The notes under the pieces are model-generated. The model was given only the letters and a program-made list of their open reading frames with translations, was not told where the DNA came from and ran no database searches. From Solirubrobacteraceae bacterium (GTDB taxonomy: Bacteria > Actinomycetota > Thermoleophilia > Solirubrobacterales > Solirubrobacteraceae): DNA of 64,000 nucleotides. The position numbers and the translations under genes were made by a program. The DNA lies in contig JAUJOT010000003.1 in the NCBI GenBank assembly GCA_030447505.1, positions 186,001 to 250,000 of the forward strand, read 5' to 3'. This document shows positions 1 to 64,000 of this stretch, one piece after another. Position 1 is the first letter of the stretch, and every line of letters starts with the position of its first letter.

Positions 1-715
1 GTCCGGGGATCGCGGCGGCGCCCAGCGCGAGCAGCGCCAGGCAGGCGGCGGCCATTCGCCATGCGGCGGCGAACCGCGCGCGTGCCGTGCGGTGGTGCAG
101 GACGGCCGCCGCCGCCGTCAGCGCCGCCGCCGTCGCGAGGCCGAGGACGAGGACGAACGGTGCGCCGCCACCGACGTCGCGCGTCAGCAGCCAGACATAG
201 AACACCGCGGCGACGCCGACGCCCAGCACGAGCGGTCCCGAGCTACCGATCGCGTACGCGTATGCAAGCGCGCCCGCGGCCCACGCCGCCAGCAGCCACG
301 GCTCGTAGGCCGGCACCTGCAGGCTCTGCGCGACCTGGAATATCGTCGCGCCGAAGGCGGCCGCGGCAAGCAGCGCGAGCGGTCCTGCCAGCACGCCGAA
401 GCGCTCGCGACCGCAGACGATCTCGGCCAGCACGACGAGTCCCAGCCACAGCGCGGCGACGAAAGCGATGCGCGCGAACGGCCCGACCTCGTCGAGCTCG
501 ACATTCGACGCGACCAGCCAGATGATCCCGACGGCGAGCAGGACGCAGCCCAGCACGAGCAGCAGCCGCGCGGCCCGCGCCCGCGACGACACCTCGTATC
601 GCGCCGCGATCGACGCCGCCGCGGCCTCGTCGACGAGTCCCGCGCCGCGCCACTGCGCCAGCTGCTGCTCCAGCCACTTCATCCGGCGGGCAGAGATCGG
701 CCGGCGCTCTGCCAT
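1..715 (-). CDS. DUF2157 membrane protein (3' end outside window)
   Basis: This is a predicted integral membrane protein running off the left edge. About 238 residues are visible from the ATG at 713-715. The N-terminus has the family's amphipathic opening (MKWLEQQLAQWRGAGLVDE at residues 12-30, then IAARYE), followed by hydrophobic segments, the first about residues 55-75. That pattern is typical of DUF2157. No catalytic motif is visible and the function is unknown. A TACGCT hexamer lies 7 nt before the ATG on the minus strand and there is no Shine-Dalgarno sequence, so a leaderless start fits. M12 is an alternative start. The family call is by recall of the pattern. Confidence 0.72.
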   Translation of the reverse strand, partial: MAERRPISARRMKWLEQQLAQWRGAGLVDEAAAASIAARYEVSSRARAARLLLVLGCVLLAVGIIWLVASNVELDEVGPFARIAFVAALWLGLVVLAEIVCGRERFGVLAGPLALLAAAAFGATIFQVAQSLQVPAYEPWLLAAWAAGALAYAYAIGSSGPLVLGVGVAAVFYVWLLTRDVGGGAPFVLVLGLATAAALTAAAAVLHHRTARARFAAAWRMAAACLALLALGAAAIPG

Positions 716-1088
716 TGGCGTGAGCGTAGCCGGCGGCCCGGACCGCGGTGACTGCCCGACGGCCCGACACGCTGAGCGAGACGCCGCGCTCGTGTTCGTT
801 GAGACGATGCCGGTCGTGTGTCAGATTGGCTCGGCGTGTCCGCGCCGGCCGACGTGGTCCGACGACTGACGCAGCCCTTCAACGCCCGTGACGTGACGGA
901 AAGGTCGTCCTCTTCTGGGTCGTGATGGATCGTGCGAGCGTTGGACTTTGAAACCGGCGAGAGCTCGCCGAGCGACCGGCGCGGCGCTTGCTCGTCGTCG
1001 AATCCAGAAGCGCGCGCTCGGCACCGCGGACTGCTGCGTCTCGTCGTCGCACCGGGTAGCGCCAGGAGCGGAGGCGCGGCTACCGGGT
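716..1088. other. Gene-free stretch between the DUF2157 gene and the hydrolase
   Basis: About 370 bases without a convincing gene. The open frames here are short, arginine-rich and lack the GC-rich third positions of the real genes. The only element I can support is the TACGCT hexamer at 723-728 serving the DUF2157 gene. Confidence 0.5.
723..728 (-). promoter_or_regulatory. TACGCT -10 element, leaderless start of DUF2157 gene
   Basis: On the minus strand TACGCT ends 7 nt before the ATG at 715 and no Shine-Dalgarno sequence intervenes. It follows the TANNNT pattern repeated through the window. Confidence 0.5.
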
Positions 1089-1883
1089 CTATCGCGGCGG
1101 GTGGGCGCGGCAGAACGCACGCACGGCCTCGTTGAACTGCTCGGGCTGCTCGAGGTTGCTGACGTGGCCGCAGGCGGGGATCACGACGAGCTTCGTGTCC
1201 GGGATCGCCTGCTCGAACTGGCGTGCGACGGTCAGCGGCGAACGCGCGTCGAGCTCACCCCAGATCAGCAGGGTCGGCACGGTGATGCGGGGCAGCAGGT
1301 CGCGCTGGTCGGCCTCGGCCATCACGAGCAGCTGCGTCCTGAGGCTGTCGGGGCGCACAGCGGCGGCGATCTGTTCGAGCAACGAGACGAACTGGGCAGG
1401 CGGCTCGCCGGCGAACAGGCCGGGAAGGGTGGGATCGAACTTCTCGGCGGGCGCTGCGAGCATCTGACGCGCGCCGGCGACCCGCGCACGCACCTCCTGT
1501 GCGGGCAGCGATCCCTTCCAGCCGGCGTAGGTGTCGGCGAGGATCAAGGTCGCGACCAGCTCGGGATGGTGGCGGTAGAGCTCCTGTACGACGGTGCCGC
1601 CCCAGGACAGGCCGGCGACGTGCGCTGGGCCCGGCGCGAGCGCCGCGATCAGCGCCGCGAGGCAATTCGCATAGCCGGCCAATCCGAAATTCGCGGGCAC
1701 ATCGGAGGAGCGGCCCGCCCCCGGCTCGTCCCACGCGACGACCGTGAACTCGTCGGACAGCGCGGCGAGCTGCGGCTGCCATAGGCGGCCGTCCTCGGCG
1801 GCGCCGTGCACGAACACCAGCGGCGGTCCGTCCCCCACGCGCTCGTAGGCGATGTCGAGACCGTTTGCCCGCACGAAATGCAC
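1089..1883 (-). CDS. Alpha/beta-fold hydrolase
   Basis: A 264-residue cytoplasmic alpha/beta hydrolase of the esterase/lactonase type. Visible features are the oxyanion HGAAEDG (residues 26-32), the nucleophile elbow GLSWGG (Ser93), the acid in WGELDARSP (Asp212) and the catalytic His in ACGHVSNLEQP (His240). The triad is complete. The substrate cannot be read from sequence. I chose the GTG at 1881-1883 because the family's usual first strand begins right there and a TACGTT hexamer lies 6 nt upstream. The frame stays open to an ATG at 1943, which would add 20 atypical residues. It is divergent from the methyltransferase. Confidence 0.85.
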   Translation of the reverse strand: MHFVRANGLDIAYERVGDGPPLVFVHGAAEDGRLWQPQLAALSDEFTVVAWDEPGAGRSSDVPANFGLAGYANCLAALIAALAPGPAHVAGLSWGGTVVQELYRHHPELVATLILADTYAGWKGSLPAQEVRARVAGARQMLAAPAEKFDPTLPGLFAGEPPAQFVSLLEQIAAAVRPDSLRTQLLVMAEADQRDLLPRITVPTLLIWGELDARSPLTVARQFEQAIPDTKLVVIPACGHVSNLEQPEQFNEAVRAFCRAHPPR

Positions 1884-1889
1884 GATCGC

Positions 1890-1895
1890 AACGTA
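1890..1895 (-). promoter_or_regulatory. TACGTT -10 element of the hydrolase gene
   Basis: Minus-strand TACGTT lies 6 nt before the GTG at 1883. It supports that GTG over the upstream ATG at 1943, which would place the hexamer inside the gene. Confidence 0.5.
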
Positions 1896-2017
1896 TCCGC
1901 AGCCCAGGCCAAGGGGATCTACGGCCGCTTCCTCCTGGTTCACAACAGCAGCGGCAGCGGGTGCGCTCGCGGCGCTGCTCCGTTTCGTCCGGAGCGGAAG
2001 CGCTCGATCGCCTCGCC

Positions 2018-2671
2018 GTGACGTTCATACTCGAGGACGTGCCGGGCGAGGAATGGACGACCGCCGACCATGTCGATCATTACCGCGGGCGGGCGGATGC
2101 GTGTCCGCGTCGGGCAGAGGGAGAGCGCGTCCTGCTCGAGCATCTGCCTCGCGACGCTCGTCGAATCCTCGACCTCGGCACCGGCGACGGGCGCCTGCTC
2201 GCGCTTGTGCAACGTGATCGCCCCAAGACGATCGGCGTCGGCGTCGACTTCTCAGAGCTGATGCTGACGGCTGCACGCGAGCGCTTCGCGGGCGATCAGC
2301 GCATCACGCTCGTCAAGCACGACCTCGCCGAGCCGCTGCCCGAGCTCGGGCACTTCGACGCTGTCGTCTCGTCGATGGCCATCCACCATCTCACGCACGA
2401 GCGGAAGCGCTCGTTGTGTGGCGAGATCTTCGATCTGCTCGAACCCGGCGGCATCTTCGCGAACTTTGAGCATGTCGCGTCACCAACACGTCGCCTGCAT
2501 CTGGCGTTCTTCGCCGCGATCGACGAGCCGCTCGAGTGCGAGGATCCGTCTGACCGCCTGCTCGACGTCGAAAGCCAGCTCGTGTGGCTGCGCGAGCTCG
2601 GTTTTGACGACGTGGACTGCTACTGGAAGTGGCTTGAGATGGCGCTTCTCATCGCCGTCAAGCCCGCATAG
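2018..2671 (+). CDS. Class I SAM-dependent methyltransferase
   Basis: A 217-residue protein with the Rossmann methyltransferase pattern. Motif I is ILDLGTGDGRLLALV (about residues 50-64), the acidic end of strand 2 is GVDFS, motif II lies near HDLAEPLP, and the post-motif is FDAVVSSMAIHHL, typical of Methyltransf_11/25 proteins. No substrate-specific motif is visible. The GTG at 2018 gives a compact protein of normal length. The frame is open further upstream but codes there for sequence unlike the family. It is divergent from the alpha/beta hydrolase and convergent with the serine hydrolase. Confidence 0.8.
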   Translation: MTFILEDVPGEEWTTADHVDHYRGRADACPRRAEGERVLLEHLPRDARRILDLGTGDGRLLALVQRDRPKTIGVGVDFSELMLTAARERFAGDQRITLVKHDLAEPLPELGHFDAVVSSMAIHHLTHERKRSLCGEIFDLLEPGGIFANFEHVASPTRRLHLAFFAAIDEPLECEDPSDRLLDVESQLVWLRELGFDDVDCYWKWLEMALLIAVKPA

Positions 2672-2908
2672 CTCGCTGCAGCCGGTCGACGATCGATCTT
2701 CGCCACGGCACAGACGCGGGCCACGATTTGCTCTGTCGAGGAGGGGCACTCAGCGCAACGTGTGTGCGAGGAACGGCCAGAGCGGCGAGATTGAGCTGAC
2801 GGGAGCCGTGACGGCACCGCGTCGCGAGATTGAATGCAAGGCGGCTTCCCGGGAGCTGCGGACAACGGCCCACTCGTGTCGCGGGCCGCCGCACCGACAC
2901 GTTGACGC

Positions 2909-4135
2909 CTATGCCGACAGGCTTCCGACGTAGGCGTCCTGCACGAGTCCTCGCAGCGAGAAGCCACCCTCACCGATCGGCGAGTTCACGAACACGACGG
3001 CCTCCATGCCCGCCGGGAGGAAGAAAGCGACGCATTGCTCGGTCCCGATGCCGTTGCCCCACGCACCGTTCTTGTTGTACGTCTTGCCGGCCGGCGTGTC
3101 GATGATCTGGTCGATGCCGAACCCGCTGTCGAGCAGCGACTGCGCCTTTGACGCGGTCATGATGGTGCCCGTCCGACGCACGTGATGCATGACGTCGAGC
3201 ACCTCCTTACAGGACAGCCGGAACCCGGCGCCCCCCGACACGGTCGCCAGGTCGCCCGAGTTCCATCCGCCCTCATTCTTGTGAGGGTGCTTGTAGGCGA
3301 GGGCGCCGCCGGCCACCGAGGCGAAGCCTACGTTGTTCACGCGGGCCGGCGTGAAGACGTTGGCCTGCATGTAATTGCGGAAATGGTTGATCGTGAGGGC
3401 GTCCCAGATCTGGTCCTTGGCGAACTGCGGGAAGTCGGCATTCTTGCTGATCATGCCGGTCACAATCGGTATCAGGATCCGGCACAACCCGAAGTTCATG
3501 TTCTCGTAGTCGCCACCCGGCACCGCCGGTACGCCGGCGGCGACGCGCGCCTTCATGAAACCGTAGTCAGACGCGGAGCTGTTGCCCGAGAAGCCCGACC
3601 GGTGGGTCAGCAGGTGCCGGAACGTGATGTCGTCGACGTTGCTGCCTTTGCTCCAGTAGCTGGGGAGGTGGGGGGCGATCTTGGCGTCGTGCGAAATACC
3701 CTTGCTGTCCAGCGCCTTAACCATGCCCACGGCGGTGATGAACTTGCTGACGCTCGCAACGTGCATGCGCCGGTTCTCGTTCCAGCCCTGGCCGGCGTCG
3801 GCCGGCGTCTGCGACCAGTTCCAGATCCCGCTGTGCACCAGCGTCCCGTCCTTTCGCACCTGCAGCATGTAGCCGGTCACCGAGTCCTTCAGCGCGGTGT
3901 GCATGGCAAGCCCAAAGGCGGCGAGATCCGCCCTCGGTGTGAGCTTGAAGGTCTTGGGCCGAATGTCGAGCTTCAGCCGCTTCTCCTTGACGGGATCGAC
4001 CTGCTCGATGGTGACTCCCTGCACGTGCTTCGGCGCGACCACGTGAGACTTCACCTGGGCAGCCGTCACGCCGCGTGGAAGGTCCTTCGACGCGATTTTG
4101 ACGCTGCTGATGTCGCGCTGCTTAACCGTCGCCAT
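2909..4135 (-). CDS. Serine beta-lactamase-like hydrolase (class C/esterase fold)
   Basis: A 408-residue member of the PF00144 serine hydrolase family (class C beta-lactamase, D-peptidase, EstB-like). Visible motifs are SxxK as SVSK (Ser128, Lys131) in RRMHVASVSKF and the Tyr motif YEN (210-212). HLLTHRSGFSG, typical of the family, follows the first motif. There is no signal peptide or lipobox, so the protein looks cytoplasmic, which is unusual for a cell-wall enzyme and suits an esterase or amidase role. The N-terminal about 65 residues (KDLPRGVTAAQVKSHVV) fall outside the fold. The ATG at 4135 has GGAGG 8 nt upstream. The promoter carries two palindromes, listed separately. Confidence 0.82.
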   Translation of the reverse strand: MATVKQRDISSVKIASKDLPRGVTAAQVKSHVVAPKHVQGVTIEQVDPVKEKRLKLDIRPKTFKLTPRADLAAFGLAMHTALKDSVTGYMLQVRKDGTLVHSGIWNWSQTPADAGQGWNENRRMHVASVSKFITAVGMVKALDSKGISHDAKIAPHLPSYWSKGSNVDDITFRHLLTHRSGFSGNSSASDYGFMKARVAAGVPAVPGGDYENMNFGLCRILIPIVTGMISKNADFPQFAKDQIWDALTINHFRNYMQANVFTPARVNNVGFASVAGGALAYKHPHKNEGGWNSGDLATVSGGAGFRLSCKEVLDVMHHVRRTGTIMTASKAQSLLDSGFGIDQIIDTPAGKTYNKNGAWGNGIGTEQCVAFFLPAGMEAVVFVNSPIGEGGFSLRGLVQDAYVGSLSA

Positions 4136-4153
4136 TAGCCCTACCTCCGAACA

Positions 4154-4175
4154 GTTAGTGTGGAGGCACGCTAAC
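4154..4175. promoter_or_regulatory. Inverted repeat overlapping the serine hydrolase -10
   Basis: GTTAGTGTG (4154-4162), a 4-nt spacer, then CACGCTAAC (4167-4175); eight of nine pairs match. It overlaps a minus-strand TAGCGT hexamer (4168-4173) that would be the -10 of the serine hydrolase gene, with a start near 4161. A palindrome sitting on the -10 is the classic place for a repressor. TetR-type operators have this shape, but the regulator is not identified. Confidence 0.55.
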
Positions 4176-4194
4176 CGCTGGCAGGACGCGCGCT

Positions 4195-4210
4195 TGTGAC
4201 GTGCGTCACA
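4195..4210. promoter_or_regulatory. Perfect CRP/GlxR-type operator TGTGACGTGCGTCACA
   Basis: The sequence matches TGTGA-N6-TCACA exactly, the binding consensus of CRP and the actinobacterial GlxR/Crp proteins. Its centre (4202.5) is 41.5 bp upstream of the start expected from the TAGCGT hexamer, the class II activator position. It lies 60 bp before the serine hydrolase ATG. Confidence 0.7.
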
Positions 4211-4326
4211 CAGCGCGGCGGTTCGGCGATGACAGTTTGATAGGCGCGCATATCGAACTACGTACGCTGGAACATGCCGCGCCTACGAGAGGCGGGCAGT
4301 CTCTGACGGCGCCCACGAGAGCGCTC

Positions 4327-4758
4327 TCAGTGGAGCGGGAGCTTCTTCGTCTGGCTTATGCGGTCATGCGGCGAGCTTAGGCCGCCAGGGGTCGTGACGG
4401 CGCCGGCCGCGAGGGCGATCGCTTCGACGACGCTGCACTCGATGAAGCGCTTCGAGGAGCTGTCGAGGTCGAGGATCGCAGCGGCGGCGGGCAGGTGCTG
4501 AAGGTCGGGCCCGATGAGCTTTGGCAGCGTGACGAGCAGCGACAGATCGCGCGCGGGAAGATCGACCAGCCCGTCCCACAGCTCCTCGAGCACGTCGTCG
4601 CAGACGTCGGCGAGCTCGCGCGCCGCGTCGCGCGCGAGCATCGCGACGTGCGCGCGAGCCAGCTGCTCGAGGGACGGGCCGCGCCGCTCGCCGCAGCAGC
4701 GCTTGACCTTCCGCCTCGAGCCGCAGGGGCAGGGATCGTTGCGTCCGGGTCCAAGCAT
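4327..4758 (-). CDS. SEC-C motif metal-binding protein
   Basis: A 143-residue protein opening with a SEC-C zinc motif: GRNDPCPCGSRRKVKRCCG at residues 5-23, with ligands C-x-C...C-C. SEC-C motifs end SecA and also occur alone in small proteins of unclear role. The remaining about 120 residues are helical, acidic and not recognised. The ATG at 4756-4758 is preceded by AGGAGGAG. A longer frame to 4927 overlaps but is arginine-rich shadow sequence. No functional partner is adjacent. Confidence 0.78.
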   Translation of the reverse strand: MLGPGRNDPCPCGSRRKVKRCCGERRGPSLEQLARAHVAMLARDAARELADVCDDVLEELWDGLVDLPARDLSLLVTLPKLIGPDLQHLPAAAAILDLDSSSKRFIECSVVEAIALAAGAVTTPGGLSSPHDRISQTKKLPLH

Positions 4759-5033
4759 CGCTCCTCCTGATCGAGTACGCGCCAGCCTGCCAGCGCCGCC
4801 GGTCGGAATCCTCCCGCCCCCGATCAGCGGCCGAAGTCAACCGGCCGGTCCCGCAGCAGCAGCGCGAAGGCGCCAGCTCAAGAGCGTTTACATCGCTGGC
4901 GAGGCTGCCGCGTTTGCCCGTCTGCACGCTGCCGGCTCTCGTCCATTGCGGCAGTCGTGAGTCCGGGCGTAACCACTCGTAGGAGGTGCCGGAACTCCCG
5001 CGTCGAGGCTACGCGCGTGTCCTTCGTCTGCGA

Positions 5034-6104
5034 TTAGGCGGCTTGCCCGAACATGCCGGTCACCAGCTCGCGGCGGCTGTGGACGCCGAGCTTGTCGAAC
5101 ACCGACTTGAGGTGGTCCTTGACGGTGTAGGGAGAAATGAACATGCGCGCGGCGAGCTGCCGCGTGTCGAGCCCCTCGAGCACCAAGGCGACGAGTTCTC
5201 GCTCGCGGGCCGTGAGGCCATGGGCGCGAGCAACAAGCGAGAGTATGTCCTCAGCGCTGGCCCCGCGGACGCTGACCGCGATCGCGTTGGAGACACCGTC
5301 CATGCGGGCGGCCTCGATGATGGCCCACCGAGCCTCACTGGTCCGCACCCGCACGCGGGGCAGGCGTTGCGGATCATCGCCGGCCTCAGCGGCCAGCAAT
5401 CGTCCGACGAGGGAGTACACGTGCGTCGGGAGCGGGGTGTGGTCTGCCTTTTCCCGAGCCTTCAGGAGCGCGAACCAGTCCCGTGCCGGCTGCGTGAATC
5501 CTTGCGGCTGAAGGTCGTCGTCGATCAGCAGCACTCCGGTCTGGCCGGCGTCGATGCCGCGGTCGGCCGTCGCGCTGACGCTGGCCTGCCGCAGACGGCG
5601 CGCCAGGACCCGAGCAGCGTCGCGCATGAGCTGCACATCGTCGGCGTCGAATGTCGGCTCGTCGCTGGCGCGGTACACCTCAAAGGACGCCCAGCACCCG
5701 TAGTCGTCGACGACAGCAGCGCGCAGCTCATCGCCGACGCCGGCCGGCTGCGCACAGTCGCGCCAGCGGCCGGAGCGAGCAAGGTCGCGGTCGGTGGCGG
5801 CGCTCAGCACACAGACGTGGTCAGGGCGGCGCGCCAGCATCGCGCGGCTGTTGATCTCACCGCCGCTCTGATCCTGGACGAGGAGCCGCGGCAGACAGCT
5901 GCCGAACGGCAGCGCGTCCGATACGACCGGCCGGTGCGGGATCAGCGTGTCGGGGTCGACGAGTGGCGAGCACCACAGATCGAATCCGATCGCCTGGCGC
6001 AGATGGTCGATCGCCTCAAGCCTCAGCGAGTCGATGTCGAGCGTCGAGTCGGCGAGCAGCTCGAGCTGTTGCGTGCACCGGGAACGTACGCGCGCGGATC
6101 GCAC
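5034..6104 (-). CDS. LuxR-family transcriptional regulator
   Basis: A 356-residue regulator. The C-terminus is a LuxR/NarL helix-turn-helix (LTARERELVALVLEG, about residues 295-347, with RQLAARMFISPYTVKDHL as recognition region). The N-terminal about 170 residues look like a GAF-type sensory region, and the middle (TGVLLIDDDLQPQGFTQPAR) resembles a PAS segment. No phospho-acceptor receiver domain is visible, so it probably senses a ligand. The GTG at 6104 is supported by TATCCT 6 nt upstream. It is divergent from the cupin gene with 192 bp between, so the cupin is the likely target. Confidence 0.82.
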   Translation of the reverse strand: MRSARVRSRCTQQLELLADSTLDIDSLRLEAIDHLRQAIGFDLWCSPLVDPDTLIPHRPVVSDALPFGSCLPRLLVQDQSGGEINSRAMLARRPDHVCVLSAATDRDLARSGRWRDCAQPAGVGDELRAAVVDDYGCWASFEVYRASDEPTFDADDVQLMRDAARVLARRLRQASVSATADRGIDAGQTGVLLIDDDLQPQGFTQPARDWFALLKAREKADHTPLPTHVYSLVGRLLAAEAGDDPQRLPRVRVRTSEARWAIIEAARMDGVSNAIAVSVRGASAEDILSLVARAHGLTARERELVALVLEGLDTRQLAARMFISPYTVKDHLKSVFDKLGVHSRRELVTGMFGQAA

Positions 6105-6110
6105 GCGCGG

Positions 6111-6116
6111 AGGATA
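6111..6116 (-). promoter_or_regulatory. TATCCT -10 element of the LuxR gene
   Basis: Minus-strand TATCCT lies 6 nt before the GTG at 6104, with no Shine-Dalgarno sequence; a leaderless start. Confidence 0.5.
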
Positions 6117-6247
6117 CGCCCGCCCTGTTGGCGAGTCGAATCACACTGCGCCGGATGTCAAACCAGAATCCCACCAACGAGGGATTGAGGTCGCGGCCTG
6201 CGGCCAGCACGATCAGCCGTACCCCGACCCCGACCGCTACCGGGCGG

Positions 6248-6286
6248 GCGCTTCCCGCGAGTAAGACGCGCTTCCCGCCAGCAAGG
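6248..6286 (+). repeat. Tandem 20-bp-period direct repeat before the cupin gene
   Basis: GCGCTTCCCGCGAGTAAGA (6248-6266) is followed at exactly 20 bp by GCGCTTCCCGCCAGCAAGG (6268-6286); 16 of 19 bases match. The second copy merges with the cupin Shine-Dalgarno sequence. Two helical turns of spacing would put two bound proteins on the same face, so this could be a regulator site, or a simple duplication. Confidence 0.6.
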
Positions 6287-6296
6287 AGCAGGCCTC

Positions 6297-6767
6297 ATGA
6301 CCAACATCCCTTCGACGCTCGACCCCGAGGCGGACGCTTTCTGGTGGCAGGGCAGCCTGTACCGAATCAAGGCCCGCGCCGAGAGCACGGGGGGTGCCCT
6401 TGGCCTCGTGGACGGCAGCTTCTACAGGGGATTCGGTCCCCCGCTGCATGTACACCGTCGCGAGGACGAGGCTATCTACGTGATCGAGGGGGAGATCCGC
6501 TTCCGCCAGGCGGAGGAGGAGTTCGTCGGCGGCCCGGGTTGCTGGGTCTGGGGACCGCGCGGAGTGCCGCACACCTTCAAGGTGGAGTCCGAGACAGCGC
6601 GGGCGCTCATAGTCGTCACGCCCGGAGGCTTCGAGCGGCTGTTCGAGGTGGGAGGAGTGCCACTAAGCCAGTCGGCCGAGGCACCCGTGCAGGAATATGA
6701 CCCGCAAGCGGCAGTAGCGATATCGGAGCAGTTCGGGTTCGAGGTCATCGGACCGCAACTGGCGTAG
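6297..6767 (+). CDS. Cupin-domain protein
   Basis: A 156-residue single-cupin protein. Cupin motif 1 reads PPLHVHRREDEAIYVIEGE (residues 48-66), with metal ligands H-x-H and E. Motif 2 is PRGVPHTFKVES, with His as the last ligand. So a metal site of the dioxygenase/quercetinase-like type is intact. The substrate is unknown. The ATG at 6297 has AAGGAG 10 nt upstream. It is divergent from the LuxR gene and probably regulated by it. Confidence 0.85.
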   Translation: MTNIPSTLDPEADAFWWQGSLYRIKARAESTGGALGLVDGSFYRGFGPPLHVHRREDEAIYVIEGEIRFRQAEEEFVGGPGCWVWGPRGVPHTFKVESETARALIVVTPGGFERLFEVGGVPLSQSAEAPVQEYDPQAAVAISEQFGFEVIGPQLA

Positions 6768-6887
6768 CTCGTCGCCCGCGAGGCGCGGCAATCCGACTGC
6801 CGGCCGCGCTCCATCAACGGCGCTCGCGCCATCGGCTTCTACTACGCGCCCCGCCGTTTTCGCTCGGTTACACGCCGCCGCGGCTCG

Positions 6888-9749
6888 TCAGGCGCGCAGA
6901 ACCTGCGACAGCTCCTCTCGTGACGAGATGCCGAGCTTCTGGTAGGCGTGCGTGAGGTGGACCTCGACGGTGCGCACCGTCACGAAGAGGGCCTGCGCGA
7001 TCTCGCGGTTGGTGATGCCGTCGGCGGCCATGCGGGCCACGCGCTTCTCGCTCGCCGTCAGCGCGTCGACTCCGGTCCGCATGATGCGACGCGGGCGAGC
7101 GCCCGTCGCGGCGAGCTCCGCACGCGCGCGCTCGACGAGCGGGTTGGCGGCGCAGGCGTGGGCCAGCTCCATGCCGGCGTACAGCGGTTCGCGTGCGTCT
7201 GCGCGCCTGCCCGAGCGCCGGATCGCAGCGCCGAGCTCGACGAGCGTGCGGGCGTGCTCCAGGCGCCACGGCGATCGCTCGAGCTCCTGCAGGCTGTCGC
7301 GCAGGGCGCGCAGCCCCCGCTCGCCGCCCGTCACCAGGCCCAGCACGCGCAGTGAGCGGCCTACCGCTGCGGCCGTGCCCAGCCGGCGCGCCAGGTCGAG
7401 TTCCTCGCGAGCCCCCTGCAGCGCCCGCTCGCCGGCGCCGTCTGCGAGCTGTGCGAGCGCGAGCTCAGAACGCCAGGCAAAGACGCCCGGATTGTCGCCG
7501 CGCCACTTCTGCTCGCGCCGTGCGAGCTGCTCGAGGTCGGCGGCGGCCTGCACGGCGCGCCCGCGCGCGAGATGAAGACGGGCGCGCGCGAAGAGAACGA
7601 AGTTGAGCATGAAGGAATCGGGGATCTCACCGTCGAGCCCCGTCGAGACGAGCGCTCGCTCGGCGTCGCCGAGCCGCCCCTGCTCGACGAGCGCGTTGAC
7701 GAGCGGCCCGTATGCCATCCGCGCGATGCGGTAGCCGGGCTGCCAGGCCGCTTCGATCGTGTTGCGGGCATCGCTCTCCGCCTCCGCCAGCGCGCCGCGC
7801 TCGAAGTTCAGCATCGCGCGCATGCACGACTCGCGCGCGAACCCGATCACCGAGCCGCGCCGGCGCACGTCGACGAGCGCCTCTTCGATCACGCGCTCCG
7901 CGCGGTCGAGGTCGCCGCCGATGATCAGCGCGAACACGGCATCGATGACGACCCCCGCGTCGCCCGACTGCTCCCTCACGAGGCCGCCCTCGACCGCGCG
8001 GGTCGCGAACTCGACGGCCTCGGCCGCGCTGCCTCCGTCCAGCAGCCGCTGATGCGCGAGCGTCGCCAGCAGCATCCGCTCGCCGGGCGTGTCGCCGGCG
8101 ATCGGCTGCGAGAGACGCGCGAAGCGCTCGTTGGCCAGCGGCAGCGTCTCGGCCACGAGGCGCGCGCCGCAGAGCAGCTCCGCCTCGACGCGGCGTCCGA
8201 GCTCGGGATCGACCATCCGCGCGGCCTCCACCGACTCTTCGAGCATCGCCACCGCCTCGACGTAGCGCCCCGGTGCGATCAGGCCGATCGCGAGGTCGTG
8301 CGACATCTGCGCCCGCCGGCGAGGATCGGCCGTCTGGGCCAGCGCTTGGCGCAGGTGTTGCACCGCGTCGTCGGGGAGCGCGGCACGAACCTCGGCCTTG
8401 CCCAGCTCGGCGAGCAACTCGGGGCGCAGCTCCGCGTCGGGCGATTCCTCGAGCGCGCGACTGAGATAGCGCACCGCCGCTTCCGGCGCTCCGCGTTGCA
8501 CCGACCGTGCGGCGGCCGCCCGCAGGACGTCCACGACCCAGCCGTCCCCGCGCGGCTCCGAGGCCAGCAGGTGCGGCGCCACCCGCTCCGCGTCGCCGCC
8601 CTCTGCGTGCAGCAGGCGCGCCGCTGCAGCGTGCCGTCCGGCGAGCTCGGAGGGCGGGATGCCGTCGTGCACCGCGCTGCGCACGAGCGGGTGCACGAAC
8701 TCGAGCGGCCTGCCAGGCGCCAGGACCTGCGTCGCCACGAGCGCATCGGCGGCCGCAACGCCCGCGGCGTCGGCGAGCCCGGCGAGGACCGTCGCCCTGC
8801 CCAGCTCCGCGTTGGTCCCCAGCACCGCGACGGCGCGCGCCAGCGCATGGGCGTCGGGGCCGAGTCGCGTAAGCCGCCGCGCGACCGAACGCGCGACCGC
8901 CCTGCTGCCGACCTCCGGCAGCCGCCTCGCCTGCGTGGCGCTCGGCTCGAGGCCCGCCTCCGCGATCGCGCCAAGCAGCGAGCGCACGAGGAACGGGTTG
9001 CCGCCGGTCGTCGCATGACAGGCTCGGCAGAAGTCCTCAGCGGCCTCGGCGCCGAGCTGCGCGCGCACCAGCTCCGCGACCGCCGCCTCGCTGAGCGGCG
9101 CGGGCTCCAGCCGGCGCACGACCGGGTCGCTCGCGAGAGCCTCGATCAGCTCCGGCGCGTGCGCCTCGACCGGCGGCCGGCTCGCAGCCAGCAGCAGCAC
9201 CGGCAGCTCGTCGACTCGCCTGGCGAGATAGGCGAGAAAGCGCACGGACGCCGTATCGGACCAGTGCAGGTCGTCGACCGCTACGAGCAGCGGCGTCTCG
9301 GCCGCCAGGTTGGCGGTCAGCCAGTACAGACCGTGCAGGGCGGCGGCTGTCGGGTCATCTCCCGCCGTCCCGCTGTAGCGGTTGCAATCCGTCCCGCTCG
9401 CCAGCCCCAGCAGCGGCGCCGCAAGCGCGGCCGCCCCCTGCAGCAGCGCCGCGCGCTCGACGGCCGCCGCGCGCATCAGGCGCGGCTCAAGCAGCTGCCG
9501 CACGACACCGTACGCGAAGTCCCGCTCGAGCTCACCGCCGCGCGCCGTCAGGCGCTGGAGGCCAAGCTCGGCGGCCAGGCCGCAGGCGGCGGCGACAAGG
9601 CTCGTCTTGCCGATGCCCGCCGGTCCCTCGAGCACCACCGCGCCGCCACGCCCGCTCGCGGCAGCGGCTGTCAGCGCCCTGAGCCGACCAAGCTCAGCGT
9701 CCCGTTCGGCAAGCGCCGGGGAAGCCTCCGCGGGCGCCACGCCTGCCAC
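6888..9749 (-). CDS. LAL-type LuxR regulator with AAA ATPase domain
   Basis: A 953-residue transcriptional activator of the large ATP-binding LuxR (MalT-like) kind. From my start: Walker A GPAGIGKT (about 42-49), Walker B LLVAVDDLHW (about 154-163), a long TPR-like helical middle (about 430-860), and a C-terminal LuxR HTH (LTASEKRVARMAADGITNRE, about 890-950). I place the start at the GTG at 9747-9749, because AAGGAGGG sits 6 nt upstream. The frame opens at an ATG at 9821, but that would bury the palindrome at 9775-9789 in the gene. It is divergent from the nitronate monooxygenase, a plausible target. Confidence 0.88.
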   Translation of the reverse strand: MAGVAPAEASPALAERDAELGRLRALTAAAASGRGGAVVLEGPAGIGKTSLVAAACGLAAELGLQRLTARGGELERDFAYGVVRQLLEPRLMRAAAVERAALLQGAAALAAPLLGLASGTDCNRYSGTAGDDPTAAALHGLYWLTANLAAETPLLVAVDDLHWSDTASVRFLAYLARRVDELPVLLLAASRPPVEAHAPELIEALASDPVVRRLEPAPLSEAAVAELVRAQLGAEAAEDFCRACHATTGGNPFLVRSLLGAIAEAGLEPSATQARRLPEVGSRAVARSVARRLTRLGPDAHALARAVAVLGTNAELGRATVLAGLADAAGVAAADALVATQVLAPGRPLEFVHPLVRSAVHDGIPPSELAGRHAAAARLLHAEGGDAERVAPHLLASEPRGDGWVVDVLRAAAARSVQRGAPEAAVRYLSRALEESPDAELRPELLAELGKAEVRAALPDDAVQHLRQALAQTADPRRRAQMSHDLAIGLIAPGRYVEAVAMLEESVEAARMVDPELGRRVEAELLCGARLVAETLPLANERFARLSQPIAGDTPGERMLLATLAHQRLLDGGSAAEAVEFATRAVEGGLVREQSGDAGVVIDAVFALIIGGDLDRAERVIEEALVDVRRRGSVIGFARESCMRAMLNFERGALAEAESDARNTIEAAWQPGYRIARMAYGPLVNALVEQGRLGDAERALVSTGLDGEIPDSFMLNFVLFARARLHLARGRAVQAAADLEQLARREQKWRGDNPGVFAWRSELALAQLADGAGERALQGAREELDLARRLGTAAAVGRSLRVLGLVTGGERGLRALRDSLQELERSPWRLEHARTLVELGAAIRRSGRRADAREPLYAGMELAHACAANPLVERARAELAATGARPRRIMRTGVDALTASEKRVARMAADGITNREIAQALFVTVRTVEVHLTHAYQKLGISSREELSQVLRA

Positions 9750-9774
9750 TGCGAGCCCTCCTTCCTCCGCTGCG

Positions 9775-9789
9775 CCGGAAACGTTTCGG
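9775..9789. promoter_or_regulatory. Palindrome CCGGAAACGTTTCGG in a divergent promoter region
   Basis: The core GAAACGTTTC (9778-9787) is a perfect 10-bp palindrome of the kind bound by LacI/GalR-family repressors. It lies 26 bp upstream of the GTG at 9749 and about 100 bp from the divergent nitronate monooxygenase. No LacI gene is in the window. Confidence 0.4.
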
Positions 9790-9887
9790 TAGCCGCCGGA
9801 AAAGTCTACGGGCGAGTTCACGATGCGAGGAGGGGCGCGACAGCCGGATCATCGGCGCAACAACCGACGCGATCCAGGAGGCACGCG

Positions 9888-10856
9888 ATGACGCACGACA
9901 CGAGTACCACGTTCACCCGGCTGGTCGGGTGCAGGTTGGCGATCCAGCTGGCGCCGATCGGCGCCGCCGGCCAGGGGCCGCAGCTGTCGCTCGCGGTCGC
10001 GGGCGCCGGCGGGCATGCCGTCTATCCGGCGGTGTTCCTCTCCGCGGCCGAGCTCTCCGATGACATCGACCGACTGCGCGCGGCCACGGGCGCGTTCGGC
10101 GTCAACTTCGTCGTGCCGCTGCTCGACCGCGAGTGCCTCGAGATCGCGGCGCATCGCGCGCCGATGGTCGACTTCTTCTACGGCGACCCGGCTGCCGAGC
10201 TCGTCGAGATCGTCCATCGCGGCGGCGCGCTGGCAAGCTGGCAGGTGGGTTCGCTCGAGGAAGCGCTCGCCGCCGTCGACTGCGGGTGCGACGTGATCGT
10301 GGCACAGGGCACCGAAGCGGGTGGGCGCGTCCGCGGTCGGCTCGAACTGCTGCGCCTGCTCGAGCAGGTGGTGCCGGCGGTCGACGTGCCGGTGCTCGCG
10401 GCCGGCGGCATCGCGAGCGCCGACGACGTCGCCGCCGCCTTCGCCGCCGGGGCGGACGGCGTACGTGTCGGGACCCGGTTCGTCGCCGCCGAAGAGGCCG
10501 ACGCACATCCGGACTGGCAGCGCGCCCTGATCGATGCGGATTCCAGCGAATCGGTCATCACGCGTGCGTTCTCGGCCGGCGTACCGGACTTCCCGCACCG
10601 CGTGCTGCAGCGCTCGCTCGACGGCGTGAAGCGCATCCACAGCCAGACCGTCGGCAGCGTCCTGACGCGCGACGGGCAGCGCCGCACGCTGCCGAGGTAC
10701 TGCTCGGACGTCGTATCGCGCGACTTCGAGGGCCACGTCGAGGCGATGCCGTTCTATGCCGGCCTCTCGGTCGGCCGTGTACGTGCGGTGATGCCGGCGG
10801 CCCAGATCGTGGCCGAGCTGGCTGCGGGCGTGCCCGCGACGCAGCCGGCGCGATGA
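9888..10856 (+). CDS. Nitronate monooxygenase family flavoprotein (NPD/2-NPD-like)
   Basis: A 322-residue FMN-dependent TIM-barrel protein of the nitronate monooxygenase/enoyl reductase-like group, which oxidises alkyl nitronates with O2. Family features visible are GVNFVVPLLD near the N-terminus, CDVIVAQGTEAGGRVRG (the conserved AQG-EAGGH-like segment) and PVLAAGGIASADDVAAAFA followed by GADGVRVGTRFVAAEEA, the FMN phosphate-binding region. The usual catalytic His after EAGG is replaced here (EAGGRVRG), so the true reaction may differ. The ATG at 9888 has AGGAGG 6 nt upstream. It is divergent from the LAL regulator. Confidence 0.82.
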   Translation: MTHDTSTTFTRLVGCRLAIQLAPIGAAGQGPQLSLAVAGAGGHAVYPAVFLSAAELSDDIDRLRAATGAFGVNFVVPLLDRECLEIAAHRAPMVDFFYGDPAAELVEIVHRGGALASWQVGSLEEALAAVDCGCDVIVAQGTEAGGRVRGRLELLRLLEQVVPAVDVPVLAAGGIASADDVAAAFAAGADGVRVGTRFVAAEEADAHPDWQRALIDADSSESVITRAFSAGVPDFPHRVLQRSLDGVKRIHSQTVGSVLTRDGQRRTLPRYCSDVVSRDFEGHVEAMPFYAGLSVGRVRAVMPAAQIVAELAAGVPATQPAR

Positions 10857-10942
10857 GGCGCGCGCCGGCGGTCAGTCGATGTCCCAGCCGCAGTCGCGGA
10901 CGACCTGCAGGCGGTCACGAGCCGACATCCGGGGCGCCTCGC

Positions 10943-12418
10943 TCAGGGCAGGAGGCGCAGGGCGATGAACTGCCCGGCTTCGCCCGGGCCGGCGCCCTCT
11001 GAGAACGCGTAGCCGGAGAACAGCAGCACCGGCACGCCGGCCGGGCCGGGGAGCACGCGCACGGTCGGGTTGCCCAGCGCGTAGGAGCCGGCCGGCGCAT
11101 GCAGCGCGAGCATCCGCGCCTCGTTGCGGTCGCGGTCGTAGAGGTACCAGCGCCAGGTGCCGAAGTCGGCCTTGATCGACTGCGCCTCGAGAACGGCGAA
11201 GCGGTGGCCCTCGAAGAGCAGGTCGGCGCGGTCGCCGAGATTGCCGCGGGTGCCCAGACCGGCGAAGAGGCTGTTGGCCGCAGCGTCCGGCTGCGGCGCC
11301 CAGCTGGCAGCGTCGAAGTTCGTCAGCATGCCCGCGGCCTGGCGGTCGACGTCGATGTTCTCGAGGTAGTGAAACGTGATCGCGATCTGCGAGGCCTGCG
11401 CGCCGTTCCAGCTCTTGACGGCCAGCGCCGGGGTGCCCTCGGCGGTCGGCGCCAGCGAGCGCGGGAGGTCTGCCTGTCGGTCGAAGGCGCCCGCTGCCAG
11501 CGCGGGCCACGTCGCGTAATGGCGCACGACGAGATTCGAGCGCGAGACGTACCGAGCGTCGGGCGTGTCGCGCTCGAAGGCGAGCACGAATCCGCCATCG
11601 GGCAGCGCCGCAAGCGTCGGTTGCGAGGCGTGGCTGTCGAGGTCGGCCCGGTGCGTCCAGGTCGTCAGGTCGTCGGACGTGGCCAACTGCGTGACGAAGC
11701 GGCCGCCGAGGAACGTGTGGTAGACGCCGATGTACCGGCCCGGAACGCCCTGTCCGGGCGGCGCCGCGATGACGTCGAGACCGTCGAGCGAGCGACCGAG
11801 GTCGTCGCGCGCCGCGGCGACGAACGTATCGGCCGCCTGCGGGTCCAACAGGCCCGCCAGCTTCACGCCGCGGGCGTCGTCCGGCGTGACCACGAGCTGC
11901 GGCGCGTCGGGCCCCTCGCGCGAGGAGAAGCTCGCCGCGTCAAGCAACGGCCCGCTGACCTGCAGCCCGACGTCGCCATCGCCGGCGACGGCCTTCGTGA
12001 CGTCCCACTGCGCCCACGTTCCGGCCTTCGCGCCCGACAGCTTCGCGACGGGCGTCAGCTCGGGCAGCAGCAGCAAGGGCGTGCGGTCATCCTCGCCGAA
12101 CCGCGCTGGGAGCACGCGAACCGCGAGGTTCTCGGTCGTCGGGTCCGTCACGCGCAGCCGCAGCACCGCCCGCGCCGGGGGACCGCTGAGGCCGCGGACG
12201 CTGAAGCGCAGGAGCGTTCGGTCGAGGCCGCCGGCGACAAGACTCGTGCTGCGGCCCGCGATCTGCGGGTCGCGGACCAGCGACCGGGTCGTGTCCGCAG
12301 CCACCGTCGCCACCGCCTGCGCCGGCGCGGCCACGACGAGCGCCATGGCGCACGCACCCAACGCCGCCGTCAGGCCGCGCGCGATGCGTCCGACGGCGAC
12401 GGTGCTGTCACGCTGCAT
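10943..12418 (-). CDS. Secreted DNRLRE-domain protein with a GH43-like propeller
   Basis: A 491-residue exported protein. The ATG at 12416-12418 gives a signal peptide (LTAALGACAMALVVAAPAQA, cleavage after AQA, about residue 36). A DNRLRE/CBM96-like beta domain follows (TLLRFSVRGLSGPPARAVLR to about residue 175, with WAQWDVTKAV). The C-terminal about 300 residues (RYIGVYHTFLGGRFVTQLAT, SDDLTTWTHRADLDSHASQP) look like the five-bladed propeller of GH43/GH32-type proteins. Catalytic residues cannot be assigned with confidence, so it could be a carbohydrate-binding or hydrolytic surface protein. It is the last gene of the minus-strand operon, 53 bp after the propeller dehydrogenase. Confidence 0.65.
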   Translation of the reverse strand: MQRDSTVAVGRIARGLTAALGACAMALVVAAPAQAVATVAADTTRSLVRDPQIAGRSTSLVAGGLDRTLLRFSVRGLSGPPARAVLRLRVTDPTTENLAVRVLPARFGEDDRTPLLLLPELTPVAKLSGAKAGTWAQWDVTKAVAGDGDVGLQVSGPLLDAASFSSREGPDAPQLVVTPDDARGVKLAGLLDPQAADTFVAAARDDLGRSLDGLDVIAAPPGQGVPGRYIGVYHTFLGGRFVTQLATSDDLTTWTHRADLDSHASQPTLAALPDGGFVLAFERDTPDARYVSRSNLVVRHYATWPALAAGAFDRQADLPRSLAPTAEGTPALAVKSWNGAQASQIAITFHYLENIDVDRQAAGMLTNFDAASWAPQPDAAANSLFAGLGTRGNLGDRADLLFEGHRFAVLEAQSIKADFGTWRWYLYDRDRNEARMLALHAPAGSYALGNPTVRVLPGPAGVPVLLFSGYAFSEGAGPGEAGQFIALRLLP

Positions 12419-12471
12419 GAGGCAAGCATCGCAAATGCGGCCGTTCAGGCCCTCGCGTGCGCAGCCCTCGT

Positions 12472-14127
12472 TCACCACCTCCGCCACGTCCGCTTCTTCT
12501 TGTGCGACCTCTCGCGGGCGCGCCGTGCGAACGCGAAGGCGGCGCCGGCGACGCCGACGAGGCCGATCGCGGCAGCGCCGAACTGGAGCGCGTGCAGCGG
12601 CACGACGACCGGCTTGGGCGGCCGCTCGCCGCGCGGTCCCTCGGTCCGCCGGATTCGCCACAGCGTTCCCGTCTGCTTCTGCATCCGGATCCCGCCGCGC
12701 TCGGGCGCGATCTCGATCTCGCCCCAGTCCACGACGTACAGCGCGCCGTCCGGACCGAACTGGCAGTGCGACGGCCGCTCGAACCCCTCGTGCGGCAGCT
12801 TCGACGCGGGGCCCGCGATCTTGTTGACGGCGAAGTCGACGACCTCGCCGCGGTCGACGTCGACGCGCACCACCTTGAACCCGACCGGCTTTGCCTTGCG
12901 CGTCGTGACCGGCGCGATGTCACCGAACAGTGCGACGAACGCTTGCCCCTCCAAGCCGAAGCGCGGGTGGCGGCAGAAGTCCAACCCGTTGGGGCCGCTG
13001 TGGTCTTGGAACTGGACGAGCGGCTTGGGCGGGTTGGGGTCGGGATGCTCGGCGAGCAGCGGCGCTCGCCCGCGGCCGGCCTTCCAGTAGGGGTCGTCCA
13101 GCCGGATCCCGGCGGCGAAGTCGGGCCAGCCGTACCAGCGGCCCTGCTCGATCTCGTACATGTCCTCGAGGTCGCCGACGACGTAGCGATGCCCGCGCTC
13201 GTCGAGGTCGTGCTCGGTCGCGAAGAGCCGGCCGTCGGGGTCAAAGGAGATGCCGTAGGGATTGCGCAGCCCCCAGGCGACCCACTCGACGTCGCTGCCG
13301 TCCGGGTTGCAGCGGATGATCGAGCCGCTCGGCTTGTTCGTGCCTTCGATGACCTGGCCGGGCTTCGTCTCGGTCCCGAACGGGACGTACGCGCCGGTGG
13401 CGACCGTCTTGGCCAGCGATCCCGGCGGGTCGCGGAAGTCCTGCGCCTCGAAGTTCAGACCGACAAGCGTGACGTCCTGTCCCGGCCGATCGTGGAAGTC
13501 CGGGAACAGCCGCGGCCACTCGTACGCGTAGTCGTCGGGGCCGACGACGGCGGCGTTCGTCGCGGTCCCCTGCCCGAAGTAGAGCTTGCCGTCGGGCCCG
13601 GGGGCGGGGTAGTTGCTCATGTGGTCGCCGCGGCCGGGCAGATCGGTCACGAGATCCTCGATCGTTCCGTCGGCGCGGAGTCGCGACAGCGTGTCCGTGT
13701 TCATGAAGTACAGCGAGCCGTCGTGCCAGCAGGCGCCGGTGAAGGCGCCCGTCTTGATCCAGCGCTCGTCGGGCAGCTCGAAGAACGTCTCGTGCTCGCC
13801 GCTCGCGACGTCGACTTTCACGATCCGCGGCTTGGAGTCGATCTTGTGGCCGGATTCGCTGACATAGCAGAGGCCGGCGTCGTCGAACGTGCAGTGCACG
13901 GGGGCGTCCAGGCCGGTCACGACGACTTCGGCGACGTAGCCCTGGGGGAGCAGGATGTGCGACGGATCGTGCCCGCGCGGGCCCTCGCGCGTGATCTTCA
14001 CGTGCCTGAGCAGCGGCCGCGCCGACGCGTGGAGGTAGCCGAGCAGGCTGTCCATCATCGGGGCGCGGATCGGCGCATGCTCGTCCTCGACCGTGCGCGG
14101 TGTCTGCGGTTGCTCTGTCTGTGTCAT
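12472..14127 (-). CDS. PQQ/glucose dehydrogenase-like beta-propeller protein with C-terminal anchor
   Basis: A 551-residue protein resembling the soluble glucose/sorbosone dehydrogenase (GSDH) propeller: GYVAEVVVTGLDAPVHCTFD at the start of the fold, WGLRNPYGISFDPDG and GPDGALYVVDWGEIE typical of the blades. It lacks an obvious signal peptide. The C-terminus has a hydrophobic segment (about 512-533) followed by RRARERSHKKKRTWRR, so it is probably tail-anchored. A PQQ site cannot be proved. The ATG at 14127 has GGAGGGAG upstream. In some relatives the propeller binds other sugars or no cofactor. It belongs to the 15486-10943 operon. Confidence 0.72.
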   Translation of the reverse strand: MTQTEQPQTPRTVEDEHAPIRAPMMDSLLGYLHASARPLLRHVKITREGPRGHDPSHILLPQGYVAEVVVTGLDAPVHCTFDDAGLCYVSESGHKIDSKPRIVKVDVASGEHETFFELPDERWIKTGAFTGACWHDGSLYFMNTDTLSRLRADGTIEDLVTDLPGRGDHMSNYPAPGPDGKLYFGQGTATNAAVVGPDDYAYEWPRLFPDFHDRPGQDVTLVGLNFEAQDFRDPPGSLAKTVATGAYVPFGTETKPGQVIEGTNKPSGSIIRCNPDGSDVEWVAWGLRNPYGISFDPDGRLFATEHDLDERGHRYVVGDLEDMYEIEQGRWYGWPDFAAGIRLDDPYWKAGRGRAPLLAEHPDPNPPKPLVQFQDHSGPNGLDFCRHPRFGLEGQAFVALFGDIAPVTTRKAKPVGFKVVRVDVDRGEVVDFAVNKIAGPASKLPHEGFERPSHCQFGPDGALYVVDWGEIEIAPERGGIRMQKQTGTLWRIRRTEGPRGERPPKPVVVPLHALQFGAAAIGLVGVAGAAFAFARRARERSHKKKRTWRRW

Positions 14128-14148
14128 CGCCTGCTCTCCCTCCGCTTT

Positions 14149-14279
14149 TCAGTTCGCCTGCAGCTCCAGCCGCCAGACGCCGCGCCCGGGGACGTATCTC
14201 GCGTCGGTCGCGAGGGCGCTCGCAGGCCGTTGATCACGAGCTGCGGCGCGCCTTCCGCTGCGTCCTCGGGAACGCTCAT
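14149..14279 (-). pseudogene. Frameshifted micro-gene (about 43 residues)
   Basis: The ATG at 14279 overlaps the stop of the VTT gene as ATGA. The reading starts MSVPEDAAEGAPQLVINGL, then a one-base shift near 14221 gives SALATDARYVPGRGVWRLEL, ending at a TGA at 14149. Third-position GC is high in the first frame before about 14221 and nearly 100% in the other frame after it (23 of 24 codons). Read without the shift it would end at 14124 with poor codons, overlapping the next ATG. I infer a small real gene with one missing base. Function unknown. Confidence 0.6.
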
Positions 14280-14983
14280 CGCGTCGTCTCCTTCGCTGCC
14301 ACCCGCTCGGGACGCCCTGCCGCCTCGGGAGTCTGCGCAAGTGCCGCGTCGCGCGTCAGCAGCCAGAACAGGGCGGCGACGGCGATCACGACGGCGAACA
14401 CGAGCGCTTGATCGGCCAGCGACGCGGCGACGGCGCCGGCGGTCGCGTAGAGCAGCGCGGGGACGAGATTGCCGAGCGCGCCGGCGAGAGCCGCGCGGCG
14501 CCATGGCAGCGTCGACGTGCCGGCGACGATCGCGGTCGTCTCGGCGAGCATCGGCACGGGCCGCGTGACGAGAATCGCCAGTGCGCCGTACCGCGCCAGC
14601 CGCTGTTCCGCCCGGGCCCGCTGCCCGTCGGGGACGATCCGCTGGACGAGCGGACGGCTGCGCCGGCCGACGAGGAACGCGAGCAGCGTCGCGCCCAGGC
14701 CGCCGGCGAGGGAGAGCAGCGTGCCTCCGACGATCCCGAACAGAGCGCCGTGGGCGACCATCACCGCGCTCGACGGCACCGGCAGGAAGACGTCCACCAA
14801 CAGCAGGCCGACGCCGACCGCGGCGGCCGCTACGCCGACCTCGTCGAGCGATCGTGCCGGGTCGGTGAGCAGCGGCACCCGAAGCGCCTCGACGGCGAGG
14901 AACGCGGCGAGGAACAGGCTGAGCAGCACCGCGACGATCAGCGCGTAGCCGCGCACGCCGGTCGCCTGCGACCCGGCCGCCAT
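14276..14983 (-). CDS. VTT/SNARE-associated (TVP38/DedA-type) membrane protein
   Basis: A 235-residue integral membrane protein. Family signatures are the first transmembrane segments, then FLPVPSSAVMVAHGALFGI (about 67-85), the glycine-rich GLGATLLAFLVGRRSRPLV, and LVTRPVPMLAETTAIVAGTS (about 135-154), the Rx-PVPxxxE-like re-entrant segment of VTT proteins. VTT/DedA proteins act in lipid scrambling or membrane homeostasis. The start at 14983 follows the upstream gene by 20 bp. The stop overlaps the micro-gene start. Confidence 0.75.
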   Translation of the reverse strand: MAAGSQATGVRGYALIVAVLLSLFLAAFLAVEALRVPLLTDPARSLDEVGVAAAAVGVGLLLVDVFLPVPSSAVMVAHGALFGIVGGTLLSLAGGLGATLLAFLVGRRSRPLVQRIVPDGQRARAEQRLARYGALAILVTRPVPMLAETTAIVAGTSTLPWRRAALAGALGNLVPALLYATAGAVAASLADQALVFAVVIAVAALFWLLTRDAALAQTPEAAGRPERVAAKETTR

Positions 14984-15003
14984 CGACGAGCGTCCGCCTG
15001 AAG

Positions 15004-15486
15004 TCAGTGCGCGGAGGAGTTGCTCGACGGGCGGAGGAGGTTGTCGAAGATCAGTCCGGTGGCCTCGGCCTGCACGAGCTTGTCGACGACGTCGATCGCG
15101 GCGTCTCGCTGCGACCACTTCGACGGCTTGTACAGCCCGAGCGCGGTGTTGAAGAGGACGTCGCCGCTGTAGACGGTGCCGAAGACGGCTGCCACCGCCC
15201 GCTGCCCACGCAGGCCGGCATGCGCGGCGACGCCGTACGCCGCGCCCCACATCAGGCCCAGCCCGAAGTGCGTCGCGTAGTTGAGCCGCTCTCGCTCACG
15301 CCCCTGCTTGCGGCCGATCGGCAGGATCTTCTCGACGAGCTTCGCGGGCGCGTAGCTCTCGCCGCGACCGGTGAGCGGCATCTCGACGGTCTTCTGGAAG
15401 GCGGTCATGACCGCCGTGCCCGCGACGCCGGAGAGCATTCCGCGTGCCAGCGTGGCGGCCATGGTTGGCTGATTGCTCGTGGACAT
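15004..15486 (-). CDS. Conserved membrane protein, DUF1440-like
   Basis: A 160-residue protein from the ATG at 15484-15486. An N-terminal GMLSGVAGTAVMTAFQKTVE segment and a central HFGLGLMWGAAYGVAAHAG segment are hydrophobic, as in DUF1440/YagU-like inner membrane proteins. The function is unknown. It is the first gene of the operon running to 10943. The divergent nucleotidyltransferase begins 137 bp away. Confidence 0.6.
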   Translation of the reverse strand: MSTSNQPTMAATLARGMLSGVAGTAVMTAFQKTVEMPLTGRGESYAPAKLVEKILPIGRKQGRERERLNYATHFGLGLMWGAAYGVAAHAGLRGQRAVAAVFGTVYSGDVLFNTALGLYKPSKWSQRDAAIDVVDKLVQAEATGLIFDNLLRPSSNSSAH

Positions 15487-15611
15487 GTGCCTGGGGCTAC
15501 CCACCCGAGCACAGCGCGCACCACCGGATCGGCGAGCTGACACGCGCGGCGCCTCTCCTCGCGCAGGCGCCGTTTGAGAGCCGTAAGCGAGATTGCGCTC
15601 CCAGTGCGTCT

Positions 15612-15617
15612 TATCCT
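15612..15617 (+). promoter_or_regulatory. TATCCT -10 element of the nucleotidyltransferase gene
   Basis: TATCCT ends 6 nt before the GTG at 15624; there is no Shine-Dalgarno sequence. It supports the GTG over the earlier in-frame ATG. Confidence 0.5.
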
Positions 15618-15623
15618 CGGCGT

Positions 15624-16385
15624 GTGTTCACGCCCGAGCAGCGGTGGACGGTCCGAGAGCTGTTGCTCAAGCGCGCCCAAGAGGACGAGAAGCTCGTCGC
15701 TGCAGCGGTAACGGGTTCGGGTTCGCGCGCTGCCGAGGACCGCTGGTCTGACGTGGACCTCTACTTCGGCGTCGCGGATGGGACCGCTCGCGAGGACGCG
15801 CTCGAGGAGTGGAGCAGCTTCTTGTATCGGGAGCTTGGAGCGCTTCATCACTTCGACCTCGATGCGGGCTACGCGATCTACCGTGCATTCCTGCTGCCCG
15901 GAGGACTTGAGGTCGACATCGCGTTCGCTGCGGCCGACCGCTTCGGTCCGCTGGGACCGCTGTTTCGCCCGGTCTTCGGGACGGTCGTCGAACAGCCGGC
16001 TGCTGGAGCGGGAGGACCGCAGGCAGAGCACCTGATCGGGCTCGCCTGGCACCACGCGCTGCACGCGCAGACGGCGATTGCGCGACGCAAGCCGTGGCAG
16101 GCCGAATACTGGATCAGCGCGATCCGCGACCACGTCGTGACCCTTGGCTGTCTTCGTTCGGGGCTGCCTTCCGTCTACGCCAAGGGTGCAGATGAACTGC
16201 TCCCGTCGATCACGACCCCCCTCGAGGAAGCGCTGGTACGAAGCCTCCGGCCGCAGGAACTGTCGCGCGCCTTGCGTGCCGCGGTCAGCGCACTTCTGCG
16301 CGAGGTGAACGCGGTCGACCCCGATCTGTCGGCGCGGCTGCGACCGGCGCTCAACCGAATCCCAGCCCGTAGAGCCTCTGGCTAG
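15624..16385 (+). CDS. Nucleotidyltransferase-fold protein (aminoglycoside/lincosamide NTase-like)
   Basis: A 253-residue protein of the DNA polymerase beta-type NTase fold. The active-site motif is GSGSRAAEDRWSDVDLYF (about residues 31-48), with the GS and D-x-D metal ligands, and a third carboxylate is likely in EVDIAF. The C-terminal helical region resembles antibiotic nucleotidyltransferases (LinB/ANT-like), which adenylylate drugs, but family members also have unknown substrates. I make no resistance claim. The GTG start is set by TATCCT upstream. The frame stays open back to 15444. Confidence 0.72.
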   Translation: MFTPEQRWTVRELLLKRAQEDEKLVAAAVTGSGSRAAEDRWSDVDLYFGVADGTAREDALEEWSSFLYRELGALHHFDLDAGYAIYRAFLLPGGLEVDIAFAAADRFGPLGPLFRPVFGTVVEQPAAGAGGPQAEHLIGLAWHHALHAQTAIARRKPWQAEYWISAIRDHVVTLGCLRSGLPSVYAKGADELLPSITTPLEEALVRSLRPQELSRALRAAVSALLREVNAVDPDLSARLRPALNRIPARRASG

Positions 16386-16388
16386 AAG

Positions 16389-16416
16389 CAGGCGCCCTCC
16401 GTCGCCGCTGCGCCTG
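16389..16416 (+). terminator. Stem-loop after the nucleotidyltransferase gene
   Basis: CAGGCGC (16389-16395) pairs perfectly with GCGCCTG (16410-16416) over a 14-nt loop, 4 bp after the stop codon. There is no U-tract. Confidence 0.4.
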
Positions 16417-16465
16417 AAACGGCGCCGGCGATCGCCGAATGCGGGCCGAGCCCGATGCGCGGCAG

Positions 16466-16471
16466 TAGCGT
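16466..16471 (+). promoter_or_regulatory. TAGCGT -10 element of ccmA
   Basis: TAGCGT ends 7 nt before the GTG at 16479. It suggests ccmA starts at that GTG, leaderless, and not at the ATG at 16455. Confidence 0.5.
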
Positions 16472-16478
16472 CTTCGCC

Positions 16479-17168
16479 GTGCCAGACCCAGTCCCCGCCC
16501 TCGCGCTGCGCGGCGCCGGGCGCCGCTACGGCGAGCGCGCCGCGCTGCGTGACCTCACACTCGAGCTCGAGGCGGGCCGCACGCTCGTCGTCTTCGGGCC
16601 CAACGGCGCCGGCAAGACGACGCTGCTGCGGATGCTCGCGACGCTGCTGCGCCCGCACGCCGGCGAGGTCAGCGTGCTCGGCCACCAGCTGCCCGACGAG
16701 GGCTACGCGGTGCGCGGGCGGGTCGGCTTCCTCGGCCACGAGGCGCTGCTGTACCGCGAGCTGAGCGGCCGCGAGAACCTGCGCTTCCACGCGCGGCTGC
16801 ACCGCGTCGGCGTGCAGCGAGTCGACGAGGTGCTCGACGCCGTCGGCATGACGGCACGCTGCGGCGACCCCGTCGCGGAGCTGTCGCGCGGGATGGTCCA
16901 GCGCCTGGCGATCGCGCGCGCGGTGCTGCACGAGCCCGACCTGCTGCTGCTCGACGAGCCGCTCGCCAACCTCGATCCCGCCGCCGCGGCCCAGGTCGCG
17001 CCGCTGATCGGCGCAGGCAGCGGGCGCACGCGCGTCGTCACGAGCCACGACCCGGCGGGCGGGCTGCGGGGCGCCGACCTCGCGCTCGGGCTGAAGGGCG
17101 GGCGCGTCGCGCTGCTCGCGCCCGCGGCAGAGGTCGACCCCGGCCAGATCGCGGAGCTCTACCGATGA
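16479..17168 (+). CDS. ccmA: Heme exporter ABC ATPase
   Basis: A 229-residue ATPase that with CcmB and CcmC forms the cytochrome c maturation ABC machinery releasing heme onto CcmE. Walker A is GPNGAGKTT (about 40-48), the signature LSRGMVQR replaces LSGGQ in the CcmA manner, Walker B is LLLLDEPLANLD, and the switch His is in VVTSHD. The start is the GTG at 16479 (leaderless). Its last codons overlap the ATG of ccmB (ATGA). It is the first gene of a run to 22596. Confidence 0.88.
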   Translation: MPDPVPALALRGAGRRYGERAALRDLTLELEAGRTLVVFGPNGAGKTTLLRMLATLLRPHAGEVSVLGHQLPDEGYAVRGRVGFLGHEALLYRELSGRENLRFHARLHRVGVQRVDEVLDAVGMTARCGDPVAELSRGMVQRLAIARAVLHEPDLLLLDEPLANLDPAAAAQVAPLIGAGSGRTRVVTSHDPAGGLRGADLALGLKGGRVALLAPAAEVDPGQIAELYR

Positions 17169-17839
17169 GGTCGACGGTCGCCGCGCTGCTGAGCAAGGAG
17201 CTCACGCTGGAATGGCGCACGCGCGAGTCGGTCCCCGCGATGGTGCTCTTCAGCATCGCGACGTACGTCGTCTTTCACTTCGGTCTGGATCGCGACCGCG
17301 TGACCGGCGACCTCGCCTCGGGCGTGCTCTGGGTGACGCTGCTCTTCGCCGCGATCCTCGGCGTCAACCGCCTGTTCGTCGCCGAGTACGAGCAGGGCGG
17401 CTTCGACGGCTTCCTGCTCGCGCCGGTCGACCGCACGGCGCTGCTCGTGGCAAAGGCGCTGACGCTCTTTCTGTTCCTCTGCATCGTCGAGGTCGTCGCC
17501 GTGCCGGCGTTCGCGCTGCTGCTGCTCGGCCCGCCGCTGACGCAGGCGCTGCCCGAGCTCGTGCTCGTGCTGCTGCTCGCCAACGCCGGGATCGCGGTAC
17601 TCGGGACGCTCGTCGCGGGCCTGGCGATCCAGACGCGGGCGCGCGACCTGATCGTGCCGCTGATCGCGCTGCCGCTGCTCGTGCCGGTCCTGCTCGCCGC
17701 CGCGCGCTGCGCCACGCCGCTGCTTCAGGACGGTGGCGCAGGCGCGCTCCCGGCTGACTGGCTGGCGATCCTCGCCATCTATGATCTGTTGTTCGCGCTG
17801 ATCGCCTACGCGGTCTTCGACTTCCTCCTGGAGGACTGA
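17165..17839 (+). CDS. ccmB: Heme exporter permease CcmB
   Basis: A 224-residue membrane protein with about six hydrophobic segments. VLFSIATYVVFHFGLDRD and SGVLWVTLLFAAILGVNRLF near the N-terminus, and LIVPLIALPLLVPVLLAAA are typical CcmB segments. It pairs with CcmA in the heme-handling ABC complex of System I cytochrome c maturation. ATGA overlap with ccmA shows translational coupling. Confidence 0.88.
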   Translation: MRSTVAALLSKELTLEWRTRESVPAMVLFSIATYVVFHFGLDRDRVTGDLASGVLWVTLLFAAILGVNRLFVAEYEQGGFDGFLLAPVDRTALLVAKALTLFLFLCIVEVVAVPAFALLLLGPPLTQALPELVLVLLLANAGIAVLGTLVAGLAIQTRARDLIVPLIALPLLVPVLLAAARCATPLLQDGGAGALPADWLAILAIYDLLFALIAYAVFDFLLED

Positions 17840-17845
17840 CCCATC
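17830..17845 (+). promoter_or_regulatory. Shine-Dalgarno GGAGGA positioned for an ATC start of ccmC
   Basis: GGAGGA (17830-17835) spans the ccmB end and is ideally spaced (7 nt) from ATC at 17843. No ATG, GTG or TTG lies in range; the nearest, the GTG at 17891, is 55 nt away. Confidence 0.5.
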
Positions 17846-18571
17846 CTGTACGGCAAGGGCCTGCGCGCCCTCTCAATCGCCACCCCCCTGGTGCTGACGA
17901 TCGCCTTTGCGCTCGTCTTCTTCTACGCCCCGAACGACGCCGACCAGGGCTTCATCTTCAAGATCTTCTACGTCCACGTCCCGATGGCGATCGTCGCGCT
18001 GTTCGGCTTCGTCGCCGGCGCCGTCTTCGCCGCGCTGCACCTGCGCTCGCAGGACTCCAAATGGGACATGCGCTCCTACGTGACGATCCACATCTCGGTG
18101 ATCCTCGCCGTCGGCGTGCTCGTCACCGGCTCGATCTGGGCACGCGCCTCGTGGGGGCACTGGTGGATCTGGGACGAGCCGATGCTCGTCTCGTTTTTGA
18201 TCGTCTTCCTGCTCTACGCGACCTACTGGCCGCTTCGCTTCTCGATCGAGGACAAGGAGAAGCAGAGCCGCTACGCGTCGGTCTTCGCGATCGTCGCGGG
18301 CGCGTTCGTGCCGCTGAACTTCGCCGCCGTCCGGATGGCCGAGAGCTTCACCCATCCGCAGACCGCGACGACGACGACGAGCGCCCCGCCGAGCGTGACG
18401 CTCACGTTCCTCGTCGCGCTCGCCGGCATGACGCTGCTGTTCATCACGCTGTGCAAGTACGAGATGGCCTCGAAGCACGCGACCTTCCGCCTGCGCGCCC
18501 TGCGCCGCCGGCTCGCCGGCGACGAGGACGAGCTCGCCCTGAACGGCCGCAGCGCGGCGCCCCAGCTCTGA
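17843..18571 (+). CDS. ccmC: Heme exporter protein CcmC, with a non-standard start
   Basis: A 242-residue membrane protein of the CcmC/heme-handling family. Visible are the conserved WDEPMLVSFLIVFLLY (the WWxWD motif region, here HWWIWDEP) and periplasmic histidines (YVHVP, HISV). It presents heme to CcmE. The frame is open from just after the ccmB stop, yet the first canonical start is the GTG at 17891, which would cut off ILYGKGLRALSIATPL. GGAGGA (17830-17835) lies 7 nt before an ATC at 17843 and 10 nt before a CTG at 17846. I place the start at the ATC; GTG 17891 is the conservative alternative. Confidence 0.85.
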   Translation: MLYGKGLRALSIATPLVLTIAFALVFFYAPNDADQGFIFKIFYVHVPMAIVALFGFVAGAVFAALHLRSQDSKWDMRSYVTIHISVILAVGVLVTGSIWARASWGHWWIWDEPMLVSFLIVFLLYATYWPLRFSIEDKEKQSRYASVFAIVAGAFVPLNFAAVRMAESFTHPQTATTTTSAPPSVTLTFLVALAGMTLLFITLCKYEMASKHATFRLRALRRRLAGDEDELALNGRSAAPQL

Positions 18572-18572
18572 G

Positions 18573-18776
18573 ATGCCCGCGCTCCCGCTCGACGCGGCCG
18601 GAAAGTACGTCGCCGCGGCGTATCTGGCGTTCCTCGCGCTGCTCTTGATCTACGTGGCGATCATGGCGTCCAAGCTCAGCCGGATCGAACGCGAGGTCGT
18701 CGAGCTCGCCGAGCTCGTCGAGGGCCAGCAGGACGACGCGGGGCACAGGACGCGCCAGAAGGAGCGCGTCGGATGA
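18573..18776 (+). CDS. CcmD-like single-pass membrane protein
   Basis: A 67-residue protein with one transmembrane segment (YVAAAYLAFLALLLIYVAIM, residues 12-31) followed by a short charged helix (SKLSRIEREVVELAELVEGQ). CcmD proteins are small, poorly conserved, single-pass and hold the CcmABC-CcmE complex together. The position right after ccmC supports the call. Its stop overlaps the hemA start as ATGA. Confidence 0.7.
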   Translation: MPALPLDAAGKYVAAAYLAFLALLLIYVAIMASKLSRIEREVVELAELVEGQQDDAGHRTRQKERVG

Positions 18777-20125
18777 CCGCAGAGCTGATCACGCTCGGGA
18801 TCTCGCACAAGACCGCGTCAGTCCAGCTGCGCGAGCGCCTGGCGCTGACGCAGAGCGCCGTCGCCGGCTTCCTGCAGGAGGTCGCCGACCACCCCGAGGT
18901 GCACGAGGCGGTCGTCATCTCGACCTGCAACCGCACCGAGCTGACGCTCGTCGTCGGCGATCCCGTCGCGGCCGAGAGCGCCGCGCTCGGGATCCTCGCC
19001 CAGCGCGCCCATCTGCGTCCGACGGAGCTCGCCGAGCGGATCTACTCGCCGCGCAACTGCGACGCCGCGCGCCAGCTCTTCCGCGTCTGCGCCGGGCTCG
19101 AGTCGATGATCGTCGGCGAGGCGGAGATCCAGGGACAGGTCAAGCGCGCCTACGAGATCGCGCTCGCCGCGGGCACGACCGGGCCGCTGACGAACCGCCT
19201 CTTCACCGCCGCGCTGCAGGCCGGCAAGCGGGCGCGCACGGAGACCTCGATCGGCCTCGGCCGGGCCTCGATCTCCTCGACCGCGGTCGAGCTCGCGCGC
19301 GACGTGCTCGACGACAAGGTCGAGCCGCGCGTCGTGATCATCGGCGCGGGCGCGACGAGCGAGCTGACCGCCCGCGCGCTCGCCGACCACGGCGTCTCGA
19401 CGATCTTCGTCGCCAACCGCCACGCCGACCGCGCGCGCTCGCTGGCCGACCGCTTCGGCGGCCACGTGGTCGCGCTCGACGACCTGCCCGAGCAGCTCGT
19501 GCGCGCCGACATCGTCGTCGCCTCGACCGCCTCACCGCACCCGATCGTCGGCGTCGAGGAGCTCGAGCTCGTCATGCGCGCGCGCCAGCAGCGGCCGCTG
19601 CTGCTCGTCGACATCGCCGTCCCGCGCGACATCGATCCCGCCTGCGCCGACCTGCCCGGCGTGACGCTCTACGACATGGACGACCTGCAGGCGCGCGTCG
19701 CGCACACCGTGCTGGTGCGCGAGGCCGAGGCGCTGCGTGCGGAGGCGATCGTCGAGGAGGAGATCTCGCGCTTCGCCGAATGGCTCGGCACGCTCGCCGT
19801 GCAGCCGACGATCCGCGCGCTGCGCGAGCACGGCGACGCGATCGTCGAGCAGGTGCTGGCCGAGAACGCCAAGCGCTGGGAGCGCGCGTCGGAGCGTGAC
19901 ATCGCGCGCGCCGAGGCGATCGCGCGATCGGTGATGAACCGCCTGCTGCACGAGCCGACGCTGCGGCTGCGCACGATGAGCGAGGCCCGCTCGCACGGCC
20001 GCCTGCAGATCATGCGCGAGCTGTTCGGGCTGGAGGGCGCGCCGGACGCGCCCGAGGCCGTCGACAGCGCCGACGGCGAGCGCGACAACGTGCGCTCGCT
20101 GCCGCGGCGCGTGTCGTCGCAGTAG
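18773..20125 (+). CDS. hemA: Glutamyl-tRNA reductase
   Basis: A 450-residue enzyme reducing Glu-tRNA to glutamate-1-semialdehyde, the first step of C5 heme synthesis. Visible are GISHKTASVQLRERLA, the catalytic Cys52 in VVISTCNRTELT, the substrate segment CAGLESMIVGEAEIQGQVK, the NADPH-binding VVIIGAGATSELTARALADHG, and the C-terminal dimerisation helices. ATGA overlap with the CcmD-like gene couples heme supply to cytochrome c maturation. Usual family length is about 420-460. Confidence 0.95.
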   Translation: MTAELITLGISHKTASVQLRERLALTQSAVAGFLQEVADHPEVHEAVVISTCNRTELTLVVGDPVAAESAALGILAQRAHLRPTELAERIYSPRNCDAARQLFRVCAGLESMIVGEAEIQGQVKRAYEIALAAGTTGPLTNRLFTAALQAGKRARTETSIGLGRASISSTAVELARDVLDDKVEPRVVIIGAGATSELTARALADHGVSTIFVANRHADRARSLADRFGGHVVALDDLPEQLVRADIVVASTASPHPIVGVEELELVMRARQQRPLLLVDIAVPRDIDPACADLPGVTLYDMDDLQARVAHTVLVREAEALRAEAIVEEEISRFAEWLGTLAVQPTIRALREHGDAIVEQVLAENAKRWERASERDIARAEAIARSVMNRLLHEPTLRLRTMSEARSHGRLQIMRELFGLEGAPDAPEAVDSADGERDNVRSLPRRVSSQ

Positions 20126-20189
20126 GGTCACGGGCTCGCGTGGGGTTTCTCGTGCCGCTTGGCGCGGACGGTGAAGAGAGGGTTCGCAG

Positions 20190-21077
20190 GTGAAGATCGG
20201 GACGCGCGGAAGTGCGCTCGCGCTGGCGCAGGCCGGCACGGTCGCCGCGCTGCTCGGCCCCGACGCCGAGCTCGTGACGGTGACGACGAGCGGCGATCGA
20301 GATGCCTCCGGCGCAAGCAACCAGGACAAGGAGCGCTGGGTCAAGGAGCTCGAGCTCGCGCTGCTCGCCGGCGACATCGATCTTGCGGTGCACAGCGCCA
20401 AGGACGTGCCGAGCGTGCTGCCCGCGGGCCTCGAGCTCGTCGGGTCGCCGCCGCGCGCGGACCCGTTCGATGCTCTGGTCGGCGCCGGCGCGCTTGCGCA
20501 GCTCGCGCCGGGCGCGCGCGTCGGGACGGCGTCGCTGCGGCGCGCGTCGCAGCTGCTGGCGCTGCGCGAGGACCTTCAGGTCGTCGTCGTGCACGGCAAC
20601 GTCGACACGCGCCTGCGCCGGCTGCACGACGGCGAGCTCGACGCGCTCGTGCTCGCTGCCGCGGGGCTCGTGCGGCTCGGGCGGGCGGAGGAGATCGGCT
20701 GCGTACTGCGCGAGCTCGTGCCGGCGCCCGGCCAGGGGACGCTCGTGCTGGAGGCGCGCGTCGGCGACGACGCCGCCGCTGCTGCCGTGCGCGCGATCAC
20801 CGACGTCCCGACCTGGGACGCGCTGCGCGCCGAGCGCGCGCTCGTGAGGCGCCTGGACGCGAGCTGCAACACGCCGCTCGGCGCGCACGCGACGCCCGGC
20901 CCCGACGGGATCGTGCTGCGCACGTTCGCCGGCCTGCCCGACGGCTCGTCCTGGTTGCGCGACGAGGCGCCGCCGGCGGCGACGCCCGACGAGGCGGGAA
21001 CGCTGGCCGCGGAGCGCCTGCTGGCGGCGGGCGGCGGCGAGCTGCTTGCGCGCGCCGAGGAGCTCGCGCGGTCGTAG
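20190..21077 (+). CDS. hemC: Porphobilinogen deaminase (hydroxymethylbilane synthase)
   Basis: A 295-residue enzyme that joins four porphobilinogens into hydroxymethylbilane. Motifs are GTRGSALALAQA (4-15), HSAKDVPS (68-75), GTASLRRASQL and HGNVDTRL. The dipyrromethane-anchoring Cys226 lies in RRLDASCNTPLGAH. The start is a GTG at 20190. It lies 64 bp after hemA and 55 bp before cobA-hemD, in the same operon. Confidence 0.94.
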   Translation: MKIGTRGSALALAQAGTVAALLGPDAELVTVTTSGDRDASGASNQDKERWVKELELALLAGDIDLAVHSAKDVPSVLPAGLELVGSPPRADPFDALVGAGALAQLAPGARVGTASLRRASQLLALREDLQVVVVHGNVDTRLRRLHDGELDALVLAAAGLVRLGRAEEIGCVLRELVPAPGQGTLVLEARVGDDAAAAAVRAITDVPTWDALRAERALVRRLDASCNTPLGAHATPGPDGIVLRTFAGLPDGSSWLRDEAPPAATPDEAGTLAAERLLAAGGGELLARAEELARS

Positions 21078-21132
21078 CGAGGCAGGCGATGAGCGCCGGC
21101 GAGCACCTCCCTTCGAGCACCTGCGCGTCGTC

Positions 21133-22596
21133 GTGACCGTCCACCTCGTCGGCGCCGGACCGGGCGACGCGGGGCTCATGACGGTCCGCGCGCTCGAGCT
21201 GATCGCGCGCGCCGACGTGATCCTCTATGACCGGCTGATCCCTGACGGCGCGCTCGACGGCGCCCGCGACGACGCCCTGCTGATCGACGTCGGCAAGGTC
21301 GGAGGCGGCGCGCAGATTCCTCAGCAGGCCACGAACAGGCTGCTGCTCGAGCACGGGCGCGGCGGCGGCGAGGTCGTGCGGCTGAAGGGCGGGGACCCGT
21401 TCGTCTTCGGTCGCGGCGGCGAGGAGGCGCAGCTGTTGCGCCGCGCCGGCATCGACGTCTCCGTGGTGCCCGGCGTGACCGCGGGCGTCGCGGCAGCGGC
21501 GTACGCCGGGATCCCCGTCACGCAGCGCGGGATGGCTGCGGCGGTCGCCTTCGTCACCGGCCATGAGGACCCCGAGAAGGACGAGACGCAGGTCGACTGG
21601 CGCGCGCTCGCCGCCTTCCCGGGCACGCTCGTGTTCTACATGGGCGTGCGCCGGCTCGACCGCATCGCGGCGCAGCTCGTCGCGGGCGGCAGGCCCGCGA
21701 GCGAACCGGCGGCGATCATCGAGCGCGGCACCTTCGCCGACCAGCGCACCGTGAGCGGCACGCTCGCCGAGATCGCCGCACGCGCCGGCGACGCGGGCGT
21801 GCGAGCGCCGGCGATCACGGTCGTCGGGCCGGTCGCAGCACTGCATGACGAGCTCGCCTGGTTTCACGCCGGCCCGCTTGCCGGGCGCAGCGTCGTCGTC
21901 ACCCGGGCGCGCGCGCAGTCGAGCGCACTGGCCGGGCGGTTGCGCGCGCTGGGCGCACGCGTCGTCGAGGCGCCGGCGATCCGGATCGAGCCGCTCGAGA
22001 CGCGGCTGCCGGAGCTCGCCGGCTTCGACCTCCTGTGCGTCACGAGCCCGAACGGCGCCCGCCTGCTGCTCGAAACAGCGCGTGACGCGCGCGCACTCGC
22101 GGGGCCGGCGATCGCCGCGATCGGTCCGGGCACGGCGGACGCGCTGCGCGCGGGCGGGATCGAGGCCGACATCGTGCCGCCGCGCGCGGTCGCCGAGTCG
22201 CTCGTCGACGCGCTCGCCGAGCGCGCGATCGCGCGCGCCCTGATCGCGCGCGCCGAGCAGGCTCGCGACGTCCTGCCCGAGGCGCTGCGCGAGCGCGGCG
22301 TCGACGTCGAGATCCTGCCCCTGTACCGCACCGTGCCCGAGTCGCTGGACGCGGCGGCGCGCGAGGCCGCCCTGGCGGCCGACTACGTCACGTTCACGTC
22401 GGCCTCGTCCGTACGCTTCTACGTCGGCGCCGCGGGGGCGCCCGCCGACGGCCAGCGGATCGTCTCGATCGGACCGATCACGAGCGATGCGCTGCGCGAG
22501 CACGGGCTCGAGCCGCACGTCGAGGCGCAGGAGCACACGCCGGACGGACTCCTCGCAGCCCTGCTGGCGGACGTCGCGCCGGGCCAGCTCTTCTGA
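21133..22596 (+). CDS. cobA-hemD: Fused uroporphyrinogen-III C-methyltransferase / uroporphyrinogen-III synthase
   Basis: A 487-residue bifunctional protein. Residues 1 to about 245 are SUMT/CobA (VHLVGAGPGDAGLMTVRALE, VVRLKGGDPFVFGRGGEEA, VVPGVTAGVAAAAYAGIPVT); about 255-487 are HemD (SVVVTRARAQSSALAGRLRA, VTFTSASSVRFYV). HemD closes hydroxymethylbilane to uroporphyrinogen III; CobA methylates it toward siroheme or B12. The fusion is common in Gram-positives. The start is the GTG at 21133. A 15-codon ORF at 21089 ends on it as GTGA. Confidence 0.93.
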   Translation: MTVHLVGAGPGDAGLMTVRALELIARADVILYDRLIPDGALDGARDDALLIDVGKVGGGAQIPQQATNRLLLEHGRGGGEVVRLKGGDPFVFGRGGEEAQLLRRAGIDVSVVPGVTAGVAAAAYAGIPVTQRGMAAAVAFVTGHEDPEKDETQVDWRALAAFPGTLVFYMGVRRLDRIAAQLVAGGRPASEPAAIIERGTFADQRTVSGTLAEIAARAGDAGVRAPAITVVGPVAALHDELAWFHAGPLAGRSVVVTRARAQSSALAGRLRALGARVVEAPAIRIEPLETRLPELAGFDLLCVTSPNGARLLLETARDARALAGPAIAAIGPGTADALRAGGIEADIVPPRAVAESLVDALAERAIARALIARAEQARDVLPEALRERGVDVEILPLYRTVPESLDAAAREAALAADYVTFTSASSVRFYVGAAGAPADGQRIVSIGPITSDALREHGLEPHVEAQEHTPDGLLAALLADVAPGQLF

Positions 22597-22617
22597 CGCG
22601 GCGGGCCTCAGCCAGGC

Positions 22618-22767
22618 TCAGCCCGCGGTGTCGATGTCGCCCTCCGGGAAGCCCGGCAGCTCGCGGTCGACCTCGTCGTCCTCGTCGCCGGGGATCCCGA
22701 GCGGAAGGTCCTCGTCCTGCTGCTCGTCGGGAAGCCCGCTCGGCGGCTCGCTGTCGTCGCGGCTCAC
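22618..22767 (-). CDS. Small acidic protein, 49 residues
   Basis: A short gene starting with the GTG at 22765-22767, overlapping the stop of the upstream gene as GTGA. It encodes MSRDDSEPPSGLPDEQQDED followed by an equally acidic, proline/glycine-rich tail to GDIDTAG. It is probably disordered. Third codon positions are almost all G or C, which supports coding. No domain is recognised. Its stop is 21 bp from the convergent cobA-hemD stop. Confidence 0.6.
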   Translation of the reverse strand: MSRDDSEPPSGLPDEQQDEDLPLGIPGDEDDEVDRELPGFPEGDIDTAG

Positions 22768-23138
22768 GGCGCCACCCCGGCCTCCTGCAGCCAGTCCCTG
22801 ATCTCCTCGGGCGGGTTGTCGCCGTACTCCGCGCGGGCGGCGAGGCGCAGCAGGTCGTCGTCGTCATCGTCGATCTCGTCGCGCCGGAAGGCGAGGTAGG
22901 TTGCGACGGCGGCGGTCATCTCGACGCCCGCCGCGGGCATCGTTCCGCGCACCCGCTGGGCGCTCTCGAAGAACGTGCGGTCGCGCTCGGCGAGCGCCGT
23001 GACGGGCTCGTCGCGGTCCTCGAAGGCAAGCAGGAAGTCCGCGATCAGCTCGTCGGCGTCATCGGGGTCGCAGGCCGCGACCGCGCGATGGACGACGTCG
23101 GCGACGCTCGGTGTCTCGGCGTGTGATCCTTGGCGCAT
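22764..23138 (-). CDS. Conserved hypothetical acidic protein
   Basis: A 124-residue soluble, helical, acidic protein (CDPDDADELIADFLLAFEDR; EIDDDDDDLLRLAARAEYGD). I do not recognise a family. The strong coding bias and the coupled small gene downstream suggest a two-gene unit. It is divergent from the SAM hydroxide adenosyltransferase with 44 bp between starts, so their promoters must overlap. Confidence 0.65.
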   Translation of the reverse strand: MRQGSHAETPSVADVVHRAVAACDPDDADELIADFLLAFEDRDEPVTALAERDRTFFESAQRVRGTMPAAGVEMTAAVATYLAFRRDEIDDDDDDLLRLAARAEYGDNPPEEIRDWLQEAGVAP

Positions 23139-23166
23139 GGCGACCGGCTACCCGGACGGCGCGCCA

Positions 23167-23172
23167 TACACT
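23167..23172 (+). promoter_or_regulatory. TACACT -10 element of the SAM hydroxide adenosyltransferase gene
   Basis: TACACT ends 10 nt before the ATG at 23183; no Shine-Dalgarno sequence is seen. Confidence 0.45.
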
Positions 23173-23182
23173 CGACGCGGGC

Positions 23183-23983
23183 ATGGCGGTCGTGACGTTC
23201 CTCAGCGACTACGGGCTCGACGACGACTTCGTCGGCGTCTGCCACGGCGTCATCGCGCGGATCGCGCCGCAGGCGCGCGTCATCGACGTCACGCACGGGA
23301 TCGCCCGCCACGACGTGCGCGCCGGCGCGCTCGTGCTGGAGCGCGCGCTGGGGTACATGCCGGCGGGGGTGCACCTCGCCGTCGTCGACCCCGAGGTCGG
23401 CGGCGCACGCCGCGCGGTGGCGCTGCGCTGCGCGCAGGAGGAGCGGTTGCTCGTCGGACCCGACAACGGGCTGCTGTCGCTCGCCGCCAAGCGCTTCGGC
23501 GGCGTCGTCGAAGCGGTCGAGATCGGCCGCTCGCCGCTGCGTCTCGAGCCCGTCTCGGCGTCGTTTCACGGCCGCGACGTGTTCGCGCCCGTCGCCGCGC
23601 ACCTCGCCGCGGGCACGATCGCGCTCGCCGCGGGCGGCGCGCGGCTGGACCCGGGCGAGCTCGTGCAGCTCGTGCTGCCGCGCGCGCGGGCGACGGACGC
23701 CGGGCTCGTCGCGCACGTGCTGCACGCCGACCGCTACGGCAACGTGGTGCTCGACGCCGGTCGCGCCGACCTCGCCGCCGCCGGCCTGCGGTTCGCGCGC
23801 GCGCTCACGGTCAACGGCCGGCGGGCGCTCTTTGCGACGACGTTCGCCGACGTCGCGGCCGGCGAGCTCGTGCTCTACGAGGACGGCTACCGCGTCCTGT
23901 CGCTCGCCGTCAACCGCGGCTCGGCGCTCGACGCGCTCGGCCTCGAGGTCGACGACGAGATCGTGATCGCGACCGCGTCGTGA
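23183..23983 (+). CDS. SAM hydroxide adenosyltransferase (DUF62 family)
   Basis: A 266-residue protein of the DUF62 / SAM hydroxide adenosyltransferase family, which hydrolyses S-adenosylmethionine to adenosine and methionine. Relatives are the fluorinase and chlorinase. Visible signatures are TFLSDYGLDDDFVGVCHGVI (residues 5-24), DVTHGIARHDVRAGA, VVDPEVGGARR, GPDNGLLS and SFHGRDVFAPVAAHLA. The Asp-Arg-His hydroxide-adenosyltransferase signature fits SAM hydrolysis better than halogenation. The stop overlaps the birA start (GTGA). The physiological role of the family is unsettled. Confidence 0.88.
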   Translation: MAVVTFLSDYGLDDDFVGVCHGVIARIAPQARVIDVTHGIARHDVRAGALVLERALGYMPAGVHLAVVDPEVGGARRAVALRCAQEERLLVGPDNGLLSLAAKRFGGVVEAVEIGRSPLRLEPVSASFHGRDVFAPVAAHLAAGTIALAAGGARLDPGELVQLVLPRARATDAGLVAHVLHADRYGNVVLDAGRADLAAAGLRFARALTVNGRRALFATTFADVAAGELVLYEDGYRVLSLAVNRGSALDALGLEVDDEIVIATAS

Positions 23984-24672
23984 CCGCGCGCCTGGGCAGG
24001 CCGCGGCTGCACCACCGCACGACGGACTCCACGAGCGACCGGGCGCGGGCGCTGGCCCTTGCCGGCGCGCCGCACGGGACGCTCGTCACCGCCGGCGAGC
24101 AGCGCGCGGGCCGCGGCCGGCAGGGCCGGACCTGGAGCGCGCCGCCGGGGCGGGCGCTGCTGATGTCGCTCGTGCTGCGCGAGTGGCCGCCGCTGCTGCC
24201 GATCGTCGGCGCGCTCGCCGTCGCCGACGTCGCCGGGCCGCAGGCGGCGATCAAGTGGCCCAACGACGTGCTGCTCGATGGGCGCAAGCTCGCCGGCGTG
24301 CTCGCGGAGGGGCGCCATCAGGAGGGCTGGGCGGTACTCGGCATCGGCGTCAACGTCGCCCTGCGGGCAAGCGATCTGCCGGACGAGCTGCGCGACCGCG
24401 CCGCCTCGCTCGGGCGCGAGCCCAGCGCGATCGAGCCCACGCTCGACGAGCTGCTCGGCGCGCTGCAGCGGCGCCTCGCGCAGCCGGCGGCGGACCTGCT
24501 TGCCGACTATCGAGCCCGCGACGCGCTGACGGGGCACGCGGTGCGCTGGGCGCACGGCGAGGGGATCGCGCGGGGGGTCGACGACTGCGGGCGACTGCTC
24601 GTCGAGCTGCCCGCCGGCACGCAGACCGCGCTGGATGCCGGCGAGGTGCATCTGCGAGGACTAGCGTTGTAA
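23980..24672 (+). CDS. birA: Biotin--[acetyl-CoA-carboxylase] ligase
   Basis: A 230-residue ligase that attaches biotin to carboxylase carrier domains. Visible are DSTSDRARALALAGAPHGTL, the adenylate-binding GRGRQGRTWSAPPG (about 38-51), KWPNDVLLDGRKLAGVLAE (about 86-104) and GIGVNV. There is no N-terminal winged helix, so it is a class I monofunctional ligase that does not repress. The start is the GTG at 23980, overlapping the previous stop. Confidence 0.92.
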   Translation: MTARLGRPRLHHRTTDSTSDRARALALAGAPHGTLVTAGEQRAGRGRQGRTWSAPPGRALLMSLVLREWPPLLPIVGALAVADVAGPQAAIKWPNDVLLDGRKLAGVLAEGRHQEGWAVLGIGVNVALRASDLPDELRDRAASLGREPSAIEPTLDELLGALQRRLAQPAADLLADYRARDALTGHAVRWAHGEGIARGVDDCGRLLVELPAGTQTALDAGEVHLRGLAL

Positions 24673-24674
24673 CG

Positions 24675-25511
24675 GTGTCCCGCCGGCCGCTCTCGCTGCT
24701 GACGCTCGCGCTCGCGAGCGCGTCGGGGGCCCTCGTCGTGTGGTTTGCCGCGTTCGACGTCGCCCGGCTGCGCGCGCTCGATGCCGGCGCCATGCAGACC
24801 TTCACAGGTGTCGCGAGCGCGCCGCTGCAACCGTCGATCCGCGGCGTCGCGGTGCTCGCCGACCCGATCTGGTTTCTGGGCGGCTGCGCGCTGCTGACCG
24901 TGCTCGCGCTCCTGCGCCGGCGCTGGATCATGGCCGCCGTCGTGCCCGCGATCCTGCTCGGCGCGAACGCCACGACGCAGCTGCTCAAGCCGGCGCTCGC
25001 CGATCCGCGCGCGATTGAGCTGCGCGGCGTGCAGCTCGTCTACGGCTCGGGGCCGAGTGGGCACGCGACTGCGTCGATGTCGCTGGCGCTGTGCTGCGTG
25101 CTCGTCGTCGGCCCGCAGCTGCGCCCGCTCGCGGCCGTGCTCGGCGCGGGCTACGCGATCGCGGTCGGCTACGCGCTCGTCGTGCTCGGCTATCACCTGC
25201 CCAGCGACGTCTTCGGCGGCTATCTCGTCGCGGCGACGTTCACGCTGCTCGGCGCCGCGGCGCTCGCGGCGCTCGAGGGGCGCGCGCCCGACCGTCTCGC
25301 CCGCGCTCGACCGCCGGCGCCGATCTCCGTGCCCGCCCTCGCCGCGGGTGTCACGCTGGCGCTGGCGTGCACCGGCGCGGCGGTCGTCGTGGCCGCGCCG
25401 GGGATGACGCTCAGCGCGCTGCAGCACCCGACGGCGATCGCCGCCGGCGCCGGCATCGCGGTGCTCGGCCTCGCGCTGACCACCGGCCTCGCCGTCGTCT
25501 TGCGCAGGTGA
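24675..25511 (+). CDS. PAP2-family membrane phosphatase
   Basis: A 278-residue membrane protein with about six transmembrane segments and the PAP2 motifs: KPALADPR (C1), GPSGHATA (C2) and GYHLPSDVFGGY (C3, His and Asp of the triad). Such proteins dephosphorylate lipid phosphates, for example undecaprenyl pyrophosphate or phosphatidate. The start is the GTG at 24675, 2 bp after the birA stop. The last 80 residues add two or three more hydrophobic segments. Confidence 0.85.
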   Translation: MSRRPLSLLTLALASASGALVVWFAAFDVARLRALDAGAMQTFTGVASAPLQPSIRGVAVLADPIWFLGGCALLTVLALLRRRWIMAAVVPAILLGANATTQLLKPALADPRAIELRGVQLVYGSGPSGHATASMSLALCCVLVVGPQLRPLAAVLGAGYAIAVGYALVVLGYHLPSDVFGGYLVAATFTLLGAAALAALEGRAPDRLARARPPAPISVPALAAGVTLALACTGAAVVVAAPGMTLSALQHPTAIAAGAGIAVLGLALTTGLAVVLRR

Positions 25512-25571
25512 CGGGGCGCCACGTGCTGCTGGCGCCTCGGATCGGTATGTATGCTCGCGACACGGTTGGTG

Positions 25572-26534
25572 ATGAGCGACCCTTTCCGGACCGGCATAGT
25601 TGATGCGCTCGAGCCGGCGCGCTTGCGGTTGCTCGTCGAGCTGGGCCGGCGCGGGTCCGTGTCGGCGGCCGCCGATGCGTGTCGGACGGGGCAGCCGTCC
25701 GCGAGCAAGCACCTCAAGACGCTCGAAGCGGCGGTCGGCGTGAAGCTCGTCGAGCGCGACGGGCGCGCGAGCCGCTTGACGGATGCGGGGCGGATCGTGG
25801 CGACGCACGCCGCGCGGGTGCTTGACACCTTCGAGGCGATGGAGGAGCAGCTGCGCGCGCTGCATGGCGCCGAGCGCGGCACGTTTGCGCTGGCGGCCTC
25901 GACGACTCCTGGCACCTACGTGCTGCCGTCGATCTTGCAGTGCTTCGCCGACCGTCACCCGCACGTCGACGTCGACGTCGTCATCGGCTCGAGCGCCTGG
26001 GTCGCGCATCGCGTCGCGCATCGCGACGTCCAGCTCGGCCTGGCCGGCGACGTCGCGTTACCCGAGGGCGTGGTAGCGGAGCCGTTCTTGGACGATGAGG
26101 TCGTCGGCATCGCCGCGCCCGGCGCGACGCGACTGCGTGACGGCTGCGCGTCGGTCATCGAGTTGGCCAAGCACACGCTGCTGCTGCGCGAGGCGGGCTC
26201 GTCGACGCGTGCGGTCGCCGAGCGCGCGCTCGCGCACGTCGGCTATCAGCCGGCCAAGCGCTGGGAGCTTGACTCCAACGAGGCGATCAAGCGCTCGGTC
26301 GCGGCCGGTCTCGGCGTCGGCTTTGTCTCGCGGCGCGTCGTCGAGGACGAGCTCGCGCGCGGCGAGCTGGAGAGCTTCGTCGTGCAGGGCGCGGCGTCGA
26401 TGCGTCGCGCGGTGTACCTGCTCCGCGCCGACGGACGGGAGCTGCGACCGGCGGAGCGGGCGTTCGTCGAGACGCTGTGCTCGTGCTGCGCGACGAGCGT
26501 CGCCGGTTGCACCGTCAGGCCCGCCGCCGCGTAG
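25572..26534 (+). CDS. LysR-family transcriptional regulator
   Basis: A 320-residue regulator: N-terminal winged HTH (RLRLLVELGRRGSVSAAADA, about 13-32, then SASKHLKTLEAAVGVKLVER) and a C-terminal periplasmic-binding-like effector domain (GTFALAASTTPGTYVLPSIL, LGVGFVSRRVVEDEL). The family fold resembles CysB/CbbR. It lies directly before a persulfide-dioxygenase-like gene, so regulation of sulfur handling is a guess. The ATG at 25572 is chosen because it starts the usual N-terminus; GTG 25569, TTG 25566 and ATG 25551 are in frame. Confidence 0.85.
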   Translation: MSDPFRTGIVDALEPARLRLLVELGRRGSVSAAADACRTGQPSASKHLKTLEAAVGVKLVERDGRASRLTDAGRIVATHAARVLDTFEAMEEQLRALHGAERGTFALAASTTPGTYVLPSILQCFADRHPHVDVDVVIGSSAWVAHRVAHRDVQLGLAGDVALPEGVVAEPFLDDEVVGIAAPGATRLRDGCASVIELAKHTLLLREAGSSTRAVAERALAHVGYQPAKRWELDSNEAIKRSVAAGLGVGFVSRRVVEDELARGELESFVVQGAASMRRAVYLLRADGRELRPAERAFVETLCSCCATSVAGCTVRPAAA

Positions 26535-26638
26535 ATCCCCGCGCATCCCGCGCCCGATCCAGCGCGGCCACCAGACGCATGCTCTGGCGGCATAGTGCGC
26601 ATGGCACATCTGCTCTGGCTGCATGCCCCGGACGGGCG

Positions 26639-26644
26639 TACGTT
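26639..26644 (+). promoter_or_regulatory. TACGTT -10 element of the MBL-fold gene
   Basis: TACGTT ends 7 nt before the ATG at 26652, supporting that start over the ATG at 26595. Confidence 0.5.
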
Positions 26645-26651
26645 GCGCCGC

Positions 26652-27416
26652 ATGTACTTCCGTCAACTGCTCAACGACGAGACCGCCTGCGCGTCGTACC
26701 TGCTGGGCTGCAAGACGACCGGCGAGTTCGCCGTCGTCGACGCGCACGCCGACCTCGTCGACGAATACATCAGCCTGGCCGACAGCCAAGGTGCGCGCAT
26801 CGTCGCCGTCGTCGAGACCCACCTGCAGGCCGACCACGTCTCCGGTCTTGCCGCGCTCGTCGAGCGCACCGGCGCGGCCGCGTATATGCCGGCCGGGGCC
26901 GGAGTCCAGTTCGACCACCAGCCGCTCGCCGACGGCGAGATCGTCAAGCTCGGCAACACCGAGCTGCGGGCCGTCGCGACTCCCGGGCACGCGCTCGCCC
27001 ACCACGCCTACGTCGTGGCCGACCACGCGCGCTCCGACGACCCGTGGCTCGTTCTCACCGGCGACGCGCTGCTGGTCGGCGACGCCGGCCGCCCCGACCT
27101 GCACGCCCACGGCGAGCACAGCGTCGAGGAGATGGCGCGCACCTTGTATCGCTCGCTCACCGACAGGCTGCTCGCGCTCCCCGACGACCTGGTGCTGTTG
27201 CCCGCGCACTACTCCGGTTCGGTGTGCGGACGCGGCCTGTCATCGACCCCGCTGTCGACCGTCGGCTACGAGCGACGCAACAACACCGCACTCAGATTCG
27301 GTTCTGAGGACGAGTTCGTCGCGGCGCTCACGACCGACATCCCGCCGGCCCCCGACGGTCAGGCGGCGATCGTCGCTGCCAACCGCGCCGGTCGGCCGCT
27401 CGCCGCCGTACGGTGA
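26652..27416 (+). CDS. MBL-fold hydrolase, persulfide dioxygenase (ETHE1)-like
   Basis: A 254-residue metallo-beta-lactamase-fold protein starting MYFRQLLNDETACASYLLGC, the usual opening of ETHE1-like/rhodanese-linked proteins, which oxidise persulfide to sulfite. The metal motif reads THLQADHVSG (56-65): the canonical HxHxDH has Gln59 in place of the second His. Other ligands are present (TPGHALAHHAY, LTGDALLVGDAGRPDL, PAHYSGSVCGRGLSS). The stop overlaps the MFS start. The Gln may alter metal number; some actinobacterial relatives share it. Confidence 0.78.
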   Translation: MYFRQLLNDETACASYLLGCKTTGEFAVVDAHADLVDEYISLADSQGARIVAVVETHLQADHVSGLAALVERTGAAAYMPAGAGVQFDHQPLADGEIVKLGNTELRAVATPGHALAHHAYVVADHARSDDPWLVLTGDALLVGDAGRPDLHAHGEHSVEEMARTLYRSLTDRLLALPDDLVLLPAHYSGSVCGRGLSSTPLSTVGYERRNNTALRFGSEDEFVAALTTDIPPAPDGQAAIVAANRAGRPLAAVR

Positions 27417-28701
27417 ACGCAGCCGCCGTCGAGCTCGGGCTGCGCGAGAACCGCGCGCAGTTCGCGCTGCTCGTCGCGGTCAACGCGTTCGTCGGCGCGA
27501 TGGTCGGGCTGGAGCGCTCGACGCTGCCGCTGATCGGCAGCGAGGACTTCGGCCTGTCCTCGAAGGCCGCCGTACTGTCGTTCATCGCCGCCTTCGGGCT
27601 GGCCAAGGCGTTCACCAACCTCGGCGCCGGCGCGTACGCCACGCGGATCGGCCGGCGGCGGCTGCTGATCGCGGGCTGGACACTCGCGCTGCCGGTGCCG
27701 CTGATGATCGCGATCGCGCCGAACTGGGGCTGGATCGTCGCCGCCAACGCCCTGCTCGGCATCAACCAGGGCCTGGCGTGGTCGATGACCGTCGTCATGA
27801 AGATCGACCTCGTTGGACCCAAGCGCCGCGGCTTCGCGCTCGGCCTCAACGAGGCCGCCGGCTACGGCGGCGTCGCCCTCGCCGCCGCCGCCAGCGGCTG
27901 GCTGGCGTCCGAGTTCGCCGCGCGCGACGTACTCGTCGTCGCCGCAGCGATCATCGCCGCCGTCGCGCTCGTCGTCTGCGTCGTGTTCGTGCGCGACACC
28001 GCCGCCCACGTCGCGCTCGAGCAGTCAACAGACGCCTCCGGTGCAAGCGCGCTCGCGCCGCCGATGCGCGACGCGTTCCGCGAGGCGACGTGGCGCGCGC
28101 CGGCGCTGCGCTCAGCCTCACAAGCGGGCCTGGTCAACAACCTCAACGACGCGCTCGCATGGGCCTCGTCCCGCTGTTTCTCGCCGCCCACGGCGCCGGG
28201 CCCGGCCAGATCGGGCTCGTCGCCGGCCTGTACCCGGCCGTCTGGGGCATCGGACAGATCTGGACCGGGCACTGGTCAGACCGCATCGGCCGCAAGCCAC
28301 TGATCGTCGCCGGAATGCTGCTGCAGGCAGCAGCACTCGCCGCGCTCGCGCTGTCAGCCGGCGCCGTCAGCGCCGCCGCCGCTGCCGCGGTCGTACTCGG
28401 CGTCGGCACGGCGCTGGTCTACCCGACGCTGATCGCGGCCGTCTCCGACGCCGTCACCCCCGTCGCCAGAGCCTCGATCGTCGGCGTCTACCGCTTCTGG
28501 CGCGACATGGGCTACGTCGCCGGCGCACTGATCGCCGGTGTCATCGCCGACACGCTCGGATTCGGCGCTGCGATCGCGATCGTCGCGGCCCTCAGCGCCA
28601 TCTCCGGGCTCTGGGTGCTGTTCGACATGCCCGCCCGGCGCACACCGGCGCCCGCCCCAGCCAGCAATCCCCCAGCCACGCCGGCACACACGACGGCCTA
28701 G
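27413..28701 (+). pseudogene. MFS transporter, interrupted by a one-base frameshift
   Basis: Two frames together give one about 429-residue, 12-segment MFS protein. The first runs from 27413 (VGLERSTLPLIGSEDFGLSS, RRRLLIAGWTLALPVPLMIA) to NNLNDALAW near 28161. The match continues in the next frame with GLVPLFLAAHGAGPGQIGLV to 28701 (WSDRIGRKPLIVAGMLLQAA). One extra G in the GGG at 28161-28163 would restore it. It is coupled to the MBL gene (ATGA-type overlap). Substrate unknown; sulfite or another product of the MBL enzyme is a guess. It may be an assembly error and not decay. Confidence 0.8.
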
Positions 28702-28738
28702 CGGGCGACGCGGGACCTCTCGCGGCCACGTCGTCCGC
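28701..28738. terminator. Stem-loop between convergent MFS and helicase genes
   Basis: GCGGGCGACG (28701-28710) pairs with CGTCGTCCGC (28729-28738) with one G-U pair over an 18-nt loop. It starts at the MFS stop codon and could end transcription from both sides. Confidence 0.45.
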
Positions 28739-28816
28739 CCCGTGCTGCCGGCGCTGACCTGCGAGTCTGCGCGGCAGCGGTGGTGCGCGCTGCCGTTCGC
28801 GGCCGAGGCGTCGCGC

Positions 28817-31800
28817 TCAGGCGGCGGACTCGACATCGTCGTCGACTGACGCCGAAGCGGCCCCGTCCTCGCCGGCCTTCGGCTTGGTGCTCTTGCTGGG
28901 TGCGCGGCGGCGCTTGGGTTTGGCCTGCTCGAGCGATGAGGGAGCGGGTGCGCCGGCGTCGGCGGCATCAGCGGGCGCCGTTTCGGATGCCTTTGGCGTC
29001 TTCGCGGTCCTGGCAGTCGTCTTCGCCGGGGCGCGCCGGCGTCTGGGGGCGGGCTCGTCGGCGGCCGCGCTCGCGGACTGCTGTGCCCCGGGCGCCGTCT
29101 CGGGTACGTCGGCCGCAGCCGGCTTGCGCGCCGGGGCGCGCCGACGCCTGGGCTTGGCCTGCTCGTCCGCCGCGCTCTCCGGCTCCTTCACCGCCGCCGC
29201 CTGCTCGCGCGGATCGGCCGTGGCTGTCTTGCTGGCCGAGGCGCGGCGGCGCCGCGGCTCTGCTGCAGGCTCCTGCGTCACCGCGGCCTCCTGCTTCGGT
29301 CCGCGCGCCGCGAGCAGCGCGGCCGCGGCGTCGGCGATCGCGTCGACGGCCACGGCTTCGTCGACCGGCTTCTGCTGCTTCGTGCGCGCGCGGGAGTGGC
29401 GCGACGCGGTGGCGGACGCAGCCCCCGCGGCGTTCTCGGCAGGCGCAGTCCCCGCGGCGTTCTCGGCGGGCGCAGCCCCCGCGGCGTTCTCGGCGGGCGC
29501 AGTCCGCTCGTCGTTCGCGGCGGGCGCGACCGCGGCCTCGATCTCGGCGCCGCCCGTCTCGCGCGCCGGATCGGAGTCGCGGTGCGCGGCGCGGCCGTTG
29601 CGCGAGCGGCGCGAGCGCTGGCGGCTGGAGGCGCTGCCGCGCGCGCCCTCGCCGCTCTGCGACGCCTCGCCGCCCGCTCCGTTCTGCGCGCTCGTGACGG
29701 CGAGCGCCTCGGCGGCGCCGTCGGCAGCCTCCGCGCCGCCCTTCTTTCGCCGCCGCCGGCTGCCACGCCGGCCGCGGCCCTTCGGGAAGTTGCGCAGCAG
29801 CTCGCGCGACAGTGCGCTCGGCTTGCGCGCCAGACGCGTGCGCGCGCCGCGCAGGATCTCCTCGCCCTCCGGTGTGTGCGCGACCGCGGCGGCGAGCAGC
29901 GCGGCGCTGAGGCGCCGGTCCTGCTTGCGCGCCGCGTGCACGAGCCGGCGGGCGTTGCGGGCATGCGCGGCGCCGCTGGAGTTCACGAGCAGCCCGAGCA
30001 GGCGCTTGGTCTCCGGCCAGCGCTGGACGGCATACTCCTCGTGCACCTCTCGTGTGTAGGAGGCAAGCCGCCAGATCCAGGCGTTCGCCTGGTCGCGCCG
30101 GCCGATGCGCTTCTCGGCGAGCGCCAGCAGCATCACCTTCGTGCCCTCGCGGCGCTCATCGCGCGTCCAGGTGCCGATGATGTCGATCGCCTTGTCGAAG
30201 GCCTCGCCGTCGCGCGAGGCGGCGATCTCCTGCAGCGCGCGGATGCGCAGCTGCGGGTTCTTGTTGCGCTCCAACGCGGTCTCCAGGAAGGCCCGCTTGA
30301 TCACGCCCTCGCGATCGAAGTGCAGCATCGCGCGGGCGCGGCGCCAGCCGCTCGGGGCGACGCGCGCGCCGGCCAGCGCGGCCCACTGGATCTGCTCGCC
30401 GTAGGGCAGGTGCTCGACGGCGATCCGCCACAGCTCGCGCTCGAAGACCTCGATCCGGCGGTCCTCGTCGGCGGTCACCGGCAGCACGCGGCGCTCGACG
30501 CGCACGCGCCGCCCGCGGCCGCGGCGCACGGGCCCGACGACGATCGCACCGCCGCGGTAGACGTCGCGGTCCAGCAGCGAGTGCAGCGTCACGACGGGGT
30601 CGTCGTTCTTCGTGTCCGGTGCGACGAAGTCGACGACGATGCCGGCCTCCTTGCCGGGATGACGGCGTGTGACGCGGCCGACGCGCTGCTGGTAGATCCG
30701 CTTCGAGGCGGTCGGCGCGAGGTGCATGCAGACCGTCGCGCGGGGCGAGTTCCAGCCCTCCGCGAGGAGCTGTGCGTTGACGAGCACGTCGACGTCGCCG
30801 CGCTCGTAGCCGGCGAGGATCTCGGCAAGCTCGCGCTTGGGCGTTTCGCCCGAGACGCCCATCGCCTTGAGGCCCTGCTCGCGAAACGCCTCCGCGACGT
30901 TGTAGGCGTGGCGCACGCCGGCGGCGTAGACGACGCCGGGCACGCCGTTGAAGCGCGTCTTGTAGAGGTCGGCGACGGCCATGTTGAACGGCGCCTGGTC
31001 GAGCAGCTCGGCGAGCATCTCCTGGTCGAACTCCGTGTCGACCTCGCCGCGGCGCAGCGGCACCTTGGCGATCGTCCGCACGCCCGGACCGGGCGGGATC
31101 CGCACGCCCCGCAGCGGAGCGATGACGCCGCGCCGCGCCGCCTGCGCGAGGTCGAAGCGCGAGGTCTGCGTCGGGAAGAGGTCGGTCACGTGGCGTGCGA
31201 TCAGCGCGCCGGTCGCGGTCATGCCGATGAAGATCGGGCCCGACCACTCGCGGATCGCGGCGCTCGTCTTCTCGCCGAGCGCGGTATGCGCCTCGTCGCA
31301 GATGACGATCGAGTAGGCGGGCGAGACGTTGCCGGCGTTGCGGACGAACCACTGGTAGGTCTCGACCGTGACCGGGCCGTTGGCGGCATCCTGGCCCTTG
31401 AGCAGGGCCGGCGTGACGCGCTTGACGTAGCCGCGGTCCTTCAGCTCGCCGTGGAACTGGTCGACGAGGTTGCGACGGTGGGTGAGGATCAGGATGCCGC
31501 CGGTGCGCGACGCCTCGACGAAGCCCATCGCCGCGACGGTCTTGCCGGCACCGGTCGCATGCTCGAACCAGAAGCGCTTGTGGGCGTTGGGGTCGTCGGG
31601 CTGCTCGTCGAGCTGGTCCTCGTCGAGGGCGATGTCGTCGCCACCCAACCCATCCTCGTCGGGCTCTTCCTCGGCCTCGTCCTCGTCGTCGTCATCGCCG
31701 ATGTCGATGTCGACCTCGAAGTCGAGCGGCTCGATGACCTCGGGCTCGTCGTCATCGTCGTCGTCGTCAGCGGCGCCAGCGGCCGGCTCCTCGAACTCCT

Positions 31801-32227
31801 CGTCCTCGTCGTCGAGCGCGAGCACGGGCGCCGCGCTCGGCGCGGCGCCGTTGCCGTTGCCGTTGCCGTTGTGGCGCTGCGCGTCGGCGAGCAGGGCCGT
31901 CAGCGTGCCCGACAGGGCGTCGACCTGGTGCGGATTCAGCGACGTTCCGTCGGCGAGCCGCGGCTCGTCTTCTGACAGCACGCGCTCGAGCCCCAGCATC
32001 AGCGAGTAGCGCCGCCGCCACTCGGTCGACGGCACCTTCGCGCCGGCCTCGATCTCGAGCAGCGCAGCATCGAGCGCGCGGCGCCGAGCGGTGCCGGGTG
32101 CGAGCGCGCCCCCGGTGGTCTCACCGCCGTGCACGAACGCCTCGCGGGTGAACTTCTCCGCGCGGGCGATGTCGGAAGGATTGGGAACGGACGTGGCGGC
32201 GACGGCCACTGGCGTGGGATCAGCCAA
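28817..32227 (-). CDS. SF2 DEAD/DEAH-type helicase with acidic insert and H1-like basic tail
   Basis: A 1136-residue protein with a TTG start (AGGAAG upstream). A Q-motif-like NPHQVDAL (98-105), then an acidic insert (about 138-212, nearly all Asp/Glu), then Walker A ATGAGKT (224-230), DEAH (311-314), TAT (337-339), and motif VI QQRVGRVTRR (513-522). So the motor is a UvrB/RecQ-like SF2 helicase (type I restriction/ERCC3 style). Residues about 640-800 look alpha-helical and HEAT-like. The tail (about 820-1136) is low complexity: three APAENAAGx repeats and four RRRRAPAR/KRRRAPS basic blocks. It is probably a nucleic-acid remodeller. No partner genes adjoin. Confidence 0.8.
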   Translation of the reverse strand: MADPTPVAVAATSVPNPSDIARAEKFTREAFVHGGETTGGALAPGTARRRALDAALLEIEAGAKVPSTEWRRRYSLMLGLERVLSEDEPRLADGTSLNPHQVDALSGTLTALLADAQRHNGNGNGNGAAPSAAPVLALDDEDEEFEEPAAGAADDDDDDDEPEVIEPLDFEVDIDIGDDDDEDEAEEEPDEDGLGGDDIALDEDQLDEQPDDPNAHKRFWFEHATGAGKTVAAMGFVEASRTGGILILTHRRNLVDQFHGELKDRGYVKRVTPALLKGQDAANGPVTVETYQWFVRNAGNVSPAYSIVICDEAHTALGEKTSAAIREWSGPIFIGMTATGALIARHVTDLFPTQTSRFDLAQAARRGVIAPLRGVRIPPGPGVRTIAKVPLRRGEVDTEFDQEMLAELLDQAPFNMAVADLYKTRFNGVPGVVYAAGVRHAYNVAEAFREQGLKAMGVSGETPKRELAEILAGYERGDVDVLVNAQLLAEGWNSPRATVCMHLAPTASKRIYQQRVGRVTRRHPGKEAGIVVDFVAPDTKNDDPVVTLHSLLDRDVYRGGAIVVGPVRRGRGRRVRVERRVLPVTADEDRRIEVFERELWRIAVEHLPYGEQIQWAALAGARVAPSGWRRARAMLHFDREGVIKRAFLETALERNKNPQLRIRALQEIAASRDGEAFDKAIDIIGTWTRDERREGTKVMLLALAEKRIGRRDQANAWIWRLASYTREVHEEYAVQRWPETKRLLGLLVNSSGAAHARNARRLVHAARKQDRRLSAALLAAAVAHTPEGEEILRGARTRLARKPSALSRELLRNFPKGRGRRGSRRRRKKGGAEAADGAAEALAVTSAQNGAGGEASQSGEGARGSASSRQRSRRSRNGRAAHRDSDPARETGGAEIEAAVAPAANDERTAPAENAAGAAPAENAAGTAPAENAAGAASATASRHSRARTKQQKPVDEAVAVDAIADAAAALLAARGPKQEAAVTQEPAAEPRRRRASASKTATADPREQAAAVKEPESAADEQAKPRRRRAPARKPAAADVPETAPGAQQSASAAADEPAPRRRRAPAKTTARTAKTPKASETAPADAADAGAPAPSSLEQAKPKRRRAPSKSTKPKAGEDGAASASVDDDVESAA
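29418..29498 (-). repeat. Three tandem 27-bp repeats in the helicase tail
   Basis: Units 29418-29444, 29445-29471 and 29472-29498 are nearly identical and encode three copies of the nine-residue unit APAENAAGA/T. It is coding low-complexity repeat, not CRISPR. Confidence 0.8.
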
Positions 32228-32417
32228 AGATCGGCTTCCTGCTCGGACCTGATGTGGATCGCGTGCACAAGCCGTCGCGATCCGGATGCCCGGGACGAGC
32301 CCGGTGGGCGGCGTGAGGCGCTACGGCGAACGACCGGTCCTTACCCGCGACAGGAAGCATAGCGAACGTCCTCGGTCTGGCATACGAGATCTCCACCTTC
32401 TGCGACGCTTGTCGCTC

Positions 32418-33002
32418 ATGCGCAACACCCTGATCGCGATCGCCGCCCTCGTCGTCACGGCAGCCGTCGTCGCCGGCATCGTGCAGGCAGGCGCAAGCGA
32501 CGGCGCGACGAGCGCGCCGCCCGAGCCGCTGACGCTCGCGGAGGTCTCGCGCCCGGTCGCGGGCGCGCCGCCCGAGCTGGCGGCGCTGCGCCGGCGCGTC
32601 AACGAGCTCGCCGGCGGCGGGAAGAAGGCGCTCGACGCGCAGCTGCGCGCCCTGCGCGGCCATCCCGTCGTGGTCAACGTCTGGGCGTCGTGGTGCGAGC
32701 CGTGCCTCCATGAGCTGCCGTTTCTCCAGCGCCAGGCGGTCGAGCGCGGCGCGCAGGTCGCGTTTCTCGGTGTGAACTCGGGCGACAACAGCGCCGACGC
32801 GCGGAGGATGGGCGCACGGTTTCCGATGCCGTATCCCTCGTTCGAGGACCCGCGCCAGAACGTGGTCGGTCGCTACCGCGCGCTCGGACTGCCGGTGACG
32901 GCGTTCTACGACGCGCGCGGCGAGCTCGTCACGGTCCATCAGGGTGGCTACAGGACCGAGGCCGAGCTGTCTGCCGACATCGAGCGCTACGCCCTGCGCT
33001 GA
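32418..33002 (+). CDS. TlpA/ResA-like thioredoxin, membrane-anchored
   Basis: A 194-residue extracytoplasmic thiol-disulfide protein. A signal anchor (NTLIAIAALVVTAAVVAGIV, 3-22) leads to the thioredoxin fold with active site WASWCEPC (Cys93, Cys96). ResA/CcmG-type proteins keep apocytochrome cysteines reduced. This one could serve the ccm machinery encoded 14 kb away, but that is inference. It is divergent from the helicase gene (about 190 bp). Confidence 0.85.
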   Translation: MRNTLIAIAALVVTAAVVAGIVQAGASDGATSAPPEPLTLAEVSRPVAGAPPELAALRRRVNELAGGGKKALDAQLRALRGHPVVVNVWASWCEPCLHELPFLQRQAVERGAQVAFLGVNSGDNSADARRMGARFPMPYPSFEDPRQNVVGRYRALGLPVTAFYDARGELVTVHQGGYRTEAELSADIERYALR

Positions 33003-33013
33003 CGAGCTGCGGC

Positions 33014-33994
33014 GTGCCCGAGATCCGAATCGACCCGCTGACCGGCCTGCGCGCGATCGTCGCGACCGATCGAGCCGCGCGCCCGGGCGCTGAGCTGACC
33101 GTCGCGCCAGCGCCTGCGGTCGACCGCGCGCAGGATCCCTTCGCCGAGGGCCACGAGGACCGCACGCCGCCCGAGCTGTACGCGCTGCGCCCGGCCGGCG
33201 GCGAGCCCGACGGACCGGGCTGGACGGTGCGGGTCGTCCCCAACCGCTATGCGGCGCTGACCGCCGAGACGCCCGACCCGCAGCCCGATCCGCATCCCGA
33301 GCTCTTCATGGCGCTGCCCGCGCGCGGCGCGCACGAGGTGATCGTCAACAGCCCCGAGCCGGTCGTCTCGCTGGCCGACCTGTCCGCCGAGCAGGTGCAG
33401 GTCGCCGTCGACGTCTGGCGCGAGCGGATGCGCGCGCAGGAGGGCGCCGCCTACGTGCACGTCTGCGTCAACGAGCGCGTCGAGGCCGGCGCGACGCAGC
33501 CGCACACCCACGCCCAGCTCTTCGCGCTGAGCTTCGTGCCGGCGCTCGTCGCGCGCGAGCGCGAGCGCTTCGGAGCGCACGCCGTGCGCACGATGGGCGC
33601 CAACCTGCTCGAGGATCTCGTCCAGGAGGAGGTGCGCCGCCGCGACCGCGTCGTGGCGATCGACGACGAGGCCGTGCTGACCTGCCCCTATGCGTCGCGT
33701 CACGAGTACGCGCTGATGCTGATGCCGCGCCGGCGCCGCGAGCGCTTCGAGGACGACGGGCCGACGGCGGCGGCGCTCCTGCACGACGCGCTCTCGCGGC
33801 TGCGGCGGCGCTTCGGCGCGAGCCCGCCGCTGAGCCTCTGGATCCGGACGGCGCCGCGCGACGCGGACCGCTTCTGCTGGCGGATCGACATCGTGCCGCG
33901 GCTGACGTCGCAGGCCGGGCTCGAGCTCGGCACCGGCATCGACGTGAACACGGTGGCGCCGGAGCTGGCCGCCGCCGAGCTGCGCGACGCGTAG
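33014..33994 (+). CDS. GalT-like HIT-superfamily nucleotidyltransferase
   Basis: A 326-residue protein of the galactose-1-phosphate uridylyltransferase type. The HIT active site is QPHTHAQL (His164, His166, Gln168), the nucleophile triad of GalT. The canonical N-terminal CPFC zinc pair is changed to DPFA (about 41-44; DPFAEGHEDRTPPEL), so the zinc site is missing. C-terminal IDIVPRL and GTGIDVNTVAPE match the actinobacterial subgroup. The substrate may not be galactose-1-phosphate. GTG start, 12 bp after the TlpA gene. Confidence 0.78.
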   Translation: MPEIRIDPLTGLRAIVATDRAARPGAELTVAPAPAVDRAQDPFAEGHEDRTPPELYALRPAGGEPDGPGWTVRVVPNRYAALTAETPDPQPDPHPELFMALPARGAHEVIVNSPEPVVSLADLSAEQVQVAVDVWRERMRAQEGAAYVHVCVNERVEAGATQPHTHAQLFALSFVPALVARERERFGAHAVRTMGANLLEDLVQEEVRRRDRVVAIDDEAVLTCPYASRHEYALMLMPRRRRERFEDDGPTAAALLHDALSRLRRRFGASPPLSLWIRTAPRDADRFCWRIDIVPRLTSQAGLELGTGIDVNTVAPELAAAELRDA

Positions 33995-34009
33995 ACGACA
34001 ATCCCCCCG

Positions 34010-34918
34010 ATGCCGACCCTGGCGCTGGCGATCGTCGCCTCCGTGGCCGCCGGCGTCTGGGCGCAGCGCCGCTACGGTGCGGGCGCGGTGAGGCTGACGC
34101 GGCGGATCCTCGACGCGATCCTCTACGCCGCGATGCCGTTCATCGTGTTCTTCGTCCTCGCGCGGGCGGAGCTGACGGCGGGCGCCGGGATCGGCCTGCT
34201 GCTCGGCTACGCGTCGCTGGCGGTCGTCGGGCTCGCCGCGTACGCGCTCGCGACGCGCGTCCTGAGGCTCCCGACGCCAACGGCCGCGATGGTCGTGATC
34301 GCCGCGATCATGGGCAACACGGGCTTCTTCGGCGCGCCGCTCGTCGCGACGCTGCTCGGCCACGGCGCGCTCGGCGCGGCGATCACGTACGACGCGCTCG
34401 TCAGCGGCCCGATGTTCTTCGTCGTCGGGTTCGCGGTCGCGGCCGCGTTCACGACCCGTGGGCAGGCGGCCGGCGTGCGCGTGCGAACGTACCTGCTGCG
34501 CAACCCGCCGCTCGTCGCCGTCGCCGCGGCGCTCGTGGCGCCCGACGCGCTGGCCCCCGACGTGCTCGTCGACATCGCCCGCATCCTGCTGATCGCGCTC
34601 GCGCCGGTCGGCTTCTTCGTCGTCGGCGTCCAGCTTGCGTCCGAGCGGACCGGCTTGCCACCATCGCTGACGAGACCTGCCGCCGTCGTGATCGCCCTGC
34701 GGATGGCGCTCGCGCCGCTGCTGCTGCTCGGCCTCGCGACCGCCACCGCGGTCGACGTTCCCGACGCCTACCTGCTCCAGGCCGCGATGCCGGTCGGCGT
34801 CAACACGCTCGTCGTCGCACACGCCTACGACCTCGACCGCGCTCTGGCCTCCGCCGCCCTGGCGTGGTCGACGGCGCTCGCGCTCGGCGCCGCGCTCGTT
34901 GCGGCAGCGCTCGCGTAG
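34010..34918 (+). CDS. AEC-family transporter
   Basis: A 302-residue membrane protein with about ten transmembrane segments. The N-terminus and the mid-protein AAIMGNTGFFGAPLVATLLG match auxin efflux carrier/malonate permease-like proteins. A C-terminal LLQAAMPVGVNTLVVAHAYD is the other family signature. The substrate is unknown. Start ATG at 34010; GACAAT 7 nt before it resembles a -10. Confidence 0.85.
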   Translation: MPTLALAIVASVAAGVWAQRRYGAGAVRLTRRILDAILYAAMPFIVFFVLARAELTAGAGIGLLLGYASLAVVGLAAYALATRVLRLPTPTAAMVVIAAIMGNTGFFGAPLVATLLGHGALGAAITYDALVSGPMFFVVGFAVAAAFTTRGQAAGVRVRTYLLRNPPLVAVAAALVAPDALAPDVLVDIARILLIALAPVGFFVVGVQLASERTGLPPSLTRPAAVVIALRMALAPLLLLGLATATAVDVPDAYLLQAAMPVGVNTLVVAHAYDLDRALASAALAWSTALALGAALVAAALA

Positions 34919-34967
34919 CTGCGAGGCTGCCGACGGCTGACGGCATCTGCGTGGCAGGATGGCGCGC

Positions 34968-36005
34968 ATGGCACGAATCGGACTTCTGACAGGCGGCGGC
35001 GACTGCCCCGGCCTGAACCCGGTCATCCGCGGAATCGTCCGCAAGGGCATCGATCATCACGGTCACGAGATCTTCGGCTTTCGCAAGGGCTGGAAGGGTG
35101 TGCTCGACAACGACGCGATCGAGCTGACGCGCGAGAACACGAGCGGCATCCTGCACAGGGGCGGCACGATCCTCGGCACCTCGCGCACGAACGTCTACAA
35201 GACCGAGGACGGGGAGGCCCGCGTGCTCGCGTCCCTGAAGGAGCGCGGCATCGACGTGCTGATCCCGATCGGCGGCGACGACACGCTCGGCGTCGCGCGC
35301 AAGCTCTTCGCGGCGGGCTTTCCGACGGTCGGTGTCCCGAAGACGATCGACAACGACCTCAACGCGACCGACTTCACGTTCGGCTTCCAGACCGCGGTGC
35401 AGATCGCGACCGAGGCGATCGACCGCCTGCACTCGACGGCCGAGTCGCATGACCGCGTCATCGTCTGCGAGGTCATGGGCCGCGACGCGGGCTGGATCGC
35501 GACCTGGTCGGGCATCGCCGGCGGCGCCGACGTGATCCTCGTGCCGGAGCGACCGTTCGACGTCGACGAGGTGTGCGCGCACATCAAGCACCGCCATGAG
35601 ACGAGCGGCAGGACCTTCTCGATCGTCGTCGTGGCGGAGGGGGCGACGCGCTCCGACGGCGGCGCCGCGGCGACGGCCGCCGACAGCGTGGACTCCTTCG
35701 GTCACGTCCGCCTGGGCGGGATCGCATTCGAGCTCGAGAAGGAGATCGAGCAGCGCACGGGCTATGAGAGCCGTGCGACGGTGCTCGGCCACATCCAGCG
35801 CGGCGGCTCGCCGGTGGCGTTCGACCGCGTGCTCGCCACGCGCTTCGGCGTCGCGGCGATCGACGCCGCGTCCAACGGCGACTTCGGCAAGATGGTCGCC
35901 CTGCACGGAACGGCGATCGAGCTCGTCGCGCTCGAGGAGGCGCTGAGCAAGCCCAAGCTGCTCGACCCCGAGCTCTACGAGACGGCGCAGGTCTTCTTCG
36001 GGTAG
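34968..36005 (+). CDS. 6-phosphofructokinase, pyrophosphate type by motif
   Basis: A 345-residue PfkA-family enzyme converting fructose-6-phosphate to the 1,6-bisphosphate. [20 protein letters not shown] opens it, [13 protein letters not shown] and [20 protein letters not shown] are conserved. The two donor-selecting residues are Asp105 (GGDD, 102-105) and Lys125 (PKTIDND, 124-130), the equivalents of Gly104 and Gly124 in the E. coli ATP enzyme. Asp/Lys mark pyrophosphate-dependent enzymes. The reaction would be reversible. ATG 34959 is an alternative start. Confidence 0.88.
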
Positions 36006-36012
36006 CAGCGCC

Positions 36013-36429
36013 GTGCGAGCGCTCGTCCAGCGCGTCACGCGCGCGGCGGTGCGCGTCGACGGCGAGGTCGTATCGCAGATCGGCCCCGGGCTGCTCGTCC
36101 TGCTCGGGGTCACCCATTCAGACGACGAGTCGGTCGCCGTGAAGCTTGCGCAGAAGGTCGGCGCGCTGCGGATCTTCCGCGACGCCGACGGGCGGATGAA
36201 CGAGCCACTCGGCGACCGCGAGGTGCTTGTCGTCAGCCAGTTCACGCTGTACGGCGACACGCGCAAGGGCAACCGCCCGTCGTACGTCGCCGCCGCGCCG
36301 GGCGCGGCCGCCGAGCCGCTGTACGAGACCTTCCGCGCGCAGCTGGGCGCCGCGGGGGGCGTGTTCGGCGCCGAGATGGAGGTCGAGCTCGTCAACGACG
36401 GGCCGGTCACACTCATGCTCGAGAGTTGA
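36013..36429 (+). CDS. dtd: D-aminoacyl-tRNA deacylase
   Basis: A 138-residue protein of normal length that hydrolyses D-aminoacyl-tRNAs (and Gly-tRNA-Ala). It carries the two active-site motifs: [19 protein letters not shown] and, at the C-terminus, [12 protein letters not shown] (the cross-subunit Gly-Pro motif). GTG start, 7 bp after the phosphofructokinase stop. Confidence 0.93.
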
Positions 36430-36505
36430 TCGGCCAAGCCCAGGCTGGCAGCGCCGGAGCTGCAGCTTCACAGCCCCGCCGCCACGGCTTCGTCGCGCTG
36501 CGCCA

Positions 36506-36511
36506 TAGACT
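36506..36511 (+). promoter_or_regulatory. TAGACT -10 element of the acidic hypothetical gene
   Basis: TAGACT ends 7 nt before the ATG at 36519, which supports that start and not the upstream ATG at 36426. Confidence 0.5.
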
Positions 36512-36518
36512 CCGCACG

Positions 36519-37193
36519 ATGCCCGTCGAGCCCCGCTTCGTTCCGCGCTTCGTCGCCGAGCCCCCGCAGCAACCGCTGCCCCACGGCCGCTGGGCGACGA
36601 CGCTCGAGCGCCACTTCCTCGGCGCCTGCGACGCGATCGATCCCGGCGACGACGATCTCGGCGACGCCGGCGAGATCGCCTTCTACCCGGACCGCACGTG
36701 GCACGGACGCACGTTCGTCCCGGCGACCGCGATGACGTCCAACGGCTTCGAGCTGTTCGGCTACGTGTCCTTCCGGCCCGCGAGCGAGGATCGCGAGCCG
36801 ACGGAGTTCGACGCCGTCGCGGACTTCACGGCCGACACGGCCGAGGCCAACCCCGACTGGCAGCTCGACCTCTGCGACGAGGTCGTCGGCAGGTGGCGCG
36901 GCGAGGGCGGCAGGACGGCGTCGATGACGCTCGTGTGGGGCCGCCCGCTGGTGGCCGGCGGCGCCGTGGTGACAGGCGAGCTCGCCGATCTGGCGGTCGA
37001 CCAGTGCAAGCTGCTCGAGCAGCGCTTCACGCTGCTGGCGCCCGACGGCTACCGCGGCGACACGCTGGAGTGCAAGCTCTACGACGCCAAGGGCGCCGAG
37101 CTCGCCCGCGAGTCGCTCTACGAGGACGACGAGGGCCTCGACGAGGACGGGGAGGACCTCGACGAGGACGAGCAGCCTCCGCGCGGCGAGTAG
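36519..37193 (+). CDS. Conserved hypothetical protein with acidic tail
   Basis: A 224-residue soluble protein. It begins MPVEPRFVPRFVAEPPQQPL and ends in a run of Asp/Glu (about 200-224). I recognise no domain. Cores such as GEIAFYPDRTWHGRTFVPAT and FELFGYVSF look beta-rich. It sits between dtd and a nitroreductase gene with a 2-bp gap. Function unknown; coding bias is strong. Confidence 0.7.
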   Translation: MPVEPRFVPRFVAEPPQQPLPHGRWATTLERHFLGACDAIDPGDDDLGDAGEIAFYPDRTWHGRTFVPATAMTSNGFELFGYVSFRPASEDREPTEFDAVADFTADTAEANPDWQLDLCDEVVGRWRGEGGRTASMTLVWGRPLVAGGAVVTGELADLAVDQCKLLEQRFTLLAPDGYRGDTLECKLYDAKGAELARESLYEDDEGLDEDGEDLDEDEQPPRGE

Positions 37194-37195
37194 CG

Positions 37196-37708
37196 ATGGA
37201 GCTCGAGCAGGCGATCCGCACGCGCCGCACGCACAAGGCCTACGCGCCCGAGCCGCTTGACCGCGAGACGCTCGACGCGCTGTTCGAGCTGGCGCGCTGG
37301 GCGCCCAACCACAAGCTCACGAACCCCTGGCGCTTTCGCGTCCTCGGGCCGCGCGCGCTCGAGCGGCTCAAGAGCGCCGGCGAGGACCCGATCGCGGCGG
37401 CGAAGCTCGACCGCGCGCCGACGCTCGTCGCGGTCACCGCGACGCAGTCGGGCGATCCCGTCCTCGACGAGGAGGATGCGCTGGCGGCCGGGACGGCGGC
37501 CTACGTCGTGCTGCTCGCGGCACACGGGCGCGGCCTGGCGGGCTACTGGCGTACGCCCGGCGTCCTGCGCAGCGCCGCAGGGCGGGCGGCCCTCGAGCTG
37601 CCCGACGACGAGCGCGTGCTCGGGCTGCTGCACCTCGGATACCCGCGCCAGGAGCCGCGCGTGCCGAACCGCGCTCCGCTGCAAGAGATCGTCCGTTATC
37701 TGGAGTAA
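37196..37708 (+). CDS. Nitroreductase-family protein
   Basis: A 170-residue FMN-dependent nitroreductase-type protein. ELEQAIRTRRTHKAYAPEPL, ARWAPNHKLTNPWRF (FMN and dimer contacts) and LHLGYPRQEP are typical. It is slightly shorter than classical NfsB (about 215). It may reduce nitro or quinone groups, or act in flavin or cofactor chemistry. The start codon is 2 bp after the previous stop, so it is co-transcribed. Confidence 0.8.
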   Translation: MELEQAIRTRRTHKAYAPEPLDRETLDALFELARWAPNHKLTNPWRFRVLGPRALERLKSAGEDPIAAAKLDRAPTLVAVTATQSGDPVLDEEDALAAGTAAYVVLLAAHGRGLAGYWRTPGVLRSAAGRAALELPDDERVLGLLHLGYPRQEPRVPNRAPLQEIVRYLE

Positions 37709-37820
37709 AGGAAAGTGACACATTCCGTGCGGCTGACCGTCATTCTTCACGGTGAGCGCCGGTCCGTGGGTGAGCATGCGCTACACGGCGCCGGCTCGCG
37801 CACAGGCAAGCCGAAACCGC

Positions 37821-37837
37821 CTCCGCTGGAAGCGGAG
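37821..37837 (+). other. 7-bp hairpin just before the peptide transporter Shine-Dalgarno
   Basis: CTCCGCT (37821-37827), a 3-nt loop and AGCGGAG (37831-37837) form a perfect stem. AGGAGGA follows at 37846-37852 and the ATG is at 37861. The structure could modulate translation of the binding protein. I could not fit this leader to any riboswitch I know. Confidence 0.4.
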
Positions 37838-37860
37838 ACCCGTCCAGGAGGAAGCAAGGT

Positions 37861-39537
37861 ATGCCAAGTTCCCTCAGAGCCCTGTTGTGCCTCTCGTGTG
37901 CGTGCGCAGCCATGGGCGGGCTGGCAGCATGCGGTGGTGAGGACGACAGCGATGGCAGCGCGGCGACAGGCTGGACCGCCGCCTCAGACGACGGCGCCAA
38001 CTCGGGCGGCACGATCAAGACCGCGTACACGTCGTTCCCCGACTACCTCGATCCAGCGCTCTCCTATACCCAGGAGGGCTGGCAATCGCTCTGGACGGTC
38101 TACACGCCGCTGTTGACCTTCAAGCACTCCGAGGGTGCGACCGTCGTCCCCGGCCTGGCCGAGGACATGCCGGACATCTCGGCGGACGGCAGGACCTACA
38201 AGCTCAAGCTGCGCAGTGGCCTGAGGTACTCCGACGGCAGCGCTGTCAAGGCCTCGGACTTCGAGCATGCGATCAAGCGCGTGCTGAACCTCGAGTCCGG
38301 CGGAGCGCCGCACTACGCGGGCATCGTCGGCGCCGAGCAGTACATCAAGGACGGCAGGGCGCGCGCCGACATCCCCGGCATCGTGGCCAACGACGCGACG
38401 GGCGACATCACGATCAGGCTGACGAAGCCCGACGGGCGCTTCCCGTACATCCTCACGATGGTCTTCGCCTCGCTCGTGCCGAGCAACACGCCGTTTCAGA
38501 ACATGACCAAGGAGCCGCCGCCCGGCGTCGGCCCGTACAAGTTCGACAACGTCCGCATCAATCGCGGCTATGACCTCGTCAGGGTGCGCGAGTTCGACGT
38601 CGCCGACCAGCCGGCCGGCAGGCTCGACACGATCAAGGTCGAGGTCGTCAAGAACCGCCGCCGCCAGACGCAGGACACGATCCGGAACAAGATCGACTAC
38701 ATGAGCGACCCGCCGGCGCCCGACCAGCTGCGCGACATCCGCGCGCAGTACACGGGCGAGCGCTACAAGGAGTTCGTCACGAACTCGACCTACTACTACT
38801 TCCTCAACCATGACGTGGTGCCGTTCAACAGCCCGGAGGTGCGCCAGGCGGTGAACGTCGCGGTCGACAAGCGCGCGCTCGCGCGGCTCTTCGGCGGCCT
38901 GCTCGAGACGGGCTGCAACTTCCTGCCGCCGGGGATGAAGGGGTACGAGAAGATCGACCCATGCCCGTGGGGCGGCCCGACCGCCGCACCGGACGTCGAG
39001 AGGGCGCGGGCGCTGATCAGGCAGGCCGGCGTCGAGGGCGACTCGGTGACCGTGTTCGGCAACGACGAGCCGGAGCCGAGGGCGGCCGCCGAGTACCTGT
39101 CAGACGTCCTCAACGAGATCGGCCTGAAGGCGAAGCCACGGATCATCGAGGCGTCGGTCTACTTCACCACGATCGGCAACCAGAAGACGAAGGCGCAGGC
39201 CGGCTTCGCCAACTGGTTCCAGGACTTCCCGCATCCCGGGAACTTCTTCTTCCTCGTCGACTCCGAGACGATCCAGCCCACGAACAACGCGAACTTCGGC
39301 AACGTGAACGTGCCGGAGCTCCAGGCGATCTTCGAGAAGGCGAACGCCAACGCCGACATCGACGAGGTCGCCGACGACTACGCGAAGGCCGACAGGGTCC
39401 TGGTCGACGGCGCGCACGTCGTGCCGTACGGCCATCGCAAGCTGACCGTGTTCTACTCCAATCGGATGAACTTCGAGGACTGCACCGTGTGGCACCCGGT
39501 GTACGCCCTCGACTTCACCAAGCTCTGCCTTAAGTAG
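37861..39537 (+). CDS. Peptide ABC transporter substrate-binding lipoprotein
   Basis: A 558-residue extracytoplasmic solute-binding protein of family 5 (DppA/OppA). A lipobox LAAC (21-24, Cys24) follows a short signal peptide, so it is a membrane-anchored lipoprotein. Family sequence includes YLDPALSYTQEGWQSLWTVY (about residues 61-80) and VRQAVNVAVDKRALARLF. AGGAGG lies 9 nt before the ATG. It is the first gene of the transporter operon and probably sets peptide or other ligand choice. Confidence 0.88.
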   Translation: MPSSLRALLCLSCACAAMGGLAACGGEDDSDGSAATGWTAASDDGANSGGTIKTAYTSFPDYLDPALSYTQEGWQSLWTVYTPLLTFKHSEGATVVPGLAEDMPDISADGRTYKLKLRSGLRYSDGSAVKASDFEHAIKRVLNLESGGAPHYAGIVGAEQYIKDGRARADIPGIVANDATGDITIRLTKPDGRFPYILTMVFASLVPSNTPFQNMTKEPPPGVGPYKFDNVRINRGYDLVRVREFDVADQPAGRLDTIKVEVVKNRRRQTQDTIRNKIDYMSDPPAPDQLRDIRAQYTGERYKEFVTNSTYYYFLNHDVVPFNSPEVRQAVNVAVDKRALARLFGGLLETGCNFLPPGMKGYEKIDPCPWGGPTAAPDVERARALIRQAGVEGDSVTVFGNDEPEPRAAAEYLSDVLNEIGLKAKPRIIEASVYFTTIGNQKTKAQAGFANWFQDFPHPGNFFFLVDSETIQPTNNANFGNVNVPELQAIFEKANANADIDEVADDYAKADRVLVDGAHVVPYGHRKLTVFYSNRMNFEDCTVWHPVYALDFTKLCLK

Positions 39538-39600
39538 ATACGTTCTCGTGACCGCGGCGATCGACACCGTCACCGTGGCTGACTCGTCCTGACCGCTCAG

Positions 39601-40641
39601 ATGTCGATCGCCGACCCGTCAGTTCAGCCCGACCTGTCCCCCGTGCTCGGCGACCGGGGGCGGGCCGAGGCCGCGGCCGCAGCAGGCATCGGCGCGTGGG
39701 CGCCGGCAGTACGCAGGCTCAGGCGCAACAAGGCCGCGCTGATCTTCGGCGCCCTGTTCTTCGTCCTCGTCGCGCTCGCGCTCGCGGCGCCGCTGTGGGC
39801 GCAGCTGGCCGACACGACGCCGGCCCGCAATCACCTCTCCGACACGATCGTCGTCGACGGCAGGCCCGAGCAGGTCGTCACCCTCGACGGGGTGCCGATC
39901 AGTCCGACGTGGCAGAGGAAGTTCTTCCTCGGCGCCGACTCCAACGGCCGCGACGTCGCCGTGCGCCTGCTCTACGGGGCGCGCAACTCGCTCTTGATCG
40001 GCATCACAGCGTCGATCATCACGGTCCTCCTTGCGGTGCTGCTGGGCACGCTCGCCGGCTACTTCCGCGGCTGGACCGACGCGATCATCTCGCGCAGCCT
40101 CGAGGTCATGTGGGCCTTTCCCGCGCTGCTGCTCGGCGTCGCGCTCGGCGTCTCGCTCGCGCTCGGCGGCCTGAGGATCGGCCCGCTGGAGATCGAGGGC
40201 GGCTCGAAGTGGATCCCGACGCTGATCATCGGCGTCGTCTACGTCGTCTACCTCGCGCGACCGATCCGCGGTCGGGTGCTGTCGCTGCGCGAGAAGGAGT
40301 TCGTCGAGGCCGCGCGCGCGCAGGGCGCGGGGCCGCTGAGGATCATGTTCTCCGAGCTGTTGCCGAACCTCGCCTCGACGATCCTCGTCTTCTTTCCGCT
40401 GCTCGTCGCCAACGCGATCCTGCTCGAGGCCGCGCTGTCGTTCCTCGGCGCCGGGGTGCAGCCGCCCGAGCCCTCGTGGGGCACGATGCTCGCCGAAGGC
40501 GTCGTCCTGCTGTCGACGGCGCCGCACCTGACGATCGTCCCGGGCCTGATGCTCGTCCTGACCGTGCTGGCGCTCAACGTCTTCGGCGACGGCGTGCGCG
40601 ACGCGCTCGACCCGCGCGCGAAGGTGCGCCTGGAGCACTAG
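39601..40641 (+). CDS. Peptide ABC transporter permease (DppC/OppC type)
   Basis: A 346-residue permease. An N-terminal cytoplasmic stretch precedes the first transmembrane segment, followed by a large extracytoplasmic loop and SNGRDVAVRLLYGARNSLLI, then the EAA-loop (KEFVEAARAQGAGPLRIMF, near 238-256). It imports ligand with the DppB partner downstream. The order C then B is reversed from most dpp operons. Confidence 0.88.
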   Translation: MSIADPSVQPDLSPVLGDRGRAEAAAAAGIGAWAPAVRRLRRNKAALIFGALFFVLVALALAAPLWAQLADTTPARNHLSDTIVVDGRPEQVVTLDGVPISPTWQRKFFLGADSNGRDVAVRLLYGARNSLLIGITASIITVLLAVLLGTLAGYFRGWTDAIISRSLEVMWAFPALLLGVALGVSLALGGLRIGPLEIEGGSKWIPTLIIGVVYVVYLARPIRGRVLSLREKEFVEAARAQGAGPLRIMFSELLPNLASTILVFFPLLVANAILLEAALSFLGAGVQPPEPSWGTMLAEGVVLLSTAPHLTIVPGLMLVLTVLALNVFGDGVRDALDPRAKVRLEH

Positions 40642-40673
40642 TGGCCCATCCTGCAAGGACGGAGCACTGCTAG

Positions 40674-41623
40674 ATGGGCCGCTTCGTCGTGCGCCGTCTC
40701 GCCGCGATGCTCGTCGTGATGTTCGCCGTCTCGGTGCTGACGTTCCTGATCTTCAACGTCATCCCCAACGGCGACCCGGCCGACCGCATGGCGGGTAGGA
40801 ACTCGACGCCGGTCCAGATCGCGGCGATCGAGAAGGAGTGGGGCTTCGACAAGCCCGTGTACACGCAGTACCTGACGACGATGGAGAAGGTCTTCAGCGG
40901 CGATCTCATCTCCTACGCCAACCAGACCAACGTCGTCGAGGAGATCGTGCGCGGGATCCCTCGGACGTTCGCGCTCGCGATCGGTGCGGCGCTGATCTGG
41001 TTCTCGCTCGGCACCGCGCTGGGCCTCTACACCGCGATCCGCGCGGGCCGCTTCTCGGACACGCTCGTCACGGTGCTCGCGCTGATCGGCGTGTCGATGC
41101 CGGTGTTCTGGCTCGGCGCGCTGGCCAGCTACTACCTCGGCTTCAAGCTCGGCCTGTTTCCCAACGGCGGCTACGCCGAGATCGGCGAGCACGGCCTGTG
41201 GGAGTGGGTCAAGCACATGATCCTGCCGTGGTTCGTGCTCGCGACGCTGTTCGTCGGCGTCTACTCGCGCGTGCTGCGCTCAAACGTCCTCGACACGCTC
41301 AACGACGACTACGTGCGCACGGCGCGCGCGAAGGGGCTCAGCGAGCGCCGCGTGATGATCCACCACGTCCTGCGCAACTCGCTGATCCCGATCGTGACGC
41401 TGTGGGGCCTGGACTTCGGCCTGGTGCTCGGCGGCGGCGCAATCCTCACCGAGACCGTCTTCGACCTGCAGGGCGTCGGCCAGTACTTCGCCGAGTCCGT
41501 CGATCAGCTCGACGTACCGCCGGTGCTCGCCGTGACGATCTTCGGCGCGTTCTTCATCGTGCTGCTCAACACGATCGTCGACATCGTCTACGCCGCGCTC
41601 GACCCGCGGATCCGGCTGTCCTG

Positions 41624-41624
<1 letters not shown>
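40674..41624 (+). CDS. Peptide ABC transporter permease (DppB/OppB type)
   Basis: A 316-residue permease with the DppB opening GRFVVRRLAAMLVVMFAVSV and six transmembrane segments. The EAA-loop is DDYVRTARAKGLSERRVMIH (about 209-228). The stop overlaps the ATPase start as TGATG. It pairs with the preceding DppC-type permease. Confidence 0.9.
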
Positions 41625-43796
<2,172 letters not shown>

Positions 43797-43806
<10 letters not shown>

Positions 43807-43869
43807 CTCAGTGGACAGAGCGACCGCCTCCTAAGCGGTAGGCCGCAGGTTCGACTCCTGCCTGGGGCA
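43797..43869 (+). tRNA. tRNA-Arg (anticodon CCU)
   Basis: A 73-nt cloverleaf: acceptor GCCCCAG/CTGGGGC, D arm GCTC...GAGC, anticodon stem ACCGC/GCGGT with loop CTCCTAA (anticodon CCT), T arm GCAGG TTCGACT CCTGC, discriminator A. CCA is not encoded. It decodes AGG, a rare codon in this GC-rich DNA. The 5' ten bases, including GTAG, also encode the end of the upstream ATPase. Confidence 0.95.
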
Positions 43870-43906
43870 CTGAGGGGCACGACGCTGCCCGCGCTCGGCG
43901 ACCCAC

Positions 43907-43912
43907 TAGACT
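43907..43912 (+). promoter_or_regulatory. TAGACT -10 element of the DUF385 gene
   Basis: TAGACT ends 9 nt before the GTG at 43922. The same 13 bases TAGACTCGCCCGC also lie before ssb (60487-60499). Confidence 0.5.
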
Positions 43913-43921
43913 CGCCCGCCT

Positions 43922-44338
43922 GTGACGTCGCCAGATCGCAAGCGCCGGCTCGTCACCAGCTTTCAGGTGCGCGTCTTCAACCCGCCGATCCGCGCGCTCG
44001 CCGCGCGCGGGCTCGCACCCGGCGTCGCGCTGCTGGAGACGACCGGGCGCAAGAGCGGACGCCCGCGTCGCACGCCGGTCTCCAACGGACTCGATCGCGC
44101 GACGGACACGTTCTGGATCGTCGCGGAGATGGGCCGCAAGGCGGCCTACGTGCGCAACATCGAGGCCGATCCGCGCGTGCGCGTCCGCGTCCGCGGCCGC
44201 TGGCGGACGGGCACGGCGCAGATCCTCGACGGCGAGGATCCACGCGCGCGGCTGCGCTCGATCTCGCGTCTGAACGCGGCCGGCGTACGCGCGATGGGCA
44301 GCGAGCTGCTCGTCGTGCGGGTCGACCTCGAGCCGTAG
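43922..44338 (+). CDS. DUF385 deazaflavin (F420)-dependent nitroreductase-like protein
   Basis: A 138-residue protein of the Ddn/DUF385 split-beta-barrel family, which uses reduced F420. LLETTGRKSGRPRRTPVSNG (about 38-57) and AEMGRKAAYVRNIEADPRVR match the family. The substrate (quinone or other electrophile) is unknown. The start is the GTG at 43922, leaderless. Convergent with pyrE. Confidence 0.82.
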   Translation: MTSPDRKRRLVTSFQVRVFNPPIRALAARGLAPGVALLETTGRKSGRPRRTPVSNGLDRATDTFWIVAEMGRKAAYVRNIEADPRVRVRVRGRWRTGTAQILDGEDPRARLRSISRLNAAGVRAMGSELLVVRVDLEP

Positions 44339-44349
44339 ACGGCGCGTCT

Positions 44350-44375
44350 GCCGCGCGGCGTAGTGGGCGCGCGGC
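44350..44375. terminator. Stem-loop between convergent DUF385 and pyrE genes
   Basis: GCCGCGC (44350-44356) pairs with GCGCGGC (44369-44375), a 7-bp perfect stem with a 12-nt loop in a 37-bp convergent gap. Confidence 0.4.
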
Positions 44376-44924
44376 CTAGCGGTCGGGGCGCTCGGGATAG
44401 ATGTCGTCGATCGTGACGAGCGCGAAGTACGGCGCGCCTGCGGCGGCCTCGATCCGCAGGCCGCCGCCGGCGAGGCGGTCAAGCACGCTTACGACGCCGC
44501 AGACCTCGTGGCCAGCCTCCTGCAGCGCCTCGATCGCGGCCACGGTCGAGCCGCCGGTGCTGACGACGTCCTCGACGACGAGGCAACGGTCCTCCGGCGC
44601 CAGCAGCGGACCCTCGATCCGGCGCGACAGCCCGTGGCGCTTGGCCTCCTTGCGCACGAAGAAACCCTTGACGTCGGCGCCGCCGGCGAGCGCGGCGCAG
44701 GTGACCGCGTCGGCGCCCATCGTCATGCCGCCGACCGCCGTCGCGCCGCGCTCCTCGGCCCGCTGCGCGAGCAGCTCGCCGAGCGCCAGGAAGCCCGGCC
44801 GGCGCAGGATCGCGCGCTTGGCGTCGACGTAGTACTGCGCCGTCAGCCCGCTCGTCAGCGTCACCTCGCCGATGATCAGCGCGTGCTCGCGCAGCTCGTC
44901 GGCCAATCGTCCATGGGCGCTCAT
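44376..44924 (-). CDS. pyrE: Orotate phosphoribosyltransferase
   Basis: A 182-residue enzyme joining orotate and PRPP to OMP in pyrimidine synthesis. Visible are TSGLTAQYYVDAKRAILRRP, the catalytic-loop region FFVRKEAKRHGLSRRIEGPL and the PRPP motif CLVVEDVVSTGGST. The start is the ATG at 44924. TAAGGT lies 9 nt upstream on the minus strand (shared with the divergent gene). No other pyr genes adjoin. Confidence 0.92.
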   Translation of the reverse strand: MSAHGRLADELREHALIIGEVTLTSGLTAQYYVDAKRAILRRPGFLALGELLAQRAEERGATAVGGMTMGADAVTCAALAGGADVKGFFVRKEAKRHGLSRRIEGPLLAPEDRCLVVEDVVSTGGSTVAAIEALQEAGHEVCGVVSVLDRLAGGGLRIEAAAGAPYFALVTIDDIYPERPDR

Positions 44925-44932
44925 CGCACGCG

Positions 44933-44939
44933 TACCTTA
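44933..44939. promoter_or_regulatory. Shared bidirectional -10 (TACCTT / TAAGGT)
   Basis: TACCTT on the plus strand (44933-44938) is 6 nt before the GTG at 44945. TAAGGT on the minus strand (44934-44939) is 9 nt before the pyrE ATG at 44924. The two hexamers share five base pairs. Both genes would be leaderless. Confidence 0.5.
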
Positions 44940-44944
44940 GAGGC

Positions 44945-45319
44945 GTGCTCGAACGCCTACTGCGATCCGCCGCGATCGCCCTGAGCCTGATCGTCGCCGT
45001 CGGCTTCGTGCTGTTCGCCGTCGACGACTTCGGTCGGGCGTCGGAGTCGTCGCGCAGCCGGATCACCGGCGATCGGAGCGCGACCGATCCGACCGCGGCC
45101 GATCCGACGGCGGCCGGCGAGCTCACGCGCGAACGCCGCCACGGCGACGCGCGCGAGCTCATCGACGACGCCAACGACCTGCTGCTGAAGCCGTTTGCCG
45201 CCGTCTCGGCGAGCGCCGACAGTCGCTGGCTGCGGCGCGGCGTGCCGGCGCTGCTCGCATTGCTGAGCTACGGCGTCCTGCTCGGGTTCCTCGCGCGATA
45301 TGCGAAAGCGCACGGGTAG
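44945..45319 (+). CDS. Hypothetical membrane protein, two transmembrane segments
   Basis: A 124-residue protein. An N-terminal transmembrane segment (about 7-27) and a C-terminal one (about 99-117) flank a charged, probably extracytoplasmic, region (RITGDRSATDPTAADPTAAG). I do not recognise a family. GTG start with TACCTT upstream. Convergent with the L,D-transpeptidase. Confidence 0.65.
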   Translation: MLERLLRSAAIALSLIVAVGFVLFAVDDFGRASESSRSRITGDRSATDPTAADPTAAGELTRERRHGDARELIDDANDLLLKPFAAVSASADSRWLRRGVPALLALLSYGVLLGFLARYAKAHG

Positions 45320-45331
45320 CGTGCTCGCGCG

Positions 45332-46300
45332 CTATCGATAGACGTCGACGGGCGTCCCGATCCTGATCCAGTTGAAGAGGCTGAGCGCGTCGGGGATCGG
45401 CACGCGCAGGCAGCCGTGGCTGGCCGGATAGACGGGCACCGACCGGTACCCGTGCGTCGCGTAGCCGCGGATGAAGTACGCCGAGTGGACCATGCCCTTG
45501 GCGTTCGTGCCGGGCGTCTTGGAGTAGACCTTGAAGGAGCCGCGCACGGTCGGCGTGCTCGCTGCGCCCGACGAGACGGGGTAGATCCGCCGCACGCGGC
45601 CGCCCTGGATCAGCGCGATCACCTGGCGTGAGAGGTCGGCCTCGATGTGCCGGCCGTGCTGTGGGAACCGGATCGGGAAGCGGCCCTTGCCGCGCGCGAT
45701 CGCCCGCATGACGCCGACCGAGGCGCTCGTCGTGCGCGCCATCCCGGTCACCTTGCGGAAGGCCAGCACGGCGCGCGCGGTGCGCGCGTCGAAGGATCCC
45801 GGCGAGCCGGTGACGTAGCCCAGCCGGCGCAGCCGGCGCTGCAGCGCGCGGATCGACGCCGCGCCGCTGCTGGCCAGGACGCGCCGCGGGATGACGTCGA
45901 CCGGGCCGGCGCCGGCGGCGAGCGGTCCGAGCGCGGGGCTCGCATCGTGCGTCGCGCGGATGCGAAGCGGGCCGGGCCGGTTCGGCCTGTAGGAGAGCAC
46001 GAAGCCGCCGGTTCCATCCGCCTGCGGTGTCAGCGCGACGCGGCGGGCGGCGCGCTTCCTGCCGGCGCTGAAGAAGCGCACCGTGACCGTCTGCCCCGGG
46101 ACGTAGGCGCCGGTCGTGCCGCGTACGCGCACGGGCGATCCGGCCAGCACCATCGCGCGCAGGCCGCCGACGCGCTCGAGCGCGAGCGCCATCTGCGTCT
46201 GGACGGGCACAGCGGGGGGCGCGGCGGGCGTCTGGGCGGCCGCGGCGCCCGGAAGCAACGCGCTCGCCAGGAGTGAGACCATGACGACCGCTCGACGCAC
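45332..46300 (-). CDS. L,D-transpeptidase (YkuD) with peptidoglycan-binding domain
   Basis: A 322-residue secreted enzyme forming 3-3 crosslinks in peptidoglycan. Signal peptide (MVSLLASALLPGAAAAQ), a beta region, a PG_binding_1 domain (ASIRALQRRLRRLGYVTGSP; about 145-200), then the YkuD fold. Catalytic motif: HGYRSVPVYPASHGCLRVP (nucleophile Cys 25 residues before the C-terminus). The start is taken as the GTG at 46300, because GATAGT (46308-46313 on the minus strand) is 7 nt upstream. GTG 46309 is in frame. Confidence 0.88.
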   Translation of the reverse strand: MRRAVVMVSLLASALLPGAAAAQTPAAPPAVPVQTQMALALERVGGLRAMVLAGSPVRVRGTTGAYVPGQTVTVRFFSAGRKRAARRVALTPQADGTGGFVLSYRPNRPGPLRIRATHDASPALGPLAAGAGPVDVIPRRVLASSGAASIRALQRRLRRLGYVTGSPGSFDARTARAVLAFRKVTGMARTTSASVGVMRAIARGKGRFPIRFPQHGRHIEADLSRQVIALIQGGRVRRIYPVSSGAASTPTVRGSFKVYSKTPGTNAKGMVHSAYFIRGYATHGYRSVPVYPASHGCLRVPIPDALSLFNWIRIGTPVDVYR

Positions 46301-46340
46301 CGGCGCCACTATCGCACGTCGCGCTGGTCGACGGCTGCCC

Positions 46341-47258
46341 TCAGGCCGTCCCGGGCGCCGGGGCGCGCGGCGCCGGGCCGGGGCGCCCGTCGCCGACGAG
46401 GCGCGCGAGCAGCCATGCGCAGAGCAGCGCGACGGCCGTCGAGCCGGCCATCATGGCCGGGATCTGCCAATCCCAGTCGAGGTTCGCGCCGAGCGCGATC
46501 GAGTTGTTCAGCGCATGCAGCGCGATCGCGGGATACAGCGAGCCCGTCCACTCGTAGAGCAGGCACAGCGCGGCACCGAAGATCATCAGCGGGACGAGGT
46601 AGCCGACCGGCGACGAACCGGCGTGGATGCCGCCGAAGACGACGCCGGTGATCAGCGCCGCGAGCCACGGACCGCGCCAGTTGCGCAGCGCGCCGAAGAA
46701 GAAGCCGCGGAAGAACAGCTCCTCCCCGAGCGGGGCGACGACCGTCACGAGCACGACCACGGCGAGCACGTTGATCAGCGGCCCGTTGACGCCGAGCTGC
46801 TCGGGCAGGTCCTGCTGCTGGTCGAGGTCGAGCGCGAGCGCCCAGATCGCGCTGAAGACGAGAAAGCCGACCCAGACCGCGACGAGCCGCCCGACGCTGC
46901 TCCAGAACCGCGCGCGGCGCAGGCCGAAGTCGGCGGCGGCCGCGCGTCCGCCGCCGATCGAGGCAAAGAAGAACGCTGCCGCGACGAGCGCGACGTTCTG
47001 CACCAGCGTGAGGCCGATGTTGATCGCGGGCGCGCCCTCTTCGACGCCGGCCGCGGTCGCCGCGACGAAGACGAAGAGCCCGAGCACGATCGTGATCCCG
47101 AAGCCCGTCACGAACGCCACGGCCGCCAGCCAGGGCGCCCAGCCGGCCCTGCCGCGCGCGGGCGGCGGCGCGCAGGCCGGTTCGTGCGCGACCTCTGCCG
47201 GCGCGGCGGGCGCAGGCGGGGCCGCGCCGGGCTCGGGCGGAGGCGGCGCGTCGGACAT
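46341..47258 (-). CDS. CPBP-family intramembrane metalloprotease
   Basis: A 305-residue membrane protein. A proline/alanine-rich N-terminus precedes about eight transmembrane segments. Active-site motifs: EExxxR as EELFFR (Glu179, Glu180, Arg184), His212 in GGIHAG and HxxxN as HALNN (His248, Asn252). Relatives (Abi/CAAX-protease) include type II CAAX-like peptidases. The substrate is unknown. TAACCT is 8 nt before the ATG at 47258, overlapping the HAD stop. Confidence 0.85.
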   Translation of the reverse strand: MSDAPPPPEPGAAPPAPAAPAEVAHEPACAPPPARGRAGWAPWLAAVAFVTGFGITIVLGLFVFVAATAAGVEEGAPAINIGLTLVQNVALVAAAFFFASIGGGRAAAADFGLRRARFWSSVGRLVAVWVGFLVFSAIWALALDLDQQQDLPEQLGVNGPLINVLAVVVLVTVVAPLGEELFFRGFFFGALRNWRGPWLAALITGVVFGGIHAGSSPVGYLVPLMIFGAALCLLYEWTGSLYPAIALHALNNSIALGANLDWDWQIPAMMAGSTAVALLCAWLLARLVGDGRPGPAPRAPAPGTA

Positions 47259-47266
47259 CGCCAGGC

Positions 47267-47272
47267 AGGTTA
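47267..47272 (-). promoter_or_regulatory. TAACCT -10 element of the CPBP protease gene
   Basis: Minus-strand TAACCT ends 8 nt before the ATG at 47258. It overlaps the stop codon of the HAD gene. Confidence 0.45.
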
Positions 47273-47962
47273 CGCGGCGAGCGCCTCGAGGCCGTCCAGC
47301 GACGCGAGCACCGGCACGCCCGTGGGGACCCCCCGCGGCACCTCCGCGCGCGCGACGAGCACCGCCCGCAGCCCGGCCGCGAGCGCACCCGCGACATCGA
47401 GCTCGAGCGAGTCGCCGACGTGCAGCGCGGGTGCCTCGCCGGGCTGAGCGCCCGCGAGCGCGAGCGCACGTCGGAAGATCCCCGGCGCCGGCTTGCGCTC
47501 GCCCGCCTCGGCCGAGCTGATCGCGGCGTCGACGAGCGCGTGCAGCCCGGTCGTCCGCAGCATCTCGTGCAGCGAGACGTCCCAATTGGACACGACGACG
47601 AGGCGGTGGCCGGCGGCCCGCAGCGCCGCCAGCGCCGCGGGGACGTCAGCGAACGGCCGGAAGCGCAGCGCCGCGAGCAAGGCGTCTCGCAGCTCGGCGC
47701 GCTCGAGCGCGCCGACGTCGGCGCCTGCGCGCTCGAGCGCCTCGCGCAGCACCTCCGTACAGCGGTCGCGCAGCAGCGCCAGCGACGCCGTGTCGGCGGC
47801 GAGATCGTGGTGCGCGCGGTAGAAGGCGATCTCCCGCGCCAGTGCGGCGCCCGCCTGCGCCTCGCCGACCTGCACGCCGCGGGCCTGCAGCTCCGCCGCC
47901 AGGCGCGCTGCGGGACGCTCGAGCTCGACGAGCGTCCCGAGCGCGTCAAGCGTGATCACCAT
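47270..47962 (-). CDS. HAD-superfamily hydrolase
   Basis: A 230-residue HAD phosphatase. Motif I is LDALGTLVE (Asp6 nucleophile; the usual second Asp two residues on is Leu), motif II VVVSNWDVS, motif III Lys in GERKPAPGIFRRAL and motif IV HVGDSLELDVAGA. The replacement of D-x-D's second Asp (DxL) is also seen in HAD-type dehalogenases, where that residue is not an acid, so a dehalogenase-like or other chemistry is possible. It starts at the ATG at 47962. Confidence 0.8.
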   Translation of the reverse strand: MVITLDALGTLVELERPAARLAAELQARGVQVGEAQAGAALAREIAFYRAHHDLAADTASLALLRDRCTEVLREALERAGADVGALERAELRDALLAALRFRPFADVPAALAALRAAGHRLVVVSNWDVSLHEMLRTTGLHALVDAAISSAEAGERKPAPGIFRRALALAGAQPGEAPALHVGDSLELDVAGALAAGLRAVLVARAEVPRGVPTGVPVLASLDGLEALAA

Positions 47963-47967
47963 TGGCG

Positions 47968-49224
47968 CTACGCGACCCAGTGCCACGTCGCGAAGATCCC
48001 GCTGTAGACGGCGAGGCCGACCGCAAAGGCGCCGAGAACGAGTCGCTCGCGCGCGGCGCGACCGGTCATCCAGAGCGCAAGCCAGATCGCCAGCGGGAAG
48101 AGCACGGCGACGAAGCGCGGCAGCGACATGAGCGGCTGCGGAGCGACCGGATGGGAGAGCGGCAGCGCGAGCGCCGCGACGACGTAGGCGCCGTAGGCGG
48201 CCGGCAGGCGCCGCAGCACGCCCGCGACCGCGACGAGCGCCAGCACGAGCCAGACGAGCAGCTCGATGTTGTGGCGCGCGACGACGAACGGGTCGCCGCC
48301 GGCGGCCGTAAAGTAGACCGGCTCGCGCGCTCCCGACAGCAGCTGGCGCGCGCCCTGCACAGCCGCGACGAGGCCCTCCCAGGCGCCGACCAATGGTCCC
48401 GCGAACGAGCGAAACCAGACCTCCTGGGCGCGAAACGGCGCGAGCGGGTCGTTGCCGCCGAGCGCCAGGAAGCCGCAGTACGCAGCGAGGCCGAGCGGCA
48501 CGAGCAGGAGCCACAGCGCGTCGGCGCGCAGCGGCCGCATCGCGCGCAGGCTCGGCCGCCCGGCGTCCCACAGGTAAATCATCGCCAGCGGCACGAGCAG
48601 CAGCACGCCCGCGCTGCGCGTCGTCGCCGCAAGCAGGCCGAGCGCGCCCGCCCAGGCCCAGCGCTCGCGGCGGGCGGCGTAGACGGCCGCGATCGAGAGC
48701 GCGAGAAACAGCGCCTCGCTGTAGACCGCCGAGAAGAAGAACGACATCGGAAACAGCGCCGTCACGAGGACGGCGTTGCGCGCGACGGCGCGCTCGTGGT
48801 CGAGGGCGACGAGCCGGTGCAGCAGGACGAGCGCGACGCCGAGCAGCGCCGTCGACGCCAGCGCGCCGCCGACGAGGGTCGAGCCGAACGGAGCGCCGGC
48901 GATCTTCAGCACGAGCGGATAGAGGGGAAAGAACGCCTCGCGCGCGCCGCCGCCGTAGCCGTCGGAGGCGATCGCCATGAACCAGACCGAGTCCCAGCGC
49001 CCGAGCGGCGCGGCGAGAACGTCGCCGGTCGGGCCGTAGGGCGTCGTCACCCCGGCCGGATCGAAGTCCGCCGCGCGATCGGACAGGCCGAACAGCAGTA
49101 CGGCCGCGATCGCCGCCGCCCACACGAGCAGGCGCGACACCCACAGCGCCCGCCACGCGTCGGCAACCGAGTCGTCGACGGCGACGGCGACGGCGAGGCG
49201 TGCGGGCAGGGCGCGCGACAGCAT
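47968..49224 (-). CDS. PIG-V-like membrane mannosyltransferase
   Basis: A 418-residue polytopic membrane protein. The motif RWDSVWFMAIASDGYGGGAR (about 76-95) and a second hydrophobic block match GPI mannosyltransferase 2/PIG-V-like GT-C enzymes, which transfer mannose from a polyprenyl donor. Bacterial members of this group glycosylate cell-wall lipids or proteins. The donor and acceptor are unknown. It lies divergent from PBP1A (133 bp). Confidence 0.75.
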   Translation of the reverse strand: MLSRALPARLAVAVAVDDSVADAWRALWVSRLLVWAAAIAAVLLFGLSDRAADFDPAGVTTPYGPTGDVLAAPLGRWDSVWFMAIASDGYGGGAREAFFPLYPLVLKIAGAPFGSTLVGGALASTALLGVALVLLHRLVALDHERAVARNAVLVTALFPMSFFFSAVYSEALFLALSIAAVYAARRERWAWAGALGLLAATTRSAGVLLLVPLAMIYLWDAGRPSLRAMRPLRADALWLLLVPLGLAAYCGFLALGGNDPLAPFRAQEVWFRSFAGPLVGAWEGLVAAVQGARQLLSGAREPVYFTAAGGDPFVVARHNIELLVWLVLALVAVAGVLRRLPAAYGAYVVAALALPLSHPVAPQPLMSLPRFVAVLFPLAIWLALWMTGRAARERLVLGAFAVGLAVYSGIFATWHWVA

Positions 49225-49357
49225 CGGGACAGCATCTTGGCAACGGATGGTCGCGAGCGTGCACGGGCAGGATCGCGTACGCGGGAGGCCGAACGTTCGA
49301 CTGTCCTAGAATCCGTCGTCGCGCGTTCGCCGCACCGGCGCCGCACGACACCCTCCG

Positions 49358-51541
49358 ATGTCCGCTCGTCTCGAACGCCAGCGTCGACGCCGCCAACGAG
49401 GCGGGGCCGGCCGCGTCATCATCATCACGGTCTCCGTGCTGATCGCGGGCGCCGTCATCGCCGGCCTGAGCGCGGTCGGCTACGTGGTCGGGATCGCCAA
49501 CTCGGCACCCGAGCTGAAGACCCTCAAGCCGCAGGACCCGGGTCGTCTGTCGCGCGTCTACGCCGCCGACGGCCAGCCGCTCGGGATCATCCAGAACGAC
49601 GTGCTGCGGATCCCGATCGCGTCGACGAAGATGCCGAAGAACGTCCGCGACGCGACGGTCGCGATCGAGGACGAGCGCTTCTACGACCACCGCGGCGTCG
49701 ACTTCGAGGGCGTCATCAGGGCGGCGTTCAAGAACGCGAGCTCGGGCAAGGCGCTGCAGGGCGGGTCGACGCTGACGATGCAGCTGATCCGCACGCTCTA
49801 CACCGGCAACCGCGAGAAGTCGTTCGAGCGCAAGGTCCGCGAGGCCAAGCTCGCCGAGGAGCTCGAGAACGTCCACACCGGCCGCGTCGGCAAGGATTGG
49901 ATCCTCACGAAGTACCTGAACTCGGTGCCCTACGGGACCAACGGCGGTCAGCAGGCGATCGGCATCGAGGCCGCGTCGCGCGCGTACTTCGACAAGCGGG
50001 CCTCCAAGCTCACGCTCAGCGAGGCGGCGCTGCTCGCCGGACTGCCGCAGGCGCCCAGCGACTACAACCCGTTTCGCGCCGAGGCCGCCGCGATCGCGCG
50101 CCGCAACCAGGTGCTGCGCAAGATGGCCGATCTCGGCAGCATCAGCGAGCGCCGGGCGGCGCGCGCGATCGCCGAGCCGCTTGAGCTCAAGCCCAGCGGC
50201 TACTTCCGCCAGAAGCGCGAGAGCTTCTTCTTCGACTACGTCACCGACAAGCTGATCGAGGACTACGGCGTCAAGCCCGTGCGCAGCGGCGGCCTGCGGG
50301 TCACGACGACGCTCGACCTCGACCTGCAGAAGAAGGCGCGCAAGGCGATCGCGGACAACCTGAGCTTCTCCGGCGCGCCCTCGTCGGCGATCGTGAGCAT
50401 CAACCCGAAGAACGGCTACATCCGGGCGATGGCCTCGTCGGCGAGGTACACGAACTCGCAGTACAACCTGGCCGCCGACGGCAAGCGCCAGCCCGGCTCG
50501 GCCTTCAAGATCATGGCGCTCGTCGCTGCCGTGCGCGAGGGCATCGACCCCGCGCAGAGGAGCTACCCCTCGGGTCCGATCAACCTCGGGCCGAAGTACG
50601 AGAACGTGACGATCAACTGCTACGGCGGACGCTGCCGCGGCGGGTCGCAGAACCTCGTCACGGGAACCCTGAACTCCGACAACACCGTCTACATCCGGCT
50701 TGCGCTCGACCTCGGGCCGATGAAGGTCAAGAAGGCGGCGCAGGATCTCGGGATCACCTCGTCGCTGCAGGGCTACCCGTCCGAGACGCTCGGCGGCCTC
50801 GAGCGCTGCTGCTCGCCGCTGGAGATGGCCAACGCCTATGCGACGATCGCCAACGGCGGCTGGCGCAACGCCCCCAAGGCGATCACGAAGGTCGAGTTCC
50901 CCGACGGCGAGGTCGACGACCTCTCCAAGCCGCGGCGCAAGAAGGTCTTCTCGGAGGCGGCGATGTACGAGGTCACGAAGATCCTCGAGATGAACATCAG
51001 CAAGCCCGGCACCGGCGGCCGCGCGCGCACCGGCTGCCCCGTCGGCGGCAAGACCGGCACCACCGACAAGAACTCCGACGCCTGGTTCGTCGGTTTCTCG
51101 CCGCGCCTGGCGACCTCGGTGTGGGTCGGCTTCCCGAAGGGCCGGATCCCGATGGGGCCGCTGTTCAACGGCGCCAACGTCGACGGCGGCACGTTCCCCG
51201 CGCAGATCTGGGGCCAGTACATGAAGCGCGCCGCACGCGGCTTCTGCGGCGACTTCAAGAAGCCTGCCACGAGCTTCAAGGCGAAGGCCTTCAAGCGCAA
51301 GCAGCCTCCCACCAGCCAGGCCCCGCTGGTTGCGCCGGCGCCGCCCTCCAATGCGGAGCTCGCCGAGCAGGCCAGGAGGGCCCAGGAGCAGGTGCAGCGC
51401 AACCGGCGCCCGGTCAGGCCGACGCCCGCAGTGCCGCCGCGCGCCACCGGCGGCAACGGCTACGACCCGGACGCCTACAACCCCGACGTCTACGACGATC
51501 CGCCAGAGGCTGAGCTGGACCCGGAGGACCTGGGGGAGTAG
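49358..51541 (+). CDS. Class A penicillin-binding protein (PBP1A-like)
   Basis: A 727-residue bifunctional peptidoglycan synthase. Cytoplasmic N-terminus, one transmembrane segment (about 19-45), glycosyltransferase domain with catalytic Glu in [13 protein letters not shown] (Glu104) and GGSTLTMQL (136-144), then the transpeptidase with SAFK (381-384), SDN (440-442) and KTGT (565-568). The C-terminus is a proline-rich extracytoplasmic tail. A TAGAAT hexamer (49307-49312) is about 45 bp upstream. No clear Shine-Dalgarno sequence is seen. Confidence 0.92.
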
Positions 51542-51589
51542 GCGCGACCCCACGCGGCGCGCCGACGCAGGCGACGTCGCGCAGTGCGC

Positions 51590-51595
51590 TACCGT
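51590..51595 (+). promoter_or_regulatory. TACCGT -10 element of infA
   Basis: TACCGT ends 8 nt before the infA ATG at 51604; no Shine-Dalgarno sequence. Confidence 0.5.
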
Positions 51596-51603
51596 TGCGG
51601 CGC

Positions 51604-51822
51604 ATGGCCAAGGAAGAGAAAGTCGAGTTCGAGGGTGAGGTCGTCGAGGCGTTGCCGAACGCGATGTTCCGCGTGAAGCTCGACAACGACCACATGGTGC
51701 TCGGCCACGTGGCGGGCAAGATGCGCCGCTTCCGGATTCGCATCCTGCCCGGCGACCGGGTGCGCGTCGAGCTGTCGCCGTACGACCTCGACCGCGCGCG
51801 CATCGTCTACCGCCACCGCTGA
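51604..51822 (+). CDS. infA: Translation initiation factor IF-1
   Basis: A 72-residue OB-fold protein starting [20 protein letters not shown]; it blocks the ribosomal A site during initiation. The length and the sequence [20 protein letters not shown] are canonical. The ATG at 51604 is preferred over ATG 51595. It is leaderless by the TACCGT hexamer. infA is usually in the ribosomal protein cluster; here it precedes thiL. Its stop overlaps the proposed thiL start. Confidence 0.95.
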
Positions 51823-52769
51823 CGGACGAGTTCGAACTCATCGCCGCGCTGCGCGAGCGCTTCGCCGCGCCTCCGGAGCGCGTGCTCGTGGGCAGCGGCG
51901 ACGACGCGGCGGTCGTCCGCGCGCGACCGCTGTCGGTGACCTCGACGGACGCGATGGTCGACGGCGTGCACTTCCGCCTCGGCGCCACGGCGAGCGCGGC
52001 CGACGCTGGCCATCGCGCGCTCGCCGGCGCGCTGTCGGACCTCGCGGCGATGGGTGCCGACCCCGGTGAGGCCTACGTCGTCCTCGGATTGCCGCCGGCC
52101 TTCACGCGCGCCGACGCGATCGCGCTGGCCGACGCGATGTCTGCGCTCGCGCGGCGCTGCGGCGTCGCGTTGGTGGGCGGCGACGTGACGGCCGCCCCGG
52201 TGCTGACGCTCGCCGTCACGGTCGTCGGCTGGGCCGACGAGCCCGAGCAGCTCGTGACCCGCGCGGGCGCACGCCCGCGCGATCTCGTCGGCGTGACCGG
52301 CACGCTCGGCGCGTCGGGCGCCGGCCTCGCGATCCTCGACGGTCGTGCCGAGGGCGGGGCGGCCCTGGCGGACCGCCACAAGCGTCCCGAGCCCCGCCTG
52401 GCCGAGGGGCGCGCGCTCGCGCGCGCGGGCGCGCACGCGATGATCGACCTGTCCGACGGGCTGGCCTCCGACGCGGCGCACGTCGCGCTCGCCGGCGGCG
52501 TCGCGCTCGCGATCGACCTCGACGCACTCCCGCTAGCCGACGGCGTCGCGGCCGTCGCGCAGCAGCTCGGCGTCCCTGCGTGGCAGCTCGGGGCCGCCGC
52601 CGGCGAGGACTACGAGCTGCTCGTCTGCGTCGCCGAGGCCGACCGCTACGCCGCGGAGTCGGCCGCGCCGTTGACCTGGATCGGCGCGGTCGGCGACGGT
52701 CCGGCAGGCGTGGAGCTGCTGTCGGCCGGCGTCGTCCAGTCCGTTGACGGCTTCCAGCACCGTCTGTGA
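51819..52769 (+). CDS. thiL: Thiamine-monophosphate kinase, probable CTG start
   Basis: A 316-residue kinase phosphorylating thiamine monophosphate to the diphosphate. Visible are [10 protein letters not shown] (metal-binding Asp pair), [33 protein letters not shown] and [17 protein letters not shown]. The true N-terminus [20 protein letters not shown] is conserved in the family, but the first canonical start is the GTG at 51882, losing 21 residues. A CTG at 51819 overlaps the infA stop (CTGA) and would supply that N-terminus. I propose the CTG; GTG 51882 is the conservative choice. Confidence 0.85.
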
Positions 52770-52915
52770 CTGAGCGCGTGGCGCAGCATCGCCTCCGCGA
52801 CCAGCCCGGGGTCGACGACGTAGTCGGCGCGTTCCACGCGCCGTTTGATCTCTTGCATCCGCATCCTGCGGGGGATATCGAACGCATCGCCGTCGCGCTT
52901 GAGTTCATCGCCCAT
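52646..52915 (-). CDS. FlgM-like small protein (anti-sigma-28 type), 3' end antisense to thiL
   Basis: An 89-residue ORF. The segment [20 protein letters not shown] (18-37), then LVAEAMLRH, matches the short FlgM pattern (I-x-x-x-V-...-Y-x-VDP-x-x-VA-x-AML). FlgM binds and inhibits the flagellar sigma factor. The last about 41 residues overlap the thiL 3' end by 124 bp, so the C-terminus may be spurious. GATAAT lies 9 nt before the ATG at 52915, in favour of a real gene. No flagellar genes adjoin. Confidence 0.5.
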
Positions 52916-52924
52916 CGCTGGGCG

Positions 52925-52930
52925 ATTATC
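52925..52930 (-). promoter_or_regulatory. GATAAT -10 element of the FlgM-like gene
   Basis: Minus-strand GATAAT is 5 of 6 to the -10 consensus and ends 9 nt before the ATG at 52915. Confidence 0.45.
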
Positions 52931-52937
52931 CAGAACG

Positions 52938-53630
52938 TCAGACCTGTGCGGCGCCGAGCGCCTGCGACCCGACCAGGCGCGCGAACACGACGATCCGCTG
53001 CGCCGCGCTGTAGAGCGGGTGGCAGGCCGAGAGCACGAGCCGGTCGAACTTCACGCGGTCGATCACCGAGACCTCCGTCGGCGCGACGATGCGCGTCTTC
53101 TCGACCTCGTAGGTGAAGCGGCCGTACGGCATCTCGACGACGACCGGGTCGCCGCGCCTGAGCCGGTCGATGCGGCGAAACGGCGCGGCGTACGTCGTGC
53201 GATGCCCGGCGATCGCGGTCGTGCCCGGCGCGCCGGGGAACGGGACGTCGTCGTAGATCCCGGGTCCCTTGCGCAGGTCGTCGGCGTCCGTCCCGTCGAC
53301 GAGCACGAAGTCGATGTCGATCTTGTCGATCAGCACGCGCCCGACGGCCGCGCCCGCGGCGCTGTCGGCGCGCAGGCGGCGCGCGAGAAACGCCATCCTG
53401 CGGCGCTCGGTCGCGAGCTTCTGCAGCGCGGCGAGGTCAAGCGTCGTCACCTTCTTGTTCTCGAGCCTGCGCAGGTCGCCGTCGAGGCGGCCCTGCAGGA
53501 TCTTCGCGTAGGCGGCCGACACGGGCTCCTGCCAGACGAGCGTCAGCACGGCGTCGCTCAGCATCAGCGCGCCCGCGACGATCAGCACGGTCGAAAGGGC
53601 GCGCAGCGATCGGCGGCTTGGCGCGCTCAT
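52938..53630 (-). CDS. Class E sortase
   Basis: A 230-residue membrane-anchored transpeptidase. N-terminal transmembrane segment (about 12-33), a helical linker, then the sortase barrel with His143 (AGHRTT), Cys203 (SACHPLYSAAQR) and Arg212. Actinobacterial class E enzymes anchor LAxTG-type surface proteins or act as housekeeping sortases. I found no LPxTG/LAxTG substrate in the window. It is coupled (ATGA) behind the M28-like gene. Confidence 0.88.
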   Translation of the reverse strand: MSAPSRRSLRALSTVLIVAGALMLSDAVLTLVWQEPVSAAYAKILQGRLDGDLRRLENKKVTTLDLAALQKLATERRRMAFLARRLRADSAAGAAVGRVLIDKIDIDFVLVDGTDADDLRKGPGIYDDVPFPGAPGTTAIAGHRTTYAAPFRRIDRLRRGDPVVVEMPYGRFTYEVEKTRIVAPTEVSVIDRVKFDRLVLSACHPLYSAAQRIVVFARLVGSQALGAAQV

Positions 53631-55414
53631 CGCCTCAGGGCGGACTCGGTGCCGCCGAGCGAGCCGGGCCCGGCGTACGTCTTCGGCCCGCGCACGGTGA
53701 TCGCGATCTCATCCTCGCGGGCGGGCGCGGGGGCGTGCGCCGCGACGAGCAGTGCGCTGATCGCGCAGCCGGCGAGGATGCTCCACAGCAGCACGCTGAG
53801 CAGCGAGATGTGCCCGCCGGCCGTCAGCAGCACGAGCTCCCATGCCGCCGCGTCGACTGCGCCCAGCCCGAGCGAGCGCGCGAGCGCGATCGCCACCACG
53901 GCGACCGGCGCCGCGCCGAGCGCGACGACGAACAGGCGCAGCGCGCGCGGCATCCGCAGCTCGGGCGCCAGCGCGAACAGCCAGATGTGCAGCGCCGGGA
54001 CCAGCAGCGCCGCGGCGTACGGATTCAGGATCCACATGACGGTTGCGACGACGGCGGCGATCAGCACGACGGCGATCCCGGCGCCCGGCTCAGAGCGGTC
54101 GGCGGTGTCGGCGCTCAGCAGACGCAGCGCGGCGGGGCGCAGCCACGCCCAGCCGAGCGCGAAGACGAGCGCCACCGCCAGCAGCGCCGGCAGCGCGACC
54201 GGCAGCACGCGCGGTGGCACCGGCGCGCCGGGAGCGTCGATCAGCCCGATCGCCGCGAGCGCGAGCGCGAACAGCGCGGTGAGCAGGAAGGGCAGAGCGG
54301 CCGATAGCGTCCAGCGTAGCCAGACGGCGATCCGCTCGCGCCGGCGCAGGAGGGCCGCGAACGCGTCGACCGCCGCGACGAGGACGGTCAGCAGCAGCGC
54401 TCCGGTGAAGAGCGCGATCGCCCAGCTGGGCACGATCTTGCGGCTCGTCAGCAGGTCGCGACTGGACGCCTCGCGCGTGATCGAGCGCCTGGCGGGCGCG
54501 GCGTCGAGCGCCGTCACCGTGCGCAGCGCCGCGCGGCCGAAGGCCTCCAGCCGCTCGCGCGAGATCGGTGCGTCGGCCGGCGGCGGCACGGCGCCGCCGA
54601 TCGACAGCAGCACCGCGGGCAGCCCGCGCGACAGCAGCACGCCCTGCTCGCCGAACGTCACCGGCATCGCGAAGCGCGCGAACTGGCTCAGCGCCCGCGG
54701 CGGGCCCGAGCCCGAGCCGGTCTCGACCCGCACCGCCTCCTGAACGGTTGCGCGCAGCCGCTGCGGCGAGGCGCCGAGCGCGTTTGACCACGGTGTCACG
54801 AGCGGCGCGCGCACGTTGCGCGACGCCAGGTCGCCGAGCACGAGCACCGCGCCGACCGGACCGCTGAGCTCGCGCGCGAGCGCGACGGCCCCCGCCGCGC
54901 CGCCGCTGCCGCCGCTCGTCGAGACGAGCGTGAGCGTGTGGCGCGTCTGGCGCGGCGCCCCGAAGATCCGCGTCAGCTCGAGCAGCGCCGCCGTACCGGA
55001 CAGCTCGGCCTCGGCGCGACGGCCGGCGGCGTCGCGGTGCGCGACGACGACGATCTGCTCGTCGATCGTCCCCGGGCGACGCGCGATGACCGTGCGCAGC
55101 GCCTGGCCGCCGTCGATCGTGTCGCCCTCGCGCACGACCGTGCGCACGCGGAAGCCGGGGGCGTCGTCCATCTGCGACGCGATCTCGGCCGCGAGCCGGT
55201 TGTCCCCCGCCGAGCCCGGGCGCCGCTGCGCGAAGCGCTCGGACAGGCCGTCGCCGGCCTTGTAGGCGCGTTCGAAGGCGCGGTCGCCCTGGAAGGCGTC
55301 GGGCGCAAGCGGCGTCCGCATCGGCTGCGGCCTGTTCTGCAGCGAGAACGCCAGCAGCACGAACGCAAAGAGGACCGGAATCAACGCTGCCCGGTAGATG
55401 CGCGGGTCGATCAT
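53627..55414 (-). CDS. M28-peptidase-like multi-pass membrane protein, catalytic residues missing
   Basis: A 595-residue protein. One N-terminal transmembrane segment, an M28-like domain (about 50-320: VVVAHRDAAGRRAEAELSGT, ALLELTRIFG), then about eight transmembrane segments. An M28 enzyme needs the Asp/His/Glu-Glu set. Here the HRD survives but the bridging D-N-x-SG and EE-x-G have become AEAELSG and TSGGSGG, so it is probably a non-catalytic relative. It is coupled to the sortase. The ATG at 55414 is 10 nt after TAGTGT. Confidence 0.72.
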   Translation of the reverse strand: MIDPRIYRAALIPVLFAFVLLAFSLQNRPQPMRTPLAPDAFQGDRAFERAYKAGDGLSERFAQRRPGSAGDNRLAAEIASQMDDAPGFRVRTVVREGDTIDGGQALRTVIARRPGTIDEQIVVVAHRDAAGRRAEAELSGTAALLELTRIFGAPRQTRHTLTLVSTSGGSGGAAGAVALARELSGPVGAVLVLGDLASRNVRAPLVTPWSNALGASPQRLRATVQEAVRVETGSGSGPPRALSQFARFAMPVTFGEQGVLLSRGLPAVLLSIGGAVPPPADAPISRERLEAFGRAALRTVTALDAAPARRSITREASSRDLLTSRKIVPSWAIALFTGALLLTVLVAAVDAFAALLRRRERIAVWLRWTLSAALPFLLTALFALALAAIGLIDAPGAPVPPRVLPVALPALLAVALVFALGWAWLRPAALRLLSADTADRSEPGAGIAVVLIAAVVATVMWILNPYAAALLVPALHIWLFALAPELRMPRALRLFVVALGAAPVAVVAIALARSLGLGAVDAAAWELVLLTAGGHISLLSVLLWSILAGCAISALLVAAHAPAPAREDEIAITVRGPKTYAGPGSLGGTESALRR

Positions 55415-55424
55415 CGTCGTTGTC

Positions 55425-55430
55425 ACACTA
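55425..55430 (-). promoter_or_regulatory. TAGTGT -10 element of the M28-like gene
   Basis: Minus-strand TAGTGT lies 10 nt before the ATG at 55414. The divergent response-regulator ATG is only 22 bp from that start. Confidence 0.45.
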
Positions 55431-55436
55431 TTGGGG

Positions 55437-56162
55437 ATGGTCGATCGTGCTCCTCGCATCCTTCTCGTCGATGACGAGCACGCGATCCAGACGCTGCTGT
55501 CGTATCCGCTGCGAAAGGATGGCTATGACGTCGTGCAGGCCACCGACGGTCGCGCCGCGCTGGACCGCTTCGCGGAGGGAACGTATGACCTCGTCGTGCT
55601 GGACCTGATGCTGCCCAAGCTCGACGGCCTCGAGGTGTGTCGCCGGATCCGCGCCCGCAGCACCGTGCCGATCATCATGCTGACGGCGCGGGCTGAGGAG
55701 ATCGACAAGGTCGTCGGCCTGGAGATCGGCGCCGACGACTACATCACGAAGCCCTTCTCGATGCGCGAGTTCCGCAGCCGCGTCAAGGCGGCGTTGCGCC
55801 GCGCCGAGATGCAGCCGCACGACGCCAACGGCGGGCCGGATCGCGTCAACGGGCCGCTCGAGGTCGCCGGCCTGCGGATCGACTTCGACAAGCGCGCCGT
55901 CTGGGTGCGGGGCGCGGCGGCGCAGACGACGTTCGTCGAGTTCGAGATCCTCGCCGCGCTCGCGACGGCGCCCGGCCGCGTCTTCACGCGCGAGATGCTG
56001 CTGACGCGGATCTGGGGCGACGCCGCCTACCGCGATCCGCGCACGATCGACGTCCACATCCGCCACCTGCGCGAGAAGCTCGAGCTCGACGCCAAGCACC
56101 CCGAGTACCTGTTCACGGTTCGCGGCGTCGGCTACCGCTTCCGCGACGACGACGCGGGCTGA
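55437..56162 (+). CDS. OmpR/PhoB-family response regulator
   Basis: A 241-residue regulator: receiver domain with phospho-acceptor Asp56 (VVLDLMLP), acidic Asp12/Asp13 and KPF switch Lys; C-terminal winged-helix DNA-binding domain (AQTTFVEFEILAALATAPGR, DVHIRHLREKLE). The ATG at 55437 is chosen; a shorter upstream start exists. Gene order regulator-kinase-HtrA relic suggests an MprAB-PepD or CiaRH-like envelope stress system. Confidence 0.92.
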   Translation: MVDRAPRILLVDDEHAIQTLLSYPLRKDGYDVVQATDGRAALDRFAEGTYDLVVLDLMLPKLDGLEVCRRIRARSTVPIIMLTARAEEIDKVVGLEIGADDYITKPFSMREFRSRVKAALRRAEMQPHDANGGPDRVNGPLEVAGLRIDFDKRAVWVRGAAAQTTFVEFEILAALATAPGRVFTREMLLTRIWGDAAYRDPRTIDVHIRHLREKLELDAKHPEYLFTVRGVGYRFRDDDAG

Positions 56163-56192
56163 GCCGGTGCAAGAGCGCGAGCAGGGCGACTG

Positions 56193-57590
56193 ATGCGCTG
56201 GGGCTCGCTGCGCACGCAGCTGACGATCCTCTCCTTCGCGGTCACGCTCGTCGGGATCCTCGCCGTCCTCTTCTACGTCACGCCGCAGCTGCAGTCCTCG
56301 CTGCGCGACCAGAAGCTGCGCGCGCTCGGCGAGACCGCGCGCGCGTTCACCCCCCAGATCGAGAGGCTCGTGCGCGACAACGGCAGCGACGAGCAGATGG
56401 ACAACCTCGTCTCGTCGGTCTCGGACCGCACGAACGCGCGCGTGACCCTGGTCGGGGTCAGCGACGGGCCCGAGGGCCTGCGGCTGGCGGTCTTCTCCGA
56501 TTCGGACACCGACAACGCGATCAACGACCTCGAGCTGACGGTCGCCGACGCCGCCGCCCGCACGGGCCGCACCAGCGTCGGCACGGGAGCCTCGCGGCTC
56601 GGCGAGCTCGCGCAGGTCGCGGTGCCGATCCGCGACGACGGAACCCTCAGCCGCGTCGCGGTCTTCTCGGCGCCGATGGCCGACGTGCAGGGCAACGTCG
56701 CGCTGATCCGCCGCCAGATCCTGATCGCGGGCGCGCTCGGGCTGCTGCTCGCGCTCGCCGGCGGCTTCCTCGTGTCGCGTTCGATCGCGCGTCGCGTGCG
56801 GGTCCTCGAGCGCGGCGCCGATCAGGTCGCGTCGGGCGACTTCACGGCCGTCTTCCCGACCGGCAAGCACGACGAGCTCGGTCAGCTCGCGCGCGCGCTG
56901 GACGACATGCAGCGCCAGCTCGCGCAGCTCGAGAGCGCGCGCCGGCGCTTCATCGCGACGGCGTCGCACGAGCTGCGCACGCCGATCTTCTCGATCGGCG
57001 GCTTCCTCGAGCTGCTCGAGGACGAGGAGCTCGACGACGCGACGCGGCGCCAGTTCGTCGCCACGGTGCGCGAGCAGGTCGAGCGCCTCGGCAAGCTCGC
57101 GACCGACCTGCTCGACCTCTCGCGGCTGGAGGCGGGATCGCTGGAGCTGCGCCGCGAGGAGACCGACCTCGGCGCGCTGACGCGCGTCGTCAGCGCGGAG
57201 TTCGCGCCGGCGCTCGACAAGCACGGATCGACGCTCGAGCTGCGCCTCGCCGCCGATCGGATCGAGGCGGTCTGCGATCCCGAGCGCGTGGCGCAGGTGC
57301 TGCGGATCCTGATCGACAACGCGCTCACGCACACGCCGACGGGCACCGGCGTCGTCGTCTCGGCGGCGCGCCACAACGGCTGCGTGCGGCTCGCCGTGAG
57401 CGACGACGGGCCGGGCATCAGCGACGCCGCCGCAGAGCGCGTCTTCGAGCCGTTCTTCACCTCCGACGACGCGCAGGGCTCCGGTCTCGGCCTCGCGATC
57501 GCGCGCGAGCTGGCCGAGCGAATGGAGGGCTCGCTCGAGGTCGACCCGGCGCAGGGTCGCACGACGTTCTCGCTCGAGCTGCCGGCCTGA
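56193..57590 (+). CDS. Sensor histidine kinase
   Basis: A 465-residue kinase. Transmembrane segments at about 9-30 and 173-196, an extracytoplasmic sensor region, HAMP (about 197-245), the H-box SHELRTPIFSIGGFLELLED with His259, and the ATPase with N-, G1- and G2-boxes (LIDNALTHTPTG, DDGPGIS, GSGLGLAIAREL). It pairs with the upstream response regulator. The signal is unknown. The PDZ relic follows within 1 bp of its stop. Confidence 0.92.
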   Translation: MRWGSLRTQLTILSFAVTLVGILAVLFYVTPQLQSSLRDQKLRALGETARAFTPQIERLVRDNGSDEQMDNLVSSVSDRTNARVTLVGVSDGPEGLRLAVFSDSDTDNAINDLELTVADAAARTGRTSVGTGASRLGELAQVAVPIRDDGTLSRVAVFSAPMADVQGNVALIRRQILIAGALGLLLALAGGFLVSRSIARRVRVLERGADQVASGDFTAVFPTGKHDELGQLARALDDMQRQLAQLESARRRFIATASHELRTPIFSIGGFLELLEDEELDDATRRQFVATVREQVERLGKLATDLLDLSRLEAGSLELRREETDLGALTRVVSAEFAPALDKHGSTLELRLAADRIEAVCDPERVAQVLRILIDNALTHTPTGTGVVVSAARHNGCVRLAVSDDGPGISDAAAERVFEPFFTSDDAQGSGLGLAIARELAERMEGSLEVDPAQGRTTFSLELPA

Positions 57591-57591
57591 G

Positions 57592-57843
57592 AGCAAGGCC
57601 GGACTTCGCGCGCGCCGGCGACGCGCAGCGTTCGCAGTCGCGACGATCGGCCTCGGCGGCGACATCAATACCCCCGTCAACGGGAACAAACTCGGCGACG
57701 AGGCGACGCTGGGCGTCGCGTTGCTCGCCCTCAAGCCCGCTCAGGAGGTCACTTTGCAGCTGTATCGCAACGCCAGCCCACGCGAGATCCGCGTGACGCC
57801 CGGCTCGCGCCCGCAGCAGACCGGCGCCGCGGCGCGTCGATAG
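57592..57843 (+). pseudogene. Relic of an HtrA/DegQ-type serine protease (PDZ end only)
   Basis: A stretch of about 83 codons reads SKAGLRA..., then IGLGGDINTPVNGNKLGDEA, LGVALLALKPAQEVTLQLYR and NASPREIRVTPGSRPQQTG, ending at TAG 57843. This is the C-terminal PDZ domain of an HtrA-type protease. The whole catalytic domain is missing, and a run of arginines near the front (about 57613-57640) suggests a further frame change. Genes of RR, histidine kinase and HtrA commonly lie together, so the ancestral protease gene was here. Confidence 0.75.
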
Positions 57844-57855
57844 GCGCGGCTGGCG

Positions 57856-59346
57856 ATGACCTCGACAGAGGGAAGCTCCGGACAGCGCGCGCCGCTCGTG
57901 CTCGTGTCCAACCGCGGGCCGGTGACGTTCGACGTCGACGGGTCGTTCACGCGCGGCACCGGCGGCCTGGTCACCGCCCTGACCGGTCTCGCGACGCACC
58001 GCGACGCGGTCTGGATCGCGTCGGCGATGACCGAGGGCGACGTGCGCAAGTCGCGCGAACGCCGGGGTCGCGCGTTCAAGGTCGACACGCCCTCCGGCGA
58101 GTTCCACGTGCGGCTCGTCGTCTCCGAGCACGAGGCCTACGACCGCTTCTACAACGTCGTCGCGAACCCGCTGCTGTGGTTCATCCAGCACTACCTCTGG
58201 GACCTCTCCAACGCGCCCGACATCCGCGACAACGAGATCGAGGCCTTCGAGTACGGCTACAAGGCCGTCAACGAGGATCTCGCGCGGACGGTCATCGAGC
58301 AGATCGAGGGCGAGGCGGAGCCCGTCGTGATGGTCCACGACTACCACCTGTACACGCTGCCGGCGGTCGTGCGCGCGGCGCGGCCGGACGTCTTCCTGCA
58401 TCACTTCATCCACATCCCGTGGACGCAGCCCGACGCGTGGCGCGTGCTGCCCAAGCGCATGCGCGAAGAGATCTTCCACGGCGTGCTCTCCAACGACATC
58501 GTCGGCTTCCACACGCGCTCCTACCGCTGGAACTTCCTGCAGTGCTGTCGCGATCTGATGAACCTCGAGGTCGACTTCGAGGGCGGCGTCGTGCACGTCG
58601 ACGGGCGCGAGGTGTGGGTGCGCTCCTATCCGCTGCCGATCGACTACGAGGCGACGCGCAAGGTCGCCGCAAGCAAGCGCACGAAGGAGTTCGAGGCGGA
58701 GATCGAGCGCCGCCGTCGCAAGCACATCATCCTGCGCGTCGACCGCGCCGACCTGTCGAAGAACGTGCTGCGCGGCTTCACCGCGTTCGACCGCTTCCTC
58801 GGCCAGCACCCCGAGTTCCACGAGGACGTGACGTTCATCGCCCAGCTGATGCCGTCGCGGATGGACGTGCCCGAGTACCAGGAGTACCTCCAGCGCATCG
58901 AGGCGCTCGTGGCGATCGTGAACCACCGCCACGGCACGCCCGACTGGATGCCGATCCAGCTCAAGCTGCGCGACGACCTCGAGGAGGCCGTGGCGGCCTA
59001 CAAGCAGTACGACGCGATGATCGTCAACCCGATGTTCGACGGCATGAACCTCGTCGCCAAGGAGGGGCCGCTCGTCAACGAGCGAAACGGCGTCTCGATC
59101 CTGTCCGAGAACACCGGCGCGCACGAGGAGCTCGGCGAGTGGGCGCTGAGCGTCAACCCGTTCGACATCAAGGAGACGGCGGACATGATCTTCCGGGCGC
59201 TGACGATGAGCGCCGACGAGCGCGAGCGCCGCGCGAAGGGATTGAAGGCGGCGGTGACCGAGCGCGACCCGGGCGACTGGATCGACGAGCAGCTCGCCGA
59301 CATCAGGGCGAAGAGCGGCGCGATGACGGCCGGGACGTCCGGCTAG
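57856..59346 (+). CDS. otsA: Trehalose-6-phosphate synthase (GT20)
   Basis: A 496-residue GT20 enzyme making trehalose-6-phosphate from UDP-glucose (or ADP-glucose) and glucose-6-phosphate. Conserved stretches: LVLVSNRGPVTFDVDGSFTR, VMVHDYHLYTLP, FLHHFIHIPWTQPDAW, GFHTRSYRWNFLQCC, and the donor-binding IVNPMFDGMNLVAKEGPLV and LSENTGAHEEL. No OtsB phosphatase is in the window. Confidence 0.9.
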   Translation: MTSTEGSSGQRAPLVLVSNRGPVTFDVDGSFTRGTGGLVTALTGLATHRDAVWIASAMTEGDVRKSRERRGRAFKVDTPSGEFHVRLVVSEHEAYDRFYNVVANPLLWFIQHYLWDLSNAPDIRDNEIEAFEYGYKAVNEDLARTVIEQIEGEAEPVVMVHDYHLYTLPAVVRAARPDVFLHHFIHIPWTQPDAWRVLPKRMREEIFHGVLSNDIVGFHTRSYRWNFLQCCRDLMNLEVDFEGGVVHVDGREVWVRSYPLPIDYEATRKVAASKRTKEFEAEIERRRRKHIILRVDRADLSKNVLRGFTAFDRFLGQHPEFHEDVTFIAQLMPSRMDVPEYQEYLQRIEALVAIVNHRHGTPDWMPIQLKLRDDLEEAVAAYKQYDAMIVNPMFDGMNLVAKEGPLVNERNGVSILSENTGAHEELGEWALSVNPFDIKETADMIFRALTMSADERERRAKGLKAAVTERDPGDWIDEQLADIRAKSGAMTAGTSG

Positions 59347-59363
59347 CGGGCTCCTACCGGCGG

Positions 59364-59901
59364 TTACCCGAACTCGGAGCTGAACTCCGGGGCGCGGGTG
59401 GGCTGCCCGCGCGCGGGCGGCTGCGGCTGCGGCGCGGCGCGCGGGGGTGGCGCGGGGCGCGGTGGTGGCGCGGGGCGCGGCCGCGGCGCGAGATCGCTCG
59501 CGCGCGCGCGGTGGTGCGGCGGGGCGCGGCCTGGCCGCGGGCGGCCGTCGCGTGCTGGCGCGCGGCGGCGTTGGAACACGGTCGGAGCGGGGCGTGCGAG
59601 CCTGCGCGCCGCGCCGGCGCTGGTCGCCGCGGCCCGCGCGCGCACTGCCGGCGGCGGGCGGCGTCGCCGCAGCCGGCAGCGGGACGCGCCGGGGCGAGAT
59701 CGGCGGCGGCGAGATCGGCGCCGGCGCGACGGGAGCGGCCGGCACGACGGGCACCGCCTCGGCGGGTGGCAGCGCCGGCTCTCGCGCGCGCAGGTGCGGC
59801 CACGCGAGGATGATCGCCGCCAGCGCGGCGAGCGCTCCCGCGCGCGCGACGTTGCCCCAGCGCACGCGGGCGTGCAACGGCAGCGGACCGTCTGGCTCCA
59901 T
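59364..59901 (-). pseudogene. Proline-rich membrane-anchored protein, apparently frameshifted
   Basis: The ATG at 59901 opens MEPDGPLPLHARVRWGNVAR and a transmembrane helix (AGALAALAAIILAW, 21-34), then proline-rich sequence (APISPPPISPRRVPL). The frame then runs on across otsA as arginine-rich nonsense, whereas a frame shifted by one base continues with a Pro/Arg-rich linker to APEFSSEFG and a TAA at 59364. I infer one gene of about 178 codons with a one-base change near 59600. Function unknown. Confidence 0.4.
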
Positions 59902-59966
59902 GACTCCTCTAGGACGCAGGCCGCGACAGCTCGCCCCCGCGGACGGGTCGATTCATCGCCGCTCGC

Positions 59967-59972
59967 TATCAT
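59967..59972 (+). promoter_or_regulatory. TATCAT -10 element of rpsF
   Basis: TATCAT ends 10 nt before the rpsF ATG at 59983; no Shine-Dalgarno sequence. Confidence 0.5.
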
Positions 59973-59982
59973 CCGCCGCCGC

Positions 59983-60390
59983 ATGCCGGCACACGATCCG
60001 CTCTACGACCTCGTCCTGATGCTCGACAGCGCGGCGCCGGACGATCAGCGCCAGAAGGTGCTGAGCGCTGTCGAGTCGACGATCGCCTCCGGTGGCGAGA
60101 TCGTCAACAGGCAGGACTGGGGCGTGCGCCAGACGGCGTACGAGATCCGGCACAAGACGGACGCCGAGTACCACCTGCTGCAGTTCCACGGCACCCGCGA
60201 CGTGCTCGAGACGCTGCAGCGCACGCTGCGGATCTCCGACGGAGTCGTCCGCTTCCGCCTCGTCAAGCTCGCGCCGGGTACGCCGGCGCCGCCCGCGAAC
60301 CGCCCCGAGCCGCGCCCGACGGGCATCGGCGAGGCGGTCGCGACCGAGGCTCCCGCGCCCGCCGCGCAGCCCGCTGACGCCGCTGCATAG
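59983..60390 (+). CDS. rpsF: 30S ribosomal protein S6
   Basis: A 135-residue ribosomal protein. The S6 core is visible (YDLVLMLDSAAPDDQRQKVL, WGVRQTAYEIRHKTDAEYHL, VVRFRLVKLAPG) with an Ala/Pro-rich C-terminal extension beyond the usual about 100 residues. It binds 16S rRNA with S18. The canonical partner rpsR does not follow ssb here. Confidence 0.93.
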   Translation: MPAHDPLYDLVLMLDSAAPDDQRQKVLSAVESTIASGGEIVNRQDWGVRQTAYEIRHKTDAEYHLLQFHGTRDVLETLQRTLRISDGVVRFRLVKLAPGTPAPPANRPEPRPTGIGEAVATEAPAPAAQPADAAA

Positions 60391-60410
60391 CCCGAGGACT
60401 CGCGTCAGAA

Positions 60411-60426
60411 GTGCGCGCTTGCGCAC
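60411..60426 (+). other. Perfect stem-loop between rpsF and ssb
   Basis: GTGCGC, a GCTT loop and GCGCAC form a perfect 6-bp stem 20 bp after the rpsF stop. There is no U-tract. It could be a terminator or a processing signal; the ssb -10-like TAGACT lies downstream at 60487. Confidence 0.4.
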
Positions 60427-60486
60427 GCCTCTGCGACAAAAGGCCGGAAGGAGCGGCGTGGACGTCTGTGCCGCCGATGCCGGGTC

Positions 60487-60492
60487 TAGACT
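60487..60492 (+). promoter_or_regulatory. TAGACT hexamer before ssb
   Basis: TAGACT lies about 40 nt before the ssb ATG, followed by CGCCCGC as at 43907. If used as a -10 it gives a leader of about 35 nt with the AGGAGG site. Confidence 0.4.
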
Positions 60493-60532
60493 CGCCCGCA
60501 GATTCGTTCGTCCCCGAAGGAGGAGGCCGCAG

Positions 60533-61000
60533 ATGGCCGCGACAAACATCAACCGAGTGGTCCTGACCGGCAATCTCACCACCGAGCCCGAGCTGCGCAA
60601 CCTGCCCAGCGGGACGTCGGTCTGCAAGCTGCGCGTCGCCTGCAACACGCGTCGCAAGGGCGCAAGCGGCGAGTGGGAGGACAAGCCCAACTACTTCGAC
60701 GTGACCGTCTGGGGAGCGCAGGGCGAGAACTGCGCGCGCTACCTCGGCAAGGGCCGGCCCGTCGCGATCGACGGGCGCCTGGAGTGGCGCGAGTGGGAGA
60801 CCGACGGCGGCGGCAAGCGCCAGGCGATCGACATCGTCGCCGACTCCGTGCAGTTCCTCGGCGGCCGCGACGAGGGCAGCGGCGGCGGGCAGTCCAACGG
60901 CTTCACCCCGCGCTCGGACGTCCCCGCCAACACCGACGACTTCCAGACCGTGCCGTCCGGCGGCGGCCGTCCACCCGCCGACGACGACATCCCGTTCTGA
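60533..61000 (+). CDS. ssb: Single-stranded DNA-binding protein
   Basis: A 155-residue SSB. The OB-fold (INRVVLTGNLTTEPELRNLP, FDVTVWGAQGENCARYLGKG, AIDGRLEWREWE) is canonical. A Gly-rich linker leads to the acidic tip DDDIPF, which recruits repair and replication partners. AGGAGG sits 9 nt before the ATG. Confidence 0.95.
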   Translation: MAATNINRVVLTGNLTTEPELRNLPSGTSVCKLRVACNTRRKGASGEWEDKPNYFDVTVWGAQGENCARYLGKGRPVAIDGRLEWREWETDGGGKRQAIDIVADSVQFLGGRDEGSGGGQSNGFTPRSDVPANTDDFQTVPSGGGRPPADDDIPF

Positions 61001-61026
61001 TCGACGCTGCTCGCGTCCGACGCCCT

Positions 61027-61058
61027 CGAGCCCCCGCCCAGCACTCACCGGGGGCTCG
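61027..61058 (+). terminator. Strong stem-loop after ssb
   Basis: CGAGCCCCCG (61027-61036) pairs perfectly with CGGGGGCTCG (61049-61058), a 10-bp stem with a 12-nt loop starting 27 bp after the ssb stop. It is the clearest terminator structure in the window, though it lacks a U-tract. Confidence 0.65.
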
Positions 61059-61105
61059 TCGACGTCTGGGCAGCGGGCGGCACGCTGCGTGACCTGAGGG
61101 TGCGC

Positions 61106-61111
61106 TAGCGT
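61106..61111 (+). promoter_or_regulatory. TAGCGT -10 element of the GH65 gene
   Basis: TAGCGT ends 8 nt before the GTG at 61120; the same hexamer precedes ccmA. Confidence 0.5.
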
Positions 61112-61119
61112 CACACGCC

Positions 61120-63570
61120 GTGGATGAACGGGCGCTGGCGTATGACGAGTTCGATCCTGACGAGGAGGGGCTGCGCGAGGCGCTGACGTCCACCGGCAAC
61201 GGCTATTTCTGCACCCGCGGAGCCGCCGAGTGGGAGGACGCCGACAGCATTCACTACCCGGGCACCTACGCCCACGGCCTCTACAACCGCGAGACGACGA
61301 TCATGGGCGGGCGGCCGGTCCTCAACGAGGATCTCGTCAACCTGCCCAACTGGCTCGTGCTGAAGCTCAAGATCGAGGGCGAGGACGCGATCCGGATCGG
61401 CAACGTCGATCTGCTGCACTACCGCCACGAGTACGACCTCGGCACTGCGATGGTCGTCCGCGAGCTTCGCTTCCGCGATCGCTGCGGTCGCGAGACGTCG
61501 CTGCGCAGCCGGCGCTTCGCGAGCATGGCCCACTCCCACCAGGCGGCGATCGAGTGGATCATCACCGCCGAGAACTGGTCCGGCTCCGTCGAGGTCGTCT
61601 CCGCGCTCGACGGACGCGTCACGAACGGCGGCGTCGCGCGCTACGGCGCGCTCGAGGGACGCCACCTCGACCCCGTCTCCCCGCGCACGTTCGGCCCCGA
61701 GATCATCGCGCTGCACGCCGAGACGCGGCAGTCCAACATCTACGTCGCCGAGGCCGCGCGGACGCGCGTCTTTCGCGGGTCCGACCAGCTCTACGTCCAG
61801 CGCTCGCTGTTTCAGGTCGAGGACTACATCCAGCAGGTGCTGCGCTTCGAGGTGCAGCGCGGCGCTCCCGTGCGCATCGAGAAGCTCGTCTCCTTCTACA
61901 CCTCACGCGACCGCGCGATCAACGAGCCGCTGACGAACGCCGGCAAGTCGCTCGGGCGCTACCCGAACTTCGAGGAGGCGCTGCGGCGCCACGTCAGCGC
62001 CTGGGACGAGCTGTGGCGCTCGAGCGACGTCCACCTCCCCGGCGACGAGCGCGTCCAGCACCTCCTGCGGCTGCACATCTCGCACATCCTGCAGGTCTGC
62101 TCGCTGCACACGACCAACCACGACGCCGGCGTCCCCGCGCGCGGGCTGAACGGCGAGGCCTACCGCGGCCACGTCTTCTGGGACGAGCTGTACGTCTTTC
62201 GCTACCTCACCTCGCGGCTGCCGGAGATCACGCGCGAGCTGCTCATGTACCGCTACCGGCGGCTCGGCGAGGCGCGGGCCGCGGCGCGCGACGCCGGCTA
62301 CATGGGCGCGATGTTCCCCTGGCAGAGCGGCAGCGACGGCAGCGAGGAGACGCAGGTCGTGCACCTCAACCCGCTCTCGGGTCAGTGGGACCCGGACCTC
62401 AGCCACCGCCAGCGCCACGTCAACGCGGCGATCTTCTACAACGTCTGGCACTACCACCAAGCGACCGACGACCTCGACTTCCTGCGTGACCACGGCGCCG
62501 AGATGATGCTCGAGATCGCGCGCTTCTGGGGCTCGATCGCGCACTACGACGCCGACCGCGACCGCTACGAGATCCACGGCGTGATGGGTCCCGACGAGTT
62601 TCACGAGAAGTATCCGGGCGCCGCGGAGAGCGGGCTGCGCAACAACGCCTACACGAACGTGATGGTCGCCTGGATCTGCGAGCAGGCGCAGGTCGTGCTG
62701 GGCCTGCTGACCGAGCGCCGGCGCGACACGCTGCGCGCCAAGATCGGCCTCGGCGACGAGGAGATCGCCCGCTGGCAGGACATGAGCCACAAGATGTACG
62801 TGCCGTTTCACGGCGATCGGTTGATCAGCCAGTTCGAGGGCTACGAGGAGCTCGAGGAGCTCGACTGGGACGCGTACCGGGCGAAGCACGGAAACATCCA
62901 GCGCCTGGACCGGATCCTGCGCGCGGAGGGCGACGAGCCCGACCGCTACAAGCTCGCCAAGCAGGCCGACACCGTGCTGCTGTTCTTTCTCTTCTCGCGT
63001 GACGAGATCAACCGGCTGTTCGCGCGCCTCGGCTATGAATGGGGGCCTGACAGCGCGCGGCGCAACATCGAGTACTACGACGAGCGCACCTCGCACGGCT
63101 CGACGCTGAGCTACATCGCGCACGCCGGCGTGCTCGCCCAGATCGACCCCGAGCACTCGTGGGAGCGCTTCCTCGTGGCGCTCGAGAGCGACGTCGGCGA
63201 CGTCCAGGGCGGCACGACGAAGGAGGGCATCCATCTCGGCGTGATGGCGGGAACGGTCGACCTCATCCAGCGCGCGTACACGGGCGCGGAGATCCGCGAC
63301 GGCGTGCTCTACTTCGCGCCGACGCTGACCGAGCGCCTCGACGGCCTCACGTTCCCGATGCAGATCCGCGGGACGCCGATCCGCGTGACGATCCGCGATT
63401 GCGAGCTGACGGTCGTCATCACCGGTGGCTTCAGCCGCGCGATCAGGGTCGGCATCGGAGACGACGTGCGCGAGCTCGGCGCCGGCGAGCGCTGCACGTT
63501 CGCCCTCGCAGCGCAGCCGGCCGGCAACGCCGTCGCGCACGGCAGCGACAGCTTCCGGCAGAGCGACTGA
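61120..63570 (+). CDS. GH65 disaccharide phosphorylase (trehalose/kojibiose type)
   Basis: An 816-residue GH65 enzyme. N-terminal beta domain, (alpha/alpha)6 barrel with NGEAYRGHVFWDELYVFRYL (about 344-363), general acid Glu493 in GVMGPDEFHEKYP, KQAD (614-617), and the phosphate-binding SHGSTLS (658-664), which marks phosphorylases and not hydrolases. It would split trehalose or kojibiose with phosphate to beta-glucose-1-phosphate and glucose. The beta-phosphoglucomutase gene 2 bp downstream fits. GTG start, leaderless. Confidence 0.88.
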   Translation: MDERALAYDEFDPDEEGLREALTSTGNGYFCTRGAAEWEDADSIHYPGTYAHGLYNRETTIMGGRPVLNEDLVNLPNWLVLKLKIEGEDAIRIGNVDLLHYRHEYDLGTAMVVRELRFRDRCGRETSLRSRRFASMAHSHQAAIEWIITAENWSGSVEVVSALDGRVTNGGVARYGALEGRHLDPVSPRTFGPEIIALHAETRQSNIYVAEAARTRVFRGSDQLYVQRSLFQVEDYIQQVLRFEVQRGAPVRIEKLVSFYTSRDRAINEPLTNAGKSLGRYPNFEEALRRHVSAWDELWRSSDVHLPGDERVQHLLRLHISHILQVCSLHTTNHDAGVPARGLNGEAYRGHVFWDELYVFRYLTSRLPEITRELLMYRYRRLGEARAAARDAGYMGAMFPWQSGSDGSEETQVVHLNPLSGQWDPDLSHRQRHVNAAIFYNVWHYHQATDDLDFLRDHGAEMMLEIARFWGSIAHYDADRDRYEIHGVMGPDEFHEKYPGAAESGLRNNAYTNVMVAWICEQAQVVLGLLTERRRDTLRAKIGLGDEEIARWQDMSHKMYVPFHGDRLISQFEGYEELEELDWDAYRAKHGNIQRLDRILRAEGDEPDRYKLAKQADTVLLFFLFSRDEINRLFARLGYEWGPDSARRNIEYYDERTSHGSTLSYIAHAGVLAQIDPEHSWERFLVALESDVGDVQGGTTKEGIHLGVMAGTVDLIQRAYTGAEIRDGVLYFAPTLTERLDGLTFPMQIRGTPIRVTIRDCELTVVITGGFSRAIRVGIGDDVRELGAGERCTFALAAQPAGNAVAHGSDSFRQSD

Positions 63571-63572
63571 TC

Positions 63573-64000
63573 ATGCAGCAGGGATTTCGCGGCGCGATCT
63601 TCGACGTCGACGGCGTGCTCGTCGACTCTCCCCACGAGGCGGCCTGGCGCGACGTCTTTCGCGAGCTGATGGAGACCGAGTGGTCCGAGATCCGTGATGA
63701 GACGAGCTGGACGCCCGAGGCCTTCACCTCCGAGGTCTACCAGCAGGTGCTCTCCGGCAAGCCGCGGATGGAGGGCGCCCTGGCGGCGCTCGAGCACTTC
63801 GGCGTGCCAGACCCGCTGACGCGCGTCGACGCCTACGCCGAGCGCAAGCAGGAGATGGTCGTCGAGCTGATCGAGGCCGGGCGGTTCTCCGCCTACCCCG
63901 ACGCGCTGCGCTTCCTGCTCGCCGTCAAGGACTGCGGGATCGCTGTCGCCGCGGCCTCGTCGTCGAAGAACGCGGGGCTCTTCCTGCGCCAGATCCGCCT
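63573..64000 (+). CDS. Beta-phosphoglucomutase (partial, runs off the window)
   Basis: The ATG at 63573 starts a HAD-type protein (MQQGFRGAIFDVDGVLVDSP; nucleophile Asp11 and acid Asp13), with a cap domain (WTPEAFTSEVYQQVLSGKPR) and AAASSSKNAGLFL (motif II, Ser). Beta-PGM turns beta-glucose-1-phosphate, the GH65 product, into glucose-6-phosphate. About 142 residues are visible; the 3' end is outside. Confidence 0.85.
   Translation, partial: MQQGFRGAIFDVDGVLVDSPHEAAWRDVFRELMETEWSEIRDETSWTPEAFTSEVYQQVLSGKPRMEGALAALEHFGVPDPLTRVDAYAERKQEMVVELIEAGRFSAYPDALRFLLAVKDCGIAVAAASSSKNAGLFLRQIR

What the first reader, a model, noticed from the sequence alone, without database searches (positions are those of the whole stretch)
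4154..4210. Serine hydrolase promoter with a perfect CRP box and an overlapping repressor-like palindrome
TGTGACGTGCGTCACA (4195-4210) is an exact TGTGA-N6-TCACA site. A minus-strand TAGCGT at 4168-4173 predicts transcription from about 4161, placing the box centre at -41.5, the class II activator position. A second palindrome (GTTAGTGTG-GAGG-CACGCTAAC, 4154-4175) covers that -10. Activation by a cAMP/CRP-type protein plus blocking by a repressor is the simplest reading. The target is a serine hydrolase without signal peptide. The two sites and spacing are visible; the regulator identities are inferred.
Basis: partly seen in the sequence, partly recalled or inferred. Interest (0 to 1): 0.66.

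Follow-up and report, generated by a model that had tools for sequence, protein, structure and literature searches.

The report
CRP-type promoter with two extra palindromes
The control region of a soil actinobacterium's serine hydrolase gene carries a textbook binding site for a CRP-type regulator at the classic activating position, plus two further palindromes that look like sites for unidentified regulators; the arrangement is ordinary, but it helps show that this little-studied bacterial order uses the CRP code.

Summary
TGTGACGTGCGTCACA (4195-4210) is exact, and the 22-bp palindrome at 4154-4175 (8 of 9 arm pairs) is where stated. The minus-strand TAGCGT at 4168-4173 is the only TANNNT on that strand in the 191-bp intergenic region, and it puts the box centre at -41.5. 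The host is a Solirubrobacteraceae actinobacterium. It encodes a single detected Crp/Fnr protein with a CRP-like recognition helix and at least one class III nucleotide cyclase, and its crp gene carries a conserved near-match to the site at its own start. Across the order, 78 of 115 distinct exact sites are intergenic against a 15.5% baseline, so the motif is a real regulatory signal there. A -10-like hexamer at class II spacing also recurs at other sites, with modest statistics. CRP-type control of the hydrolase is therefore well supported, and class II activation is likely but unproven. The repressor half is weaker. The palindrome covering the -10 is unique in the genome, no orthologue keeps it, and no cognate regulator was found. 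Corynebacterium GlxR with SugR/LldR at ldhA has the same logic. This is a new member of a known kind.

The parts
2909..4135 (-). Target gene: 408-aa serine hydrolase (Pfam Beta-lactamase PF00144; SVSK and YEN motifs), ATG start, no obvious signal peptide
   Evidence: no in-frame ATG/GTG/TTG upstream of this ATG; GC by codon position 0.58/0.44/0.89
4136..4326 (.). Intergenic control region between the hydrolase and the SEC-C gene, both on the minus strand (GC 0.634 against 0.72 for the window)
4144..4148 (-). Shine-Dalgarno GGAGG, 8 nt before the ATG
   Evidence: sequence
4161..4161 (-). Predicted transcript start (inferred)
   Evidence: 12 nt downstream of the first base of TAGCGT; not measured
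4168..4173 (-). -10-like hexamer TAGCGT (actinobacterial TANNNT form), first base 29.5 nt from the CRP box centre
   Evidence: only minus-strand TANNNT in the region; window rate 0.0004 per position; TAGCCT/TAGATT/TAGGCT recur upstream of crp orthologues
4154..4175 (.). Palindrome P2, GTTAGTGTG-GAGG-CACGCTAAC, covering the -10 and predicted start: putative operator
4195..4210 (.). CRP-type box TGTGACGTGCGTCACA, centre at -41.5 of the predicted start
4234..4259 (.).
   Evidence: nearest other genomic match has 3 mismatches
5034..6104 (-). LuxR-type regulator (GerE, PF00196) two genes upstream: nearest local candidate to bind P2 or P3 (speculative)
   Evidence: no P2/P3 half-site copies in its own upstream region

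Best explanation
The region is a Crp-dependent class II promoter of an accessory serine hydrolase gene. The host's single detected Crp-type protein binds 4195-4210, replaces the missing -35 element and recruits RNA polymerase to the TAGCGT -10, so transcription starts near 4161. One or two further, unidentified dimeric regulators are likely to bind the palindromes at 4154-4175 (over the -10 and start, so blocking) and 4234-4259 (upstream, sense unknown). Shown: the sequence elements, the real use of the TGTGA-N6-TCACA code in this order, and the presence of a fitting Crp. Inferred: binding at this site, activation, start site, and any role of the two other palindromes.
For: Exact site. One detected cNMP-binding/HTH_Crp_2 protein, with GSSRESASR in the genome's protein and SRESASR kept in all 23 orthologues aligned; best PDB relatives include M. 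tuberculosis CRP. Class III cyclase domain present. crp carries TGTGCTATTGCTCACA just before its ATG, identical in the three nearest relatives and with one further change in the fourth. Order-wide, 78 of 115 exact sites are intergenic against 15.5% expected, p about 3e-36. Outside this window, TANNNT within 2 nt of the class II spacing occurs 7 times against 2.0 expected, p = 0.005. Only one TANNNT on the coding strand of the region, at exactly this spacing. No -35 consensus, as expected for an activator-dependent promoter.
Against: No orthologous promoter exists to footprint: only 1 of the other 145 family genomes has a homologue of 45% identity, and its upstream region lacks the box. The class II spacing peak is not significant as an unguided scan (p = 0.095). 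The Crp protein has Ala at the adenine-contact threonine position (position assigned from memory of E. coli CRP), so cAMP dependence is uncertain. A Crp site near -40 can in principle also repress.
Confidence: 0.68

Rival explanations
1. Crp binds the box but represses the hydrolase, or acts from a start site other than 4161; the TAGCGT match is coincidental.
For: Only a -10-like hexamer supports 4161. Crp sites in this order lie at many distances from genes. M. tuberculosis CRP represses when bound near the start (PMC4117774).
Against: The only TANNNT of the strand lies at exactly the class II distance, with a good Shine-Dalgarno 8 nt before the ATG; class II spacing is the commonest spacing seen elsewhere, though weakly.
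Confidence: 0.2
2. P2 and P3 are not operators. P2 owes part of its symmetry to two facing -10-like hexamers (TAGCGT minus, TAGTGT plus) or is an RNA hairpin in a longer leader whose CCUCC could pair with the Shine-Dalgarno; P3 is chance.
For: TAGTGT at 4156 on the plus strand. The 71-nt leader fold pairs the CCUCC of P2 with GGAGG, but only at z = -1.65. Each palindrome is unique in the genome. Each taken alone is only mildly unusual for this GC-rich window.
Against: Three palindromes of this quality in 191 bp are rare (0 of 1000 shuffles, 2 of 672 windows). The minus-strand RNA hairpin has a C-A mismatch that weakens it. If transcription starts at 4161, most of P2 is not transcribed.
Confidence: 0.3
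3. The exact CRP box is a chance match with no function.
For: About 0.5 exact sites are expected in the genome from base composition (own estimate); one of the three exact sites (L002) does not sit just before a gene.
Against: It lies in a promoter, not a gene. Intergenic enrichment is overwhelming across the order, and the genome's Crp is the matching type.
Confidence: 0.08

Closest known systems
Corynebacterium glutamicum ldhA promoter (GlxR activator, SugR over the -10, LldR over the -35; PMC7999487)
   Same: Actinobacterial Crp-type activator on TGTGA-N6-TCACA upstream, with separate repressors over the core promoter
   Different: Regulators, effectors and activation are shown there; here the second and third regulators are unknown and the target is an unrelated hydrolase
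Escherichia coli class II CRP promoters (galP1 type; PMC5449483)
   Same: Box overlapping the -35 position, centre at -41.5, no -35 consensus
   Different: GC-rich actinobacterial TAGNNT -10; start not mapped; cAMP dependence not tested
Mycobacterium tuberculosis CRP (Rv3676) regulon (PMC4117774)
   Same: Related protein (PDB 3d0s, 3i54 among the best matches); same palindromic code; upstream binding associated with activation
   Different: Thr-Asn at the C-helix adenine position there, Ala-Asn here; different targets

Membership tests
Crp/GlxR-type binding site | TGTGA-N6-TCACA palindrome | tested here: met
   exact
Crp/GlxR-type binding site | Host encodes a Crp with matching recognition helix | tested here: met
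   single cNMP_binding + HTH_Crp_2 protein with SRESASR helix
Crp/GlxR-type binding site | Motif used as a regulatory site in this clade | tested here: met
   78 of 115 exact sites intergenic against 15.5% baseline; conserved near-match at crp itself in nearest relatives
Crp/GlxR-type binding site | Conserved at orthologous promoters | tested here: inconclusive
   no close orthologue exists; the one 45% homologue lacks it
Crp/GlxR-type binding site | Protein binds the DNA, cAMP-dependent | not testable with these tools
   needs EMSA or ChIP; cyclase domain present
Class II Crp-dependent promoter | Box centre near -41.5 of a -10 element, no -35 consensus | tested here: met
   TAGCGT 29.5 nt from box centre; no sigma-70 -35/-10 pair
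Class II Crp-dependent promoter | Transcript start at the predicted base | not testable with these tools
   needs 5' RACE or Cappable-seq
TetR-type (or other dimeric repressor) operator over the -10 | Inverted repeat of about 15-26 bp overlapping the core promoter | tested here: met
   P2, 8 of 9 arm pairs
TetR-type (or other dimeric repressor) operator over the -10 | Cognate regulator gene adjacent or same operator at the regulator's own promoter | tested here: not met
   no second copy in the genome; none in the region upstream of the nearby LuxR gene

The most novel reading that the evidence does not exclude
A three-operator integrating promoter: a Crp of Solirubrobacterales, perhaps with altered cAMP dependence (Ala at the adenine-contact position), acts as a class II activator and competes or cooperates with two unknown regulators bound at P2 and P3, to control an acquired intracellular class C beta-lactamase-like hydrolase.
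Probability: 0.2. Interest if true: 0.35.

Novelty: new member of a known kind. Interest (0 to 1): 0.24.

Why it matters
The promoter itself is ordinary. What may matter more is the by-product: computed evidence that Solirubrobacterales, a widespread and little-studied soil order, uses the TGTGA-N6-TCACA code with a single detected Crp, with hints of autoregulation and of class II spacing. My one literature search on Solirubrobacter regulation found nothing on this.

Tried and rejected
Phylogenetic footprinting of the hydrolase promoter failed for lack of orthologues: genome contigs gave none, 146 family, 232 order and 396 phylum genomes gave at best one 45% homologue, and plasmids gave about 23% identity only. 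DNA similarity of the intergenic region in 146 genomes gave two short matches. L134 lies inside a coding region (kdpD-like by eye) and was rejected as chance. L133 (G066, upstream of an SDR gene) shares GTCACAAGCGCGC...GCGGTTAGCNTGCC but only half a CRP box; it was kept as a curiosity. P2-like pattern in viral contigs: two hits, not pursued. Terminator reading of P2 or P3: no terminator-like site. RNA structure of the leader: not significant. P3 elsewhere in the genome: none closer than 3 mismatches.

Full report
Observation. The window holds TGTGACGTGCGTCACA at 4195-4210 and GTTAGTGTG-GAGG-CACGCTAAC at 4154-4175 exactly as stated. They lie in the 191-bp gap (4136-4326) before a minus-strand gene, 2909-4135, which encodes a PF00144 serine hydrolase. 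Its ATG is preceded by GGAGG at 4144-4148 and there is no earlier in-frame start. The box is the only site with 0 or 1 mismatch in the window and one of three exact sites in the 3.84-Mb genome; about 0.5 would be expected from base composition (own estimate).

A third palindrome was missed. AGTTTGATAGGCGCGCATATCGAACT at 4234-4259 pairs at 11 of 13 positions and ranks tenth in the window on a composition-weighted scale; the CRP box and the second palindrome rank 61st and 82nd. Dinucleotide shuffles of the gap matched its third-best palindrome in 0 of 1000 trials, and 2 of 672 windows of 191 bp did so. So the cluster is unlikely to be chance, although any one member alone would be weak evidence. 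Both extra palindromes are single-copy in the genome.

Is the CRP reading right? The host is a member of Solirubrobacteraceae, judged by crp orthologues of up to 90% identity. It has one detected cNMP-binding protein with an HTH_Crp_2 domain. That protein is closest in the PDB to Crp-family regulators including M. tuberculosis CRP, and its recognition helix SRESASR is kept in all 23 orthologues aligned. At least one class III nucleotide cyclase domain is present. The crp gene has TGTGCTATTGCTCACA directly before its ATG. This is identical in the three nearest relatives and has one more change in the fourth, and another relative has a full 10-of-10 site there, which suggests autoregulation.

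Order-wide use of the code. I collected 115 distinct exact sites from this genome and its relatives. 78 lie between predicted genes, against 15.5% of random positions in the same loci (binomial p about 3e-36). The gene prediction was a simple GC-by-codon-position method, so the figures are approximate, but the effect is far larger than any such error. Exact sites occur in 115 of 146 family genomes, while the reversed pattern rarely occurs.

Is it class II? TAGCGT at 4173-4168 is the only minus-strand TANNNT in the gap, and it lies 29.5 nt from the box centre, which gives -41.5. TAGNNT hexamers recur upstream of crp orthologues (TAGCCT 11 times, TAGATT twice, TAGGCT and TAGACT once each), about 0.36 TANNNT per 66 nt against 0.009 inside the genes; many of these sequences are related, so they are not independent. 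Around other oriented sites, TANNNT within 2 nt of this spacing occurs 7 times against 2.0 expected (p = 0.005), but the peak is not significant as an unguided scan (p = 0.095). No sigma-70 type -35/-10 pair exists in the region. Class II activation is thus likely but not shown.

The repressor half. P2 covers the proposed -10 and start, which is the usual place for a blocking repressor. In C. glutamicum ldhA, SugR covers the -10, LldR the -35, and GlxR activates from upstream (PMC7999487). But no cognate regulator or second operator copy was found, and orthologues that could show conservation do not exist. Part of P2's symmetry equals two facing -10-like hexamers. The identity TetR is not supported by anything specific. 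The nearest regulator gene is a LuxR type at 5034-6104 without P2 or P3 half-sites upstream of it.

Caveat on cAMP. In the alignment to M. tuberculosis CRP, the C-helix Thr-Asn reads Ala-Asn here. From memory this Thr contacts the adenine, so cAMP dependence needs a test.

Verdict. It is a new member of a known kind, with low to moderate interest. The order-wide Crp code is the more useful by-product.

Noticed in passing
   Followed up: partly
L005:1377-1400 (genome G000 C10:74481-74496): The genome's crp gene carries TGTGCTATTGCTCACA immediately before its ATG, conserved in the nearest relatives: likely autoregulation. Other orthologues keep a TAT or TAGNNT -10 close to the start, suggesting leaderless transcripts.
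   Followed up: partly
L001:1501-1516 (G000 C9:56216): Another exact CRP box of this genome precedes what looks by eye like an S8 subtilisin-type protease whose reading frame appears broken.
   Followed up: no
L133:1501-1541 (genome G066): A relative has GTCACAAGCGCGC...GCGGTTAGCNTGCC, very like the core of this promoter (84% over 44 nt), just upstream of an SDR gene but with only half a CRP box.
   Followed up: partly
L118 (genome G020 C10:74805-75828): Four identical TGTGACAAAGATCACA sites within about 1 kb in one relative: perhaps a repeat array.
   Followed up: no
window 2909-4135: The hydrolase is an accessory gene (lower GC, no close orthologue in the family), so its promoter may have come with it or been wired into the host Crp regulon after arrival.
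   Followed up: partly
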